Of a DNA stretch of 64,000 nucleotides, positions 1-64,000 are shown piece by piece (the first letter of the stretch is position 1; each line of letters starts with the position of its first letter). A program made the translations under genes and the position numbers. The notes below the pieces were generated by a model that saw only the letters and a list, made by a program, of their open reading frames with translations, was not told the origin of the DNA and made no database searches. Source of the stretch: Chelatococcus composti (GTDB lineage Bacteria; Pseudomonadota; Alphaproteobacteria; Rhizobiales; Beijerinckiaceae); the NCBI RefSeq assembly GCF_014201415.1, contig NZ_JACHEH010000004.1, positions 1 through 64,000 on the forward strand. Reading direction: 5' to 3'.

Positions 1-206
1 GCAAGCGGAGCAGCACCGTCATCTGCCCAGGCAATAGCCCCAAGGCCGATCATGAACTAAGATTGAAACCGGACCACCCTATGGGGTCAGGCCACAGCAC
101 CGCCGTTGTACTGGCGTTCTATGGAATCGGCCGCTGGATACAGCCTCGCCTGCGCGCTCGAGGACACGGGCCGACGCTCGATACCCTCGCCGGTTAGCAT
201 AGCCGC

Positions 207-362
207 ATGTCGCGGCTGGGCGCGCTCCATTCCCTGCACGCGCTGCGCACCATCCAGAGCCTTCCGCTTTACGGATCGAGGCAACAGCGCGAAACCATCG
301 ACATGATGATTGTCCGGGTGCAGCGGGAAACCGATCCCGCCCGCCACGACCTCTACAGGTAA
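207..362 (+). CDS. Possible 51-residue protein of unknown function in the element
   Basis: This short reading frame starts with ATG at 207 and ends with TAA at 362. A stop codon at 195-197 in the same frame shows that it is not the tail of a longer gene. The product is basic, with a Gln/Arg-rich middle and an end rich in charged residues, and has no recognisable domain. There is no clear ribosome binding site. A GC-rich hairpin at 370-394 lies just past the stop, which is weak support for a real transcription unit. It could equally be chance or a gene remnant. Confidence 0.2.
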   Translation: MSRLGALHSLHALRTIQSLPLYGSRQQRETIDMMIVRVQRETDPARHDLYR

Positions 363-369
363 CGGGTTC

Positions 370-394
370 GGCCCCGCGTTCGGATCGCGGGGCC
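370..394. terminator. GC-rich perfect hairpin, possible terminator
   Basis: A 9-bp perfect stem, GGCCCCGCG at 370-378 and CGCGGGGCC at 386-394, encloses a 7-base loop. It follows the small open frame ending at 362. No T-run follows on either strand, so it is not a classical intrinsic terminator and may be structural only. Confidence 0.3.
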
Positions 395-555
395 ACCACT
401 CAGACGCGATTTCCGGGCCACAGAGCGATTTTGAGGCTCTGGCCTAACCTCCCCACCTTACCTCCCACGAAAACCGCTCCACGGCTTGCCAGCGCCATCC
501 TGGGCGTTTGCGATTACACGTGGAAAGCTCCCATCCCCCTTTGGTGCCATTTTCA

Positions 556-661
556 GTTTGTCCGTCAAACGACCATTTGGCGGACATTCGTAATGTGTCC
601 AGTTTGGAGCCGTTTGCGACGAGTTTGCGGACAGAATAGAAAGGCGGACAGAAAGCGGACA
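556..661. repeat. Cluster of short GCGGACA repeats with an inverted copy
   Basis: GCGGACA occurs at 580-586, 627-633, 644-650 and 655-661. An inverted CGGACA (TGTCCG) lies at 559-564 inside a small palindrome made of GTTTG (556-560) and CAAAC (566-570). Four exact direct copies of a 7-mer within 82 bp is far more than chance predicts. They may be binding sites for an element protein such as RepA, an excisionase or a partition protein. No matching protein can be assigned. Confidence 0.5.
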
Positions 662-822
662 CCTACGACAGACCGAAAGCCGTAGCCTGCTAGGCGCGAA
701 GCTTTATGAGAAATCAGGGTCAGGGCGAGCTTGGTTGGCGTTAAAAGAAAGATAAATGTTAAATCTCGCGCGCGCGTTACGGTTTCTAAAGGCCTTACGC
801 TCTAAGGCTTTGCAGGTGGATT

Positions 823-912
823 GCGTTCCTAAAAGCACGAAGTCGGGCGTTCCTAAAAGCACGATTTGATCCACAAGCGAGCGTTCCTGAAAGCACGATG
901 TGATTCACAGGG
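823..912 (+). repeat. Three iterons, presumed RepA binding sites
   Basis: The 18-base unit GCGTTCCTAAAAGCACGA is present exactly at 823-840 and 847-864, and with one change (A to G at the ninth base) at 881-898. Starts are 24 and 34 bp apart. Copies two and three stay similar for about 14 more bases, where both read GAT-T/G-TGAT-C/T-CACA, so the repeat there is about 32 bp long. Position next to repA suggests iterons. Confidence 0.8.
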
Positions 913-921
913 AAGGCCTAT

Positions 922-930
922 TTATCCACA
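922..930 (+). promoter_or_regulatory. DnaA box
   Basis: TTATCCACA is an exact match to the bacterial DnaA-box consensus, 24 bp after the last iteron core. Its place beside the iterons and repA makes host DnaA recruitment to the element's origin likely. Confidence 0.65.
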
Positions 931-968
931 GGATGCAGCCCACAAAGGCTATGGCGCAGCACGGGCGT

Positions 969-1937
969 TTACGCCCCTTGGGGCCGCTTCCGGGCTTTGC
1001 GGACGTAGGCCTTCTCATGGGCTTGCACGGACGCATGGGGCCGCCCGGCGAGCATGTCTCGTACCTCGGCCAACTTACCCTTGGGGCCGTTGGCGTAGAA
1101 CGTCACCATGTCCCGGTCGGCATCGAAGGCCATCAGATAGTCCGGCAGATCGCCGGACTCGGCCAGCGCCTTCAGGTCGAAACGGAAGCGCCGAAGCGCA
1201 GCGGTGCTGCCGCTCTTTTGGTGCAGGACGGCTAACGATACCCGCCATCTCGGTTGCTCGCCGCAGTGCTTGCGGGCCAACTCATAGATGCGCCGATCCA
1301 ACGGCTTGCGCAGCCGAAAATAGGAGCGGGATAAGGTCAACACCCGCTTGGCCTCGACCGAACGGAACAGCCAGCGCGGCAAGTCCACTTCGACGGCCAC
1401 CATACGGTCATTGTCGAGCGACTTCTCGACCACTCGCCAACTGTCGATCAAGCCGAAACCCCGCCGCTCACGCTGCCCGTTCGTCTCGATGTTGGTTTCG
1501 ATAACGGTACCTTTCAGGCGTCGCAACATGTCCGCCAAGCGCTCGTAGGCGCGGCCGCTGGTGCCACGGTTGGTAACAGTCAGGAAGTCGAATGCGGTAA
1601 AGCGGACCGTGGGCGTAATTTCCCGGCCTCGGTTGGCGGCTTCGACCAATTGGCTAATGCAGTAGATCCACAAATCCTTGTCGTGGATGGTCGCGCAGCC
1701 AGTTGCACCGGGCAGCACCGTAACTCTATGGCCGTTACGCTCATAGACGCGCACGCGCTTGTCACCGGCGCGAAGCGCGAACAGTGGATGCTCCATGCTG
1801 GCCGTGTCGTCTTTGAGCGAGGCATCGATGATGTCGGCTACGAAGAAACCGCCTTGCCGGCGACGGTCAGGCGCGAGGCGTGTGGCGGCCTCGTGATCCA
1901 TGCGCTCGACCCGGCTCTCGTTCGGTGCGATGAACAC
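969..1937 (-). CDS. repA: Plasmid replication initiator protein, RepA (RPA family)
   Basis: The 322-residue product has the features of the replication initiator protein A family of iteron plasmids: an N-terminal GGFFVADIID segment near residue 29, then a long mixed helical region with several Arg/Lys-rich helices, and a basic C-terminus. Such proteins bind iterons and melt the origin with DnaA and the host helicase. The start is GTG at 1937, preceded by GAGAG; ATG at 1901 is a shorter alternative. It follows the AlpA-like gene by 13 bp in the same direction, so the two are probably co-transcribed. The iterons lie just past its stop, which fits an initiator acting on its own origin. Family assignment comes from sequence character, not a database search. 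Confidence 0.8.
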   Translation of the reverse strand: MFIAPNESRVERMDHEAATRLAPDRRRQGGFFVADIIDASLKDDTASMEHPLFALRAGDKRVRVYERNGHRVTVLPGATGCATIHDKDLWIYCISQLVEAANRGREITPTVRFTAFDFLTVTNRGTSGRAYERLADMLRRLKGTVIETNIETNGQRERRGFGLIDSWRVVEKSLDNDRMVAVEVDLPRWLFRSVEAKRVLTLSRSYFRLRKPLDRRIYELARKHCGEQPRWRVSLAVLHQKSGSTAALRRFRFDLKALAESGDLPDYLMAFDADRDMVTFYANGPKGKLAEVRDMLAGRPHASVQAHEKAYVRKARKRPQGA

Positions 1938-1950
1938 GGATCAGCGACTC

Positions 1951-2175
1951 TCAGGCCCCCATCCCGGGACGGGCGGCTTGAATGCCCGACGACTTGCGCG
2001 TCTCAATCCATTGCTCCACGTCGGCCAGATCCCAGGCGACGTTCCGGCTAGTTAGTGCTATGCGGCGCGGGAATTCACCTCGCTGCTCCAAGTTGTAAAT
2101 CGTGCGCTCGCACAGCGGGATCATCGCCAACAGCTTCTTTTTATTGATGAGAGTCCTGCTCGTCTTTGCTTGCAT
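1951..2175 (-). CDS. AlpA-like helix-turn-helix regulator / excisionase
   Basis: This 74-residue protein has the MerR-like winged helix typical of AlpA regulators and excisionases: an N-terminal LINKKKLLAMIP segment, the helix-turn-helix core CERTIYNLEQRGEFPRR at about residues 21-37, and the WDLADVEQWIETRK segment near the end. In P4-like elements AlpA activates the integrase gene or acts as directionality factor. The start is ATG at 2175 because GGAGGT lies seven bases upstream; an earlier in-frame ATG at 2196 lacks such a site. It lies upstream of repA, suggesting that replication and excision are controlled together (inference). Confidence 0.8.
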   Translation of the reverse strand: MQAKTSRTLINKKKLLAMIPLCERTIYNLEQRGEFPRRIALTSRNVAWDLADVEQWIETRKSSGIQAARPGMGA

Positions 2176-2259
2176 GCTTTGACCTCCATCAGTCACTTTC
2201 GAATGCGTGCCTGATGGTGCCCCGCAATACAGATTGCATCGACCTAATGATTGGCTAAA

Positions 2260-3240
2260 ATGGTTGACATGAAAAATCAGCCGACCATTACCGTCTGGGA
2301 CGGGTGCGATCCCACCGTTTCAAAGGCCATCGGACAATTTCAGGATCGCTGGAAGCCCTACTCCGAGTCCGGGAAGCGCTACCCCATCGCTCGGCTTATC
2401 GAAGAACTCATTGACCCCGCTGTTGCGGCATACTCAGCAACGCTTCCGTCTCGTTACGTCGGCCACATCCCCGGCGCAGGAACGGGCGTGGCCTTCAGCG
2501 AGATTGTCCGACTGGTCGGGCTCACTGCGATGGTGCGTTTACAGCGCCAGTTGCTTCGAGCGTTTGTCCTCACAGAGGACCAACAGTCCCCGCGAGATCA
2601 GCGATTTGTCGCGACACTTGAATCTTTGATTGAGTTGGTTTGGGCCTGCGCTCGTAAGCGTCCCGCGAAAAGGCAGGTGCGCAATACTCGCCTGAACGGG
2701 CAACGCTTGCAGGGCTTTTGCCGCTTTTGCGGCGAACTCGCGGAGTTGGCTTCCTTCGCCGCAGGAAGCGACGCGCCCAAAGCGGACGATGCAGACGAGC
2801 AGCTCCGCCTGAGCAACCTGTACTGCGTGGACCACCGGCCCAAGTTAGCGAATGGCGCATGGAATCCTGCGTACAGGCAAGCGAAACGCTCCGTGGCGCA
2901 GTTCGATCTCGAACTAGAAAGACTCACCCGACAATGCGCAATGCGGGGCGCGCCGCAAGCGAAATCTGGCGACGAACTGGTCGACGGCTACATCCTCCAT
3001 TACATGCTCGGACAGACGTTGCAGCCGGCGGATGAAGCCGAGCTGCGAAACCGAGCACGCCTAATGGTGGACTCGAAATTGTCGGATCGAAAAAAGCAGA
3101 TACTGATGCTTCAGCGAGCTGGCTTCAACCAGTCTGAGATTGCCCGCAGACTAGGTATTGAACGGCAAGCTGTATCGAAGGCCATTGCCTCGATCCCCCA
3201 GATATTTCGACTGAGCTTGCCAAAGCGCTCTGCCCGCTAA
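2260..3240 (+). CDS. Element protein with CxxC/CxxH pair and C-terminal HTH, function unknown
   Basis: I do not recognise the family of this 326-residue protein. A pair of metal-binding-like motifs, CRFCGE (about residue 155) and YCVDH (about 190), suggests a zinc finger. Near the C-terminus, after a polar linker, the segment KKQILMLQRAGFNQSEIARRLGIERQAVSKAI reads as a helix-turn-helix resembling sigma-70 region 4 or LuxR-type recognition helices; this stretch is longer than is quoted here as a motif, its key part being NQSEIARRLGIERQAVSK. It is transcribed away from alpA-repA with a 75-bp divergent promoter region. No strong ribosome binding site precedes ATG 2260; TTG 2251 is in frame too. 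It may regulate the element, but that is inference from the HTH and position. Confidence 0.6.
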   Translation: MVDMKNQPTITVWDGCDPTVSKAIGQFQDRWKPYSESGKRYPIARLIEELIDPAVAAYSATLPSRYVGHIPGAGTGVAFSEIVRLVGLTAMVRLQRQLLRAFVLTEDQQSPRDQRFVATLESLIELVWACARKRPAKRQVRNTRLNGQRLQGFCRFCGELAELASFAAGSDAPKADDADEQLRLSNLYCVDHRPKLANGAWNPAYRQAKRSVAQFDLELERLTRQCAMRGAPQAKSGDELVDGYILHYMLGQTLQPADEAELRNRARLMVDSKLSDRKKQILMLQRAGFNQSEIARRLGIERQAVSKAIASIPQIFRLSLPKRSAR

Positions 3241-3357
3241 CTTGTTCGCTCCGCTTAAGTGCATCCCGGCCGAGCGTGAATTGATCTCCGGCCGTCAACG
3301 CAGTCGCATCGTGCAAACCGAAGCGTCCAATAAAGAGCCCGTCGTTCGACAAAGAAA
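3241..3357. other. Short convergent spacer
   Basis: The 117 bp between the ends of the HTH gene and the integrase gene contain no obvious gene and no strong hairpin. Confidence 0.5.
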
Positions 3358-4572
3358 TCAGCAGTCTTTCCCCACTTGCGGCTTTTTAAGCGTCCACTCG
3401 TCTATCATGTCCGCCCAGTCCTGCAACATCGCCGCCCGTTGCTCCCGGTACTCCGCCTTGTTGTAGACAGCCCTCACGCCCCGCTGCTCGTGCGCAAGGC
3501 ACTTCTCTATCCAATCGGTGTTGTAGCCGGCTTCGTGGAGTAGCGTGCTGGCGGTGCGCCGTAAGTCGTGCGGGCCAAATTTGCCAAGGGGCTTGCCCTC
3601 CTTCTGCGCCAAGCGGTAGGTCAACGTCAGCACCTGATTGAGCGTGGCGCTGCTCATGGGCGCACTGGGGTCATAGCGTGACGGCAGGACGTATTCCGAA
3701 CCACCGGCAAAGGTTTTCAGCGCGACCAGCAGGTCCATCGCCTGCCGCGACAGGAACACCAGGTGCGGGTTGCGCCGCTTCATCCTTTCCTTCGGGATGG
3801 TCCACAGGGCCTCGCTGAAGTTGATCTCGCTCCACCTGGCGTTGGTCAGCTCGCTCTTGCGTACCATCGTCAGCAGGAGCAGCTTCACGGCGGCGCGGAT
3901 CGACGGCGACGTGCCGACGCGCTCCAGGTACTGGTACATGAGGCCGATCTCTTCCGGCGTCAGGGCGCGGTCGCGCGGCGCGAACTTCGCGATGCTGGCC
4001 GGGCGGACCAGCTCGGCGGGATTCTCCACCTTCTGCCCACGCTCGATGGCCCACCGATAGACTTGGTACACGATCTCGCGCGCATGGACGGCGGTGGCCG
4101 GCGCGCCCCGCTCGACGATGGCGTCGGTCAGGGCCCGCAGGTCTTCGTGGGTGATCTCGGTCAGCTTGAGGTTGCCGAACCTGGCCTTCAGGTCGCGCTC
4201 ATAGACCGAGCGCCGCATGTCGCGGGTGGAGTCGGCCATCGGGTAGCTGCGAAGCCACTTTTCCGCCCAGGCACCAAACGTCTCGGCGTCGCGCACACGG
4301 GCCTTCTCCCTGGCTTTCTCCCGGGCCGGAGACTTCCCCGCGGCGATCATCTTCTTGGCTTCGGCCAGGCGTTCCCGGGCCTCGGCCAGCGTGATCCCGC
4401 CCGGCCCGTACCGGCCGAAGGTGATGGTCTCCTGGCGCCCGTTGAGGGCGTAGTTGTAGCGGAACGAAATGGTTCCTGAGGGGGTGACGGCCACATACAG
4501 GCCGTCCCTGTCCGCCACCTTGTACAGCTTGCCCGTCGGCTTGAGGTTACGCAGCTTGGTATCGGTCAACAT
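3358..4572 (-). CDS. int: Tyrosine recombinase, P4-type integrase (guaA-targeting)
   Basis: The 404-residue protein catalyses site-specific integration and excision. Order of parts: an N-terminal arm-binding domain (DUF4102 type, residues 1-80), a helical core-binding domain (about 100-180) and the catalytic domain (about 200-385). The catalytic residues are visible: Arg238 in RKSELTNAR, His335 and Arg338 in GPHDLRRT, His361 in LAHEQ and the nucleophile Tyr370 in AVYNKAEY. Nothing key is missing. ATG 4572 is chosen because AAGGGAG lies ten bases upstream; an upstream ATG at 4599 would add nine residues. The gene is separated from guaA by 418 bp of repeat-rich DNA, the usual arrangement for an integrase beside its attachment site. 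Confidence 0.93.
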   Translation of the reverse strand: MLTDTKLRNLKPTGKLYKVADRDGLYVAVTPSGTISFRYNYALNGRQETITFGRYGPGGITLAEARERLAEAKKMIAAGKSPAREKAREKARVRDAETFGAWAEKWLRSYPMADSTRDMRRSVYERDLKARFGNLKLTEITHEDLRALTDAIVERGAPATAVHAREIVYQVYRWAIERGQKVENPAELVRPASIAKFAPRDRALTPEEIGLMYQYLERVGTSPSIRAAVKLLLLTMVRKSELTNARWSEINFSEALWTIPKERMKRRNPHLVFLSRQAMDLLVALKTFAGGSEYVLPSRYDPSAPMSSATLNQVLTLTYRLAQKEGKPLGKFGPHDLRRTASTLLHEAGYNTDWIEKCLAHEQRGVRAVYNKAEYREQRAAMLQDWADMIDEWTLKKPQVGKDC

Positions 4573-4664
4573 GACACACACGCTCCCTTGCAACACCATG
4601 CGTCGTGCGCCCTGCTTGAACCAAAGAGAACCCCTTACAAGTCAACAGCTTACGGGGACGTACC

Positions 4665-4862
4665 CATGGCACGGCCATCGTGACGCACACACTTCACCGG
4701 CCATCAATACCATGCCAGGAAAACCCCGCGCGGAACGACAAAAATTCGTTTTACAGCAACCACTTACATGATTCCGATACCATGACCACCTGGGAACGAG
4801 GCGCATGGCATCGACGGCGAGGCATGGCACAGGGCCGGTTTCGTGCCATCGACTATGCCATG
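4665..4862. repeat. Clustered CATGGCA sites, possible integrase arm or excisionase sites
   Basis: CATGGCA occurs at 4665-4671, 4804-4810 and 4823-4829, and inverted (TGCCATG) at 4856-4862. One-base variants include CATGCCA at 4711-4717 and GTGCCAT at 4843-4849. Four exact 7-mers in 200 bp is well above the roughly 0.02-0.05 expected by chance. Arm-type sites bound by the integrase N-terminal domain are usually short direct repeats like these within 200-300 bp of the core. Confidence 0.55.
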
Positions 4863-4916
4863 AAAAATTCGTGCTTGGCCATACCCCAGGCTGCCAGTCC
4901 GTGCCAGGTTGAAAGC

Positions 4917-4944
4917 ACAAAAAAGCCCGCAGTGACGCGGGCTT
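4917..4944 (-). terminator. Intrinsic terminator downstream of guaA
   Basis: Read on the minus strand, an 8-bp stem (AAGCCCGC and GCGGGCTT, 4937-4944 with 4923-4930) is followed by a run of T residues (complement of the A-run at 4919-4924). This is a classical Rho-independent terminator placed 47 bp past the guaA stop. It lies on the element side of the presumed crossover. Confidence 0.85.
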
Positions 4945-4984
4945 GGGTGTGTCTGGTGCCTGATCCTGCCGGCAGCTGCCGGAC

Positions 4985-5000
4985 GTGGAATCATTCCCAC
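4985..5000. other. Probable attachment core over the guaA stop codon
   Basis: GTGGAATCATTCCCAC is an imperfect palindrome (GTGGAA / TTCCCAC around the stop codon) that includes the last guaA codons. Tyrosine recombinase core sites are short inverted repeats flanking a 6-8 bp overlap, and guaA-type islands cross over at the gene's 3' end. The exact crossover point cannot be set without the other end of the element. Confidence 0.55.
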
Positions 5001-6583
5001 TCGATCGTTCCGGGCGGCTTGCTCGTCACGTCGTAGGTCACGCGGTTGATGCCGCGCACCTCGTTGATGATGCGGGTGGCGACGCGGCCGAGGAAGGCCA
5101 TGTCAAAGGGGTAGAAGTCGGCCGTCATGCCGTCGACAGAGGTCACGGCGCGCAGGGCGCAGACATAGTCGTAGGTGCGGTGGTCGCCCATCACGCCCAC
5201 GGTGCGCACCGGCAGGAGCACGGCGAAGGCCTGCCAGATGTCGTCGTAGAGGCCGGCGCGGCGGATCTCCTCGAGGTAGATGGCGTCGGCCTGGCGCAGG
5301 ATCTCGAGCTTCTCGCGCGTGATCTCGCCCGGGCAGCGGATGGCGAGGCCCGGCCCCGGGAACGGATGGCGGCCCACGAAGGCCTCCGGCAGGCCAAGCT
5401 CGCGGCCGAGCGCCCTCACCTCGTCCTTGAAAAGCTCGCGCAGCGGCTCCACGAGCTTCATGTTCATGCGCTCGGGCAGGCCGCCGACATTGTGGTGGCT
5501 CTTGATGGTCACTGACGGGCCACCGGTGAAGGAGACGCTCTCGATGACGTCGGGATAGAGCGTGCCCTGGGCGAGAAAGTCCGCCCCGCCCAGCTTCTTC
5601 GCCTCGGCCTCGAACACGTCGATGAACAGGCGGCCGATGGTCTTGCGCTTCATCTCCGGGTCGGTGACGCCCGCGAGCTCCTTGAGGAAAAGGTCCTCGG
5701 CCTCCACGTGCACCAGCGGGATGTTGTAGCTGTCGCGGAACAGCGTCACCACGCGCTCGGCCTCGCCGAGGCGCAGCAGGCCGTGGTCGACGAAGACGCA
5801 GGTCAACTGGTCGCCGATTGCCTCGTGGATCAGCACCGCCGCAACGGCGGAATCGACGCCGCCGGAGAGGCCACAGATGACCCGGCCGGAACCGACCTGG
5901 GCGCGGATCTTCTCGATGGCCTCGGCCCGGTAGGCGGCCATCGTCCAGTCCGGCTTGCAACCGCAGATGTTGACGACGAAGTTGCGCAGCAGCTTGCCAC
6001 CGTCGGGGGTATGCACCACCTCGGGGTGGAACATCGTCGAATAGAAGCGCCGTTCCTCGTCGGAGGCGACGGCGAAGGGGGCGTTTTCGGACCTTGCCTT
6101 GACAGAGAAGCCGGGCGGCAGCTCCGTCACCCGGTCGCCATGGCTCATCCACACGGGATAGCGGCCCCCCTGCTTCCAGACGCCCTCGAACAGGGCCGAG
6201 GGGGCGACGACCTCGACATCGGCCCGGCCGAACTCGGCCGCGTGGCCGCCCTCCACACGTCCGCCGAGCTGGTGCGCCATTGTCTGCTGGCCATAGCAGA
6301 TGCCGAGCAGGGGGATGCCCGCCGTGAACACCTCCTGCGGCGCCCGGGGCGAGCCCTCATCCGGCACGGAGGCCGGCCCGCCGGAGAAAATGACCCCCTT
6401 CGGCCGCATGCGGGCGAAGGCCTCCGCGGCGGACTGAAAGGGCGCGATCTCGCAATAGACGCCGATCTCGCGCACGCGGCGCGCGATGAGCTGCGTGACC
6501 TGACTGCCGAAATCGATGATCAGGATCTTGTCGTGATCAGCGCTCGGGGCGGAGGAGGTATGGTGAGGAGCCGTCATGGACAT
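4991..6583 (-). CDS. guaA: GMP synthase (glutamine-hydrolysing)
   Basis: The 530-residue enzyme converts XMP to GMP with ATP and glutamine, the last step of guanine nucleotide synthesis. The N-terminal class I glutamine amidotransferase has the nucleophile Cys96 in LGICYGQQ and His186/Glu188 in FHPEVV. The ATP pyrophosphatase domain has SGGVDS at residues 240-245. The C-terminal dimerisation domain ends with the conserved KPPGTIEWE. Length is normal for the family, so the integrated element has not damaged the gene. It is the last gene of a run guaB-mtnN-rsmB-guaA, with an 88-bp gap to rsmB, and ends in a terminator supplied from the element side. The second ATG, two codons in, is an equally possible start. 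Confidence 0.98.
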
Positions 6584-6671
6584 GGCGTTAATGGATCAGG
6601 GGGCCCAGCGCAACGGGCGCGGCCCCGAATAACACATGTGCGTGCGGCGGGGCAGTCCCGCACGACGGGCA

Positions 6672-7976
6672 TCAGGACCGCCGCAGCACGGCGATGAAGA
6701 AGCCGTCGGTGCCCGTCGTGCGCGGCGTCAGCAGCACGCCGGCATCCGTCCAGCGGTGCGGCACGGCCGCGAGGCCGGCGGCGGCGAGCACTTCGGCTCC
6801 CGGCACGACGGCAAAGCCCGCGTGGCGGGCGAGGAAGGCAGAGACGGCGCCGTCGTTCTCCTCCGGCAGGAGGGAGCAGGTGATGTAGGCGATGCGCCCT
6901 CCCGGGCGGACGAGGCGCGCCGCACGGTCGAGCACCGTGGCCTGCTCCTTCCGGCGTTCGGCGAGTGCGCCTGGCCTGAGGCGCCACTTGGCGTCGGGAT
7001 TGCGGCGCCAGGTGCCCGAGCCGGTGCAGGGCGCGTCCACCACGACACAATCGATGCTACCGGCGAGGTCGGCCAGCGGGTCGGGCCGCGCCGGGTCGTA
7101 GCGGCCCTTGGGCGAGCGCACCTCTACGAGCGTCGCGCCGCTGCGGGCGAGCCGGCCGTGCAGCGGCACGAGGCGGCGCGTATCGACATCTGTCGCGAAC
7201 AGCGCGCCATCGTTGCGCATCAGGGCCGCGAGTGCCAGCGTCTTGCCGCCGGCACCGGCGCAGAGGTCGACGATGCGCTCGCCGGCCTGCGCCAGCGTGA
7301 GGCGCGCGGCGAGCTGCGAGCCCTCGTCCTGGATCTCGAAGCGCCCGTCGAGAAAGCTGGGCTCGCTCTGCAGCGTGGGACCACGGCCGTCCTCGCCCAC
7401 GGCAAAGCGCAGGCCGTCGGCGGAATGCGGCGTCTGCCGTGGAGAAAAGTGCGCCAGCTCCTCGGCGAGGGCCTCCCGGTGCGTCTTCAGTGTGTTGACG
7501 CGGATGTCGAGCGGTGCGCGGGCCACCATGGCCTGCATCTCGTCAACGGTGGCGTCACCGAAGGCGGCCGTGAGCGAGGGCGCCAGCCATTCGGGAAAAT
7601 CCCCCGCCACCGGTGCCGGCGCGTCGTCCAGGGACGGCAGGCTCGCGAGGCGCAGCGTCTCCTTCTCTGTCAGCGGCGCGGGCGCGTGGCGCTCGCCCGA
7701 GAACAGGCCGGCGAGAGCCGTGGCGTCGAGCCGACGCAGGCGCACCAGCATGCCGAGCACGATGGCGCGGGGTGTGTCCGCGCCCATCAGGAAGGCAGCG
7801 GATGCCCGGCAGCGCAGGGCGTCGTAGACGAGGCTCGCCACCGCCGCCCGGTCTTTCGAGCCGGCGAAGCGGCGCGCAAGCCCCCAGTCCTTCAGTGCGT
7901 CGGGGGCGGGGCGGCGGCGCGTCTGGATGTCGGACAGCACCTCAATGGCTGCCGCGATGCGTGCTGCAGGCGTCAT
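6672..7976 (-). CDS. rsmB: 16S rRNA m5C methyltransferase, RsmB family
   Basis: The 434-residue protein has an N-terminal NusB-like RNA-binding domain (about residues 5-130) and a C-terminal SAM-dependent RNA cytosine-C5 methyltransferase domain. The SAM loop is LCAGAGGKT near 238-246. The two catalytic cysteines are Cys317 in DAPCTGSG and Cys367 in ITCSLLPEEN. In E. coli the family member methylates C967 of 16S rRNA; the exact target here is inferred. Its start overlaps the mtnN stop by four bases, indicating translational coupling. Confidence 0.93.
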   Translation of the reverse strand: MTPAARIAAAIEVLSDIQTRRRPAPDALKDWGLARRFAGSKDRAAVASLVYDALRCRASAAFLMGADTPRAIVLGMLVRLRRLDATALAGLFSGERHAPAPLTEKETLRLASLPSLDDAPAPVAGDFPEWLAPSLTAAFGDATVDEMQAMVARAPLDIRVNTLKTHREALAEELAHFSPRQTPHSADGLRFAVGEDGRGPTLQSEPSFLDGRFEIQDEGSQLAARLTLAQAGERIVDLCAGAGGKTLALAALMRNDGALFATDVDTRRLVPLHGRLARSGATLVEVRSPKGRYDPARPDPLADLAGSIDCVVVDAPCTGSGTWRRNPDAKWRLRPGALAERRKEQATVLDRAARLVRPGGRIAYITCSLLPEENDGAVSAFLARHAGFAVVPGAEVLAAAGLAAVPHRWTDAGVLLTPRTTGTDGFFIAVLRRS

Positions 7977-8638
7977 GGCGCCTTCCTGTCGAGCGTGAAC
8001 GAGCCGTCGCGCACGGCGGCGGCGAAGGTGTCGAGCGCCGCCGCCAGCCGTTCGTCGATAATGTGGAGGTATTCCGTCCAGTCCTCGAACTTCGTTAGTT
8101 CGGAGCGGCCATCGCTGATGCCGCGCAGGCCGACGATGGGCAGGCCGAAGCGCCTGGCGGCGCGCAGCACGGCAAAGGTCTCCATCTCCACCATGTCCGC
8201 CGCGATGGCGTCATAGGCCGCGCCCGTGACGATGTTGGCGCCGGTGGAGACGCTGGCCGCGGGAATGCCGGGGATGCGGTGCGGAATGGGGATCACCGCC
8301 GGCTCGTCAAGCATGGGCGTACGCCCCTTCTCGAAGCCGAGGGGGGAGGCGTCCATGTCGCGGTAGGAGACGCTCGCCACCTGGTAGACCGCGGCATGCT
8401 CCAGCGTGCGCGAGCCAGCCGAGCCGAGGGTGAAGACGAGGTCCGGCAACCGCCCACGGTGGGCGAGCGTGGCGAGCGCCGCGGCCACGGAGGCGGCGGC
8501 CTCGACGGGGCCGACGCCGGTGATCAGCGGGTCGATCTTCTGCCGAAGGTGCGCGCCATACTCCTGCTCCGTCGCCATGACGAAGAGCACGCCGAGCCCG
8601 CCGACGGCCGTGATGTGGCGGCGCGGATCGTCCAGCAC
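7973..8638 (-). CDS. mtnN: 5'-methylthioadenosine/S-adenosylhomocysteine nucleosidase-like protein
   Basis: The 221-residue protein belongs to the purine/uridine phosphorylase-nucleosidase fold. Visible signatures are the early FVMATEQEYG segment, GVGPVEAAAS, TLGSAGS, the substrate-binding VEMETFAVLRAA and the catalytic GISDGRSE segment near residue 175. It would cleave adenine from MTA or SAH, recycling products of SAM use; a phosphorylase-type activity cannot be excluded. It sits 18 bp after guaB and overlaps rsmB, so a purine-salvage gene is embedded in a purine-synthesis operon. Confidence 0.82.
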   Translation of the reverse strand: MLDDPRRHITAVGGLGVLFVMATEQEYGAHLRQKIDPLITGVGPVEAAASVAAALATLAHRGRLPDLVFTLGSAGSRTLEHAAVYQVASVSYRDMDASPLGFEKGRTPMLDEPAVIPIPHRIPGIPAASVSTGANIVTGAAYDAIAADMVEMETFAVLRAARRFGLPIVGLRGISDGRSELTKFEDWTEYLHIIDERLAAALDTFAAAVRDGSFTLDRKAP

Positions 8639-8656
8639 GGTCCTGCCCCCTGCCGG

Positions 8657-10514
<1,858 letters not shown>

Positions 10515-11963
10515 ATGGGGCCAGCCGTGTCACGCAACGTCCTCGTTCCCCTGATCGTCGCCTGCGCCCTGTTCATGGAGAACATGGACTCGACTGTGCT
10601 GTCGACGAGCCTGCCGGTGATCGCCCAGGATCTCGCCGTCGACCCCATCGCGCTCAAGCTCGCCCTCACCTCCTATCTCGTCAGCCTCGCCGTCTTCATT
10701 CCCGTCAGCGGCTGGATGGCGGACCGCTTCGGCGCGCGCACCATCTTCCGCGCCGCCATCGGCGTGTTCATGGGCGGCTCGCTGCTCTGCGCCCTCGCCC
10801 ATTCGCTCGAGTGGTTCGTCGTCGCCCGCTTCGTCCAGGGCATGGGAGGGGCCATGATGGTGCCGGTCGGCCGGCTCGTCATCCTGCGCACGGTGCCCAA
10901 GGCTCAGATGGTGCAGGCGCTGGCCTATCTCACCATTCCGGCCATGGTCGGCCCGGTCGTCGGGCCGCCGCTCGGCGGCTTGATCTCCACCTTCTTCGAC
11001 TGGCGCTGGATCTTCTTCATCAACATCCCCATCGGCCTCGTCGGCATCGTCCTCGCCAGCGTCTTCATCGAGAACGTGCGGGAGCAGGACGTGCCGCCGC
11101 TCGACCTGCCGGGCTTCGCCATGACGGCCGTGGGGCTTTCGGCGCTGATGATGGGCTTCGCCACCGGCGGGCGCCACCTCGTCTCGGAGGAGGTGTCGGT
11201 GCTCCTCGTCCTCGCCGGCACGGTGATGCTCTATTTCTACTGGCGCCACGCCAGGCGTGCGGAGCACCCGGTGCTCGACCTGGCGCTGCTGCGCATCCCG
11301 ACTTTCCGGGCCAGTGTCGCCGGCGGCGGGCTGTTCCGCATCGGCGTCGGGGCGGTGCCCTTCCTGCTGCCGCTGATGCTGCAGCTCGGCTTCGGCCTCA
11401 ATGCCCTGCAGTCGGGTCTCCTGACCTTCGCGGCGGCGGCGGGCGCCCTTTTCATGAAGACGATCGCGGCGCGCATCCTGCGCATGTTCGGCTTCCGCCG
11501 CACGCTCGTCGTCAACTGCGTGCTCGCCTGTGCGTTCCTCGCTGCGACGGGCCTGTTCACGCCCGAGACGCCGCACGTCGTCATCATCACGGTGCTACTC
11601 ATCGGCGGCTTCTTCCGCTCGCTGCAGTTCACCAGCATCAACGCCGTGGGTTACGCGGACGTGACGAGCCGCGACATGAGCCTCGCCACGAGCTTTGCCA
11701 GCGTAGCGCAGCAGATCTCCCTTTCCATGGGCGTCGCCGTAGGGGCGCTGGCGCTGGAGGCGACAGGCTACGTGCGCGGAACGGACGGCCTGACTGCCGG
11801 CGACTTCGGGCCCGCCTTCGTCGTCGTCGCCCTCATCTCGCTGTCGTCCCTCGCCTTCTGGCTGCGGCTGGCGCCGGACGCAGGCGCCGAGGTCTCCGGC
11901 CACGCGCGCACGTCCCGGCAGATCACGGCCGAGGCCGTGCAGGACAACATGCCGGGCCACTGA
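10515..11963 (+). CDS. MFS multidrug efflux transporter, DHA2 type (14 TM)
   Basis: The 482-residue membrane protein is a drug:proton antiporter of the DHA2 family. The first helix carries the family's MENMDSTVLSTSLP signature, followed by loop 2-3 motif GWMADRFGART and helix 5 motif C, seen as GPVVGPPLGG. The predicted 14 transmembrane helices run to near residue 460. Substrates cannot be read from sequence. The start is uncertain: ATG 10515 is given, GTG 10527 fits the family's usual short N-terminus, and GTG 10461 would add 18 residues. It converges on the HAD gene with only a 12-bp gap. Confidence 0.9.
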   Translation: MGPAVSRNVLVPLIVACALFMENMDSTVLSTSLPVIAQDLAVDPIALKLALTSYLVSLAVFIPVSGWMADRFGARTIFRAAIGVFMGGSLLCALAHSLEWFVVARFVQGMGGAMMVPVGRLVILRTVPKAQMVQALAYLTIPAMVGPVVGPPLGGLISTFFDWRWIFFINIPIGLVGIVLASVFIENVREQDVPPLDLPGFAMTAVGLSALMMGFATGGRHLVSEEVSVLLVLAGTVMLYFYWRHARRAEHPVLDLALLRIPTFRASVAGGGLFRIGVGAVPFLLPLMLQLGFGLNALQSGLLTFAAAAGALFMKTIAARILRMFGFRRTLVVNCVLACAFLAATGLFTPETPHVVIITVLLIGGFFRSLQFTSINAVGYADVTSRDMSLATSFASVAQQISLSMGVAVGALALEATGYVRGTDGLTAGDFGPAFVVVALISLSSLAFWLRLAPDAGAEVSGHARTSRQITAEAVQDNMPGH

Positions 11964-11975
11964 AGGGTGCAAGGG

Positions 11976-12623
11976 TCAGGCGGCTGCCAGGAGGCTGCTG
12001 ACGACCTGCGGCAGCTCCGCGGGCACCGCGCAGATGTGGCGGGCGCCGGCCTCGGCCAGCTCGCCATGGCTGCCGTAGCCCCAGGCCACGCCGATGCACG
12101 GTACGCCGTTGCGCGCAGCGCCGAGGACGTCGTGCTTGCGGTCGCCGATCATCAGCGTCCCGGCCGGCGCTAGCCCCTCGGTGGCGAGGATATGGGCGAT
12201 GAGCTCGCCCTTGTTGTCGTGCGTGCCGTCCAGCTCCGCGCCGTGAATGGTGACGAAGCGGTCGGCGAGGCCGAAGTGGGCGAGCACGCGCCGCGCATAG
12301 AAGTGCGGCTTGGAGGTCGCGACGAAAAGGCGGTAGCCGTCCGCGGCGAGCCTGTCGAGCGTCTCCGGCATGCCGGGGATGACGATGGCATCCTTGTAGC
12401 CGGTTGCGCCGTACTGCTCGCGGTAGAGCTCGATCGCCCGCTCCACCAGCGCCTCGCCGAGCAGCGTGCGGAAGGTTTCGCGCAGCGGCGGACCGATGAC
12501 CCAGGCCAGGTCGTCCTCCTCCGGCGCGGGCCGGCCAAGCGTTGCGAGCGCATAGCGCACCGCGCCCGTGATGCCCGGCTTCGGGTCGGTGATGGTGCCG
12601 TCGAGGTCAAAAAGCAGGTTCAT
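11976..12623 (-). CDS. HAD-superfamily phosphatase, phosphoglycolate phosphatase-like
   Basis: The 215-residue protein carries all HAD motifs: motif I FDLDGTITD with two catalytic Asp (residues 6 and 8), motif II threonine/serine in VATSKP, and motifs III-IV with a lysine region and the acidic pair in MIGDRKHD near residue 165. A four-helix cap sits between motifs I and II (subclass C1), as in phosphoglycolate phosphatases. The substrate is not certain; 5'-nucleotidase activity is possible. The start at 12623 is fixed by GGGAGGAGC just upstream. Confidence 0.88.
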   Translation of the reverse strand: MNLLFDLDGTITDPKPGITGAVRYALATLGRPAPEEDDLAWVIGPPLRETFRTLLGEALVERAIELYREQYGATGYKDAIVIPGMPETLDRLAADGYRLFVATSKPHFYARRVLAHFGLADRFVTIHGAELDGTHDNKGELIAHILATEGLAPAGTLMIGDRKHDVLGAARNGVPCIGVAWGYGSHGELAEAGARHICAVPAELPQVVSSLLAAA

Positions 12624-12690
12624 GCGCTCCTCCCGTCGCCTGTCCCAGCCTCGATAAGGGCGGGCGGGCGAAGGGGCAAGGGCCGCAGGA

Positions 12691-13491
12691 TCAACCTTGG
12701 CCATCGTCCCGCAGAGGCTGCGTCACGAGACGATCCAGCCGTCGTTCGCACGGGTCGCGGAACTCGCGGAGCCCGAGCGTCATGCCCTCGTGGCCCTGCT
12801 CCGGCTCGGGCCGGTAGGTGCCGAACAGCCTGTCCCACCAGGGCAGGTTGAAGCCGAAGTTGCTGTCCGTCTCCCGGCGCACTGCAGAATGGTGCACGCG
12901 GTGCATGTCCGGCGTCACCACAAGCCAGCGCAGCACCGGCTCGAGCCGCGCCGGGATGCGGATGTTGGCGTGGTTGAACATGGAGGTGGCGTTGAGCAAC
13001 ACCTCGAAGGCGAGCACCGCCGCCGGCGGGGCGCCGAGGACGAGGATGGCCACGCCCTTGATGGCGAGCGACAGCAGGATCTCCCCCGGATGGAAACGCC
13101 CGCCGGAGGATACGTCGATCACCGTGTCGGTGTGATGCACCCTGTGCAGCCGCCACAGCAGCGGAACATGATGAAAAACAACATGTTGCGCGTAGATGAC
13201 AAGATCCAGAATCACCACGCTCGCGACGAAGGCGAGCCAGGGCGGCACGCCGAGAAGCGGCAGGAGCCCCCAGCCCCGCGCCTCGACAGCGATCGCGATG
13301 CCAACCGCCGAGGCCGGCGCCACCAGGCGCACCACGAGCACGTCGACGACGAGAATTGCGAGGTTGTTCGTCCAGCGCACCGGCCGGTCAGCCGCATCGT
13401 GCCGGCGCGGAGCCAGCGCCTCCCACAGCGCCATGGCCGCGAAGACGGCGAGGAAGGCACCGAGCCTGATAGCGGCTTCGCCCGTCAGCAT
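12691..13491 (-). CDS. Sterol desaturase / fatty acid hydroxylase family membrane protein
   Basis: The 266-residue integral membrane protein has the di-iron histidine clusters of the family: HVVFHH (about 102-107), HRVHH (about 115-119), NHANI region and a second HRVHH (about 197-201). Four to five hydrophobic helices surround them. The family inserts hydroxyl groups or double bonds in lipids, carotenoids or sterol-like substrates using oxygen; the substrate here is unknown. Upstream DNA carries three regularly spaced GANTC-containing repeats. A 67-bp gap separates its stop from the HAD gene, read in the same direction. Confidence 0.88.
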   Translation of the reverse strand: MLTGEAAIRLGAFLAVFAAMALWEALAPRRHDAADRPVRWTNNLAILVVDVLVVRLVAPASAVGIAIAVEARGWGLLPLLGVPPWLAFVASVVILDLVIYAQHVVFHHVPLLWRLHRVHHTDTVIDVSSGGRFHPGEILLSLAIKGVAILVLGAPPAAVLAFEVLLNATSMFNHANIRIPARLEPVLRWLVVTPDMHRVHHSAVRRETDSNFGFNLPWWDRLFGTYRPEPEQGHEGMTLGLREFRDPCERRLDRLVTQPLRDDGQG

Positions 13492-13543
13492 TGGCGACGC
13501 TCCCCGGTCACCCGTGCATGATCGGCCCTGACACGGAGTTAGG

Positions 13544-13599
13544 AAACTGATTCAGGTTCCTCACATTCTGATTCAGCCAGTTGAGAAACTGATTCAACC
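13544..13599. repeat. Three CTGATTCA repeats with GANTC sites, upstream of the desaturase-like gene
   Basis: CTGATTCA occurs at 13547-13554, 13569-13576 and 13589-13596, with starts 22 and 20 bp apart, close to two helical turns. Flanking bases are also similar (AAACTGATTCA at first and third copies). Each contains GATTC, a GANTC site, the target of the CcrM methyltransferase and the GcrA regulator in alphaproteobacteria. They lie about 53-108 bp before the desaturase-like start, a position fit for an operator. Confidence 0.6.
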
Positions 13600-13607
13600 G
13601 GCGCCGA

Positions 13608-14399
13608 TCAGCGAGTCTCTTCAGAATCTTGCGCGGGGTCCTTCGCGCGGCCTCTGAATCCCGTCGCGAGCACATAGAGTTCGGCCGAATCCGCGCGACT
13701 CGCCGCCGGCTTCACGTGACGGACGGTGGCAAAGTCGCGCTTGAGGTCGGCGAGCAGGGAGCTTTCCGTGCCTCCCTGCAGCACCTTCGCAAGGAAGGCT
13801 CCCCCCGGCGCCAGCACCTGGCGGGCGAAGTCGATGGCGGCCTCGGCCAGGCCCATGATCTTGAGATGGTCGGTCTTCTTGTGGCCCGTGGCATTAGCCG
13901 CCATGTCGGACATGACGACATCGGCCTGCCCACCGAGCATGGTGACGAGCCGCTCGGGCGCCTCCGGGCTCAGGAAATCGAGCTGCTCGAAGATGACGCC
14001 CGGGATGGGCTCGATATCGAGCAGGTCGATGCCGACCACCCGCCCGCGCCCGGACTCGACGCCCACCCTGCGCGCTGCGACCTGCGACCAGCCGCCGGGG
14101 GCCGCCCCGAGATCCACCACCCGGTGGCCGGGCTTGAACAGCCTGTACTTGTCGTCGATCTCGATGAGCTTGTAGGCGGCGCGCGAGCGGTACCCCTCGC
14201 GCTTGGCGCGGGCCACGTAAGGGTCGTTGAGCTGGCGCTCCAGCCAGCGCGTGGAGGCGACGGAGCGCTTGCCCGCCGTCTTGACCCGCACCTTCAGGCC
14301 GCGCGGACCCTCGCGCCCGCTGCCACCGCGCCTCGCGCCACCGGCTTTCGCGCCCCCTGCCCCGCGCCCGGACTTGTCGCCGGAACCCGCATCACTCAC
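13608..14399 (-). CDS. rlmE: 23S rRNA 2'-O-methyltransferase RlmE (FtsJ/RrmJ)
   Basis: The 263-residue enzyme methylates the ribose of a uridine in the 23S A-loop (U2552 in E. coli). The SAM site is [14 protein letters not shown], and the K-D-K-E catalytic tetrad is visible in [26 protein letters not shown] and DSAELYVLA. An N-terminal tail of about 45 residues rich in Gly, Arg and Lys is longer than in E. coli, as often in alphaproteobacteria. The start is GTG, overlapping the upstream gene's stop by four bases (GTGA), so the two are translationally coupled. Confidence 0.95.
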
Positions 14400-15574
14400 C
14401 GCGTCGTACCCTTCTGCCAGACGCCATCCTCACCCATCAGGCCCATGAGGATGCCTTCCCGCAAACCTCTGTCGGCGATTCGCAGCCGTTCGCAAGGGAA
14501 GGCGCGGCGGATGGCCTCGAGAATGGCGCAGCCGGCCAGCACGAGGTCGGCCCGCTCGCGGCCGATGCAGGGGTTGGCGGCGCGCTCGCCGTACTCGGCG
14601 GCGATGAGCCGCTCGATGACGCGCGTCGCATCGACGTTGGCCATCCACAGGCCATCGACACGGCGCCGGTCGTAGCGCGGCAGATCGAGGTGCACCCCGG
14701 CGATGGTCGTCACCGTGCCGGAGGTGCCGAGCAGATGGAAATGGCGGCCCCGGCTCGCCTCGCGCGCGCGCTCGGCGAAGCCGGCGAGCAGCACGGACAC
14801 TTCCTCCACCATGGCCTCGAAGATGTCGCGCGTCACATCGATGCCGCCATGGCGCTCGGCCAGGGTGACGACGCCAGTCGGCAGCGATTCCCACGCCTGC
14901 ACGTGGCGGCCGGGATCATCGTCGAGACCGCCGGAAAAGCCGGAGACCCAGGCGATCTCGGTAGACCCCCCACCGATGTCGAAGACGATGGCGCCGTCCG
15001 CATTCGGATCGAGCAGGCTGGCGCAGCCGCGCACGGCGAGGAAGGCTTCCGTCCGCCGGTCGACGACTTCGAGGTGCAGCCCCGTCTCTCGGGCAACGCG
15101 GGAGATGAATGCCGGCCCGTTGACGGCCGAACGGCAGGCCTCCGTCGCGACGAGGCGCGCCCGGGTAACGCCGCGCGCCTCCATCTTCGCCCGGCAGATC
15201 TTGAGCGCCTCGATGGCACGGGCGATGGCCGGCTCGCCGAGGACGTTGGCTGTGCCGAGCCCCTCTCCCAAACGCACGATGCGCGAGAAGGCGTCGATCA
15301 CGCGAAAGCCGCCGCGCGTCGGCTCTGCCACCAGAAGACGGCAGTTGTTGGTGCCGAGATCGAGCGCCGCATAGGCCGTGGCGCCCCCCGGCCGGTTGCG
15401 GAAACGCCGGCGCGGGCCGCGTCTGTGCGGCCGCCCGTGCGAGCCGGCCCCCTCGCGCAGCGCCTCCGCCCCCCGCGTGTGGCGCGTTTCGAGAGGCGGA
15501 ACCGGCGATGCCCCTTCAAGGGCGCCGAGGTCGTCGATGACCGTCACGGTCGAAATCCCGGTCAGGCGCTGCAT
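14396..15574 (-). CDS. Ppx/GppA family phosphatase
   Basis: The 392-residue protein has the ASKHA fold of exopolyphosphatase / guanosine pentaphosphatase enzymes: the phosphate-1 loop [11 protein letters not shown], the conserved [11 protein letters not shown] segment, the phosphate-2 loop [12 protein letters not shown] and LGTSGTVTT. It would hydrolyse polyphosphate or pppGpp, linking it to stringent or phosphate stress, though small single-domain forms vary in substrate. The order Ppx/GppA-rlmE is common in Rhizobiales. The start is unsettled: ATG 15574 is given; TTG 15637 would add 21 residues. No strong ribosome binding site is present at either. Confidence 0.88.
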
Positions 15575-15652
15575 GCCACCGGCAGGACAGCGCAATCCAT
15601 TCGCAACCAGACTACATAGAGGGGCAGTCTGTGCCAAGCGTGCAGCGGGATC

Positions 15653-17926
15653 TCAACCGGAGGACGATTCGGACATTCGCGGCGCGGATGCCTGCCGGCC
15701 CGGCAGGCCGCTGCAGGCCAGCGGCACCAGCAGTCCCAGCACGAACCAGAAGATGCGCTGGTAGAAGAAATCCTGCGACATCCCGCCGAGGCAGAAGACG
15801 GTGAGGCAGATGAGCGCCGCATTGGCAGGCACGGCCGTGTCAGGCCTGCCGCGCTGCCCGAGAAGGCCACGCACGAAGAGCAGCAGGGCTGCGGCGAACA
15901 TCGACAAGCCGACGAGCCCCATCTCCGCCAGTACCCAGACGGGAACGTTGTGAATGACCTGGCTGGTCTTGCCCTGCACGAGACGGTCGTGGATGAAGCC
16001 CCCGAGCCCATGGCCGAACAACGGCGCCTCGCGCCACAGCTCGAGCCCGCGCCAGACAGTCTCCCAGCGCTCGCTGTCGGCATAGGCGCGTTCCATGCCC
16101 CTCGCGAAGGTCGTCAGCATGGCGCCTCCCCCTCCATCCCCCGCGAAGGTCGTCAGCATGGCGCCTCCCCCTCCGCCCCCCGCGAAGAAGAGGGACAGGA
16201 CGATCCTGACGAGCACCTCGACGATGGGAATGGCAGCGATGAAGCCGAGCCCTGCCAGGATGGCGAGAAGCAGCTCCCGCCGTACCGGCGGCATCCAGAC
16301 GCTTGTGAGAATGGTCGCCGTGCCCAGCAGGATCCAGCCGGTGCGCGACTGGGCGAACACCACAGCGACCACGAGCACGGCCGGAATGAGGTGAACGCCC
16401 GCTTTCGGCCTGCCGACGGAGGCCAGCGCCCTCAAGGCGAAGAAGGCCGTGAAGGCGATCACGCACTGGAAGGAGAAGGCGTTGCTGTCCCCCAGATAGC
16501 CCTCGAGCCTCACCACATTGAAGCCGGGCGGTGCATAAGGCGTGTAGGTCGTGACAAGATAGAGCGCGATCTGCATCGCGGCGACGATGGCGATGGCGCT
16601 CGTGACCAGATGGACGGCGCGCAGAAGCCGCGCCCGGCCGCTGTGCGCCCACAGCAGGAAGCCGACCCCGAAATAGGACAGGATGACGAACCACCCCATT
16701 GTGCGGTTGACGAACGCCCAGGACAGGAAGCCGTGGTTGACGTAGCCGATGGCGAGGGACAGGCCAATGGCGGCGGAAAGCAGCACAATCGGCGGGACAA
16801 CCCATCGCGCGGGGCGGATGATCGGCTGCGTCCAGCTCCAGGTCAGCGCGAGCACCGCCGACGCCGACACCGCCAGCAAATCAGCCAGGTTCACGTTCAG
16901 CCAGTGGGTCGGCATCGGCACCCGCAGCTGGAACATCACGCTGAGCGGCAGGAGAAAGGCCGCGAGCGCGGCGAACAGGCGGTCGATGTCGTCGCGCGTG
17001 GCGATGATCCGCGGGGCCTGCGCGCCGGGCCGCGCCCGCCCCGGCCGGATCGTCATGAAAGGTACGGCCACGAGGCAACCGATGACGAGAACGAGCGACA
17101 ATAGACCGATGGCGACCCCGACAGCTGCCCCTATCGCCGCCGGCACACCGAGTGCGCCGAGCACGTGGGCAGCGCTCAACTCGCGGATGCCCCAGCCGGC
17201 AAAGCTGATGGGCAGGGCGGCGAGGAACATGACCACCGCCAGCGCGGCGAGCGCCGCAACGGTCGGCACCGGCTCCCCGTAGGCCGAGAACTGGGCGTAG
17301 AAGGCGCCGAGCATGGCGCAGTGCGCGAGAATGGACAGAAAGAAGCAGCCTGCGAGCACCGACCACACGAGCTGCCCCGACAGCTGCGCGAGGAGCCGCT
17401 TCAGCTGGCGCATGTTGGCAAGCCCGTAGAGCAGCACGACTGCGATCAGCGACAGGATGAAATAGGCGAAATAGCCCCCGCCGCCTTCGACATCGAACAC
17501 GATTCGCCCAAGCGTGTAGGCCCCGCCGGCGAGCGCGAAGAGAAGCAGCGATCCGAGCGCGATCATGCGCTCGAGGAAGCTGAGGAAGGTGATTGCCGAG
17601 GGAGAGACGCCCGCTTCGGCGAGGACCGCGGACCTGCCCACCGCCTGGCCCACCACGCTGAAGATGAGCTGGTTGCCCAGATGCCCGAGCATGAAGGCAC
17701 GCGCCGCCTGCCAGACCGGCACCCTCAGCCCGAGCGCCCTGAACGAGTAGCAGAAGCGCACGAACGACAGGTAGAAGTTCAGCACGATGCAGAAGAAGGC
17801 GAGGATCGTCTCGGGCCCGATCCCGCGCTCGATCGCAGTCAGCAGGCCGCCGAGGTCAACCTGCATCACTACGGCGATCGCTGCGAGCACGGTCAGCGCG
17901 ACCGTCAGGCCGCGTCGAATGCGCAT
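15653..17926 (-). CDS. Membrane protein: flippase-like (LPG_synthase_TM) domain fused to O-antigen ligase-like domain
   Basis: The 757-residue protein appears to join two membrane modules. Residues about 1-300 resemble the lysylphosphatidylglycerol synthase TM / AglD flippase-like family, with the late signature PISFAGWGIREL and GALGVPAA. Residues about 330-757 resemble the O-antigen ligase / Wzy_C family: LGDSNAFSFQ, FAQSRTGWILL and GHGLGGFIHDRL followed by HNVPVWVLAEMGLVG, which holds the family's conserved His. The ligase part contains a glycine-rich insert with a 13-residue tandem repeat. The start at 17926 has GGGAGG nine bases upstream. Inferred role: moving and joining a lipid-linked sugar at the inner membrane. 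No glycosyltransferase cluster is nearby, so its substrate is unknown. Confidence 0.75.
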   Translation of the reverse strand: MRIRRGLTVALTVLAAIAVVMQVDLGGLLTAIERGIGPETILAFFCIVLNFYLSFVRFCYSFRALGLRVPVWQAARAFMLGHLGNQLIFSVVGQAVGRSAVLAEAGVSPSAITFLSFLERMIALGSLLLFALAGGAYTLGRIVFDVEGGGGYFAYFILSLIAVVLLYGLANMRQLKRLLAQLSGQLVWSVLAGCFFLSILAHCAMLGAFYAQFSAYGEPVPTVAALAALAVVMFLAALPISFAGWGIRELSAAHVLGALGVPAAIGAAVGVAIGLLSLVLVIGCLVAVPFMTIRPGRARPGAQAPRIIATRDDIDRLFAALAAFLLPLSVMFQLRVPMPTHWLNVNLADLLAVSASAVLALTWSWTQPIIRPARWVVPPIVLLSAAIGLSLAIGYVNHGFLSWAFVNRTMGWFVILSYFGVGFLLWAHSGRARLLRAVHLVTSAIAIVAAMQIALYLVTTYTPYAPPGFNVVRLEGYLGDSNAFSFQCVIAFTAFFALRALASVGRPKAGVHLIPAVLVVAVVFAQSRTGWILLGTATILTSVWMPPVRRELLLAILAGLGFIAAIPIVEVLVRIVLSLFFAGGGGGGAMLTTFAGDGGGGAMLTTFARGMERAYADSERWETVWRGLELWREAPLFGHGLGGFIHDRLVQGKTSQVIHNVPVWVLAEMGLVGLSMFAAALLLFVRGLLGQRGRPDTAVPANAALICLTVFCLGGMSQDFFYQRIFWFVLGLLVPLACSGLPGRQASAPRMSESSSG
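16103..16187 (-). repeat. 39-bp in-frame tandem duplication inside the flippase/ligase gene
   Basis: Units 16103-16141 and 16142-16180 differ at only a few bases, and a third partial copy (CGCGAAG) follows at 16181. The repeat encodes a 13-residue unit of the type GGGGAMLTTFAG(D), keeps the frame and lies between two membrane segments. High identity suggests a recent slippage duplication. Confidence 0.9.
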
Positions 17927-18106
17927 GCCATGGGTCCTCCCTGAATCAGGCGAAGGCCCCCCACGCCATAACGCCCGAGCAAAATCGCCAATTTCTGGGC
18001 GCAGCCGGCAGCTTTGCAGCCGATGGCGGGTGAGATTCAGCAAATGCGTTGCAACCTGCGACGCTCACCGCCCGGCACGGCCCCCGGAAGCGCGAACAAT
18101 GCGGCG

Positions 18107-18331
18107 TCAGCCGCTCCTGGACATCAGCCTGTCGATAAGCCGTCGCATGCGCCCGGTGTGCCTCGGGACTTCCTTCGCCTGAACAAGCAGGTCACGCTCC
18201 CGAGCGAGCGCCCGGAGCATCCTGGCCGCCGTCACCAGTCTCTCGCGCGACGAGAGGCGCGTGGCAGAAGCGCTTTCCTGCAAGAGACGCCGCGCAAGGC
18301 GCTCCACCTTTTCCGTGGACGTGTCGACCAT
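18107..18331 (-). CDS. Small helical protein of unknown function
   Basis: I do not recognise this 74-residue protein. It is strongly charged (many Arg, Glu) and predicted almost all-helical, with heptad-like spacing in VERLARRLLQES and ARMLRALARERDLLVQAKE, suggesting a coiled coil. There is no signal peptide or membrane segment. The start at 18331 has GGAG six bases upstream; a frame extending to 18412 lacks a better site. It stands alone between the flippase/ligase gene and a small rightward gene. Confidence 0.5.
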   Translation of the reverse strand: MVDTSTEKVERLARRLLQESASATRLSSRERLVTAARMLRALARERDLLVQAKEVPRHTGRMRRLIDRLMSRSG

Positions 18332-18546
18332 ACTCACTCCGACGCATACTATCGGAGCGGAGTTAACACATGTGCCCCGCTGATCGAATAGCGGCCGGCG
18401 CTCGGCGGCCATGTCCGGCGGTCACCCCAACACGACGTCGCCGCCCGCCACGCGCGAGGAGGGCCTTGCCATCTCCATCTGGCCGGGATGCATAATCATG
18501 CTGGGATGCGCCGGGCTGCGGTGCCTCCTCGCCGAGAGAGGGGACG

Positions 18547-18687
18547 ATGGCCAACTGGCCGGAACAGGAGCCGCCGGACGACGTGCGCGAGATGCGGCCG
18601 AGCGGCTGTCTCATCATCCTGGCGGTGATGCTGCTGGCGGCCCTCATCGCCGTGGCGGTTCACGGGCTGCGCGGCGGCCTGTCCTGA
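18547..18687 (+). CDS. 46-residue single-span membrane protein
   Basis: This very short gene is supported by a strong ribosome binding site (GAGGGG five bases before ATG). The product has a polar, acidic, proline-rich N-terminus (about 18 residues), one hydrophobic helix from about residue 21 to 38 (CLIILAVMLLAALIAVAV) and a short GLRGGLS tail. The pattern fits a small inner-membrane protein with a cytoplasmic N-terminus or C-terminus that cannot be decided. Function is unknown. It is followed by the tRNA-Gln gene on the other strand. Confidence 0.6.
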   Translation: MANWPEQEPPDDVREMRPSGCLIILAVMLLAALIAVAVHGLRGGLS

Positions 18688-18800
18688 CCGTCGCAACGCG
18701 AGCCATCGGACCGACCGGGCTGCAGCGAAGCTGTAAAGGATGTGCGAAACCGCCCGCTCGGGCCGTCTTGTGTCAGGGCGGATTGTTGTGGGATTTCAGA

Positions 18801-18874
18801 TGGCTGGGGGACGTGGATTCGAACCACGACTAACGGAGTCAGAGTCCGCTGTTCTACCGTTAAACTATCCCCCA
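18801..18874 (-). tRNA. tRNA-Gln (anticodon CUG)
   Basis: The reverse strand folds as a complete 74-nt cloverleaf. The acceptor stem begins with U1 paired to A72 and five G-C pairs, typical of tRNA-Gln. The anticodon stem GCGGA/TCCGT closes the loop CTCTGAC, giving anticodon CUG for codon CAG. The T loop GTTCGAATC is canonical and the 3' GCCA (discriminator plus CCA) is encoded. No integrated element is seen at its 3' end. Confidence 0.95.
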
Positions 18875-19106
18875 AGAGAAACAACGACTTAGCCGCTGTT
18901 TTTGTACCCTTGGCGTCCGCGGGGGTACGAACTCCCGTTCGGTGTGCGTTCTGATAGAGGCCACGGGGTGGGGTGTCAAGGGATGTCGCAATCGGGCGTG
19001 TGGATTTAACAGCCAAGATCGCCGGTCGACGACCCCGCTCACAGAGATCGGCGGAAGAGCCGCCGTTGCTGTGGATCGATCCGCAAGCGGTGTGCCGGCC
19101 CCTTTC

Positions 19107-19502
19107 TCAGCCGACATCCTCGACGGTGACGACGCGAAAGGTATGCATCTCGCCGTCGTCATCGCGGATCGAGACATACTCGCCCGGCACCCAGACATGA
19201 TCGCCCAGGCGGAAGCCCGCCTCGTCGTCGTCCTCCGCCGCCGCGTCATAGTCGAACACCCAGGTCGAGCCGCCCCTGCCGCCAGCCCGGTGCACAAGGT
19301 GGCCGAGTTCTGTCCGCTCGCCGGCCCAGAAGCGGCGCACGCGGCACGCCTCGCGGTGCTTGCGCCACGTTTCCACGTCGAGGCGATTATCCGCGTCAAG
19401 CGGCGCGATGATCTCGTAGCCGTGGCGGGCCGAGCCCTGCGGGAACTCCCGCGAGCGGGCGAGCTGCAGCGTGATGCGCTTGAAGCCGGCAGGCACACTC
19501 AT
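19107..19502 (-). CDS. Conserved-looking protein of unknown function, 131 residues
   Basis: I do not assign a family. The protein is soluble, starts MSVPAGFKRITLQLARS, and holds several Trp/His/Asp-rich stretches such as DVETWRKHREACRVRRFW, where 18 residues mix basic and aromatic side chains, and ends with two predicted beta-strand segments (DHVWVPGEYVSI, HTFRVVTVEDV). ATG 19502 is chosen because GGGGAG lies six bases upstream. It diverges from the iron transporter gene over 284 bp. The codon pattern is like that of neighbouring genes, so it is probably real. Confidence 0.7.
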   Translation of the reverse strand: MSVPAGFKRITLQLARSREFPQGSARHGYEIIAPLDADNRLDVETWRKHREACRVRRFWAGERTELGHLVHRAGGRGGSTWVFDYDAAAEDDDEAGFRLGDHVWVPGEYVSIRDDDGEMHTFRVVTVEDVG

Positions 19503-19655
19503 GATCATCTCCCCAGCCTTGCGGGCGCCGTCACGGCCTGTCCTCGCACGGCCGTAAGGCCCACGGTCATGATCGCGCCGCGGCAACCGCAAACGCAAGC
19601 GCAACAGATGCCGCAGCAGAGCGCCGCTGACGTGCATCCCCCCTCGCCCCTGCTC

Positions 19656-19672
19656 TTTAGAGAGATTATAAA
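19656..19672 (+). promoter_or_regulatory. Probable Irr (iron control element) box
   Basis: TTTAGAGAGATTATAAA matches the inverted-repeat ICE consensus of the haem-responsive regulator Irr (TTTAGAA-N3-TTCTAAA as I recall it) at 12 of 14 defined bases. It lies 115 bp upstream of a ferric iron transporter gene in an otherwise GC-rich window. In Rhizobiales Irr represses or activates iron genes when iron is scarce. Binding is inferred from sequence. Confidence 0.6.
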
Positions 19673-19786
19673 CTATTGATTTGATTGGCTTTTTTGTTGA
19701 CGCGCCGCTTTCGGGGCGGCATACGCTTGCACCAAAGGCAAATGACGGGTCCGCGCGGGCTCTGTCCCGGACCGAGGAGGCTACAC

Positions 19787-20815
19787 ATGCAACGCTATGC
19801 TCGCACGCTCATGGGCGCCGTTTCGTTCCTCGTCGCGGGAATGGGTGCTGGCACGGCTCTCGCGCAGGAGGTCAACCTCTATACGACGCGCGAGCCCGGG
19901 CTCATCAAGCCGTTGCTCGAAGCCTTCACCGAGAAGACAGGCATCAAGGTCAACACCGTCTTCGTCAAGGACGGGCTCGGCGAGCGCGTTGCCGCCGAGG
20001 GCCAGAACTCCCCGGCCGACGTGCTGATGGTGGTTGACTTCGGCAACCTCATCGACCTCGTCGATCGCAACGTGACGCAGCCTATCCAGTCCAAGGTGCT
20101 GGAGGACGCGATTCCGGCCAACCTGCGCGACAAGGACGGTAATTGGTTCGCCCTGACGATGCGCGCCCGCGTGCTCTATGCCTCCAAGGACCGCACCAAC
20201 ATCGACGCCTTTACCTATGAGGAGCTGGCCGATCCCAAGTGGAAGGGCAAGGTCTGCATCCGCTCGGGCCAGCATCCCTACAACACGGCGCTGATCGCCA
20301 CCATCATCGCCAAGGACGGCCCCGAGCGGGCCGAAGAGTGGCTGAAGGGCGTGAAGGCCAATCTCGCCCGCAAGGCCGGTGGCGGCGACCGCGAGGTTGC
20401 GCGCGACATCCTCGGCGGCATCTGCGACATCGGCATCGGCAATTCCTACTATGTCGGCCTGATGCGCTCCGGCGCCGGCGGCCCGGACCAGCAGAAGTGG
20501 GGCGAAGCGATCAAGGTCGTGCTGCCGACCTTTGCCAACGGCGGCACGCACGTGAACGTCTCCGGCGCCGCCATCGCCAAGAACGCGCCGCACAAGGAAG
20601 AGGCCATCAAGCTCCTCGAGTTCCTCGTGTCCGATGAGGGGCAGGAGCTCTACGCCAAGGCGAACTTCGAATATCCCGTGAAGGCCGGCGTGAAAGCCGA
20701 CCCGATCATCGCCAGCTTCGGCGAGCTCAAGGTCGACCCGTCCCTGCTGACGGACATTGCCAAGCACCGGAAGGCTGCAAGCCAGCTCGCCGACAAGGTC
20801 GGCTTCGACAACTGA
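19787..20815 (+). CDS. fbpA: Ferric iron ABC transporter, periplasmic binding protein (FbpA/FutA type)
   Basis: The 342-residue protein has a cleaved signal peptide (cleavage after about residue 26, at ALAQ-EVN) and the type II binding-protein fold of Fe(III) carriers. The mature start EVNLYTTREP is typical. Ligand tyrosines are expected in NSYYVGLM, the adjacent Tyr pair conserved in FbpA and FutA. It captures Fe3+ in the periplasm and passes it to the permease encoded 178 bp downstream. The start at 19787 has GAGGAGG just upstream. A probable Irr box lies in the upstream region. Confidence 0.93.
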   Translation: MQRYARTLMGAVSFLVAGMGAGTALAQEVNLYTTREPGLIKPLLEAFTEKTGIKVNTVFVKDGLGERVAAEGQNSPADVLMVVDFGNLIDLVDRNVTQPIQSKVLEDAIPANLRDKDGNWFALTMRARVLYASKDRTNIDAFTYEELADPKWKGKVCIRSGQHPYNTALIATIIAKDGPERAEEWLKGVKANLARKAGGGDREVARDILGGICDIGIGNSYYVGLMRSGAGGPDQQKWGEAIKVVLPTFANGGTHVNVSGAAIAKNAPHKEEAIKLLEFLVSDEGQELYAKANFEYPVKAGVKADPIIASFGELKVDPSLLTDIAKHRKAASQLADKVGFDN

Positions 20816-20993
20816 AGGCGGGCGTGGCAGGCGGACCCCTTCGCCGCCCCCGGCCCGAGACGTTGATGACACGATCTGACCGGACGTTTCCCCGTCCCGG
20901 TGCGCTCCCTGGGCGCCCCGGGACTGTCCGTTTCCACCGCGTGCCGGCGGCGGCCGGCCCCGGCGCTCTTCTTCCCGACCGAACGGTGCTGCG

Positions 20994-22733
20994 ATGACCA
21001 TTGCCACCGCCGGCAGGGAGCACGCCGGACCCTGCCTGCGCCGCGCCCCCTCCCCGCTCTCGGGCTGGCTCCTGGCCGCCGGCCTCATCGCCCTCGGTGT
21101 CCTGGCGCCGGTTGCGGCCCTCGCCTGGTTCGCCGCCCAAGGCTCCGGCGATCTCTGGCCGCACCTCATCAATACAGTGCTGCCACAGGCGATCCGCGAC
21201 ACGGCGATGCTGCTTGCTGGAGTCGGCGCGCTCGTCATCGTCATCGGCACGGGCTCAGCCTGGCTCGTGACGGCCTACGACTTTCGAGGGCGTGCGGTGC
21301 TCGACTGGGCGCTGCTGCTGCCCCTCGCCATACCGACCTACATTGTTGCCTACGCCTATCTTGACCTGCTGCACCCCATCGGCCCGGTGCAGACGACGCT
21401 GAGGACCCTGCTGGGGATCGCCAACCCGCGCGACCTGCCATTTCCCGACGTCAGGTCCATGGGGGGCTGCATCCTCCTGCTCAGTCTCGTGCTCTACCCC
21501 TACGTCTATCTCTCGACGCGGGCGATGTTTCTGATGCAGGCAGCCAGCCTCGTCGAGGTGGCGCGCACGCTCGGCCACGGGCGCCGGCGCGTGTTTTTCC
21601 ATGTGGCGCTGCCGCTCGCGCGCCCAGCTATCGTTGTCGGCACGAGCCTTGCGCTGATGGAGGCCCTCAACGACATCGGCGCGTCCGAATTTCTCGGCGT
21701 GCGCACGCTCACAGTGTCGATCTACGCAACGTGGATCAACCGCTCCAGCCTGCCGGGCGCGGCGCAGATCGCGCTCGTGATGCTGGTGCTTGTAATCTCG
21801 CTCATCCTCATCGAGCGCTGGGCGCGCCGCCGCCAGCGCTATGCGGCCGCGGCGCAGCAGGCGCGCCGGCTCGTGCCGCAGCGGCTCGAGGGTGCACGGG
21901 GGCTTGCCGCGCTCGCCCTCGGCCTGCTGCCGGTGCTGCTCGGCTTCTGCGTGCCGGCGCTGCACCTCGCCAACGAGGCGTACAAGCGGGTGTCCTTCGC
22001 CGGACTCTCCTCCGACCTTCTCGAGGAGACCGTCAACACCGTCACGATGGCGGCCGTCGCCACGGCCGTCACCATCGCGCTCGGTCTTGTCGTCGCCTAC
22101 TCGGCACGCATCGTGCAGCGGCGGCAGGCCGACATCCTCGCGCGGCTTGCCAGCGTCGGCTACGCCATTCCCGGAACGGTGCTCGCCATCGGCCTGCTGA
22201 CGCCGCTCGCCGCCTTCGACAATGCGGTCGACGGGGTGATGCGCAGCCTCTTCGGCATCTCGACAGGCCTCATCCTGTCAGGCTCGGGCGTCGCGCTCGT
22301 CTATGCCTATGTCGTGCGCTTCCTCGCCGTGGCCAATGGCGGCATCGAGGCGGGGCTCGCCAAGGTTCCCCATTCCCTCGACCACGCGGCCCGGGCGCTG
22401 GGGCAGAGCCGGCTCGGCACACTGCTCGGCGTACACCTGCCGCTGGTGCGCCCGGCCCTGCTGAGCGCAGCCCTGCTCGTCTTTGTCGATTGCATGAAGG
22501 AGCTGCCGGCAACGCTGCTGTTGCGGCCGCTCAACTTCGAGACGCTGGCGACGCACCTCTACGCGGAAGCCGCGCGCGGCACCTACGAGGACGGCGCGGT
22601 CGCCGCCCTGCTGATCGTGGCCTTCGGCCTCGTGCCCGTCATCCTGCTCGCCCGCATGAGCCGCGGCCGCTACGCCGTCTCCCTGCGCGCCTCAAGTTCC
22701 GGGGTGGACCGCCCCGCCTCCTTCAGGCCGTGA
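20994..22733 (+). CDS. fbpB: Ferric iron ABC transporter permease (FbpB type)
   Basis: The 579-residue inner-membrane protein is a fused double permease, with two copies of a six-helix unit (about residues 25-275 and 310-560). Each half has a cytoplasmic EAA-type loop for the ATPase: EVARTLGHGRRRVFFHVALP in the first and DHAARALGQSRLGTLLGVHLP, one residue longer than quoted conventions, in the second (key residues ARALGQ and G). It would move Fe3+ released by FbpA. No ATPase gene (fbpC) follows; the next gene is on the opposite strand. Confidence 0.93.
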   Translation: MTIATAGREHAGPCLRRAPSPLSGWLLAAGLIALGVLAPVAALAWFAAQGSGDLWPHLINTVLPQAIRDTAMLLAGVGALVIVIGTGSAWLVTAYDFRGRAVLDWALLLPLAIPTYIVAYAYLDLLHPIGPVQTTLRTLLGIANPRDLPFPDVRSMGGCILLLSLVLYPYVYLSTRAMFLMQAASLVEVARTLGHGRRRVFFHVALPLARPAIVVGTSLALMEALNDIGASEFLGVRTLTVSIYATWINRSSLPGAAQIALVMLVLVISLILIERWARRRQRYAAAAQQARRLVPQRLEGARGLAALALGLLPVLLGFCVPALHLANEAYKRVSFAGLSSDLLEETVNTVTMAAVATAVTIALGLVVAYSARIVQRRQADILARLASVGYAIPGTVLAIGLLTPLAAFDNAVDGVMRSLFGISTGLILSGSGVALVYAYVVRFLAVANGGIEAGLAKVPHSLDHAARALGQSRLGTLLGVHLPLVRPALLSAALLVFVDCMKELPATLLLRPLNFETLATHLYAEAARGTYEDGAVAALLIVAFGLVPVILLARMSRGRYAVSLRASSSGVDRPASFRP

Positions 22734-22786
22734 TCTCCGGCCGGCGCCGCATCATCTGTGGCGCCTCCGGCTCAGGAAGCCTCCGG

Positions 22787-24745
<1,959 letters not shown>

Positions 24746-24933
24746 CGTTGCTGTCCTCCCTGGATTGTTGCCGGCGGTGATAGCGCGCCTTGCATTGTCC
24801 ATAAAGCGTCAATATCGCTCGGCATAGAAGGGCAAGAATCCTATGCGCGGCGGCTGAATCGGCGTAAAGGATCAGACTGCCTTATGACTGGGTTGCGCCG
24901 TCGGTCCTCAGCCGGGGCCAACGGCGGACGCGA

Positions 24934-26805
24934 GTGGCAATGACGAGGTCCAAGCTCTTTCTGGTTACGGCCGCCGTCCTTTTGGTCTGCGCCATGGCAG
25001 TGATGCCGTGGACGCTGGCCACGACGCCGCTTGCCACTTCCATCGGCGAGGAGCTGCGGCGCACCACGGGCCTTTCCCTCGCGACCGACGGCAAGGCCAC
25101 CTTCGCGCTCCTGCCCGTGCCGCGCGTCAAGCTGGAGAACGTCAGCCTGCAGACACCGCAGGGCGAGGAGGTGGCGCAGGCCCGCCAGCTCCGCGGCGAG
25201 CTGCGACTGCTGCCCCTGCTTTTCGGGCGGATGGAGCTCGTCGAGGTCACGCTTGTGCAACCGCGGCTCGACCTCAGCCGCATCGGGACGCTGCGCGATC
25301 TGTGGGCCGTGCTGAACGCGCACACCGGGCGCGAGATCGCGAGCCGGCGGGACGGCACCGCCAACGGCCGCCATGTCGGGCGTCTTGTCATCATCGACGG
25401 GCTCGTCCTGACGCGCGCGAAGGACGCGGGCCCCGCCCTCGCCAGCCAGGCCAATCTCGTCGTCTACTGGCCCTCGCTCACCGGACCGCTCGCGGTGGCG
25501 GGCAGGGTACAGTGGCGCGGCGAGCCGGTGGATCTCCAGATCGAATCCTTCTCGCCGGCGGCGATTGTGGACGGCCGCGCCTCACCCCTCGCCGTCAAGC
25601 TGCAGAGCCCGCTCGGCGACCTCGCCTTCAAGGGCGAAATCACCAGTTCGGACGATCCGCAGCTCAACGGCGACCTGCGCGTCTCGACCCGGTCCCTGCG
25701 CTGGGCCGACAGCCAGTTCGGCGGCGTGGTGCCCCTCGGCCATCTCGTGGAAGCCTTCTCGCTCTCCGGCCCCGTATCCCTGTCATCGCGCGGGCTGCTG
25801 CTGCCGCAGGCGAGCATCGAGATCGACCGCTACCGCATCGACGGTGCGATCACTGCACGTTTCGATCAGGCGCGCCTCGCTGTCTCTGGCACGCTAGCGG
25901 CTGAGGAGTTGCAGCTCGCACGCTTCCTGCGCCCGCTCCTGCCGACGCGCGGCTCCGACGGCGGCTGGAGCCGTGATGCGCTTGCCACGCGCTGGCTCGA
26001 GCAGGCGGACCTCGACCTGCGTCTGTCGATCACCAAGGCCCACTACGAGCGGATGCCTGTCGAGAACATCGCGGGCTCCATGCAGATCAGGAACGGCCGG
26101 CTCGAGATCGCCCTCGGGCGGGCCGGCCTGCACGGCGGCACAATCAAGGGTCGGCTCATCATGTCCCCCTCCCCGGCAGGCTATGACGTGCGCCTGACCG
26201 GCCAGGCGGACAAGGTGAACCTCCTCGGCCTGCTCAACGACACGGCCAACATCACCCGTTTCTCGGGCCATGGCACTGCCCAGTTTCAGTTCGAGGCGGC
26301 GGGCGCCTCCTTCGCCGAGCTCGCGCACGCCCTGCGCGGACAGTGCCAGTTCGAAATTTCGGCGGGTTCGATCGCCGGCGTGAACCTGCCGGAGCTCGCC
26401 CGGCGCGTGGAGGCGCGCCCCCTCGCCGCGGCGCTTGACTGGCGCGGCGGGCGCACACCCTTCGAGAGCATCACGGGGCAGCTGACGATCAGCGAAGGCA
26501 TCGCCGACATCGGCACGGTGGAGATGACCACGCCGGGCGCACGCGGTCTCATGACCGGCCACGTCTTCGTCGGCGAGCGGCGTCTTCTGCTCGACGCCAC
26601 CGTTACGTCGCCGAAGGCATCGGCTTCGACGGTTCCGTCCGGCTTCCCGCTCAAGATCCGCGGCAGCTGGGACGACCCGATCGTCGGGCCTGATGTCGAC
26701 GCGCTCATCCAGCGCTCCAGCGCGGCGGCGCCCTTTTTCCTCACCGCGTCGCCGCCGCAGGTGCCACCGGCAGATCTCTCGTCGGCGGGCGGCACGCTGC
26801 AGTAG
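24934..26805 (+). CDS. AsmA family protein
   Basis: The 623-residue protein begins with one N-terminal membrane anchor (about residues 6-26) followed by a large periplasmic part rich in beta-strands, as in AsmA-like bridge proteins. An N-terminal AsmA domain covers about 1-150 and the C-terminal AsmA-like region, ending in the G-x-L-x-I-x-x-G repeat-type strands, covers about 370-580. These proteins are implicated in phospholipid transport to, or assembly of, the outer membrane. The start is GTG 24934 or ATG 24940; neither has a strong binding site. It converges with potI, the stop codons being 3 bp apart. Confidence 0.88.
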   Translation: MAMTRSKLFLVTAAVLLVCAMAVMPWTLATTPLATSIGEELRRTTGLSLATDGKATFALLPVPRVKLENVSLQTPQGEEVAQARQLRGELRLLPLLFGRMELVEVTLVQPRLDLSRIGTLRDLWAVLNAHTGREIASRRDGTANGRHVGRLVIIDGLVLTRAKDAGPALASQANLVVYWPSLTGPLAVAGRVQWRGEPVDLQIESFSPAAIVDGRASPLAVKLQSPLGDLAFKGEITSSDDPQLNGDLRVSTRSLRWADSQFGGVVPLGHLVEAFSLSGPVSLSSRGLLLPQASIEIDRYRIDGAITARFDQARLAVSGTLAAEELQLARFLRPLLPTRGSDGGWSRDALATRWLEQADLDLRLSITKAHYERMPVENIAGSMQIRNGRLEIALGRAGLHGGTIKGRLIMSPSPAGYDVRLTGQADKVNLLGLLNDTANITRFSGHGTAQFQFEAAGASFAELAHALRGQCQFEISAGSIAGVNLPELARRVEARPLAAALDWRGGRTPFESITGQLTISEGIADIGTVEMTTPGARGLMTGHVFVGERRLLLDATVTSPKASASTVPSGFPLKIRGSWDDPIVGPDVDALIQRSSAAAPFFLTASPPQVPPADLSSAGGTLQ

Positions 26806-26808
26806 GCG

Positions 26809-27600
26809 CTAGCGGCCCGCCATTGCCTGCCGCTTGGTGGCGAGAGAGGCGGAGATCACGCCCACCGTCACCAGCGCCACCAGAATGGTACAGACAGCGT
26901 TGATCTCCGGCGTCACGCCGAGGCGCACCTGGCTGTAGATGCGCATCGGCAGCGTGGTCGCGCCCGGCCCCGAGGTGAAGCTCGCGATCACGAGGTCATC
27001 GAGCGACAGCGTGAAGGCGAGCAGGAAACCCGCCAGCACCGACGGCGCGATGAGCGGCAGCGTGATCGTGAAGAAAGTCTTCAGCGGCGGGCAACCGAGG
27101 TCCATCGCCGCCTCCTCGAGGCTGCGGTCGAAGTCGACGAGCCGCGCCTGCACCACCACCGTGACAAAGCACATGGTGAAGGTCGTGTGCGCGAGGACGA
27201 CGGTCCAGAAGCCCCGGTCGAAGTCGACAGCGACGAAGAGCAGCAGCAGCGACAGGCCGGTGATCACCTCCGGCATCACGAGCGGGGCATAGACCATGCC
27301 CGTGAACAGCGTGCGGCCCGGATAGCGCCCGTAGCGCACGAGCGCGAGCGCCGCGAGCGTGCCGAGGACAGTCGCCGCCGCCGCCGACAGGAAGGCGACA
27401 CGCAGCGACACCCAGGCGGCTTCCAGGAGCTGCTCGTTCTTCAGCAGGGAGGCATACCACTGCGTCGAGAAGCCGCCCCAGACCGTGACGAGCCGCGAGG
27501 CGTTGAACGAGTAGACGACCAGGATGAGGATGGGCAGGTAGAGAAAAGCAAAGCCCAGCGTCAGGGCCGTCGCGTCGAAAAAGCCGAAACGCCGGTTCAT
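26809..27600 (-). CDS. potI: Putrescine ABC transporter permease PotI
   Basis: The 263-residue protein has six predicted transmembrane helices and the EAA loop EEAAMDLGCPPLKTFF near residue 165. Strings such as YSFNASRLVTVWGGFS, PLVMPEVITGLSLLLLFVA and FTLSLDDLVIASFTSGPG closely follow E. coli PotI. It pairs with PotH to form the channel of a putrescine importer. Its start overlaps the potH stop by four bases. It is the last gene of the run potG-potH-potI. Confidence 0.93.
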   Translation of the reverse strand: MNRRFGFFDATALTLGFAFLYLPILILVVYSFNASRLVTVWGGFSTQWYASLLKNEQLLEAAWVSLRVAFLSAAAATVLGTLAALALVRYGRYPGRTLFTGMVYAPLVMPEVITGLSLLLLFVAVDFDRGFWTVVLAHTTFTMCFVTVVVQARLVDFDRSLEEAAMDLGCPPLKTFFTITLPLIAPSVLAGFLLAFTLSLDDLVIASFTSGPGATTLPMRIYSQVRLGVTPEINAVCTILVALVTVGVISASLATKRQAMAGR

Positions 27601-28550
27601 TGCGCCTTCTCCCAGCGCCGGGCCTCGATGTCGCGATAGGCGACGATGGGGCCGACGAGCAACACCAGCAGCACGACGGCGACCGCCGAGGCGAGCGGCC
27701 AGTCGCGGTTGGAGAAGAACTCGCTCCACAGTGTCCGCCCGATCATCAGCGTCTCCGAGCCGCCGAGCAGGTCTGGAATGACGAACTCGCCCACCACAGG
27801 GATGAAGCACAGGAGACAGCCGGCGAGGACGCCGGGCATGGCGAGCGGCACCGTGATGCGCCAGAAGGCCCGCCACGGCGGGCAGCCGAGGTCCTCCGCC
27901 GCCTCGAGCAGCGTGTAGTCGAACTTCTCCAACGTCGCGTAGAGCGGCAGCACCATGAAGGGCAGATAGGAATAGACAATGCCGATGAACACGGCCGTAT
28001 CCGTGTTCATGATCTGCAGCGGCTCGCTGATCAGGCCGAGGTTGATGAGCAACGCGCTGAGCAGCCCTTCGGGCTTCAGGATGCCAATCCAGGCATAGAC
28101 GCGGATGAGGAAGCTCGTCCAGAACGGCAGGATGACGAGCATGAGGAGCGTCGGACGCCAGCGTTCCGGCGCCTTCGCCATGGCATAGGCGATGGGAAAG
28201 CCGATGGCGAGCAGCAGCACCGTCGACACGGCCGCGATGCGCAGCGAGGAGATGAAGGACGAGAAATAGAGGCTGTCTTCGAGCAGCAGCGTGAAGTTGT
28301 AGAAGCTGAGCTGCGAGAAGGCCTCGCGCAGACCCTCGAAGCCCTGCGAGAGGTCAAAGACTGGCCGGTAGGGCGGCTGCGCCGTCGCCGGCTCCGACAG
28401 CGCGATCTTGAAGACGATGGCAAAGGGAACGAGAAAGAAGAAGGCCAGCCAAAGAAAGGGCACCGCCGGCACGAGGGCCGACGGTGCCCTGCCGAGCGCG
28501 CCCCGATCCGGCGGGCGCGGAGCCACATCCATCCTTTCCTGATCGCTCAT
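27597..28550 (-). CDS. potH: Putrescine ABC transporter permease PotH
   Basis: The 317-residue inner-membrane protein has six helices after a 25-residue cytoplasmic tail, and an EAA loop EAAEDLGCPPWRAFW. The large periplasmic loop between helices 1 and 2 is typical of PotH/PotB. ATG 28550 is given; GTG 28559, which overlaps the potG stop by three bases, is also possible. It is translationally coupled to potG upstream and potI downstream. Partner PotI and ATPase PotG are adjacent. Confidence 0.92.
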   Translation of the reverse strand: MSDQERMDVAPRPPDRGALGRAPSALVPAVPFLWLAFFFLVPFAIVFKIALSEPATAQPPYRPVFDLSQGFEGLREAFSQLSFYNFTLLLEDSLYFSSFISSLRIAAVSTVLLLAIGFPIAYAMAKAPERWRPTLLMLVILPFWTSFLIRVYAWIGILKPEGLLSALLINLGLISEPLQIMNTDTAVFIGIVYSYLPFMVLPLYATLEKFDYTLLEAAEDLGCPPWRAFWRITVPLAMPGVLAGCLLCFIPVVGEFVIPDLLGGSETLMIGRTLWSEFFSNRDWPLASAVAVVLLVLLVGPIVAYRDIEARRWEKAQ

Positions 28551-28555
28551 CGTCT

Positions 28556-29737
28556 TCACCGCGTCAGAACGACGCCCGCCTCGGGCGCGAAATGAACGAA
28601 GACCTTGTCGTCCCAGCTCAGGGGCCGCTCGACGAAACGGGTGACATTGGCGCGCGAGACGCGCAGCGTCTTGCCGCTCGCGAGGCGCACCAGATAGATC
28701 GTCCAGTCGCCGAGATAGCCGATGTCCCAGATCGTGCCGGCGAAGACGTTCGGCGTGTGAGGCGGCGGCTCCTCCTGGGTCAGCACGAGCTTCTCCGGCC
28801 GCAGGGCGAGCGCCACCTCGCGCCCCGGCGACAGCGGCTCGGCGACACCGGCGACGGAGACGGGTTCGGGCGCATCGGCCACCGCGAGCGTGCAGCGCCC
28901 CTCCCCGGCCGCGATAACCTTGCCTTCGAGGATGTTCACGTCGCCGATGAACTCCGCCACGTAGCGGCTCGCCGGCTGCTCGTAGATCTCGCCCGGCGTC
29001 GCCACCTGGACGATGCGGCCGTGGTCCATCACAGCGATGCGGTCGGCCATCGTCATCGCCTCCTCCTGGTCGTGCGTGACGACGAGGAAGGTCATGCCGA
29101 GCTTCACCTGCAGGTCCATCAGCTCGAACTGCGTCTCCTCCCGCAGCTTCTTGTCGAGCGCGCCAAGCGGCTCATCGAGCAGCAGCACCTTGGGGCGCTT
29201 GGCGAGGGCGCGGGCGAGCGCCACGCGCTGGCGCTGGCCGCCCGAGAGCTGCGACGGGCGGCGGCGCGCGAAGGGCTCGAGCTGCACGAGGCGCAGCATC
29301 TCGACCACGCGGTCGGCGATCTCCGCCTTGGGAAGCCTGTCCTGCTCCAGGCCGAAGGCGATATTGCGCTCCACGCTCATGTGCGGGAAGAGCGCGTAGG
29401 ACTGGAACATCATGTTGACGGGGCGCCTGTAGGGTGGCACCCCGGACAGGTCTTGGCCGGCGAGCACGATGCGCCCCTCGCTCGCCGCCTCGAAGCCGGC
29501 GAGCATGCGCATCAGCGTGGTCTTGCCGCAGCCCGAGGGGCCGAGCAGGCAGAAGAACTCGCGCTCGTAGATGTCGAGCGACAGGTTGTCGACCGCCGTG
29601 ACCTCTCCGTACCGTTTCGTTACTTGCTCGAAACGGATGAGGGGGATCGCTCCGGGGTCAGCCCAGGGGGCAAAATCGCGCCGCACGGCACCGATTGCCA
29701 ACGAACCTCGCCTGCGACCGTCGACAGCCATGGACAT
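28556..29737 (-). CDS. potG: Putrescine ABC transporter ATP-binding protein PotG
   Basis: The 393-residue ATPase has Walker A GPSGCGKTT (about residue 67), Q-loop FQSYALFPHM, signature LSGGQRQRVALARA, Walker B VLLLDEPLGALD and switch VTHDQEEAM, then a C-terminal TOBE domain (about 305-390). It powers the PotH/PotI channel. The start is ATG 29737 with GGGAGG nine bases upstream. It diverges from puuA across about 150 bp, so importer and catabolic genes share a promoter region. No periplasmic binding-protein gene (potF) is in the window. Confidence 0.93.
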   Translation of the reverse strand: MSMAVDGRRRGSLAIGAVRRDFAPWADPGAIPLIRFEQVTKRYGEVTAVDNLSLDIYEREFFCLLGPSGCGKTTLMRMLAGFEAASEGRIVLAGQDLSGVPPYRRPVNMMFQSYALFPHMSVERNIAFGLEQDRLPKAEIADRVVEMLRLVQLEPFARRRPSQLSGGQRQRVALARALAKRPKVLLLDEPLGALDKKLREETQFELMDLQVKLGMTFLVVTHDQEEAMTMADRIAVMDHGRIVQVATPGEIYEQPASRYVAEFIGDVNILEGKVIAAGEGRCTLAVADAPEPVSVAGVAEPLSPGREVALALRPEKLVLTQEEPPPHTPNVFAGTIWDIGYLGDWTIYLVRLASGKTLRVSRANVTRFVERPLSWDDKVFVHFAPEAGVVLTR

Positions 29738-29889
29738 TCCGGCGAACCTCCCAAACCGGACCGTTGCGGCCGGCACGTTATTCGCAGCCGGGCCGCGCGA
29801 CAACAAGTCTGCAGGGCTTTCCCACCCTGCCGACGGTTGACAGCGCAAGGTGTGGCACCGTTACCTCTTTCCACACGCAGGTAGGTGAC

Positions 29890-31287
29890 ATGGCCAAGAA
29901 GAAAGCGCACCAGCACAAGGCGACCCCCGCGCCCCGTGGAGCCGCCTCCATCGAAGAGGCGCGCGCCTTCGTCGCCAAGCGCGGCATTGAGGAGATCGAA
30001 TGCGTCGTCCCGAATCAGGCGGGAGTGGCACGGGGCAAGGTGATGCCCGCGGAGAAGTTCTTCCGCAGCCCCTCCATGAGCCTGCCGGGAGCCATCTTCT
30101 ACCAGACGATCGCGGGCGACTATCCGCACGAGGTGCTTGACCAGGATGCCCCGGCGGACGGCGACCTCGTGCTGATCCCGGATTTCTCCACCATCACCCT
30201 CGTGCCGTGGGCGAATGACCCGACGGCCCAGATCATCCACGAGGCCTTCTATCGCGACGGCCGCCCCGTCGACCACGCGCCGCGGCAAGTGCTGAAAAGC
30301 CTCATCGAGCGCTACCGCCGCCGCGGCTGGCAGCCGATTGTCGCGCCCGAGATCGAATTCTACCTCGTCAAGAAGAATCTCGACCCGGACTATCCGCTGG
30401 AGCCGCCCATCGGCCGCTCGGGCCGGGCAGAGATCGGCCGGCAGGCCTACTCCATCGCCGCCGTCAACGAGTTCGACGACCTGTTCGAGCTGATCTACGA
30501 TTACTCGGAAGCGCAGGGGCTTGAGATCGACACCCTGATCCACGAGGAAGGCGCCGGGCAGATGGAGATCAACCTGCGCCACGGCGACCCGCTGGACCTC
30601 GCCGACCAGGTGTTCCTCTTCAAGCGCACCATCCGCGAAGCGGCGCTGAAGCACGACATGTATGCCACCTTCATGGCCAAGCCCATCGCCCACCAGCCGG
30701 GCTCGGCCATGCACATCCACATGTCGGTGACGGACATCGAGACGGGCCGCAACATCTTCTCCGACAAGGAGGGCAAGCCGACTGACGAGTTCTTCTCGTT
30801 CATCGGCGGCCTGCAGGCGCATCTGCCGGCGGCGATGTCCATGCTCGCGCCCTACGTCAATTCCTACAGGCGGCTGACACGCTACTCCGTGGCGCCGATC
30901 AACGTCGCCTGGGGCTACGACAACCGCACCACGGGGCTCCGCATCCCGCCGTCGGAGCCCTCGGCCCGGCGCGTCGAAAACCGGATTCCATCCTCGGACG
31001 CCAACCCCTACCTTGCCATCGCGGCCTCGCTCGCCTGCGGCCTGCTCGGCCTCGAGGAAGGGCTCAAGCCGAGCGAGCCGGTGCTCGGCTCGGCCTATTC
31101 GCTCGACTACGACCTGCCGCGCGGCATTCTCGAGGCGGCGACCGCGCTCGAGGAGAGCGAGGCCCTGACCAGCATCTTCGGCGAGAGCTTCGTGCGCACC
31201 TACACCGCCGTGAAGCGGGCCGAGTTCGAGACCTTCATGGAGGTCATCAGCCCGTGGGAACGCGAGTTCCTGCTGCTGAACGTGTGA
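29890..31287 (+). CDS. puuA: Gamma-glutamylputrescine synthetase, glutamine synthetase family
   Basis: The 465-residue protein has the glutamine synthetase fold: an N-terminal beta-grasp (about 25-115) and the catalytic barrel with metal/ATP residues in VAPEIEFYL, EEGAGQMEINL, GSAMHIHMSV and the R-containing NRTTGLRIP. PuuA joins glutamate to putrescine with ATP, the first step of putrescine breakdown. The assignment over true glutamine synthetase rests on sequence character, the divergent potGHI and the downstream puuB-like gene. The start at 29890 has a weak AGGTGAC site. The conserved adenylylation-site segment of GlnA is absent. Confidence 0.9.
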   Translation: MAKKKAHQHKATPAPRGAASIEEARAFVAKRGIEEIECVVPNQAGVARGKVMPAEKFFRSPSMSLPGAIFYQTIAGDYPHEVLDQDAPADGDLVLIPDFSTITLVPWANDPTAQIIHEAFYRDGRPVDHAPRQVLKSLIERYRRRGWQPIVAPEIEFYLVKKNLDPDYPLEPPIGRSGRAEIGRQAYSIAAVNEFDDLFELIYDYSEAQGLEIDTLIHEEGAGQMEINLRHGDPLDLADQVFLFKRTIREAALKHDMYATFMAKPIAHQPGSAMHIHMSVTDIETGRNIFSDKEGKPTDEFFSFIGGLQAHLPAAMSMLAPYVNSYRRLTRYSVAPINVAWGYDNRTTGLRIPPSEPSARRVENRIPSSDANPYLAIAASLACGLLGLEEGLKPSEPVLGSAYSLDYDLPRGILEAATALEESEALTSIFGESFVRTYTAVKRAEFETFMEVISPWEREFLLLNV

Positions 31288-31315
31288 CCGGCGAGTGAGC
31301 GAAGGACCAGCGCCT

Positions 31316-32596
31316 GTGCCGAGCCTCCCCGCCGGCGGCAACCTCTACGAGACAACGGCTCCGCCCCTCCCACCGCAGCCCGCGCTCGACGGCTCGGCGC
31401 AGGCCGACGTCGCCGTGGTCGGGGCCGGATTCACCGGGCTCGGCGCGGCGCTAACGCTGGCGCGGGCAGGATTGAAGGTCATCGTCGTCGAGAAAGGCCG
31501 CGTCGGCGCAGGCGCATCCGGCATCAATGGCGGCCAGATCCACCCCGGCCAGCGGCGCGACCAGCGCTGGCTGGAGGAGAAGGTGGGCCCGATGCGGGCC
31601 CGCGCGCTCTGGGACTATGCGTGGGAGGCGCACCGCTGGCTCTTCCAGCTCATCGGCGAGGAGGCCATCGCCTGCGCGCCCCGGCGCGGCCTGCTTACGC
31701 TGGCGCACCGCCCCTCCCTCTTCCGCGACCTGGCGGCCGACGCCGAGCATCTCGCACGCCACTATGGTGCAAGCCACCTCACGGTGATCGAGCGGGAGGA
31801 GCTGTCGCGCTACACGGGCGCCCAGGGCTATTACGGCGCCGTCTTCGATGCCGAGGGCGGGCATCTCGACCCGCTCGCCCTCACGCGGGGGCTCGCCGCG
31901 GCCGCACTCGCTGCCGGCGCGCGCATCGCCGAAGAGACCCCTGCGACGGCAGTAGCGCGCACGGGCGCGGGATGGCGCCTCGCCACGCCGCGGGGCGACA
32001 TCGAGGCGGCCACCATCGTCGTCACCGGCGACGGCAACAACGGCCGGCTGGTGCCGGCGGTGGCCGACCACGTCATGCCGATCGTCAACTTCATGGTCGC
32101 CACCGAGCCGCTCGGCCCGCTGGCCGATGCCGTCCTTGCCGGGCCCTACGCGGCCGCCGACACGCGCTTCGTGGTCAACTACTTCCGCCGCACGGCGGAC
32201 GGACGCCTTGTCTTCGGCGGGGGCGAGAGCTACGGCGCCGCGCTGCCGCGCAATTTCGCCCGGCGCGTGCTGCGGCGCATGCTGCCAATCTTCCCCATGC
32301 TCGCCGACGTCCGCATCACCCACGGCTGGGGCGGTGTGCTCGGCATCACCTCGCCTCGCCTGCCCTTCGTGCGCCGGCTCGAACCGGGGCTTTATGTCGC
32401 CTCCGGCTACAGCGGCCAGGGCGTCATGCTCGCCCCCTTCACCGGGCGCGCCATTGCGGAAGCCATCCTCGGCGATGACCGGCGGCTGTCGGTGATGACG
32501 GATCTTCCCGTACCACGGCTGCCCGGCGGCCGGCTGTTGCGCCGGCCGCTGCTGGTTGCGGCAATGCTGGGCTTCTCCCTGCTCGACAGGCTCTGA
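31316..32596 (+). CDS. puuB: Gamma-glutamylputrescine oxidase-like FAD enzyme
   Basis: The 426-residue protein is a DAO-family flavoenzyme. The dinucleotide-binding motif VGAGFTGLGAALTLARAG begins near residue 35, and INGGQIHPGQ and a C-terminal GYSGQGVMLAPFTG complete the FAD site. PuuB oxidises gamma-glutamylputrescine to the aldehyde, producing ammonia and H2O2. GTG 31316 is preferred since AAGGA lies nine bases upstream; GTG 31295 is in frame but has none. The 28-bp gap after puuA suggests one operon. No PuuC or PuuD gene is next to it. Confidence 0.9.
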   Translation: MPSLPAGGNLYETTAPPLPPQPALDGSAQADVAVVGAGFTGLGAALTLARAGLKVIVVEKGRVGAGASGINGGQIHPGQRRDQRWLEEKVGPMRARALWDYAWEAHRWLFQLIGEEAIACAPRRGLLTLAHRPSLFRDLAADAEHLARHYGASHLTVIEREELSRYTGAQGYYGAVFDAEGGHLDPLALTRGLAAAALAAGARIAEETPATAVARTGAGWRLATPRGDIEAATIVVTGDGNNGRLVPAVADHVMPIVNFMVATEPLGPLADAVLAGPYAAADTRFVVNYFRRTADGRLVFGGGESYGAALPRNFARRVLRRMLPIFPMLADVRITHGWGGVLGITSPRLPFVRRLEPGLYVASGYSGQGVMLAPFTGRAIAEAILGDDRRLSVMTDLPVPRLPGGRLLRRPLLVAAMLGFSLLDRL

Positions 32597-32606
32597 CGGG
32601 AGCGTC

Positions 32607-33293
32607 CTAGAGGTCCTCCCGCAAGGCCTCGGCGACACGGGCCTCGAGCACTTCCGGCTTCTTGAGGATGAGCGCCCCGCGCGTGCGCTCCACGAGGTTC
32701 TCGTTGGTGAGGGCGGTGAACTCGCGCGTCACCTGCTCGCGCCGGCAACCGATACGCGCCGCGAGCACGTGATGGTAGGGCGGCGGCGTCACCACCCGCT
32801 CGCCGGGATGGCCGGCGCGCGGCTGTGACAGGCGCAGCAGCTCCGAATAGAGCCGGTGCCTGAGGTCGAGCACTGAATGCTCCATGAGGCGGGCGTTGAG
32901 TTCGCGCACGCGACCTGCCAGCAGCCGCAGGACCTTGTCGCAGACCACCCTGGAGGCGAAGACGATCTCGCGGAACACGGCGGCGGGCATGATGCACACC
33001 TCGCCGCGCGTCAGCGCTGTCACGTTCGCCGAGCGCTTGACGCCGTCAATGGCGGCAAGCTCGCCGAAGAACTGGCCGCCGCGCATCTCGCCGAGGATGA
33101 CCTCCTTGCCCGACTGGGTGCGCACCAGGATGCGGACGTCGCCGGCAACCAGGAAGTAGACGTCCGTCGAGGCATCCTCGAAGTCCACGAGCACCTCGTT
33201 CTCGTCGAAGCGCCGCCAGTTGCAGCGCGTCTCGAAGGGGCCGAGATCGATGTCGACATCCTTGAAATAGGCAACCCGCGTCAGCGATGCCAT
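32607..33293 (-). CDS. Crp/Fnr family transcriptional regulator
   Basis: The 228-residue protein has an N-terminal cyclic-nucleotide-binding-type beta-barrel (about 20-125, with GGQFFGELAAIDG) and a C-terminal winged helix with recognition helix CRREQVTREFTAL near 190. The usual arginine-serine pair for cAMP binding is seen as ...RSANVTAL. No Fnr-type cysteine cluster is present. The start has GGGGGGAGGAG just upstream. Ligand and targets are unknown. Its stop faces the puuB stop with a 10-bp gap. Confidence 0.9.
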   Translation of the reverse strand: MASLTRVAYFKDVDIDLGPFETRCNWRRFDENEVLVDFEDASTDVYFLVAGDVRILVRTQSGKEVILGEMRGGQFFGELAAIDGVKRSANVTALTRGEVCIMPAAVFREIVFASRVVCDKVLRLLAGRVRELNARLMEHSVLDLRHRLYSELLRLSQPRAGHPGERVVTPPPYHHVLAARIGCRREQVTREFTALTNENLVERTRGALILKKPEVLEARVAEALREDL

Positions 33294-33408
33294 GGCTCCT
33301 CCCCCCAGCGGCCGAAGAACGAACGGACAAGCCGCCCCCGGACGATACGCCGCATCGCATCGTTCTTTCCCCGGGCCGCGAGGTCAAGACCGCGGCCCGG
33401 GGCGAATC

Positions 33409-34101
33409 TCACGCTTCGAGCGCGCCGGAGCGGAAGGCGAGCCCGGCGCACAGCCCGCCCAGGATAGGCGCGACGATAAACAGCCAGAGCTGCGCCAGCG
33501 CCTGTCCGCTGACGAACACGGCCGGGCCGAGCGACCGGGCCGGATTGACCGACACGCCGGTGACGTTGATGAACACGATGTGGATGACGACCAGCGTCAG
33601 GCCGATGGCGAGCCCGGCTGCGGGTGTCGTGCCGGCCCTGGACGTCGCCCCGAGGATGACGGCGGTGAAGAGGAAGGTGGCCACGAACTCGGCAACGGCA
33701 GCGGCGGCCGTGCCATACGCGCCGAGATACCCTTCCCCCCACCCGTTTTGGCCGAGCCCACCCGTCGCCACGTCATAGCCGCCTGCCCGGCCGCTGGCGA
33801 TGAGCAGGAGGATCCCCGCCCCGACGACGCCGCCGAGGCACTGGGCGATGATGTAGCCCGGCACGTCGGAGGCCGGCATACGCCCCGCCGACCAGACGGC
33901 GATGGTGACTGCCGGATTGATGTGGCAGCCCGAGACAGGACCGATGCCATAGGCCATCGCGGTGACGGCGAGGCCGAAAGCGAAGGCGACAGGCAGCATG
34001 CCGAGCGGGAACTCCGCCCCATAGCCGCCGAGAACGACAGACCCGCAACCGAACAGAACGAGGCAAGCAGTGCCGAGCAGTTCAGCCAGATACTTCTTCA
34101 T
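33409..34101 (-). CDS. aqpZ: Aquaporin Z
   Basis: The 230-residue membrane protein has six transmembrane helices and two NPA half-helices, HINPAVTI near residue 61 and SVNPARSLGPAV near residue 185. The selectivity-filter residues are consistent with a water channel rather than a glycerol facilitator: His in FINVTGVSV region and Arg after the second NPA. It would allow rapid water flux across the inner membrane. ATG 34101 is chosen over an earlier ATG at 34182 because GGGGGG lies upstream and the protein then starts at MKKYLAELLGT. Confidence 0.93.
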   Translation of the reverse strand: MKKYLAELLGTACLVLFGCGSVVLGGYGAEFPLGMLPVAFAFGLAVTAMAYGIGPVSGCHINPAVTIAVWSAGRMPASDVPGYIIAQCLGGVVGAGILLLIASGRAGGYDVATGGLGQNGWGEGYLGAYGTAAAAVAEFVATFLFTAVILGATSRAGTTPAAGLAIGLTLVVIHIVFINVTGVSVNPARSLGPAVFVSGQALAQLWLFIVAPILGGLCAGLAFRSGALEA

Positions 34102-34358
34102 GTCTGCCCCCCTATGAGGCGGTTCGCCCTGGAGATGGCCGGGCACAGGAATCGGCCGGCCGAGCAGACGAAAGTGGAACACTGATCGCGCTCCAAATAA
34201 AGCAAAATATCACGGTCTCTATTTGCAATAATTAAAACAGAAACTGCCGGCTTTCAGAAATACAAAATTCTAATTCTTTAACCCACTCGCAAAATCTGCC
34301 TCCGTCCGGATCGGAAGGCCACCGGCCAGACGTCACCGCACCGCTCGCAGCCTCGCGG
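34102..34358. other. A/T-rich upstream region of aqpZ
   Basis: Non-coding; positions about 34190-34290 are notably A/T-rich compared with the rest of the window (several AATA, TTAAA and AAAAT runs). It should hold the aqpZ promoter. No conserved binding site was recognised. Confidence 0.4.
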
Positions 34359-34580
34359 TCAGCAGCGCGAAAGCTGCGCCGCGCCCTCCGCCACGTGGCG
34401 AGCCAGATCGGCCACAGTCAGAGCCGGGAGCACCTCGCCGACGGGCTCTGCGGCGGGGGCCGGCGGCAGGCGCCGCGCCCAGGCGCTTTCGACGACCACG
34501 GCGATGCCGGCGACGAGAGCGAGGACGGCGAGCACGAGGGCGCCGAGGGAATGCTGGGTATCGGAACGGCGACGCGACAT
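34359..34580 (-). CDS. Small single-span membrane protein, unknown function
   Basis: This 73-residue frame encodes a basic N-terminus (MSRRRS), one hydrophobic helix at about residues 13-30 (GALVLAVLALVAGIAVVV) and a proline/alanine-rich tail ending in Cys. There is no clear ribosome binding site, so it may not be translated. No family recognised. It lies upstream of the aqpZ promoter region and is divergent from the ABC-F gene. Confidence 0.35.
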   Translation of the reverse strand: MSRRRSDTQHSLGALVLAVLALVAGIAVVVESAWARRLPPAPAAEPVGEVLPALTVADLARHVAEGAAQLSRC

Positions 34581-34626
34581 GGCGAATCACAAGCTGTACA
34601 CAGACCTTCAACAGGCCCTGCGTGAC

Positions 34627-34635
34627 TTATCCACA
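34627..34635 (+). promoter_or_regulatory. Exact DnaA-box sequence upstream of the ABC-F gene
   Basis: TTATCCACA lies about 111 bp before the ABC-F start. One occurrence per 64 kb is close to chance expectation, so a function in DnaA titration or regulation is only a possibility. Confidence 0.25.
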
Positions 34636-34745
34636 GGGCAGCTTCGCGGCGGCATTGTGGCGACGATGTGGCGGCGCGGAACCGGTTGTGCGCCCCCCCA
34701 CGCACCGGGACTTGCCCGCCGCGGCACGGCGCGCGACAAGACGCC

Positions 34746-36617
34746 ATGCTGCACATCAACGATCTCACCTACCGGCTCGGCGAACGCATCATTCTCGACG
34801 GCGCGACGGCCGCCCTGCCGGCGAATGCCCACATTGGCCTCGTCGGCCGCAACGGCGCGGGCAAGACCACGCTGTTCCGCATCCTGCTCGGAGAGATCGC
34901 GCCAGAGAGCGGCTCCATCTCCATTCCGCGAAACCTGCGCATCGGCGCCGTCGCGCAGGAGGCGCCCGGCGGGCCTGAGCGGCTCATCGATGTCGTGCTC
35001 GCCGCCGACAGGGAACGGACGGCTCTCCTCGCCGAGGCCGAGACGACGGACGATCCCATGCGGCGGGCCGAGATCGAGACGCGCCTCGTCGACATCGGCG
35101 CCCATTCGGCGCCGGCGCGTGCTGCCGCCATCCTGCACGGCCTCGGCTTCGACGCGGAGGCGCAGCAGCGCCCGTGCTCGGACTTTTCCGGCGGCTGGCG
35201 CATGCGTGTGGCGCTCGCCGCGGTCCTCTTCTCCGAACCGGACCTGCTGCTGCTCGACGAGCCCACCAACTACCTCGACATCGAGGGCACACTCTGGCTC
35301 TACGACTACCTCGGGCGCTATCCGCACACGGTGCTCGTCATCAGCCACGACCGCGAGCTGCTCGACACGGCGGTCGACCACATCCTTCATCTCGACCAGG
35401 GCAAGCTGACCCTCTACCGCGGCGGCTACACCTCTTTCGACAGGCAGCGGCGCGAGAAGCTGGCCCTGCAGGCCAGGACGCGCATGAAGCAAGAGGCCGA
35501 GCGCAAGCGCCTCATGGCCTTCGTCGAGCGTTTCCGCGCAAAGGCATCGAAGGCGCGACAGGCGCAGTCGCGCCTGAAGCGGCTGGAGAAGATGGAGCCG
35601 ATCGCCCCGGTCGCCGAGGAGGAGTCCCTGCCCTTCGACCTGCCCGGCCCGGCGCGGCCCCTGTCCGCGCCCCTCGTCGCCATGGAGGGCGTCGGCGTCG
35701 GCTACGATGGGCGCCTGGTACTGGACCGGCTCAACCTCACCATCCTCCCGGACGACCGCATCGCCCTGCTCGGCCCCAACGGCAACGGCAAGTCGACCTT
35801 CGCCAAGCTGCTGTCCGGCCGCCTGAAACCCATGAAGGGCGAGCTGCGCCATTCGCCGAAGCTGACGACGGCCTATTTCGCCCAGCACCAGCTCGACGAA
35901 CTCATTCCGCACGAAACGCCGGTGCAGCATGTCGCAAGGCTGGTGCCGGACGCGCCGGAGGCGCACCAGCGCGCCCGCGCCGCGCGCATGGGCTTTCCCG
36001 GCGCCAAGGCCGACACGCCGGTCGCCAACCTCTCCGGCGGGGAGAAGGCGCGGCTGCTCATGGGCCTCGCCGCGTTCGTGGGGCCGCATCTGCTCATCCT
36101 CGACGAGCCGACCAACCACCTCGACATCGACAGCCGTCAGATGCTGATGGAGGCCATCAACGACTACGACGGGGCGGTGCTGCTCATCAGCCACGACCGC
36201 TTCCTGGTCGAAGCCTGCGCCGACCGGCTCTGGCTTGTCGCGAACGGAACGGTCAGGCCTTACGACGGCGATCTCGACGACTACCGCCGCATGGTGCTAT
36301 CCGCCCCCGGAACCGGCGGACGCAGCGAGGGCGCCGGTGGAGAGAAGGCAGAGCGACGGCGCGAGTCGGCGCAGAAGCGCATCGCGCTCGGCCCCCTGCG
36401 CAAGCGCATCGAGGCGCTGGAGGCGCGGATGGAGAAGCTCTCGACTGCCATCGCCAAGGTCGACGCCGCTCTGGCCGAGCCCGACACCTTCAGGAAGAAC
36501 CCGGAGAAGGCGGCCGAGCTGGCGCGCATGCGCGCCGAAGCGGCGGAAGCCTTGGCGAAGGCGGAGGAGGAATGGCTCTCGGCCTCGGCCGAGATGGAAG
36601 CCGCGACCGCGACGTGA
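34746..36617 (+). CDS. ABC-F family ATPase
   Basis: The 623-residue soluble protein has two ABC domains and no membrane segment. First Walker A is GRNGAGKTT (about residue 35), first signature FSGGWRMRVALA; second Walker A is GPNGNGKST, second signature LSGGEKARLLMG. The Walker B Glu residues are both present (DEPTNYLD, DEPTNHLD). An arginine/lysine-rich inter-domain linker (P-site interaction motif region) lies at about 235-300, and a charged coiled coil ends the protein. ABC-F proteins act on translating ribosomes; whether this one gives antibiotic resistance cannot be told. The start at 34746 gives a typical MLHINDLTYRLG N-terminus. Confidence 0.92.
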   Translation: MLHINDLTYRLGERIILDGATAALPANAHIGLVGRNGAGKTTLFRILLGEIAPESGSISIPRNLRIGAVAQEAPGGPERLIDVVLAADRERTALLAEAETTDDPMRRAEIETRLVDIGAHSAPARAAAILHGLGFDAEAQQRPCSDFSGGWRMRVALAAVLFSEPDLLLLDEPTNYLDIEGTLWLYDYLGRYPHTVLVISHDRELLDTAVDHILHLDQGKLTLYRGGYTSFDRQRREKLALQARTRMKQEAERKRLMAFVERFRAKASKARQAQSRLKRLEKMEPIAPVAEEESLPFDLPGPARPLSAPLVAMEGVGVGYDGRLVLDRLNLTILPDDRIALLGPNGNGKSTFAKLLSGRLKPMKGELRHSPKLTTAYFAQHQLDELIPHETPVQHVARLVPDAPEAHQRARAARMGFPGAKADTPVANLSGGEKARLLMGLAAFVGPHLLILDEPTNHLDIDSRQMLMEAINDYDGAVLLISHDRFLVEACADRLWLVANGTVRPYDGDLDDYRRMVLSAPGTGGRSEGAGGEKAERRRESAQKRIALGPLRKRIEALEARMEKLSTAIAKVDAALAEPDTFRKNPEKAAELARMRAEAAEALAKAEEEWLSASAEMEAATAT

Positions 36618-36639
36618 GCTGTCGCTATTCATGAAACGA

Positions 36640-36684
36640 GAATGGGGGTGGGGTCCCTGAAAGGGACTTTCTTCCCCACCCATT
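36640..36684 (+). terminator. Hairpin terminator after the ABC-F gene
   Basis: A 6-bp stem GTCCCT (36653-36658) / AGGGAC (36662-36667) with a three-base loop GAA is followed by TTTCTT at 36668-36673. Outside it, AATGGGGGTGGGG (36641-36653) can pair imperfectly with CCCCACCCATT (36674-36684). The structure fits an intrinsic terminator 36 bp past the stop codon of the ABC-F gene. Confidence 0.6.
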
Positions 36685-37030
36685 CCGGTCTTATAGCCCC
36701 GGCGGCCCTTCCCGAGGGTGGGAAGGGTCTGAGATGGACCACCCTCAGCGGGCGCCCACCGTCATAAGTTAACGCCATCCGAAGCGGATTCAAAGAGTTT
36801 TCCACAGGGCTGCGCGATCCACAGGGATCGCGCAGCTCATGCGGCCACTCTGCGGCTCGTCGCAGTTGTTCCGCGGGAACACAGCCCTCCGCGACAACGT
36901 TTCGGCACTGCCCGCAGCGCCTGCGGGAAGCCGGCATCAAGGCCGGGAAAGCGCCCCTTTCCCACCGCACGGCACCGGCCGGAGCTCCGGCCAGGGCCGG
37001 CGCAAGACGAGCGGGAGGCAGCCCAGGGCG
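36685..37030. other. Non-coding stretch with a long perfect hairpin
   Basis: No gene is supported between the ABC-F terminator and the VOC pseudogene. It holds TTTTCCACA (36798-36806, one base off a DnaA box) and a perfect 12-bp hairpin at 36809-36836. The rest is unremarkable, and presumably includes the old promoter of the VOC gene. Confidence 0.5.
36809..36836. repeat. 12-bp perfect inverted repeat
   Basis: GCTGCGCGATCC (36809-36820) and GGATCGCGCAGC (36825-36836) form a perfect 12-bp stem with a four-base loop ACAG. No T-run follows. It may be an RNA structure, a protein binding site or part of a dispersed palindromic repeat family. Confidence 0.6.
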
Positions 37031-37462
37031 TTGAAGCGGATGGACAATGTCGGGATCGTCGTGGAGGACCTTGCGGCGGCGATCGACTTCTTTCGCGAAC
37101 TCGGCTTGACCCTCGAAGGACGGGCCATGATTGAGGGAGCCTGAGCGGGAAGGGTCACCGGCCTCGGCGACCAGCGCGTGGAGATCGCCATGATGCGCAC
37201 GCCGGACGGCCACGGCGGGCTTGAGCTCTCCCGCTTCCTCGCGCCAGCGGTTGTCGCGGACCACAGGAACGCCCCGGTCAACGCCCTGGGCTATCTGCGC
37301 GTCATGTTCGCGGTGGACGACCTCGACGAGACGCTCACGAGGCTGGGCCGCTACGGCGCGCAGCTCGTCGGCGAGGTCGTCCGCTACGAGGACGCCTATC
37401 GCCTCTGCTACATCCGGGGGCCGGAAGGGCTCCTCATCGGCCTCGCCGAGGAGCTCGGCTGA
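37031..37462 (+). pseudogene. VOC (glyoxalase/bleomycin-resistance fold) family gene with an in-frame stop
   Basis: The frame from TTG 37031 or ATG 37040 reads MDNVGIVVEDLAAAIDFF, continues to MIEGA, then meets TGA at 37142-37144, and resumes in the same frame with AGRVTGLGDQRVEIAMM through to a stop at 37462. Related VOC proteins have EW (or a like pair) before AGRVTGL here, so the stop probably replaced a Trp codon (TGG to TGA). Read through, it would be about 140 residues, normal for the family, with VEIAMMRTPDGHGGLEL as a second strand and YEDAYRLCYIRGPEGLLIGLAE at the end. Alternatives are a sequencing error or a truncated product. The metal ligands are not clearly identifiable. Confidence 0.75.
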
Positions 37463-37496
37463 TCCGCCGGCCCGTTACGACGCGACGCAGGGCCCC

Positions 37497-37865
37497 TTAT
37501 TCCACGATCCGCGTCAGGCGGTTGTCGGTGAAGAGGTAGAGCTTCTTGCCGGTGGGCTCCTGGTAGAGCACCTGCACCTCGCGCTGGCCTTTGCCGCTCT
37601 CACCGATGAGCACGTCAGTCGGCTGGCCCTTGATCGCGACAAGAGCGCATTCGGTCATCCCGAGGGCGATGTCGGCCGGCCCGCCCGCAGCCGGGTTGAG
37701 GCTGACGTCCGCCGTGCAGCGCCCGTCCGGCCCAAGCACAGGCTCGCTGGTACCCGCATGGACAGTGACGGAGCTGTCGTTGACGAAAGCGGTGCCGGCC
37801 ACGTCGGCGGTGCAGGCGCCGATCAGAAGGGCGGTGGCGCAGACGAGCGCACTCTTCATCATCAT
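37497..37865 (-). CDS. Small lipoprotein, unknown function
   Basis: The 122-residue protein has a lipoprotein signal: MMMKSALVCATALLIGAC, with the lipobox LIGAC and lipidated Cys at about residue 18. The mature part is mostly beta-strand-like, with paired Cys at about residues 50 and 73 that could form a disulphide. I do not recognise the family. It stands 17 bp upstream of the S10 peptidase gene on the same strand, so they may be co-transcribed. Confidence 0.7.
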   Translation of the reverse strand: MMMKSALVCATALLIGACTADVAGTAFVNDSSVTVHAGTSEPVLGPDGRCTADVSLNPAAGGPADIALGMTECALVAIKGQPTDVLIGESGKGQREVQVLYQEPTGKKLYLFTDNRLTRIVE

Positions 37866-37882
37866 CGTGCTGTCATCCTCTC

Positions 37883-39451
37883 CTACTTCACCCGTTCATA
37901 GAGTGGACGCACGGCCTCCTTCAGGGCGCGGCGCGAAGTGTCGCGCGTGTAGAACATATGGCCGCCTGGCAACACCTCGAGCCCGACTCGCGCACCGTCG
38001 CTGCCGAGCGCCGGCAGCTGGTCGAGCGCCAGCTTGGAGGAGAAATAGGGCGTCACGAGATCCGTGAAGCCATGCACGACGAGTGCCTGGGCCTTCCCGT
38101 CGAGGGCCAGCACGGCCGCAAGGTCGCTGAGCACCTCGGGCTGCCGGCGGCCGGAGCCCCAGTTCCAGCGGCCGCTGACTTCCCGGTTGAGCAGGTGATA
38201 GCGCGCATCGACCCTGTAGCCAAGCGCGCGGGCGAGGTAGTCGACGCTCGCACTGGTGAGCGGCGCGACGGAACCGTCGAGCACCGGATCGTCAAACTCC
38301 GACCGGGCGGCGAAGGGGTCGGGATCGAGAGCCGTGACGTTGCCGTCGTAATAGCTGCCCACCCGCTCCCGGTCGCGGTGCAGCTCGCGCACAAAGCTCG
38401 TCAGGTCCACCCTGCCGGCGAACCGGCGCACCAGGGCTTCATCGAGGCCGGTGAGGCGAGTGACATCGGCGATGAGTCGCTCCCTCGCCTTCCTGTCGCG
38501 CGGCCCTAGCAGGAAATCGGTAAGGAACGGCCCTTCCGCATAGCGCTCTGCCTCGGCAAGCTGCGCGCGGCTGGTGACGGTCTTGCCTGCCCGCTCCAGC
38601 GCCGTGGCCGCGAAGGACGGCAGCCGCGCGGCGGGGGCGAGCGGCGAGACCGGCCCATCCTCGATGAGAGCGAAGTCGAGAACCGGCGAGATCATCACCA
38701 GCGTGCCGACGCCGACGCCGAAGCGCGTCTGCAGCGCACGGGCCAGCTTCGGCACGCGGAAGCCGCCGTAGCTCTCGCCCACCAGTGCCTTGGGCGACGC
38801 GAGCCGGTCGTAGCGGTTAAGGAAGCGCCAGACGAAGCTGCCGAGCGCGGAGATGTCGCCTTCCACCGACCAGTAGCGGCGGCGCACCTCGGCATCATCC
38901 GTCAGGAAGCGGCTGAAGCCGGTGCCGACCGGATCGACGAAGACGAGATCGGTGAAGGCGAGCCAGCTCTCCTCATTGTCACTCAGCACCGGCGGGCTCG
39001 ACGGCACCTCGCCCTCATTGCCGAAGGAGAGCCGCTTGGGGCCGAGGGCCCCGAGGTGCAGATAGGCCGACGCCGCACCGGGGCCGCCGTTGAAGGCGAA
39101 GGTGATCGGCCGCTGCTGCGGATCGGCCCCTTTCCTGAAATAGGCGACAAAGGCGATGTCGGCCTCTGCGCGGCCGTTGGCACCCTCCAGCACGATGCTG
39201 CCGGCGATGGCCTGGTACTCGATCGTCTCGCCGCCGATCGTGATCTGGTGCTCTGTGGTGACGGCCGGCGGCAGCCGCCGGGATTCGGCCTGCTCGCGGC
39301 GGGCGCCGCGGCGCGCCTGGCCGACCTCGTCGCTCGCCGGAGCGGAGACCGCTGGGGCAGGCTCGCTCTCTTCCTGCGCAGCGAGCGGCGCAGCGAGGCC
39401 GAGAGGGAGAAACAAAGCGACAAGGAGGAGGAAAGTGGCTCGTTTCGACAT
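37883..39451 (-). CDS. Serine carboxypeptidase-like protein, peptidase family S10
   Basis: The 522-residue exported protein has a signal peptide (cleavage after about residue 24, at LAAQ) and an alpha/beta-hydrolase S10 fold. The catalytic Ser lies in GESYGGFRV, the Asp in GFTDLVTPYF and the His in LPGGHMFYTR near the C-terminus. PGGASAYLHLGALGP forms the oxyanion region. It would trim C-terminal residues in the periplasm. ATG 39451 is chosen because GGAG lies three bases before; the frame is open far upstream to 39877 but lacks a signal peptide there. The 119-bp region upstream leads to holC. Confidence 0.9.
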   Translation of the reverse strand: MSKRATFLLLVALFLPLGLAAPLAAQEESEPAPAVSAPASDEVGQARRGARREQAESRRLPPAVTTEHQITIGGETIEYQAIAGSIVLEGANGRAEADIAFVAYFRKGADPQQRPITFAFNGGPGAASAYLHLGALGPKRLSFGNEGEVPSSPPVLSDNEESWLAFTDLVFVDPVGTGFSRFLTDDAEVRRRYWSVEGDISALGSFVWRFLNRYDRLASPKALVGESYGGFRVPKLARALQTRFGVGVGTLVMISPVLDFALIEDGPVSPLAPAARLPSFAATALERAGKTVTSRAQLAEAERYAEGPFLTDFLLGPRDRKARERLIADVTRLTGLDEALVRRFAGRVDLTSFVRELHRDRERVGSYYDGNVTALDPDPFAARSEFDDPVLDGSVAPLTSASVDYLARALGYRVDARYHLLNREVSGRWNWGSGRRQPEVLSDLAAVLALDGKAQALVVHGFTDLVTPYFSSKLALDQLPALGSDGARVGLEVLPGGHMFYTRDTSRRALKEAVRPLYERVK

Positions 39452-39570
39452 GGCTCCATCCGGCTGACACGTCGGAAGACGGTGTTCCGACGCTGTTGAG
39501 GCCGGCACCGTGCAGGCGGCAGCGGCCGGGTGGCAGTGGTGCGCCGGTTCCATGGCTGGAGGAAGGCCGA

Positions 39571-40023
39571 TCAGGCCTTCTTGATCCAGCGACCGGCCTC
39601 GTCCTGCTGCCAGTAGGTGGCGGCGAGGCCCATCTCGCGCGCCCGCTTCCACTCCTCGCGCGCCGCGACCAGGGCCTCCGCGTCGTTGCCGTCGAACATC
39701 AGCACGATGCGCTCGTAGCCATCGACGCTGTCCGGCAGGCGCGCCGAGGCGGCGAGGAAGCGCACCTGCGCACCGTTGGGATTGTGCCGCCCGGTGGTGA
39801 GAAGGACGGGCTGGCTCGCCGCATCCCCCTCCTTCTCCGTGCCGTGCGGCAGGAAGCTCTCCTCCGAGAACGTCCACAGGTGATCGTCGAGCGCCGCGAG
39901 ACGCTCCTCGTCGGGCACCTCGACGACGACACGCCAGCCACGCTCGAGGCTCCTCGTGATGAGCACCGGCAGCACCGCCTCGAGCGGCTGGCGCTGCAGA
40001 TGGTAGAAGAGCACCTCGGCCAT
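39571..40023 (-). CDS. holC: DNA polymerase III subunit chi
   Basis: The 150-residue protein is chi of the clamp loader, which connects the polymerase to SSB. The start MAEVLFYHLQR, the DDHLWTFSEESFLPHG segment and the VLLTTGRHNPNGA strand are typical of alphaproteobacterial HolC. It lies 11 bp after pepA, the usual gene order. No other replisome gene is close. Confidence 0.93.
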   Translation of the reverse strand: MAEVLFYHLQRQPLEAVLPVLITRSLERGWRVVVEVPDEERLAALDDHLWTFSEESFLPHGTEKEGDAASQPVLLTTGRHNPNGAQVRFLAASARLPDSVDGYERIVLMFDGNDAEALVAAREEWKRAREMGLAATYWQQDEAGRWIKKA

Positions 40024-40034
40024 GGCCTTTCCGG

Positions 40035-41534
40035 TCAGCTCTCGTAGTGATCCTTCACCAGCTGGTCGAGCAGCCGCACGCCCCAGCCCGATCCCCAGCT
40101 CTGGTTGATGTCACTCGATGGGGAGGACATGCCCGTTCCGGCAATGTCGAGATGCGCCCACGGCGTGTTGTTGACGAAGCGCTGCAGGAACTGGGCGGCG
40201 GTGATGGAGCCGCCGTTGCGCCCGCCGGTGTTCTTCATGTCAGCGAACTTGGAGTCGATGAGCTTGTCGTACTCGGGCGCGAGCGGCATGCGCCACACCT
40301 TCTCGCCCGTGGCGCGGCCAGCGGCGGCGATGCGCTCGGCAAGCTCGTCGTTGTTGGAGAACAGGCCAGCATGCTCGGTGCCCAGCGCCACGAGGATGGC
40401 GCCCGTCAGGGTGGCAAGGTCCACCATGAAGGCGGGGCCGTACTTGTCCTGCACGTGCCAGAGCACGTCCGCAAGCACGAGCCGCCCCTCGGCGTCCGTG
40501 TTGACGATCTCGATGGTCTGGCCTGACATCGACGTCACGATGTCGCCCGGACGCTGGGCCCTGCCGTCGGGCATGTTCTCGACGAGGCCGATGGCGCCGA
40601 TGGCATTGACCTTGGCCTTGCGCGCGGCAAGGGCGTGCATGAGGCCGACGACGCAGGCAGCGCCCGCCATGTCGCCCTTCATGTCCTCCATGTTCTGTGC
40701 GGGTTTGATGGAAATGCCGCCCGTGTCGAAGGTGACGCCCTTGCCGACGAAGGCGATGGGCTTCACATCGTCCCGCGCGCCGTTCCAGCGCATGATGACG
40801 ACCCGGCTCTCGTTGTGCGAGCCCTGCCCGACGCCGAGCAGCGCCCGCATGCCGAGCTTCTTCAGGGCCTTCTCGTCGAGGATCTCGACATCGACGCCAA
40901 GCCTGGAGAGCTCCGCCGCGCGTTCCGCAAAGGCGGCAGGGTAGAGCACGTTCGGCGGCTCGTTGACGAGGTCACGGGCCAGGAAGACGCCATCAGCCAC
41001 CGCAGCGCGGGACTTCCAGGCGCGCTTGGCGGCCGCCGGATCGGAAACGTGGATGGTGACCCGCGCCGGCGCACCGCCGTTGTCATCGTCCTTCTTCTTC
41101 GTCTTGTAGCGGTCGAACCGGTAGGAGCGCAGGAGAACGCCGAGGGCGAAATCGGCGGCGTTCTCGGCTGAGGCGGCCTCGCCCGGCGCCTCGAAGAGCA
41201 CGTGCGCATGGCCGCCGGCGGACAGCCGGGCGCAGACGGCGCCGCCGAGGGCTGTCCAGTCGAGCCTGGCGCGCTCCTCGCCCTCTCCGAGGCCGGCGAC
41301 GATCAGCCGGTCGGCGGCAAGGCCGCCTGGGGCAATAAGCACCAACACGCTTTTTGCCTTGCCCTTGAAACGCTCAAGCTCGGCCGCGCGGGCGATGGTC
41401 TCGTCGAGCTCGGCCCCGAGAAGGCCGGCCGCAGACGGCGCGCTCTTGCGGTCGGCCCCCACGAAGACGACGACGTCGCCTCCCTCCGCCGGCTTGTCGT
41501 AGGGCTTGAACTCGAGCTTCACGTTGTGCGCCAT
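40035..41534 (-). CDS. pepA: Leucyl aminopeptidase (M17)
   Basis: The 499-residue enzyme removes N-terminal residues from peptides and has two metal ions. The catalytic domain holds [15 protein letters not shown], where the Lys and Asp are metal and substrate ligands, and [16 protein letters not shown] with the second Asp, Glu and the general-base Arg. The N-terminal regulatory domain covers about residues 1-165. In E. coli PepA also acts as a DNA-binding accessory protein. The start is ATG 41534; an earlier ATG at 41573 lacks a good binding site. It diverges from lptF. Confidence 0.95.
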
Positions 41535-41755
41535 GTCGTCGTCCCCGTTGCCGTTCTGCGCGTGGCCCGGCATCTGCTGCCACGAATCCGGCCCGTCGTC
41601 TGGGCAGATATAGCATGCATGGAGAGCTTGGGCAGGCAGCCGGCCGGAATGACGAGAAAGCGAGGCGGCACGTCTTGCCTCTTGCCGAAGCGGTCGCGGC
41701 AGATTAGCTCCAAGCGCTGGAAGGCGGACGGGGCGGGGCGCGACCAGGCGGGATA

Positions 41756-42916
41756 ATGGGCCAGATCGAGCGATACATCTTCCGCAATGCGGTCATCGCC
41801 TTCATGGCCTGTCTCGTGGCGCTGACGCTCGTGATCTGGGTCACCCAGATCCTGCGGGAGCTCGATCTCGTCACCGGCAAGGGCCAGACATTCGCCATCT
41901 TCCTCACGGTGACGATGCTGTCGCTGCCGGCGCTGATCACGATCATCGCACCGGTCGCGCTGTTCATCGCCACACTCTACGTGCTCAACAAGCTCAACGG
42001 CGACTCCGAGCTCATCGTCATGAGCGCCGCGGGGATGGCCCCTGGGCGGCTGCTGCGGCCCTTCGCCGTCATCATGCTGGCGGTGAGCATCGTCGTCGCC
42101 GCCATGACGCTCTACCTGATGCCGGCAAGCTTCGCCGCGCTGCGCGACCTCATCACGCAGATCCGCGCGGATTTCGTCGCCACGATCGTCAAGGAAGGCC
42201 AGTTCACCACCCTCGAATCGGGGTTGACCTTCCATTTCCGCCAGCGTGCCGGCGATGCCCTGCTCGGCATTTTCATGCAGGACCGGCGCGACCCCGAAAA
42301 GACGACAATCTATCTCGCCGAGCGCGGCCAGACGGTGGACGTCAACGGCCAGAGCTACCTCATCCTTGAAAAGGGATCAGTGCAACGGCAGGAGCCGAAC
42401 AGCCGCGATTCCGCCATCGTCACCTTCGAGCGCTACGCTATCGACCTCTCCAGTTTCGGCGAGAACGGCGGCGAGATCGTCTACAAGCCGCGCGAGCGTT
42501 CCACGATGGAACTCCTCTTCCCGAACGAAGAGGAGAACTACTACAAGATGCAGGTGGGGCGGTTCCGCGCCGAGCTGCACGAGCGTTTCGCCGCGCCGCT
42601 CTATACCATCGCCTTCACGCTGATCGCCTTCGCCGCGCTGGGCGAGCCGCGCACGACGCGCCAGGGCCGCGGCTCGGCCATGGCCGCGGCGCTCGTCGCC
42701 GTGGTGCTGGTGCGCATCGCGGGCTTCGCAGCCTCGAGCGCCCTCGTGCGGACGCCGGCGGCGGTGGTGGGCGTCTACGGCGCCCCCATCCTCGGCAGCC
42801 TCGGCGCGCTCTTCCTCATCTTCGGCGGGCACAGCCTGAAACGCCGCATGGCGCGGGTGGCCGATTCCGTGGCCGGTTACATCGCCGCCTTCCTGCCGCG
42901 GCTGCGGAGGGCCTGA
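41756..42916 (+). CDS. lptF: LPS export ABC transporter permease LptF
   Basis: The 386-residue inner-membrane protein forms, with LptG, the channel that extracts lipopolysaccharide to the Lpt bridge. Three N-terminal helices (about 12-110), a periplasmic beta-jellyroll domain (about 120-255) and three C-terminal helices follow the family layout. [12 protein letters not shown] is a typical start. It lies upstream of lptG by 1 bp, then lptD, forming an outer-membrane LPS operon. The ATPase LptB is not in the window. Confidence 0.95.
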
Positions 42917-42917
42917 C

Positions 42918-44009
42918 ATGATGCTCATCGGCCCGACGCTCACGCGCTATTTCTCCGCCCGCTTCCTCGTCATGATCGCGGGCGTCTTCGGCACGGTCTT
43001 TGCCCTCATCTACACGCTCGACTTTGTCGAACTGATGCGCCGTGCCGGCGACGCACAGGGTGCCTCGACCGGCCTGATGGCGATGCTGTCCCTGCTGCGC
43101 ACGCCGTCGGTGGCGGAGCAGGTGCTGCCCTTCGCCATGTTGTTCGGCGCCATGGCCGCCCTCCTCAACCTCAGCCGCCGGCTGGAGCTGGTGGTGGCGC
43201 GCGCCGCGGGCATCTCCGTCTGGCAGTTCCTGCAGCCGGGGCTGCTCGTGGCTCTCGGCATCGGCATCTTCTCGGTTGCGCTCTACAATCCGCTGTCTGC
43301 GCTGATGAAGCAGCAGGCGAGCGCGATCGAGGGCCGCATCTTCGCGACGGCCACCCGCGCCTCTGGCGGACAGGAGATCTGGCTGCGCCAGAACAGCGTC
43401 GACGGTCAGGCCATCATCCGCGCCGAGGTCGCGGTGGAGAACACGACCACGCTGGCACGCGTCACCGTCTTCCTCTTCTCCCCAGATGGCGCCTTCCGCG
43501 AGCGGATCGAGGCGAACCAGGCAGAATTGAAAGAGGGTTACTGGGATCTTAAGAACGTCCGCATCCTCTCCGTCGATGCGGAGCCGCGCAACCACGACAG
43601 CTATCACCTGGCCACGACACTCGACCCCGCTCAGGTGCGGCAGAGCTTCACCTCGCCCGATGCCGTGCCGTTCTGGAGCCTTTCGGGCGTCATCGAGCGC
43701 ACGGAACGCGCCGGGCTCGACGCCACGCGCTACCGCCTGCAGCGCGACATGCTGCTGGCGCGGCCGCTTCTCTTCGTCGCCATGGTGCTGGTCGCCGCAT
43801 CTTTTTCCTTAAGGTTTTTCCGATTTGGTGGTGTGGCGCGGATGGTTCTCGGTGGCGTCGTCGCGGGCTTCGTGCTTTATGTTGCGACCGAAGTCATGAA
43901 GGACCTCGGCGCGTCGGGCCTCGTCAGTCCGCCGGTCGCGGCGTGGTTTCCGGCAGTCGTTGGGAGCTTGCTCGGGGTGCTCGCCCTCCTCTATCAGGAG
44001 GATGGCTGA
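42918..44009 (+). CDS. lptG: LPS export ABC transporter permease LptG
   Basis: The 363-residue partner of LptF has the same architecture: three helices, jellyroll, three helices. Segments ILRMLPLL-type seen as LLRTPSVAEQVLPFAMLFGA, and the coupling part between helices two and three, match the family. The start ATG 42918 has CGGAGGG upstream and ATG 42921 is a second possibility. Its stop overlaps the lptD start (TGATG), which shows translational coupling. Confidence 0.95.
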   Translation: MMLIGPTLTRYFSARFLVMIAGVFGTVFALIYTLDFVELMRRAGDAQGASTGLMAMLSLLRTPSVAEQVLPFAMLFGAMAALLNLSRRLELVVARAAGISVWQFLQPGLLVALGIGIFSVALYNPLSALMKQQASAIEGRIFATATRASGGQEIWLRQNSVDGQAIIRAEVAVENTTTLARVTVFLFSPDGAFRERIEANQAELKEGYWDLKNVRILSVDAEPRNHDSYHLATTLDPAQVRQSFTSPDAVPFWSLSGVIERTERAGLDATRYRLQRDMLLARPLLFVAMVLVAASFSLRFFRFGGVARMVLGGVVAGFVLYVATEVMKDLGASGLVSPPVAAWFPAVVGSLLGVLALLYQEDG

Positions 44010-46570
44010 TGCGCCGCGGGAAAGGCAGGAACCGGCAGGGTGTGGGTATGCGCTCGAGTTACGGCACGGTCGCAGGGCTAGCGATCGCGGCGGCGCTGTG
44101 CGTCGGCGCGTCGGAGGCTGCGAACGCGCAGGGCACGCTCAACGACCGCCTCGCCGCCACCACCCAGCAGAGCGGCAACCAGGACGAGCACCTCGTCGTC
44201 GAGGCGCGCGAGATCGTCTACGACAACGACAAGAACACCGTTTCGGCTGTCGGCGACGTGCACCTCTACTACCAGGGCCGGGTGCTCGAGGCCGACCGCG
44301 TCACCTATGACCGCAACACGCGCCGCGTCTATGCCGAGGGCAATGCGCGTCTGACCGAGACCGACGGCACCGTCGCCACCGGCGAACGGTTCGAGCTGAC
44401 GGACGACTTCCGCGACGGCTTCATCGATTCGCTGCGCATCGAGACGACGGACAAGACGCGCTTCTCCGCGCCGCGTGCCGAGCGCACCAGCGGCGAATCC
44501 ACCACCTTCGAGAAGGGCACCTACACGGCCTGCGAGGCGTGCAAGAAGGACCCCTCGCGTCCCCCGTTGTGGCAGGTGAAAGCTGCCAAGATCATCCACA
44601 ACAACAGCGAGCAGATGATCTACTACGAGGACGCCTCCATCGAGTTCTGGGGTGTGCCTCTCCTCTACATGCCGTATTTCTCGACGCCGGACCCGACGGT
44701 GAAGCGCAAGACGGGCTTCCTCGCCCCCCGCTTCGTCACCTCGTCGTCGCTCGGCTACGGCGCGTCGCTGCCGTTCTTCTGGAATCTGGCGCCCAACTAC
44801 GACCTCACCATCACGCCGACCATCCTCAGCCGCCAGGGCGTCCTCGGCCAGGTGGAGTGGCGGCACCGGCTGATGAACGGCTCCTACAACATCCGCGCGG
44901 CCGGCATCTTCCAGCAGGACAAGAAGGCCTTCCTGCCGCCGCCGTTGGGTGCCGGCGACAAGACGTTCCGCGGGTCCATCGAGACGACGGGGCGCTTCGA
45001 CATCAACCAGCAGTGGAAGTGGGGCTGGGATGTCGCGCTGACGACCGACAAGTGGTTCCTGCAGAACTACAAGATCAAGAGCGAGAGCATCACCTCGACC
45101 TACTTCAAGGAATCGACCTCCACGGTCTATCTGACGGGTCGCAGTGATACCGGCTTCTTCGATCTGCGTGGCTACTACTTCCGCTCGCTGTCCTACGAGG
45201 ACTGGCAGAAGCAGCAGCCTGTCGTGCACCCGGTGCTCGACTACAACAAGCGTCTGCCGGGCCCGAGCTTCCTCGGCGGCGAGGTGACGATCGACGCCAA
45301 CGTCACCAGCCTGACGCGTGATGCGGCGCAGTACGCGAGCGTGCCAAACGCGCTGTCGACACCCCTGTTCACCACGTCCGGCGGCCGCTCGATCTACTAC
45401 ACCTGTGGCACCTTCACGCCGGCGGACTGCATCGTGCGTGGCGTCGGCGGCACGACGACGCGCGCCTCCGTCGGCCTGTCCTGGCGGCGCAGCTTCATCG
45501 ACCCGCTGGGCCAGGTGTGGACCCCCTTCGCCGGCCTGCGTGTCGACGCCTACGCGCTCGACATCAACACCACCCGTTACCAGAACGGCGAGATCTCGAA
45601 CTTCCTCAACCCGAACGAGAATTTCCTCGCCCGGGCGATGCCGACCGTCGGCCTCGAGTACCGCTACCCGCTTATCGCCGCCACCAACGGCCTCGGCACG
45701 CACACCATCGAGCCGATCGGCCAGATCTTGGTGCGACCGCGCGAGACGCGGATCGGAGAGCTGCCGAACGAGGACGCGCAGAGCCTCGTCTTCGACGACA
45801 CCAACCTCTTCGAGTGGAACAAGTTCTCGGGCTACGACCGCGTCGAGGGCGGCGTGCGGGCCAATGTCGGCCTGAAATACGCGCTGACGATGGACAAGGG
45901 CGGCTATGCCGACGTCCTCTTCGGCCAGTCTTACCAGCTCGCCGGCCGGAACTCCTATGCCGCCGGCGACATTGCCCATGTCGGCCTCAACTCGGGCCTC
46001 GAGACGAAGCGCTCGGACTATGTCGGCCGCATCCACATCGCGCCGAACTCCAGGCTGTCCTTCACCGGCCGCGGCCGCTTCGACGAGCGGGACTTCAGCC
46101 TGCGCCGCCTTGAGCTGCAGGCCAATGCGACCCTCGGCCCGGTCACGACCAGAGTGATGTATGCGCGCTACGCGGCCCAGCCGGAGCTCGGCTATCCGAC
46201 GCGCCGCGAGGGCCTGCTGACCAGCGCCAGACTCAAGGTGTCGGACAACTGGTCGCTGAACGGATCGATCCTGCTCGATCTCGATCGCTACCTGCAGGAT
46301 CGGCAGAACTCAATCGCGAATCCGCAGATGCCCTATGCCAAGTCCAATCCCTGGACCGTGGCGGGCCTCTCGCTCGGCGCCGTCTACCAGGACGAGTGTA
46401 CGCTGTTCGGCATCACCTATTCCTCGAGCTACAAGGACGCGGCGACCGGCACGAAGAACCGCGACCAGACGCTCATGTTCCGGCTGGAGCTGCGCACGAT
46501 CGGCGAGGTCAGCTATCAGCACCAGCTCGAGAATGGCACCTCGCTCACCGACGGGGTGAGCAGCAACTGA
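44009..46570 (+). CDS. lptD: LPS-assembly outer-membrane protein LptD
   Basis: The 853-residue protein has a signal peptide (about 40 residues, cleavage after NAQ), an N-terminal OstA/LptA-like jellyroll domain (about 55-170) and a large C-terminal beta-barrel. With LptE it inserts LPS into the outer leaflet. Cys residues in CEACKK, YTCGTF, ADCIV and DECTLFG could form the family's structural disulphides. ATG 44009 is used because AGGAGGA lies upstream and it is coupled to lptG. The usual next gene, surA, is missing; pdxA begins one base after the stop. Confidence 0.93.
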
Positions 46571-46571
46571 C

Positions 46572-47579
46572 ATGACAGGCAAGGCCCTCGCGCTGACACA
46601 GGGCGATCCCGCGGGCATCGGCCCCGAGATCGCGCTGAGGGCTTGGCTGCGGCGCCGGGAAGCGGCCCTGCCGCCCTTCGCCCTCGTCGGCTCCGGCGCC
46701 TTCATGCAGGGCCTTGCCGCCCGGCTCTCGCTCGACGTCCCCGTCGAGGTCGCGACGCCGCAGGATGCCGCCAGCAGGTTCGACAGGGCGCTGCCCGTCA
46801 TCGAGACGGGTCACGAGGTCGAGGCCGAGCCGGGCGTCCCCTCCCCGCGCTGGGCGGCGGGCATCATCGCCGCCATAGACCTTGCGGTGCGCCTCACCCG
46901 GGACGGTGCGTGCACCGCCGTCGTCACCAACCCGATCGCCAAGCACGTCCTCTACGAGGCGGGCTTCGCCCACCCGGGGCATACGGAATACCTGGCCGCC
47001 CTCGCGGCCCGGCCCGGCACACCCGCTCCCCATCCGGTGATGATGCTGTGGAGCGAAGATCTCGCCGTTGTGCCCGTTACCGTCCACATACCGCTGGCGG
47101 CCGTGCCGGCGGCGCTGACCACGGAGCTGATCGTCGAGACGGGCCGCATCGTCGCCCGCGATCTTTCGGCGCGCTTCGGCATCGCCCGCCCGCGTCTCGC
47201 AATCGCCGGGCTCAACCCTCATGCCGGGGAAAAGGGCGCGCTGGGCTCGGAAGACGAGGCCATCATCGCCCCGGCCATCGCCACCCTGCGCGCCGAAGGC
47301 TTGGAGGCTGGCGGCCCCTACCCCGCCGACACCATGTTCCACGCCCGGGCGCGGCGCGGTTACGACGCGGCGCTGTGCATGTATCACGATCAGGCCCTCA
47401 TCCCCATCAAGGCTCTGGCCTTCGACGAGGCGGTGAACGTGACGCTCGGCCTTCCCTTCATCCGCACCTCGCCGGACCACGGCACAGCCTTCGACATCGC
47501 GGGCAAGGGCGTGGCCCGAGAGGACAGCCTGTGCGCCGCGCTGCGGCTCGCGGGCCGGCTGGCGGCGGCCAGCCGATGA
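46572..47579 (+). CDS. pdxA: 4-hydroxythreonine-4-phosphate dehydrogenase
   Basis: The 335-residue enzyme oxidises 4-phosphohydroxythreonine with NAD in vitamin B6 synthesis. Motifs: the N-terminal [10 protein letters not shown], metal histidines in [11 protein letters not shown] (about 140), [10 protein letters not shown] and [12 protein letters not shown] with the last His. Length and motif order are normal. It starts one base after lptD and overlaps rsmA by four bases (ATGA), so translation is coupled along the operon. Confidence 0.95.
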
Positions 47580-48433
47580 GCGCCATCGACGACCTGCCGC
47601 CGCTGCGCGAGGTGGTGCAGCGCCACGGGCTGATGCCCAAGAAGTCGCTGGGCCAGAACTTCCTCTTCGACCTCAACCTGACCATGCGCATCGCGCGCGC
47701 CTCGGGCCCGCTCGAAGGCGTCAGCGTGGTCGAGGTCGGGCCGGGGCCCGGAGGGCTCACCCGCGCCCTCCTCGCCGGTGGCGCGCGGCACGTGCTCGCC
47801 ATCGAGCGCGACGAGCGCTGCCTGCCGGCGCTTGCCGAGATCGCCGAGCGTTATCCCGGCCGCCTCACGGTGATCAACGCCGATGCGCTCACCCTCGACC
47901 CCACGGCCCATCTGCCGCCAGGGCCGGCGCGCGTGGTGGCCAACCTGCCCTACAACGTCGGTACCGCCCTCCTCGTCGGCTGGCTCACCACCGAGCCGTG
48001 GCCGCCGTGGTGGCAATCCCTGACGCTGATGTTCCAGCGGGAGGTCGCCGAGCGCATCGTGGCCGACGAGCGGCGCCCGAAGGACTATGGCCGCCTGGGC
48101 GTGCTGGCCGGCTGGCGGACGCGGGCCTCCATCGCCTTCGACGTCTCCCCCTCCGCCTTCGTGCCGCCGCCGAAGGTGGTCTCTTCAGTGGTACACATCG
48201 TGCCGCGGGCGGAGCCCGAACCCTGCCGCCTAGGCGCGCTCGAGGCGGTCACCCAGGCGGCCTTCGGGCAGCGGCGCAAGATGCTGCGTCAGAGCCTGAA
48301 GGGGCTCGCTGGCGGCGACACGACCCGGCTCATCGAGGAGGCTGGCCTCGCCCCGACAGCGCGTGCGGAGGATATTCCCGTCGCCGGCTACCTCGCCCTG
48401 GCAAGGGTACTCGATCGGCACCTACACCTTTGA
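47576..48433 (+). CDS. rsmA: 16S rRNA dimethyladenosine transferase
   Basis: The 285-residue enzyme (KsgA) dimethylates two adjacent adenines near the 3' end of 16S rRNA. Visible: the GQNFLFD N-terminal segment, the SAM-binding [15 protein letters not shown], and the catalytic NLPYNVGT. The C-terminal helical domain follows. It is the last gene of lptF-lptG-lptD-pdxA-rsmA. A start earlier than 47576 would overlap pdxA deeply and is not supported. Confidence 0.95.
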
Positions 48434-48593
48434 GCCTTTGGCCCGCTCTCCGGGGCCATGGTAAAAATCCCTAAAATTCTTCCGAATTCAGCGGGAAGCG
48501 GGGCATGAGGGGAGCTGCCGAGGCCATCTTGCGTTGCAACGGGCCCGTCCTTTACGGCCCGCGCCGCCCGTGCGCAGCAGTCCGTGTCATCCC

Positions 48594-49775
48594 ATGACGA
48601 CGATCGCCACGCCCCTCAGCGCGAGCCGGAGCGAGCGGGCACCCGCCGCCGGCCGCACGGAGAGGGCACAGCTCCTCGCCGTCCAGGTCCTGCGCGCCTT
48701 TGCGGCCCTGGCCGTCGTGGTCTTCCACGCCGAGTACGACGCCGAGGTTATCGCGGCGCGCGCCGGGCTGGTGCTCGAGCACAGCGAGCTGCTGCCCTGG
48801 ATGGCGGGGGTCGATGTCTTCTTCGTCATCTCCGGCTTCATCATGGTCTACACGAGCGAGGAGCTCTTCGGCGTCTCCGGCGCGGCGGGCTTCTTCCTGA
48901 CGCGGCGCCTGATCCGCATCGTGCCGCTCTACTGGACGGCGACACTTCTCTTCCTCGTCAGCCTGGTGCTGCTGCCGAGCGCACTCAACAAGGCAGCGCC
49001 GAACCTCTGGCAGATCGTGGCCTCCTTCCTGTTCATCCCCGTGGAACGAAGCGACGGCCTCATCCGGCCGGTCTTCTCGCTCGGCTGGACGCTGAACTAC
49101 GAGATGTTCTTTTACGGGCTGTTCGCCGCGGCGCTGTTGCTGCGCCGCGCGGCAGCGGTGGCCACGGTGACCGCCGCCCTTGTCCTTCTCGTTGTCGTGG
49201 GCGAGACCCTGCACAGGTTGGGCATACAGCCGCCCACCATCCTCGAATTCTGGAGCGACCCCATCGTGCTCGAATTCGCCTTCGGCATGGGCCTCGCGCT
49301 CCTGCGTGCCGACGGCATCAGGCTCACCCTGCCGGCACGCGCCGCGTTCGCCGCTGGCGGCGTGCTGTTGCTGCACCTCGACCTCGCGCGGCCGGATGGG
49401 TGGCTCGTCCTGCCTCCGCTCGTCGCCTACGGCGTCCCGGCAGCGCTCCTCGTCGCGGCGGCGGCGCTCGGGCATCAGGCGCAGAACGGGCCGCGGACCG
49501 AGCGCCTCATGGCAGCGCTCGGGGATGCGTCATACGCGCTCTATCTGGTGCATCCCTTCGTGCTCAGGCCACTCCGCCTGGCCGTGGTCGCCGCCGGCTT
49601 TGCCGGCATCGGCGCGGCCTGGGGCTACGTGGCGCTGGCGCTCGTCGCCTCGGTTGCGGTCGCGCTCGTTGTGCACCGACGCTTCGAGAGGCCGCTGATG
49701 CGGGTCCTGCGCCGGTGGACCGGACGGGCCGCCGCGATGCGGATCAGCGCGGCGCCCGGCCCTTCTCCTCACTGA
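48594..49775 (+). CDS. Acyltransferase 3 family membrane protein
   Basis: The 393-residue protein has about ten transmembrane helices and the family marks: the early VLRAFAALAVVVFHAE with catalytic His, VDVFFVISGFIMVYTS, and FLTRRLIRIVPLYWTATL with the Arg residues. Such enzymes O-acetylate or acylate surface polysaccharides or lipids. No glycan gene adjoins it, so its substrate is unknown. The 160-bp gap after rsmA suggests its own promoter. It overlaps gmk, on the opposite strand, by 32 bp at the 3' ends. Confidence 0.9.
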   Translation: MTTIATPLSASRSERAPAAGRTERAQLLAVQVLRAFAALAVVVFHAEYDAEVIAARAGLVLEHSELLPWMAGVDVFFVISGFIMVYTSEELFGVSGAAGFFLTRRLIRIVPLYWTATLLFLVSLVLLPSALNKAAPNLWQIVASFLFIPVERSDGLIRPVFSLGWTLNYEMFFYGLFAAALLLRRAAAVATVTAALVLLVVVGETLHRLGIQPPTILEFWSDPIVLEFAFGMGLALLRADGIRLTLPARAAFAAGGVLLLHLDLARPDGWLVLPPLVAYGVPAALLVAAAALGHQAQNGPRTERLMAALGDASYALYLVHPFVLRPLRLAVVAAGFAGIGAAWGYVALALVASVAVALVVHRRFERPLMRVLRRWTGRAAAMRISAAPGPSPH

Positions 49776-50415
49776 GCAGCTCGTTGACGAAGGCCTCCAG
49801 CCCCACGCGGCGCTCGCGCTTCAGGCGCTCGGCGGTGAGGATGGCGACGAGCTCGTTGAAGGCCCGCCCGAGATCGTCGTTGACGAGCACGTAGTCGTAG
49901 AGCGACCAGCGCGCGATCTCGTCGCGCGCGTTCTGCAGCCGCTGCGCGATGACGTCCTCGGCATCCTCGGCGCGCCGCTCCAGCCGCGCCTTCAGCTCCG
50001 CCATGGAGGGCGGCAGGATGAAGCAGGTGACGACGTCGGAGCGCATCTTCTCCACGATCTGCTGTGTGCCCTGCCAGTCGATGTCGAAGACCATGTCGTG
50101 GCCGGCGGCGAGGGCCTCCTCCACGGGCCGGCGCGGCGTGCCGTAGAAGTTGCCGTGCACCTCGGCCCATTCGAGCAGGTCGCCCCGGTCGCGCATGAAG
50201 AAGAACTGGTCCTTCTCGATGAAATGGTAGTGCACGCCGTCGATCTCCGACGGGCGGCGCTGGCGCGTGGTGACCGAGATGGACAGGCGCAGCCCGAGCT
50301 CCGCCTTCTCGATCATGTTGCGCGTGAGCGTCGTCTTGCCGGCACCGGAAGGCGAGGACAGGATGAGGACGAGCCCGCGACGCTCGATCGCGGGGCCGGA
50401 GGAAAGCTTGTTCAT
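49744..50415 (-). CDS. gmk: Guanylate kinase
   Basis: The 223-residue kinase converts GMP to GDP. The P-loop is LSSPSGAGKTTL near residue 20, and the GMP-binding region has SVTTRQRRPSEIDGVHYHF and the IDWQGTQQI segment. It acts downstream of GuaA in the same pathway. The start overlaps the yicC stop by four bases, so it is translated with yicC. Sits at the end of the run fabD-fabG-acpP-fabF-mltG-yicC-gmk. Confidence 0.96.
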   Translation of the reverse strand: MNKLSSGPAIERRGLVLILSSPSGAGKTTLTRNMIEKAELGLRLSISVTTRQRRPSEIDGVHYHFIEKDQFFFMRDRGDLLEWAEVHGNFYGTPRRPVEEALAAGHDMVFDIDWQGTQQIVEKMRSDVVTCFILPPSMAELKARLERRAEDAEDVIAQRLQNARDEIARWSLYDYVLVNDDLGRAFNELVAILTAERLKRERRVGLEAFVNELLSEEKGRAPR

Positions 50416-51299
50416 TCGACGTTCTGGACCTGCTCGCGGAACTGCTCCACCACCGTCTTGAGGTCAAGACCGATGGCCGTCAAGGAGGCATCGCCCGCCT
50501 TGGCGCACAACGTGTTCGCCTCCCGCGACAGCTCCTGGGCGAGGAAGTCGAGCCGCCGGCCGATGACGCCGCCCTCGGCCAGCAGTGCGCGCACGCTCTC
50601 CACGTGGCTCTTGATACGGTCCAGCTCCTCCCGGATGTCGGCCTTGGCCGCGATGAGCACCGCCTCCTGGTACAGCCGCGTCTCGTCGAGGCGCCGGTCG
50701 CTGTCGAGAAGGGCAGCCACCTGCGCGGCGAGACGGGCCTTGATCGCCTCCGGCTGGCGGGCCGGGCAGGCTTCTGCGGCGGCCGCAAGCTCGGCGATGC
50801 GGTCGATCTGAGCGGAAAGAACGGCTGCGAGCGCCTCACCCTCGGCGGTTCTCGCGGCGACGAGAGCCGCAAGCGCCCGCGACAGGCCGGCTTCGACATC
50901 CGCCGCAAGACGCGCCAGCAGCGCCTCGTCGTCGGCATCGTCGATGATCTCCACGACGCCGCGCACGGAGAGCAGCCCGTCGAGCGTCGCCGACGCGATG
51001 CCGGCAGGCAGGGTGATCCCCCTGAGCGAATCGATAAGCCCGTTGAGCAGCGCCGTATTGATGCGGGCGACCGGCGTCTGCTCCGCCCGCGCGAGCGAGA
51101 GACTGGCATGGCAGGTGCCGCGTCCGAGCGCCTTGCCGATGAGCTGCCGCGCCATCTCGCCCAGCGCCTCGTGGCCGGGGGGCAGCCGCAGGCGCAGGTC
51201 GAGCCCGCGGCCGTTGACGGTCTTGATCTCCCAGGCCCAGCGATAAGGCCCCGTATCGCCCGCCTCGCGGGCGAAGCCGGTCATACTGCGAAGGGTCAT
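50412..51299 (-). CDS. YicC family endoribonuclease-like protein
   Basis: The 295-residue protein has the YicC N-terminal domain (MTLRSMTGFAR, VNGRGLDLRLRLPPG) and the C-terminal DUF1732 domain (about 215-295, with ADIREELDRIKSHV and GRRLDFLAQELSREANTL). YicC proteins have been linked to RNA turnover and stress in other bacteria. It is coupled to gmk. ATG 51299 is used because all upstream sequence differs from the family; the frame remains open to 51848 but lies in another gene's shadow. Confidence 0.9.
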   Translation of the reverse strand: MTLRSMTGFAREAGDTGPYRWAWEIKTVNGRGLDLRLRLPPGHEALGEMARQLIGKALGRGTCHASLSLARAEQTPVARINTALLNGLIDSLRGITLPAGIASATLDGLLSVRGVVEIIDDADDEALLARLAADVEAGLSRALAALVAARTAEGEALAAVLSAQIDRIAELAAAAEACPARQPEAIKARLAAQVAALLDSDRRLDETRLYQEAVLIAAKADIREELDRIKSHVESVRALLAEGGVIGRRLDFLAQELSREANTLCAKAGDASLTAIGLDLKTVVEQFREQVQNVE

Positions 51300-51393
51300 G
51301 ATGCCTCGTGAAATGCACATCGGGCCGCCCTGCAGCCCGCCGATGCCTGTCCTGCGACCGGCCACCGGGAGCAGAAACACACCGCCGCGCGGC

Positions 51394-52731
51394 TTATTCG
51401 ATGAGCTTGCTCGCGTCCGGCACCACCTTGGGCGACGTGAGGTCGAAGGTCTTGTTCCGCAGCGGATCCTTGGGTGTGCCTTCCGAAGCGTCGTAGATCT
51501 TCGGTCCGCGCGTGCCGGCGGCGCCCTGCTTCTGCGGATCCCCCGCGGGCGGCGCGCCGCCCTCGTCGGGCTCGACCCGGTCCACGTCGGGTGCGGCGCC
51601 GGGGGACGGGCGCCCGGCCTCGATCTTGCGCCAGCGCTGCACATTGCGGTTGTGCTCGTCGAGCGTCTCGGCGAAGGCATGGCCGCCGCTGCCGTCAGCG
51701 ACGAAATAGAGGTCGTTCGTCTTGCTCGGCCGAGCGGCCGCCTGCAGCGCATCGCGGCCCGGGTTGGCGATAGGGCCCGGCGGCAGGCCGGGGATGACGT
51801 AGGTGTTGTAGGGCGTCGGCTGGTTGATCTCGCTGCGCTTGATGCCACGGCCGAGCGTCCCCTTGCCGCCCACGAGGCCGTAGACGATCGTCGGGTCGGA
51901 CTGCAGCTTCATGCCCTTGCGCAGGCGGTTGACGAACACCGCCGCAACCCGCGGCCGCTCGGCCGCAACGCCCGTCTCCTTCTCCACGATGGAGGCGAGG
52001 ATGACCAGCTCCTCCGGGCTCTTGAGGGGCAGGTCGGGATCGCGGTTGGCCCAGATCTCCTGCACGACGCGCTTCTGGTCCGCCTTCATGCGGTCAATCA
52101 GAACCTGGCGCGGCGTGCCGCGAGCGACCTTGTAGGTCTCGGGCAGCAGTGTGCCCTCGGCCGGCACCTCGTTGATCTGGCCGGTGAGCAAGTCGTTCTC
52201 CATCAAGCGGGCGACGATCTGCTCGCTCGTCAGGCCTTCCGGCAGGGTGATGGGATGCAGGAGCGTGCGGCCCGAAGCGATGGTGTCCATCACTTCGCGC
52301 AGGCTGGCTTGGCGCTTGAAGAGATATTCGCCCGCCTTGAGCTCGTCGTTCTTCCCCGTGAGGTAGAGGCCGAGCACGAAGAGCAGCGGATACTCGATCA
52401 CGCCTTCCCGTCGCAATGTCTCGGCGACGGTCTGCCCGCCGCCGCGCACGACCACCGCCTTGTCCTCCGCAAGCGGGCCCAGCGCATCGAGCTGCCGCTG
52501 CCCGAGATAGACAGCGGCGCCGAAGGCGAGCACGGCGATCATGATGAAGGTGAAGAAGGCGCTGAGCGCGGACAGCAGCCCGCCGCGGCGACGGCGGGAG
52601 ACACGCGGCGGTGGAGGTGGTGCTACCATTGGCTTGATCGCCTCGCTCGGACTGCGTGGGGCGACGCGCGGCGCCGGGTCCACATTACGCGCCGGATCCT
52701 GCACCGACGATGCGTGCTCGTTCTCGCCCAT
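51394..52731 (-). CDS. mltG: Endolytic murein transglycosylase MltG
   Basis: The 445-residue protein has one N-terminal transmembrane anchor (about residues 55-75) after a proline/arginine-rich cytoplasmic tail, a LysM-like region and the YceG domain. The catalytic Glu lies in ASIVEKETGVAAERP and the substrate groove in GMKLQSDPTIVYGL. It cuts nascent glycan chains to set their length. Start ATG 52731 is given; an in-frame ATG at 52779 would add 16 residues. The C-terminal tail of about 60 residues, with proline and glutamate-rich low complexity, is longer than in E. coli. Confidence 0.92.
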   Translation of the reverse strand: MGENEHASSVQDPARNVDPAPRVAPRSPSEAIKPMVAPPPPPRVSRRRRGGLLSALSAFFTFIMIAVLAFGAAVYLGQRQLDALGPLAEDKAVVVRGGGQTVAETLRREGVIEYPLLFVLGLYLTGKNDELKAGEYLFKRQASLREVMDTIASGRTLLHPITLPEGLTSEQIVARLMENDLLTGQINEVPAEGTLLPETYKVARGTPRQVLIDRMKADQKRVVQEIWANRDPDLPLKSPEELVILASIVEKETGVAAERPRVAAVFVNRLRKGMKLQSDPTIVYGLVGGKGTLGRGIKRSEINQPTPYNTYVIPGLPPGPIANPGRDALQAAARPSKTNDLYFVADGSGGHAFAETLDEHNRNVQRWRKIEAGRPSPGAAPDVDRVEPDEGGAPPAGDPQKQGAAGTRGPKIYDASEGTPKDPLRNKTFDLTSPKVVPDASKLIE

Positions 52732-52818
52732 CGGAATCAGGCTGACCCTCCCGCGAAGAACGTGCCTTCGCCCCAACACTAGGATCGATTATGGCGAAAG
52801 CACGCCGCCGGACACAAC

Positions 52819-54075
52819 TCAGGCGTCGACCTTGCGAAAAGCAAGTGACGCGTTCGTGCCACCAAAACCGAACGAGTTCGACAGAACGACGTTGATCTCG
52901 CGCTGCCGCGCCTTGTGCGGGACGAGATCGATCGCTGTTTCCACCGACGGGTTGTCGAGATTGAGAGTAGGCGGCGCCACCTGGTCACGGATGGCGAGAA
53001 TGGAGAAGATGGCCTCCACGGCGCCCGCCGCACCCAGCAGATGGCCGATGGCCGACTTGGTCGACGACATGCTGATCTTGCCCGCGGCATCGCCGACGAG
53101 CCGCTCCACGGCACGCAGCTCAATCTCGTCGGCCATGGTCGAGGTGCCATGGGCGTTGATGTAGTCGACGTCCGCGGGGGTGATCCCTGCCCGCTTGAGA
53201 GCCGCCTTCATGCAGCGGTAGGCGCCATCGCCGTCCTCCGACGGGGCGGTGATATGAAAGGCGTCGCCTGACATGCCGTAGCCGATGACCTCGGCATAGA
53301 TGCGGGCGCCGCGCGCCTTGGCGTGCTCGTATTCCTCCAGCACGACGATGCCCGCACCCTCGCCCATGACGAAGCCGTCACGGTCGCGGTCATAGGGGCG
53401 CGATCCGCGCTTCGGATCGTCGTTGAAGGTCGTGCACAGGGCCCGGCAGGCAGCAAAGCCCGCGAGTGACAGGCGGTTGATGGGCGATTCGGTACCACCG
53501 GCGACCATGACGTCGGCATCGCCCAGGGCGATCAGCCGGGCCGCGTCACCGATGGCGTGGGCGCCGGTCGAGCACGCGGTGACGACCGCATGGTTCGGGC
53601 CCTTGAGCCCGTGCTCGATCGACACATAGCCCGAGGCCAGATTGATGAGGCGCCCGGGAATGAAGAAGGGAGAAATGCGGCGGGGCCCGCGCTCGTTCAG
53701 GAGCAGCGACGCATCGTGGATGCCGCCGATGCCGCCGATGCCAGAGCCGATCAAGACGCCGCTGGCGATCTGATCCTCGTAGGAGGTCGGATGCCAGCCG
53801 GCGTCGTCGAGGGCCTGCCTGGCGGCGGCCATCGCATAGATGATGAAGGGGTCGACCTTGCGCTGCTCCTTCGGCTCCATCCAGGCGTCGGCGTCGAAGG
53901 CGCCCTCGCCCTCGAGTGGAATGGAGCAGGCAATCTGGCAGGGCAGATCCGACACATCAAATGCTTCGACGCGCGAAGCACCGCTTTCGCCAGCCAGCAG
54001 CCGGCGCCAGGTTACGTCCACACCGCATCCGAGCGGCGAAACCATCCCGAGGCCGGTGACGACGACACGTCTCAT
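52819..54075 (-). CDS. fabF: 3-oxoacyl-ACP synthase II
   Basis: The 418-residue condensing enzyme elongates acyl-ACP, including the cis-vaccenic step. The Cys nucleophile is in VVTACSTGAHAIG, the two catalytic histidines in NAHGTSTMADE and SAIGHLLGAAG. The length and the MRRVVVTGLGMVSPLG start are typical of FabF rather than FabB. It follows acpP by 72 bp and precedes mltG by 87 bp, in the same direction. Confidence 0.96.
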   Translation of the reverse strand: MRRVVVTGLGMVSPLGCGVDVTWRRLLAGESGASRVEAFDVSDLPCQIACSIPLEGEGAFDADAWMEPKEQRKVDPFIIYAMAAARQALDDAGWHPTSYEDQIASGVLIGSGIGGIGGIHDASLLLNERGPRRISPFFIPGRLINLASGYVSIEHGLKGPNHAVVTACSTGAHAIGDAARLIALGDADVMVAGGTESPINRLSLAGFAACRALCTTFNDDPKRGSRPYDRDRDGFVMGEGAGIVVLEEYEHAKARGARIYAEVIGYGMSGDAFHITAPSEDGDGAYRCMKAALKRAGITPADVDYINAHGTSTMADEIELRAVERLVGDAAGKISMSSTKSAIGHLLGAAGAVEAIFSILAIRDQVAPPTLNLDNPSVETAIDLVPHKARQREINVVLSNSFGFGGTNASLAFRKVDA

Positions 54076-54147
54076 GCAATCACTCTGTCAGCAAGCAAAT
54101 GCCGGCGCGGCGCACGAAGGCGCCGCACGCAGATCGACAAGGCCCGT

Positions 54148-54387
54148 TCAGGCCGCGACGTTCTTCTCGAGGAACTTGATCGCGTCGCCGACGGTGACGA
54201 TCGTCTCGGCGGCGTCGTCCGGAATCTCGACGCTGAACTCCTCCTCGAACGCCATGACGAGCTCGACCGTGTCGAGGCTGTCGGCACCGAGATCGTCGAT
54301 GAAATTGGCGCTGTCCGTCACCTTCTCGGCGTCGACGCCAAGGTGCTCGACGACGATCTTCTTCACGCGCTCGGCGATATCACTCAT
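54148..54387 (-). CDS. acpP: Acyl carrier protein
   Basis: The 79-residue acidic protein carries the phosphopantetheine Ser in [12 protein letters not shown] (near residue 37). The starting [10 protein letters not shown] is family-typical. It shuttles acyl chains between the Fab enzymes. ATG 54387 has GAGGAC seven bases upstream; an earlier in-frame ATG at 54546 is out of family. The 255-bp gap to fabG probably holds its own strong promoter. Confidence 0.97.
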
Positions 54388-54642
54388 CGGTTTGTCCTCA
54401 GTTCCACTTGTCGAAGGTCCGGGGATATCAGTCTCACCCACGGATCCGGGAAAACACAACTTCCAGCTTGGGGCCGAGGCGGGGCGGGATCGCTGCCCCT
54501 CCCGCACCCAGCCAGCCAGCACGAACCCATGGGTATCGGCGGGCACGGACAGGGTTAGAACGGCTTGTTAACATACTCGGATCGTGAAGGCGAGAGCCCT
54601 TGCCGACCCGGGCAGGCGATTCCGGAAGTTGCGATAAGCTAT
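54388..54642. other. acpP upstream region
   Basis: This 255-bp gap between fabG and acpP is longer than other gaps in the cluster and carries no gene. acpP usually needs high expression, so a promoter is expected. No element was firmly identified by eye. Confidence 0.4.
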
Positions 54643-55380
54643 TCAGAACATTGCCATTCCGCCGTTCACATGCAGCGTATGCCCCGTGACATAGGCAGCT
54701 TCGTCGGAGGCGAGATAGACGACTGCAGCCGCCACTTCCTCGCTCGTGCCGAGCCGGCCGGCCGGTACATTGCCGAGGATCGATTCCCGCTGCTTCTCGT
54801 TGAGCGCGTCGGTCATGGGGGTCGCGATGAAGCCTGGAGCGACGCAGTTGACGGTGATGCCACGGCTCGCGACCTCGGCGGCGAGGGCCTTCGTCATGCC
54901 CACGAGGCCCGCCTTGGCGGCAGCATAGTTGCCCTGGCCGGGATTGCCGGTGGCGCCGACGATGGAGCCGATGCTGATGATGCGCCCGAAGCGGCGGCGC
55001 ATCATGCCCTTCACCGCCGCGCGCGAGAGGCGGAAGGCGGAGGTGAGGTTGACGGCGAGAACCGCGTCCCACTCCTCGTCCTTCATGCGCATGAAGAGGT
55101 TGTCGCGCGTGATGCCGGCATTGTTGACGAGGATGTCGAGCCCGCCCATCGCCTCCTCGGCTGCGGGCACCAGCGCCTCCACCTCGGCCGTGTCGGCGAG
55201 GTTGGCCGGCACCACGTGAACCCGCTCGCCCAGCTCAGCGGCGAGCTTGTCGAGCACCTCCCGGCGCGTGCCGGAGAGCACCACCTCGGCGCCGCGCGCG
55301 TGCAGCGCCCGGGCGATGGCCCCGCCGATGCCGCCCGTCGCACCTGTGACGAGCGCCTTGCGACCCTTGAGTTCGAACAT
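54643..55380 (-). CDS. fabG: 3-oxoacyl-ACP reductase
   Basis: The 245-residue short-chain dehydrogenase reduces 3-oxoacyl-ACP with NADPH. The cofactor motif TGATGGIGGAIA is at the start, NNAG(I) near 85, and the catalytic Ser-Tyr-Lys appear in SIVGATGNPGQGNYAAAKAG near 140-160. The C-terminal ASEVAAA and DEAAYVTGHTLHVNGG are typical. It lies 14 bp after fabD, so the two are one unit. Confidence 0.97.
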   Translation of the reverse strand: MFELKGRKALVTGATGGIGGAIARALHARGAEVVLSGTRREVLDKLAAELGERVHVVPANLADTAEVEALVPAAEEAMGGLDILVNNAGITRDNLFMRMKDEEWDAVLAVNLTSAFRLSRAAVKGMMRRRFGRIISIGSIVGATGNPGQGNYAAAKAGLVGMTKALAAEVASRGITVNCVAPGFIATPMTDALNEKQRESILGNVPAGRLGTSEEVAAAVVYLASDEAAYVTGHTLHVNGGMAMF

Positions 55381-55394
55381 GCGACCCTCCGCTG

Positions 55395-56342
55395 TCAGAG
55401 CCCGCGCGACGCCTTGTAGGCAGCGACGTCCTCGGGTGTGCCCACGGCCTGGGCCGAGGCCCCGGCGGCAATGCGCTTGGCAAGGCCCGTCAGCACCTTG
55501 CCGGAGCCCAGCTCATAGAATGTATCGACGCCCTGGGCCGCCATGAAGGCGACGCACTCGCGCCAGCGCACGGTGCCTGTGACCTGCCGCACGAGGCCCT
55601 CGCGGATCTCCTGCGGATCGGTGACGGCGCGCGCATGGACATTCGCGACAAGCGGCACTTTGGGCGCCGCGATGGTGACCTTCGACAGCGCCTCGGCCAT
55701 CACCTCGGCGGCCGGCTGCATCAGCGAGCAATGGAAGGGGGCGGACACGGGCAGCAGCAGCGCCCGCTTGGCGCCGCGCTGCGGGGCGAGCGCCACCACC
55801 CGCTCGACAGCGGCCTTGTGACCGGAGACCACCACCTGCCCGCCGCCGTTGTCGTTGGCGGCCTCGCAGACCTGGCCCTCGGCCGCCTCGGCCGCGACCT
55901 TGGCGGCCTCCTCGAATTCCATGCCGAGAATGGCGGCCATGGCACCCTCACCCGCCGGCACGGCCTTCTGCATCGCGTCGCCGCGGATGCGCAGAAGGCG
56001 CGCCGTGTCGGCAACGGAGAGGCTGCCCACCGCCGCCAGAGCCGAATATTCACCAAGCGAGTGCCCGGCGACGAAGGCCACGTCGCGCGCGATGTCGAGG
56101 CCGGCCTCGCTCTCCAGCACGCGCACTACGGCAAGGCTCGCGGCCATGAGGGCGGGCTGCGCGTTCGCCGTCAGCGTCAGCGTCTCCAGCGGCCCTTCCC
56201 ACATGATCTGCGAGAGCTTCTGGCCGAGGGCCTCGTCGACCTCGTCGAAGACGGCGCGGGCCACCGGAAAGGCGTCGGCGAGAGCCTTGCCCATTCCGAC
56301 AGCCTGGCTGCCCTGGCCCGGAAAGGTGAAAGCGACTGGCAT
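55395..56342 (-). CDS. fabD: Malonyl-CoA:ACP transacylase
   Basis: The 315-residue enzyme loads malonyl groups onto ACP. Motifs: FTFPGQGSQAVGMG at the start, GHSLGEYSAL with the Ser nucleophile near 92, the Arg in QKAVPAGEG region, and the late His in APFHCSLMQPA. The start is ATG 56342; four more residues upstream (ATG 56354) are possible. First gene of the fatty-acid cluster in this window. Confidence 0.96.
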   Translation of the reverse strand: MPVAFTFPGQGSQAVGMGKALADAFPVARAVFDEVDEALGQKLSQIMWEGPLETLTLTANAQPALMAASLAVVRVLESEAGLDIARDVAFVAGHSLGEYSALAAVGSLSVADTARLLRIRGDAMQKAVPAGEGAMAAILGMEFEEAAKVAAEAAEGQVCEAANDNGGGQVVVSGHKAAVERVVALAPQRGAKRALLLPVSAPFHCSLMQPAAEVMAEALSKVTIAAPKVPLVANVHARAVTDPQEIREGLVRQVTGTVRWRECVAFMAAQGVDTFYELGSGKVLTGLAKRIAAGASAQAVGTPEDVAAYKASRGL

Positions 56343-56396
56343 GCGGCACTCCAACCAAAAACGTCGGCGGGCAGTGCCATTGGTTCTGCCGCGCTG

Positions 56397-58430
56397 TCAA
56401 GCCGCAGTGGCCCCTCCTTGTGGACCGGAGGGGACCTCACCCTGTCCATCTGCCGCCTCGACCCCCTTGAGGAAGGCATGCACGCTCGCCTCCAGCGCAT
56501 CCGCCTGCTGCGCCAGCCGCGACGACCATTCGCTGACCGCGGCCGCGGCGGCAAGCGCCCGTGCCACCTCGTTTTCGACGCTGCGCATGGAAAGCACGCC
56601 TGCCCGCGCCTCGCCCGCGACGGCCTGGGTTTCGGCCGCCATGCGGGCAACGATGCTGTGCTGCTGGCGCGCCGCCTCGGCAACCCCCGTCGCCACGCCG
56701 GATACTTCCGCCACCAGGCTGTTCATTGCTCCCACGGACCGCTCGGCCGCTGCGGAAGCCTCCTGGATCTCCTTGATCTTGGCGGAGATCTCGTCAGCGA
56801 ACCCGGCCGTCTGGGCGGCGAGTCCCTTCACCTCCTGCGCCACAACGGCAAAACCGCGGCCGGCCTCCCCTGCCCGCGCCGCCTCGATGGCGGCATTGAG
56901 CGAGAGAAGATTCACCTGGTCGGCTATGGCGTGGATGATGTCCGTCACCTCCTCGATGCGCGCCGCGCGTTCGGCCAGGCTGCGGATCGTCTCGACCGTG
57001 TGGCCGATGGCAATCACTGCCTGCTCGGCGACGGCGTCGGACTGGGCGGCACGGTTGGCGATGCCCTCCGTTGACGAGGTGAGATGCTCCACACCCGCAG
57101 CCACCGAAGCCACGTTGTCCGACACGCCGGTGACGGCCACCTCGGCCTCGCGCGCCTTCTGCGAGACGCCGGCCGACATGTTCGTCAGGTCCGACGCCAT
57201 CGCGTCGAGCAGGCGCACCCCGTCGCGCACACTGCTCAGCGTGCGGGAGATGTCGGCCTCGAAGCGCGTGACGAGCGCCTCCAGGCGCTCGGCGCGCTGC
57301 CGCGTCATCGCGGCGTTCCTGTTGGCGTTGGCGATGAGCGCGTCGCGCTGGCGCGCATGATCCCGGAACATGGCGAGGGCCTGCGCCACCTCGCCGATCT
57401 CGTCCTGCCGGTCCTCGCCGATCAAAACGACATCCCGCTCGCCCGCCCGCAGCCGCCGCATGACGTCAATCATGCTCTGCAGCGGACGCGACAGGCCGCG
57501 CGCCATGAAATAGGCGGCAAGGCCGGAGAGGATGACGGTGACGATGAGGGCGAGGACCTGCGCTTGCCGGAGCGCAATGCTCGTCGTCCGCATGGACTGG
57601 AGGGTCGTCGTCTCGTGCTGGCCCGCAAGGGCGACCACGCGCTGGGCCACCCCAAGACCGTCGCGCAGATGCTCCGTGAAGGCGGCCTCGGCCGAGCGCC
57701 GCGCGGCGGTGTCCGCGATGTGGCGCTCGAAGGCCGTACGGTAGGCCCCGAGATAGGGCATGACCTGATCAGCGAGCCAGCGCTCGTCTGCCGGCACGGC
57801 GGCAAGCTCCCGGTTCAGCGCCTCCAGCGCCTGCCGGTGCCAGCCGAGCGCCTCCTGGGAACCTGTCAGCATGTAGTCCTTCTCGTAGCGGCGCACCATC
57901 AGGAGGGCGTTCATGACCCGCAGCCGCCACGGCGTGGCATCCTGCGGCGCCTCGGTCCGCAGTCGCCTTTCCATCTCGCCGGCGGCGTCGCGGAAGGTGC
58001 CGCGCAGCCCTTGGTCCAGCGTGAAGCCGATACGGTCCTGTGCCGCGACGAGATCAACGAAGCGCTCGCGCATGCGGGCGAGCGCGCCGGCGATGGCGCC
58101 GACCTCACCACGCAGGACCATTCCGGCGTCGAGCGTGGCGAGGCGGGCGAGCAGGCTCTGGGCGCGCGCCATATGCTCCTCGACCCGGACGAGATCCGCG
58201 TCACCCCGGCCCGTGAGCAGCTGCTCGAGGGATAGGTCGACATCCCTGAGCTCGGCCTGGATGACGAGGGCTGTCTGCTCGAGCTGCGCGGCGCGCGACG
58301 CCTCGGTCTGCTCCCTTTCGATGGCAATGAGGCCTACAAGCGAAATGGCGGTGACCGCGAGCATGCCGAAGAACGGTACGCCCACCAGCATCATGAGCCG
58401 CAGGCGCAGCGATACGCCTGTCCGTCGCAT
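56397..58430 (-). CDS. Methyl-accepting chemotaxis protein with HBM-like sensor
   Basis: The 677-residue receptor has two transmembrane helices (about 12-34 and 298-318). The periplasmic part of about 260 residues is all-helical and contains segments such as GLRGTFRDAAGEME and VRRYEKDYMLTG, like the helical bimodular (HBM) sensor. A HAMP domain (about 320-375) and a signalling domain follow, with the tip QVNLLSLNAAIEAARAGEAG. No C-terminal CheR-docking pentapeptide is obvious. The start at 58430 has GAGG about eight bases upstream. Ligand unknown. It stands 54 bp from fabD but is likely a separate unit. Confidence 0.9.
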   Translation of the reverse strand: MRRTGVSLRLRLMMLVGVPFFGMLAVTAISLVGLIAIEREQTEASRAAQLEQTALVIQAELRDVDLSLEQLLTGRGDADLVRVEEHMARAQSLLARLATLDAGMVLRGEVGAIAGALARMRERFVDLVAAQDRIGFTLDQGLRGTFRDAAGEMERRLRTEAPQDATPWRLRVMNALLMVRRYEKDYMLTGSQEALGWHRQALEALNRELAAVPADERWLADQVMPYLGAYRTAFERHIADTAARRSAEAAFTEHLRDGLGVAQRVVALAGQHETTTLQSMRTTSIALRQAQVLALIVTVILSGLAAYFMARGLSRPLQSMIDVMRRLRAGERDVVLIGEDRQDEIGEVAQALAMFRDHARQRDALIANANRNAAMTRQRAERLEALVTRFEADISRTLSSVRDGVRLLDAMASDLTNMSAGVSQKAREAEVAVTGVSDNVASVAAGVEHLTSSTEGIANRAAQSDAVAEQAVIAIGHTVETIRSLAERAARIEEVTDIIHAIADQVNLLSLNAAIEAARAGEAGRGFAVVAQEVKGLAAQTAGFADEISAKIKEIQEASAAAERSVGAMNSLVAEVSGVATGVAEAARQQHSIVARMAAETQAVAGEARAGVLSMRSVENEVARALAAAAAVSEWSSRLAQQADALEASVHAFLKGVEAADGQGEVPSGPQGGATAA

Positions 58431-58678
58431 GAACGTCCTCACCTTCGTACGCGCGGCCTCTCCCGGCCATGGGCGAGTGTTCACGCGAGGCCCTTAAAAA
58501 TGTCGGAAACCCGATCATTAATTTTGCAAATACTCGCTTCGTAGAGAGCCGCCTCGCGACTCGCGTACGTCTGGCTTGCATTGTCCGCCGATGATGCCAT
58601 GCCTCGTTGGCGCGGAAGACGGGTGGCCTGATTCGTTCGCGCATGATGCGATCTTGCAGCCTGACCTCGAGGAACAAT

Positions 58679-60352
58679 GTGACGGATACGGCTTTCACCC
58701 ACGAAGTCTTCAACCAGACGCCGCCGTTTACCGACGTCAACCTGGCTGCTCTCGACCAGCCGCTCCTCGATGCACTGAAGAGCGCGGGCGTTGATGCCAT
58801 CGCCAACGGGCTCCTGTCCTTCGGCGAGAGCTGCGGCGCGGCCGCGCGGCTCGACCTCGGCCGCCTCGCCAACGAGAACCCGCCGCGCCTGCGCACGCAT
58901 GACGCACAGGGCCGGCGCGCCGACATCGTCGAGTTTCACCCGGCCTATCACGCGCTGATGGAGGCGGGAGTCGAGGCCGGCTTGCATGCCTCGACCTGGG
59001 AGGCGGGCGGCAACGGCCGAAGCCTGCCGGCTGCGAACGGAGCGACCCAGGCCAGCTCCCATGTCGTCCGTGCCGCGCGGCTTTTCATCACGGCGCAGGT
59101 TGAGAGCGGCCATCTCTGCCCCCTCACCATGACCCATGCCTCGCTGGCCGCGATCGGGGCGTCGCCGGAGCGGCTGCGCGACTGGTTGCCCATGGTCCGC
59201 TCGCGGCACTACGATTTTCGTTTCGTCCCCTTCTGGGAAAAGCGCGGCGTCACCGTCGGCATGGGCATGACGGAGAAGCAGGGCGGCACGGACGTCCGGG
59301 CCAACACCACCCGCGCGGAGCCCGTGAGCGGCGACGAATACGAGATCACCGGCCACAAGTGGTTCCTATCGGCGCCGATGTGCGACTCCTTCCTCGTGCT
59401 CGCGCAGGCGCCAGGCGGCCTCACCTGCTTCCTGATGCCGCGCTTCCGCCCGGACGGCAACGTCAACGCGCTTCACCTGCAGCGGCTCAAGGACAAGCTG
59501 GGCAACCGCTCCAATGCCTCCTCGGAGGTGGAGTTCCACCGGGCCTTCGCCTGGCGCATCGGCGAGGAGGGCAAGGGCGTGCGCACCATCATCGAGATGG
59601 TGCAGCTCACCCGGCTCGACTGCGTCGTCGCCTCGGCCGGGCTGATGCGCATGGGGCTGGCGCTCGCCATGCACCACGCCCGCCATCGCTCCGTCATGCA
59701 GCGCAAGCTCGTCGACCAGCCGGCGATGGCGGCCGTCCTCGCCGATCTCGCGCTGGAGAGCGAGGCAGCAACAGCCCTCGCCATGCGGCTCGCCGCCAGT
59801 TTCGACCTCGCCGCCGAGAACCCGCGCGAGGCGGCGCGGGCGCGCATCCTGACGCCAGCGGCCAAGTTTCTCGTCTGCAAGGCGGCGCCGGCCTTCCTCG
59901 ACGAGGCCATGGAATGCCTCGGCGGCAACGGCTATGTTGAGGAAAGCCCGATGCCCCGCCTCTACCGCGAGGCGCCGGTCAATGCCATCTGGGAAGGGGC
60001 GGGCAACGTCATGGCGCTCGACGTGCTGCGCGCGGCCGAGCGGGATGCAGAGGCGATGGCCTCCGTCCTCGTCACCCTCGGCGAGGAGGTCTCCGGTCTT
60101 CCCGGCGCGCGCGAGGCGCTTGCCGACATCGAGGGCCTCCTAGCCGGCAGTGAGCGGGAGCGCAACGCGCGCCGCATTGCCGAGACCCTCGCCCTCGTCG
60201 CGGCGGCGGGCGCCCTCACCCACGTGGCGCCCCCTGCGATCGCGGAAGCATTCGCGCGGACACGCATCGCGGCCCCGCGGCGCGGCTTCGGCTCCAACGA
60301 CCTCGCCAGTGCCGGCAGTCTGCTTCTCGGCCGGGCGCTGCCGTTGCTGTAA
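58679..60352 (+). CDS. AidB-like acyl-CoA dehydrogenase
   Basis: The 557-residue flavoprotein has an acyl-CoA dehydrogenase core with an N-terminal extension. The start TDTAFTHEVFNQTPPF resembles AidB, as do MTEKQGGTDVRANTT, ITGHKWFLSAPM and PRLYREAPVNAIWEGAGNVM with the family's catalytic-region residues. AidB binds DNA and is induced by alkylation in E. coli; activity here may be repair-linked or fatty-acid related. GTG 58679 has GAGGAAC directly upstream. It is 64 bp before rnr on the same strand. Confidence 0.85.
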   Translation: MTDTAFTHEVFNQTPPFTDVNLAALDQPLLDALKSAGVDAIANGLLSFGESCGAAARLDLGRLANENPPRLRTHDAQGRRADIVEFHPAYHALMEAGVEAGLHASTWEAGGNGRSLPAANGATQASSHVVRAARLFITAQVESGHLCPLTMTHASLAAIGASPERLRDWLPMVRSRHYDFRFVPFWEKRGVTVGMGMTEKQGGTDVRANTTRAEPVSGDEYEITGHKWFLSAPMCDSFLVLAQAPGGLTCFLMPRFRPDGNVNALHLQRLKDKLGNRSNASSEVEFHRAFAWRIGEEGKGVRTIIEMVQLTRLDCVVASAGLMRMGLALAMHHARHRSVMQRKLVDQPAMAAVLADLALESEAATALAMRLAASFDLAAENPREAARARILTPAAKFLVCKAAPAFLDEAMECLGGNGYVEESPMPRLYREAPVNAIWEGAGNVMALDVLRAAERDAEAMASVLVTLGEEVSGLPGAREALADIEGLLAGSERERNARRIAETLALVAAAGALTHVAPPAIAEAFARTRIAAPRRGFGSNDLASAGSLLLGRALPLL

Positions 60353-60415
60353 CAGCGGTGGCCTTCCGACGCGGGCCATGCAAGAACAGACCTGAAGACC
60401 GATTGGACGAGAACC

Positions 60416-62812
60416 TTGGCCCGACGCCTGAAATCCACGCACGCCACCCACAGCACCGTCCGCGGTGACGCGCACCTGCCGACGAAGGAGGACATCGCCG
60501 CCTTCATCGCCGAATCGCCCGGCAAGGTCGGCAAGCGCGAAATCGCGCGTGCCTTCGGCATCGGTGGCGGCCAGCGCATCTGGCTCAAGCGCATGCTGCG
60601 CGAGCTGGAGGACGAGGGGGTCATCGATCGGCGCCGCAAGGTGCTGCACAAGGCCGGGCGCCTGCCACCCGTCGTGCTGGCGGACATCACCGGCCGCGAC
60701 GCGGACGGCGAACTGGTCGCCGAGCCGGCGGAGTGGAGCACGGACGAGGACGGCAAGGCGCCGCGCATCATCATCACCCCTTCACGCAGGCGGCGCGCGG
60801 GCGAGCCTGCGCCGGGCGTCGGCGACCGCGCACTGCTGCGTGTCGAACCTGCCCCGGACGAGGGCCCGCAGGTCTACATCGGGCGCATCATCAAGCTCAT
60901 CGCCAAGCTGAAGGCGCAGGTACTCGGCGTCTATCGCGCCAACCGCGAGCGTGGCGGCGGCTACCTCGTGCCCGTGGACAAGAAGGCGCTGGGGCGCAAG
61001 ATCATCATTCCCCCCGGCGCCGAGGGCGAGGCTGAGGATGGAGACCTCGTCAGCGTCTCCGTCGCGCGTGGTACGCGCCTCGGGCCACCGCAGGCCAAGG
61101 TGCGCGAGCGCCTCGGCTCCCTGAAGTCGGAAAAGGCCATCAGCCTTGTCGCCATCCATGCCCACGGCATTCCACATGTCTTCCCGCCGGCCGCCCTGCG
61201 GGAGGCGGAGGCGGCGAAGCCCGCCACGCTCGCCGGGCGCGAGGACTGGCGCGCCCTGCCGCTCGTCACCATCGACCCCGCCGACGCCAAGGACCACGAC
61301 GACGCGGTGCATGCGGAGCCGGACGAGGATCCCGACAATCCGGGCGGCCACATCCTCCACATCGCCATCGCCGACGTCGCCGCCTATGTGCTCCCCGGCT
61401 CCGCGCTCGACCGCGAGGCGCTGGAGCGGGGCAACTCGGTCTATTTCCCCGACCGGGTCGTGCCCATGCTGCCCGAGCGCATCTCGAATGACCTGTGCTC
61501 GCTGCGCCCGGGCGAGGACCGGCCGGCACTCGCGGTACGCATCGTCATCGACGCCAACGGGCGCAAGAAACGCCACAGCTTCCACCGCGTGCTCATGCGC
61601 TCGGCCGCGAAGCTGGCCTATCCCCAGGCGCAGAGGGCCATCGACGGCAAGCCGGACGAGGTGACGGGACCGCTCCTCGAGCCTGTGCTGAAGCCGCTGT
61701 GGGCCGCCTACCACGCCCTGGCGCGCGCCCGCGACGCGCGCGAGCCGTTGGCGCTCGACCTGCCCGAGCGCAAGCTCATCCTGAAGGAGGATGGCACGGT
61801 CGACCGCGTGCTCGTGCCCGAGCGGCTCGACGCGCACCGGCTGATCGAGGAGTTCATGATCCTCGCCAACGTCTGCGCCGCCGAGACGCTGGAGAAGAGC
61901 GACCTCCCCTTCACCTATCGCGTGCACGACGAACCCTCGCTTGAGAAGATGCGTATTCTCGGCGAAGTGCTCGCCTCCATCGGTCTCAAGCTGCCGAAGG
62001 GCGGCGCGCTGCACCCGTCGCTCTTCAACCGCATTCTGGCCTCGGTGGAGAAGACGCCGCACCGCGCCTTCATCAACGAGATCGTGCTGCGCTCCCAGGC
62101 GCAGGCCGAATATTCGACGGACAACTACGGCCACTTCGGCCTGGCGCTGCGCCGCTATGCCCACTTCACCTCGCCGATCCGCCGCTATGCCGACCTCATC
62201 GTGCATCGCTGCCTGATCCGCCACCTCAGGCTGGGCGAGGGCGGCCTTCCGGCCACGATGACCCGGGAAGAGATGGCTGAGATCGCGGCCCGCATCTCGG
62301 CGGCGGAGCGGCGCGCCATGGCGGCCGAGCGGGAGACGGTCGACCGGCTCATCGCCCACTACATGGCCGATCAGGTGGGGGCCACCTTCGAGGGGCAGAT
62401 TGCCGGTGTGACGAGCGCCGGGCTGTTCGTGAAGCTCGACCACACTGGTGCCGACGGCTTCGTGCCCGCGGCGACGCTGGGCTCCGACTACTTCCGCTTC
62501 GACGAGCGGCAGCATGCCCTCGTCGGCTCCCGCTCGGGCGAGACCTTCCGTCTCGGCGACCGCGTGACCGTGCGTCTCGTCGAGGCCGCGCCCGTGGCCG
62601 GCGCGCTGCGTTTTGAGATGCTCAGCGACGGCAAGGCCGGCGCGCGACAGAGCGCCCAATTGCGTGCGCGCGGCCGCAATGCCAAATCCTTCCGGCCCGC
62701 CAGGAGCGCCAAGGCGGCCGAGCGGGCGGCGGCACGCAAGGCGGCGCGGCAGAAGGGCGCGCGCAACACCCGGGCAAAACAGGAAACGACATGGCCTTCA
62801 CGGGACGACTGA
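60416..62812 (+). CDS. rnr: Ribonuclease R
   Basis: The 798-residue 3'-5' exonuclease degrades structured RNA. Parts: an N-terminal winged helix (about 20-75, ...REIARAFGI), two cold-shock domains (about 85-240), the RNB catalytic domain with PADAKDHDDAVHAE (the metal Asp residues, near 290), an S1 domain (about 645-735) and a basic, Lys/Arg/Ala-rich tail. The start codon is TTG at 60416 with GGACGAGA upstream; no ATG lies nearby. The usual topA partner is not next to it in this window. Confidence 0.94.
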   Translation: MARRLKSTHATHSTVRGDAHLPTKEDIAAFIAESPGKVGKREIARAFGIGGGQRIWLKRMLRELEDEGVIDRRRKVLHKAGRLPPVVLADITGRDADGELVAEPAEWSTDEDGKAPRIIITPSRRRRAGEPAPGVGDRALLRVEPAPDEGPQVYIGRIIKLIAKLKAQVLGVYRANRERGGGYLVPVDKKALGRKIIIPPGAEGEAEDGDLVSVSVARGTRLGPPQAKVRERLGSLKSEKAISLVAIHAHGIPHVFPPAALREAEAAKPATLAGREDWRALPLVTIDPADAKDHDDAVHAEPDEDPDNPGGHILHIAIADVAAYVLPGSALDREALERGNSVYFPDRVVPMLPERISNDLCSLRPGEDRPALAVRIVIDANGRKKRHSFHRVLMRSAAKLAYPQAQRAIDGKPDEVTGPLLEPVLKPLWAAYHALARARDAREPLALDLPERKLILKEDGTVDRVLVPERLDAHRLIEEFMILANVCAAETLEKSDLPFTYRVHDEPSLEKMRILGEVLASIGLKLPKGGALHPSLFNRILASVEKTPHRAFINEIVLRSQAQAEYSTDNYGHFGLALRRYAHFTSPIRRYADLIVHRCLIRHLRLGEGGLPATMTREEMAEIAARISAAERRAMAAERETVDRLIAHYMADQVGATFEGQIAGVTSAGLFVKLDHTGADGFVPAATLGSDYFRFDERQHALVGSRSGETFRLGDRVTVRLVEAAPVAGALRFEMLSDGKAGARQSAQLRARGRNAKSFRPARSAKAAERAAARKAARQKGARNTRAKQETTWPSRDD

Positions 62813-63231
62813 CGAATGCTTTCGAGGCGCCGCGCGACTGGCGGAGCGCGATGAGGCGCGGCCTCGCCTGCCGCTGCCCGGCCTGCGGCAGTGGCCGGTT
62901 GTTCTCGAGCTTCCTCAAGGTGAGGCCCAATTGCGAGGCATGCGGCGAGGACCTGTCGCACCATCGCTCCGACGACCTGCCGCCCTACATCGTCATCACC
63001 ATCGTCGGGCACGTCATTGGTGGCGCCAACCTCACCTTCGAAAGCTTCGCCGAGTGGCCCATGTGGATGCACATGGCGCTGTGGCCTGTGCTCGCCCTTG
63101 CCATGTGCCTCGGCCTCCTGCAACCGGTGAAGGGTGGCGTCGTCGGCTACCAGTGGGCACTGCGCATGCACGGCTTCGGCGACAACAGGGACGAGGAAGC
63201 GCCCCTGCGCGTGGGCGGCAACGAGGGATGA
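62791..63231 (+). CDS. DUF983 family membrane protein
   Basis: The 146-residue protein has an N-terminal zinc-ribbon-like pair, CRCPACGSGRLF and CEACGEDL, followed by two transmembrane helices (about 70-90 and 100-120). This is the DUF983 layout, of unknown function. The start ATG 62791 lies inside the end of rnr (22-bp overlap), and the gene is often found after rnr in Rhizobiales. Confidence 0.85.
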   Translation: MAFTGRLTNAFEAPRDWRSAMRRGLACRCPACGSGRLFSSFLKVRPNCEACGEDLSHHRSDDLPPYIVITIVGHVIGGANLTFESFAEWPMWMHMALWPVLALAMCLGLLQPVKGGVVGYQWALRMHGFGDNRDEEAPLRVGGNEG

Positions 63232-63235
63232 CGCG

Positions 63236-63988
63236 GTGAACGACCAGGCGCGGCATCTGACGACGACGGAACGGCTCAATAACGCGGCGCGTGAGCGGCG
63301 CTGGGAGAACCAGCGGCCGAAGGATGCGGCTACTCTCATCATCATCGACCGGCGCCGCCGCACGCCCAAGGTGCTGATGGGCCGGCGCCACGAGGGCCAC
63401 AAGTTCATGCCGGGCAAGTTCGTCTTTCCCGGCGGGCGCATCGAGGCCGGGGACCGGTCGATGCCCGTGGCCGGGATGCTGCACCCGGTCTCAGAGGCCC
63501 GCCTCGTCTCCCGCGTCACGCGGCTCAGCCTCGCCCGTGCGCGGGCGCTGGCCCTGGCCGCGGTGCGCGAGACCTTCGAGGAAACGGGCCTGCTCATCGG
63601 CTCGCGCGACTACGGGCCGCCCGAGCACGCGCCGGAGGGGCCCTGGCGGGCCTTCGTCGAGCACGGCGTCTTTCCCGATCTCGAGGCGCTGCAGTTCGTC
63701 GCCCGCGCCATCACGCCGCCGCGCCGGCCCAAGCGCTTCGACACGCGCTTCTTCGCCGTGGATGCGACGGCCATCGCGGCCACCGTTCCCGACATCGTCG
63801 GCCCGCAGTCGGAGCTGACGGAACTCGTGTGGGTGTCGCTGCCCGATGCCAAGCGCCTCGACCTGCCGACGATCACCCACGTGATCATCGAGGAGCTGGA
63901 GGCGCGGATCGCCGCCGGCTTCGCGCACGAGCTGCCCGTGCCGTTCTATTACGAACGCCGCGGGCGCTTCGTGCGCGAGGAGCTCTGA
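63236..63988 (+). CDS. NUDIX hydrolase
   Basis: The 250-residue protein shows an interrupted Nudix box: the glycine start FVFPGGRIEAGD (about residue 60) is separated by roughly 35 residues, mostly helical, from the catalytic RETFEETGLLIG (about 110). This insert is a feature of some Rhizobiales NUDIX proteins. Substrate unknown; a nucleoside-diphosphate derivative or CoA is likely. GTG 63236 begins just five bases after the DUF983 stop. It is complete within the window. Confidence 0.85.
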   Translation: MNDQARHLTTTERLNNAARERRWENQRPKDAATLIIIDRRRRTPKVLMGRRHEGHKFMPGKFVFPGGRIEAGDRSMPVAGMLHPVSEARLVSRVTRLSLARARALALAAVRETFEETGLLIGSRDYGPPEHAPEGPWRAFVEHGVFPDLEALQFVARAITPPRRPKRFDTRFFAVDATAIAATVPDIVGPQSELTELVWVSLPDAKRLDLPTITHVIIEELEARIAAGFAHELPVPFYYERRGRFVREEL

Positions 63989-64000
63989 ACGGCTGGCCTT

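Follow-up and report, generated by a model that had tools for sequence, protein, structure and literature searches.

A conserved fusion of an MprF-type membrane domain with a WaaL/Wzy-type ligase in Chelatococcus and other bacteria

The fusion gene and its predicted structure

The stretch analyzed here, called the window, consists of positions 1-64000 (64 kb) of contig C4 of Chelatococcus composti (NZ_JACHEH010000004.1). An open reading frame of 757 codons with an ATG start lies on its minus strand (Table 1), at exactly the place where the original prediction had put a fusion of a flippase-like domain and an O-antigen ligase-like domain. Alternative longer in-frame starts reach position 18043, and both Chelatococcus orthologues start at the same methionine as the 757-aa reading frame. 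The claim of a two-domain fusion stands, since each half matches its proposed family by Pfam profile and by fold. PF03706 scores 61.6 bits against a curated gathering cut-off of 33.4, and PF04932 scores 40.1 bits against 31.7, so the profile search proposed for each half places both above the gathering score. The PF03706 domain is also found at the same place by a genome scan. Pfam gives nothing beyond these two families on the fusion protein at E ≤ 1, hence there is no cytosolic aminoacyl-PG synthase domain, and NCBIfam has no family model for it at E ≤ 0.01, so the fusion has no named family there. Some distant family members fall under the PF04932 cut-off; one (L108) scores 26.6 bits and another (L107) has no match at E ≤ 0.01. 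The tandem repeat in the ligase half is absent from the two other Chelatococcus orthologues, which have a glycine-rich stretch instead.

Table 1. Features of the fusion gene, with positions in the window
Feature	Residues	Position	Strand	Description
Fusion gene		15653..17926	-	MprF-type (PplT/PF03706) domain followed by WaaL/Wzy-type ligase; 757-aa membrane protein; Pfam and fold
N-terminal PF03706 LPG_synthase_TM domain	10-282	17081..17899	-	Pfam E 1.1e-16; MprF 6LVF fold
Loop PISFAGWGIRE	239-249	17180..17212	-	Joins helices 222-237 and 247-257, the second predicted re-entrant hairpin
Arg-rich linker between halves	293-310	16997..17050	-	Low model confidence; predicted cytoplasmic
WaaL-like fold	312-742	15701..16993	-	VIA-align 2 with 7TPG: Z 21.7, 345 residues, rmsd 4.3
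PF04932 Wzy_C match	516-677	15896..16381	-	Pfam E 4e-10
39-bp in-frame tandem repeat, 2.4 copies, 13-aa unit		16092..16187	-	Low-confidence loop of ligase half before active site
His659 (proposed catalytic base) to Glu668	659-668	15923..15952	-	Both kept in 26/26 full-length fusions

The neighbours of the gene in Chelatococcus are a ppx/GppA-type gene and genes for an RlmE-type methyltransferase, an OlsE-like hydroxylase, and an MFS transporter, with tRNA-Gln upstream. The hydroxylase (12691-13491, minus strand) is of the fatty-acid-hydroxylase type and resembles the ornithine lipid hydroxylase OlsE, far under the cut-off of that family. Glycosyltransferase genes had been described as missing next to the fusion, and this is the case. 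The source genome of 3.7 Mb has 14 PF00534 (GT4) and 20 PF00535 (GT2) matches, none of which lies within the window. Three other PF04932 proteins and two other PF03706 proteins are encoded in the genome, so stand-alone versions of the halves coexist with the fusion. Elsewhere in the window, a phage-type integrase gene (3358-4599, minus strand) adjoins a GuaA-like gene by eye, and the G+C content is about 0.60 over positions 1-4000 versus about 0.68 in much of the remainder. This region is likely the edge of an integrated element.

The link to solved MprF and WaaL structures came from fold search and not from sequence search. A PDB sequence search finds nothing at E ≤ 1 with the fusion protein alone or with the alignment profile A3, and nothing useful with two stand-alone PF04932 neighbours. 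An AlphaFold2 model from a 12-row alignment has a mean pLDDT of 76.8 and a pTM of 0.79. Structure modelling had been suggested along with the original prediction, and it finds the MprF TMD1 fold in the N-terminal half and the WaaL fold in the C-terminal half. Only two PDB entries match the model in Foldseek under E 0.001, WaaL 7TPG (E 3.4e-6) and MprF 9GOE. With VIA-align 2, the N-terminal half aligns with MprF 6LVF over 260 residues (Z 21.6, rmsd 3.6), the aligned residues spanning 19 to 421. The remaining MprF entries have Z scores of 18-21, FtsW/RodA about 13, and all others 6.3 or less.

Two pairs of short helices in the model (71-84/90-102 and 222-237/247-257) lie where the MprF flippase domain has re-entrant hairpins (PMC11980842). 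Model confidence is low at residues 240-244 of the PISFAGWG loop. Positive charges sit in the N terminus, the 171-187 loop, and the linker. A topology with a cytoplasmic linker fits this distribution of charge, and it also fits the members that bear a GT4 domain, as their C-terminal GT4 needs a cytosolic C terminus. By hand alignment E249 fits Glu280 of MprF, which forms a TM7-TM8 salt bridge with an Arg (PMC8131360). The predicted TM8 of the fusion (263-290) has no Arg or Lys, and in this alignment no counterpart of the salt-bridge Arg is found on it.

Conservation, split forms, and origin

Several residues are conserved in every one of the 26 full-length fusions aligned. These include P239, G244, G246, R248, and E249 of the PISFAGWGIRE loop, as well as D349, H659, E668, and R724, while Arg528 of the SRTGW motif is not kept across all 26. 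The alignment left out L023, in which the gene is in three frames, and G085, in which it is broken in the draft. When nine divergent PF04932 proteins are aligned separately, no column is invariant apart from four glycine columns and those of the His and Glu that correspond to H659 and E668 (nine of nine rows). For WaaL and PglS this His has been proposed as the catalytic residue, and it is found in a periplasmic loop (PMC12800693). Asp replaces it in the ligase-half relative of one split pair, that of G415 (L097 8830-10155, minus strand).

Both halves are under purifying selection, and the flippase half is the more constrained. Values of dN/dS (Nei-Gojobori, Jukes-Cantor) for the three pairs of Chelatococcus genes are 0.24, 0.21, and 0.17 over the whole gene, 0.10, 0.09, and 0.09 over residues 1-292, and 0.33, 0.29, and 0.25 over residues 311-740. 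The dN/dS of the flippase half is thus about one third of that of the ligase half, and this lower value (0.09-0.10 versus 0.25-0.33) argues that the flippase half is not a decaying scaffold.

The fusion occurs across Alphaproteobacteria, and some members are found in other classes. Three of four Chelatococcus genomes have the gene, with orthologues in Chelatococcus caeni and C. sambhunathii at 82 and 81% identity, and within Alphaproteobacteria identity goes down to 22%. Full-length orthologues at these levels, at 57 and 39%, and at lower identity elsewhere rule out an assembly chimera, a frameshift, or a chance join of two genes. Full-length fusions in one frame are present in at least ten of 385 genomes drawn from the class and at least five of 398 drawn from the phylum, the source genome being counted in each; these are lower bounds because at most the two best candidates were scored per genome. 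Two of the fusions from the phylum scan, in G715 and G639, are outside Alphaproteobacteria. A search of 100 relatives with the fusion protein alone found full-length matches in G000, G001, G002, and G038 and two pieces in G085. A contig scan found 12 loci, including those of Filomicrobium, Blastochloris, Ferrovibrio, Hwanghaeella, and a Coxiellaceae genome. The three-frame gene (L023) belongs to the Cohaesibacteraceae. A second copy in G203 (L109 9160-11376, minus strand) has an intact ligase half and a flippase half that is largely missing or unalignable. The Chelatococcus genome without the fusion (G003) keeps the ppx match, and inspection by eye shows that the OlsE-like and MFS genes also remain downstream. 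Its stretch upstream of ppx differs, with no tRNA and no fusion there.

The two halves also occur as separate neighbouring genes. Unfused pairs on one strand, flippase then ligase, are adjacent in G415 and G403 (by Pfam) and in G497 (by a match to the fusion model), and in G163 the two neighbours are divergent (by Pfam). Homologues of the ligase half lacking a recognizable flippase neighbour are found twice in G282 and once in G112. Within L102 448-2999, the one in G112 lies beside a polytopic-looking protein, which might be an alternative partner. Two proteins called Wzx flippases by eye, L102 1659-2999 and L123 18340-19812, are not confirmed by Pfam at E ≤ 1e-5, so the MurJ-family protein of G639 (L124) is the one separate flippase considered below.

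At least two members have flippase, ligase, and GT4 in one polypeptide, of 1100 aa in G474 and 1122 aa in G203. The GT4 part is C-terminal to the ligase and matches PF13439 and PF00534 with E values of 1e-13 to 6e-20. Both proteins can be aligned across the whole fusion model and keep the His. Their Wzy_C match is weak in G203 (6e-6), and there is none at E ≤ 0.01 in G474. In the draft genome G085, ligase and GT4 are joined in frame, and the ligase half itself contains a frame break.

Phylogenetic trees suggest a single origin of the fusion. The flippase tree groups 24 fusions with the split G497 protein in one set (SH-aLRT 99), places the split G415 and G163 flippases outside it (82-88), and does not settle the position of G403. 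In the ligase tree, a branch with support of 94 separates 25 fusions, four split rows, and three ligase-only rows from ten stand-alone WaaL/Wzy proteins. The G497 pair is sister to the G639 fusion with support of 99 in both trees. The flippase tree left out C. caeni, which is a near copy, and the second G203 copy, half of which is missing; the ligase tree left out C. caeni. Both trees are quick searches with SH-aLRT support alone, and the sample is limited because the stand-alone rows were taken from top hits. The trees fit a course in which neighbouring genes fused once, one fusion later split, and GT4 was added later, but several of the branches concerned have support under 95.

Glycan genes near the fusions and possible function

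Nine of the 26 aligned fusions have Pfam-supported sugar genes nearby or fused, and in two of these (G474 and G203) the sugar gene is the GT4 of the fusion itself. PF02719 is found near the Blastochloris and YIM 77505 fusions, the latter also having PF03721 and PF05045, and a ManC type gene is near the Coxiellaceae fusion. Downstream of the G739 fusion are PMT and GT2 genes, with tRNA-Arg in between. Loci of the O-antigen type surround the fusion in three genomes. G639 has two GT4 genes, AsnB, Bac_transf, and a MurJ-family protein (L124) beside it, G715 has a GT4 gene nearby, and G189 has a PF04932 neighbour with a UDP-sugar dehydrogenase, DegT, and NeuB nearby. One fusion, that of Hwanghaeella, has only a PF04932 neighbour. 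For the other 16, including that of Chelatococcus, no sugar gene was seen nearby when ORF lists, whose flanks were unequal, were inspected by eye. Two candidate sugar transferases (L019 14236-15462 and L019 8329-9639) are unconfirmed in Pfam. By eye, L132 3719-5227 looks Wzx-like. Near two fusions, four to five proteins of about 410 aa occur in a row (L103 13558-19899 and L020 13031-19709, Ferrovibrio-like), and by eye they are similar to one another and have pentapeptide-like repeats.

It is fairly probable that the fusion couples lipid scrambling of the MprF type to periplasmic glycan transfer of the WaaL/Wzy type. It would be an inner-membrane protein of two modules, with an MprF-type bundle joined by the Arg-rich, probably cytoplasmic linker to a periplasm-facing GT-CB (WaaL/Wzy) glycosyltransferase. 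The N-terminal half would move lipid between the leaflets, and the C-terminal half would take glycan from a lipid carrier and, with His659 as the base, transfer it to an acceptor on the periplasmic side. As has been proposed in print for MprF, joining the halves may increase the amount of moved lipid that is locally available to the enzyme. In the preferred version, the moved lipid would be a glycan-carrying lipid that the ligase half uses as donor or acceptor. Making, flipping, and transfer of lipid-linked sugars are normally spread over a glycosyltransferase, Wzx, and WaaL/Wzy. In the GT4-bearing members, the cytosolic transferase might load a lipid that is then scrambled and used, so that all three steps would occur in one polypeptide. 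It is put forward tentatively that these proteins are self-contained surface-glycan machines, in which one chain links periplasmic glycan transfer to the passage of a lipid, either glycan-bearing or a carrier, between the leaflets, with the GT4 members also making the lipid-linked sugar.

The occurrence of the halves as neighbours when unfused, in four pairs, supports coupling. Against the preferred explanation are the MurJ-family protein in G639, the 16 of 26 fusions with no visible sugar gene, the missing TM8 Arg, and the Asp in place of His in G415. The original prediction that the protein flips a lipid-linked sugar and attaches it is possible as a whole, but flipping of the donor is not required. 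The nearest characterized relative of the N-terminal half is a promiscuous phospholipid scramblase; MprF of P. aeruginosa is reported to be promiscuous, and MprF to scramble many lipids with no energy source (PMC11980842). In the G639 locus the separate MurJ-family protein is a second candidate flippase besides the fusion. The enzyme fused to an MprF-type domain may set its substrate (PMC11980842).

Other explanations assign different roles to one of the halves. The C-terminal half could be a Wzy-like polymerase of repeat units with the PF03706 half as an accessory, which is possible but doubtful. PF04932 and the His are common to Wzy and WaaL, and the fusion is the sole WaaL/Wzy-like protein seen in the inspected part of the G639 locus, beside the GT4, AsnB, Bac_transf, and MurJ-family genes. 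However, a second PF04932 protein could polymerize at the fusions of Hwanghaeella and G189 and in G163 and G282, where the ligase half is split or alone, and solitary genes like the one in Chelatococcus do not resemble a polymerase tied to its locus. It is distinctly unlikely that the PF03706 half moves no lipid and only anchors or regulates the ligase. This would agree with the ligase-half homologues in G282 and G112 that have no recognizable flippase neighbour and with the missing TM8 Arg, but it is opposed by the slower evolution of the flippase half, the retention of R248 and E249 in all fusions aligned, the prediction of both re-entrant hairpins, and the four unfused pairs.

Glycan transfer by a ligase or polymerase leaves the carrier on the periplasmic side. 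The scramblase half may return spent polyprenyl phosphate to the inner leaflet and deliver no substrate, a role that is rather unlikely. DedA-family models share the double hairpin of MprF and the domains seem somewhat interchangeable (PMC11980842), flipping of undecaprenyl phosphate has been reported for DedA and DUF368 proteins, and in G639 the donor could come via the separate MurJ-family flippase. On the other hand, no PF03706 protein that moves polyprenyl phosphate was found in the parts of the literature consulted. The fusion makes the cargo of a PF03706 protein directly testable, since its partner is a glycosyltransferase whose periplasmic active site is defined and natural split and three-part forms exist. 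Movement of glycan or carrier lipids, if it takes place, would add a flipping route to those of Wzx/MurJ, ABC transporters, DedA, and DUF368.

Relation to known systems

The original prediction of a new type of surface-glycan export protein does not hold, as proteins of this kind are already in print. The MprF domain is described as often fused to O-antigen ligases and glycosyltransferases in PMC11980842 (2025), citing a 2022 preprint on PplT domain proteins (10.1101/2022.03.11.483950). This sentence, in the Discussion, was the one printed statement found on PF03706-O-antigen ligase fusions, and the text consulted gives no function for them. PMC12369386 names PplT in one place, a reference entry. 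No GT4-bearing triple fusions were found in print, the Hauser et al. 2022 preprint itself lying outside the search, and no literature on O-antigen in Chelatococcus was found. Overall, the fusion is real and conserved and its kind is known, and the split pairs, the single origin, and the GT4 additions are presented as new here. The split pairs and GT4-bearing forms are the parts most worth following.

The fusion very probably belongs to the same kind as the PplT-domain/O-antigen ligase fusions of Hauser et al., compared here through the citing sentence in PMC11980842; both domains are found in one polypeptide by Pfam and by fold. It shares with MprF the fold of the N-terminal half (Z 18-22 for six solved entries), the re-entrant hairpins, and the joining of a lipid mover to a substrate-setting enzyme. 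In contrast to MprF, it has no aminoacyl-PG synthase and no Arg on the predicted TM8 for the salt bridge, and its partner is a periplasm-facing membrane glycosyltransferase. WaaL (7TPG) has the same fold and the same motif containing the putative catalytic His, but identity is about 12%, the fusion adds an N-terminal scramblase bundle, and no LPS-core gene context is seen in Chelatococcus.

Predicted flippases of this family are connected with glycosylation in other organisms. All COG0392 (UPF0104) proteins have been proposed as likely flippases in lipid or glycan pathways, and archaeal AglD likewise has a PF03706 predicted flippase domain fused to a glycosylation enzyme (PMC5898192). The enzyme of AglD is an N-terminal cytoplasmic glycosyltransferase, whereas that of the Chelatococcus fusion is a membrane ligase. 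In gpgSDF of Pseudomonas aeruginosa, a GT4 enzyme serves the same glycolipid as a predicted flippase of the PF03706 type (COG0392), a parallel to the GT4 of the triple fusions, but the two are encoded by separate genes, the product is GlcN-phosphatidylglycerol, and there is no ligase (PMC12713373).
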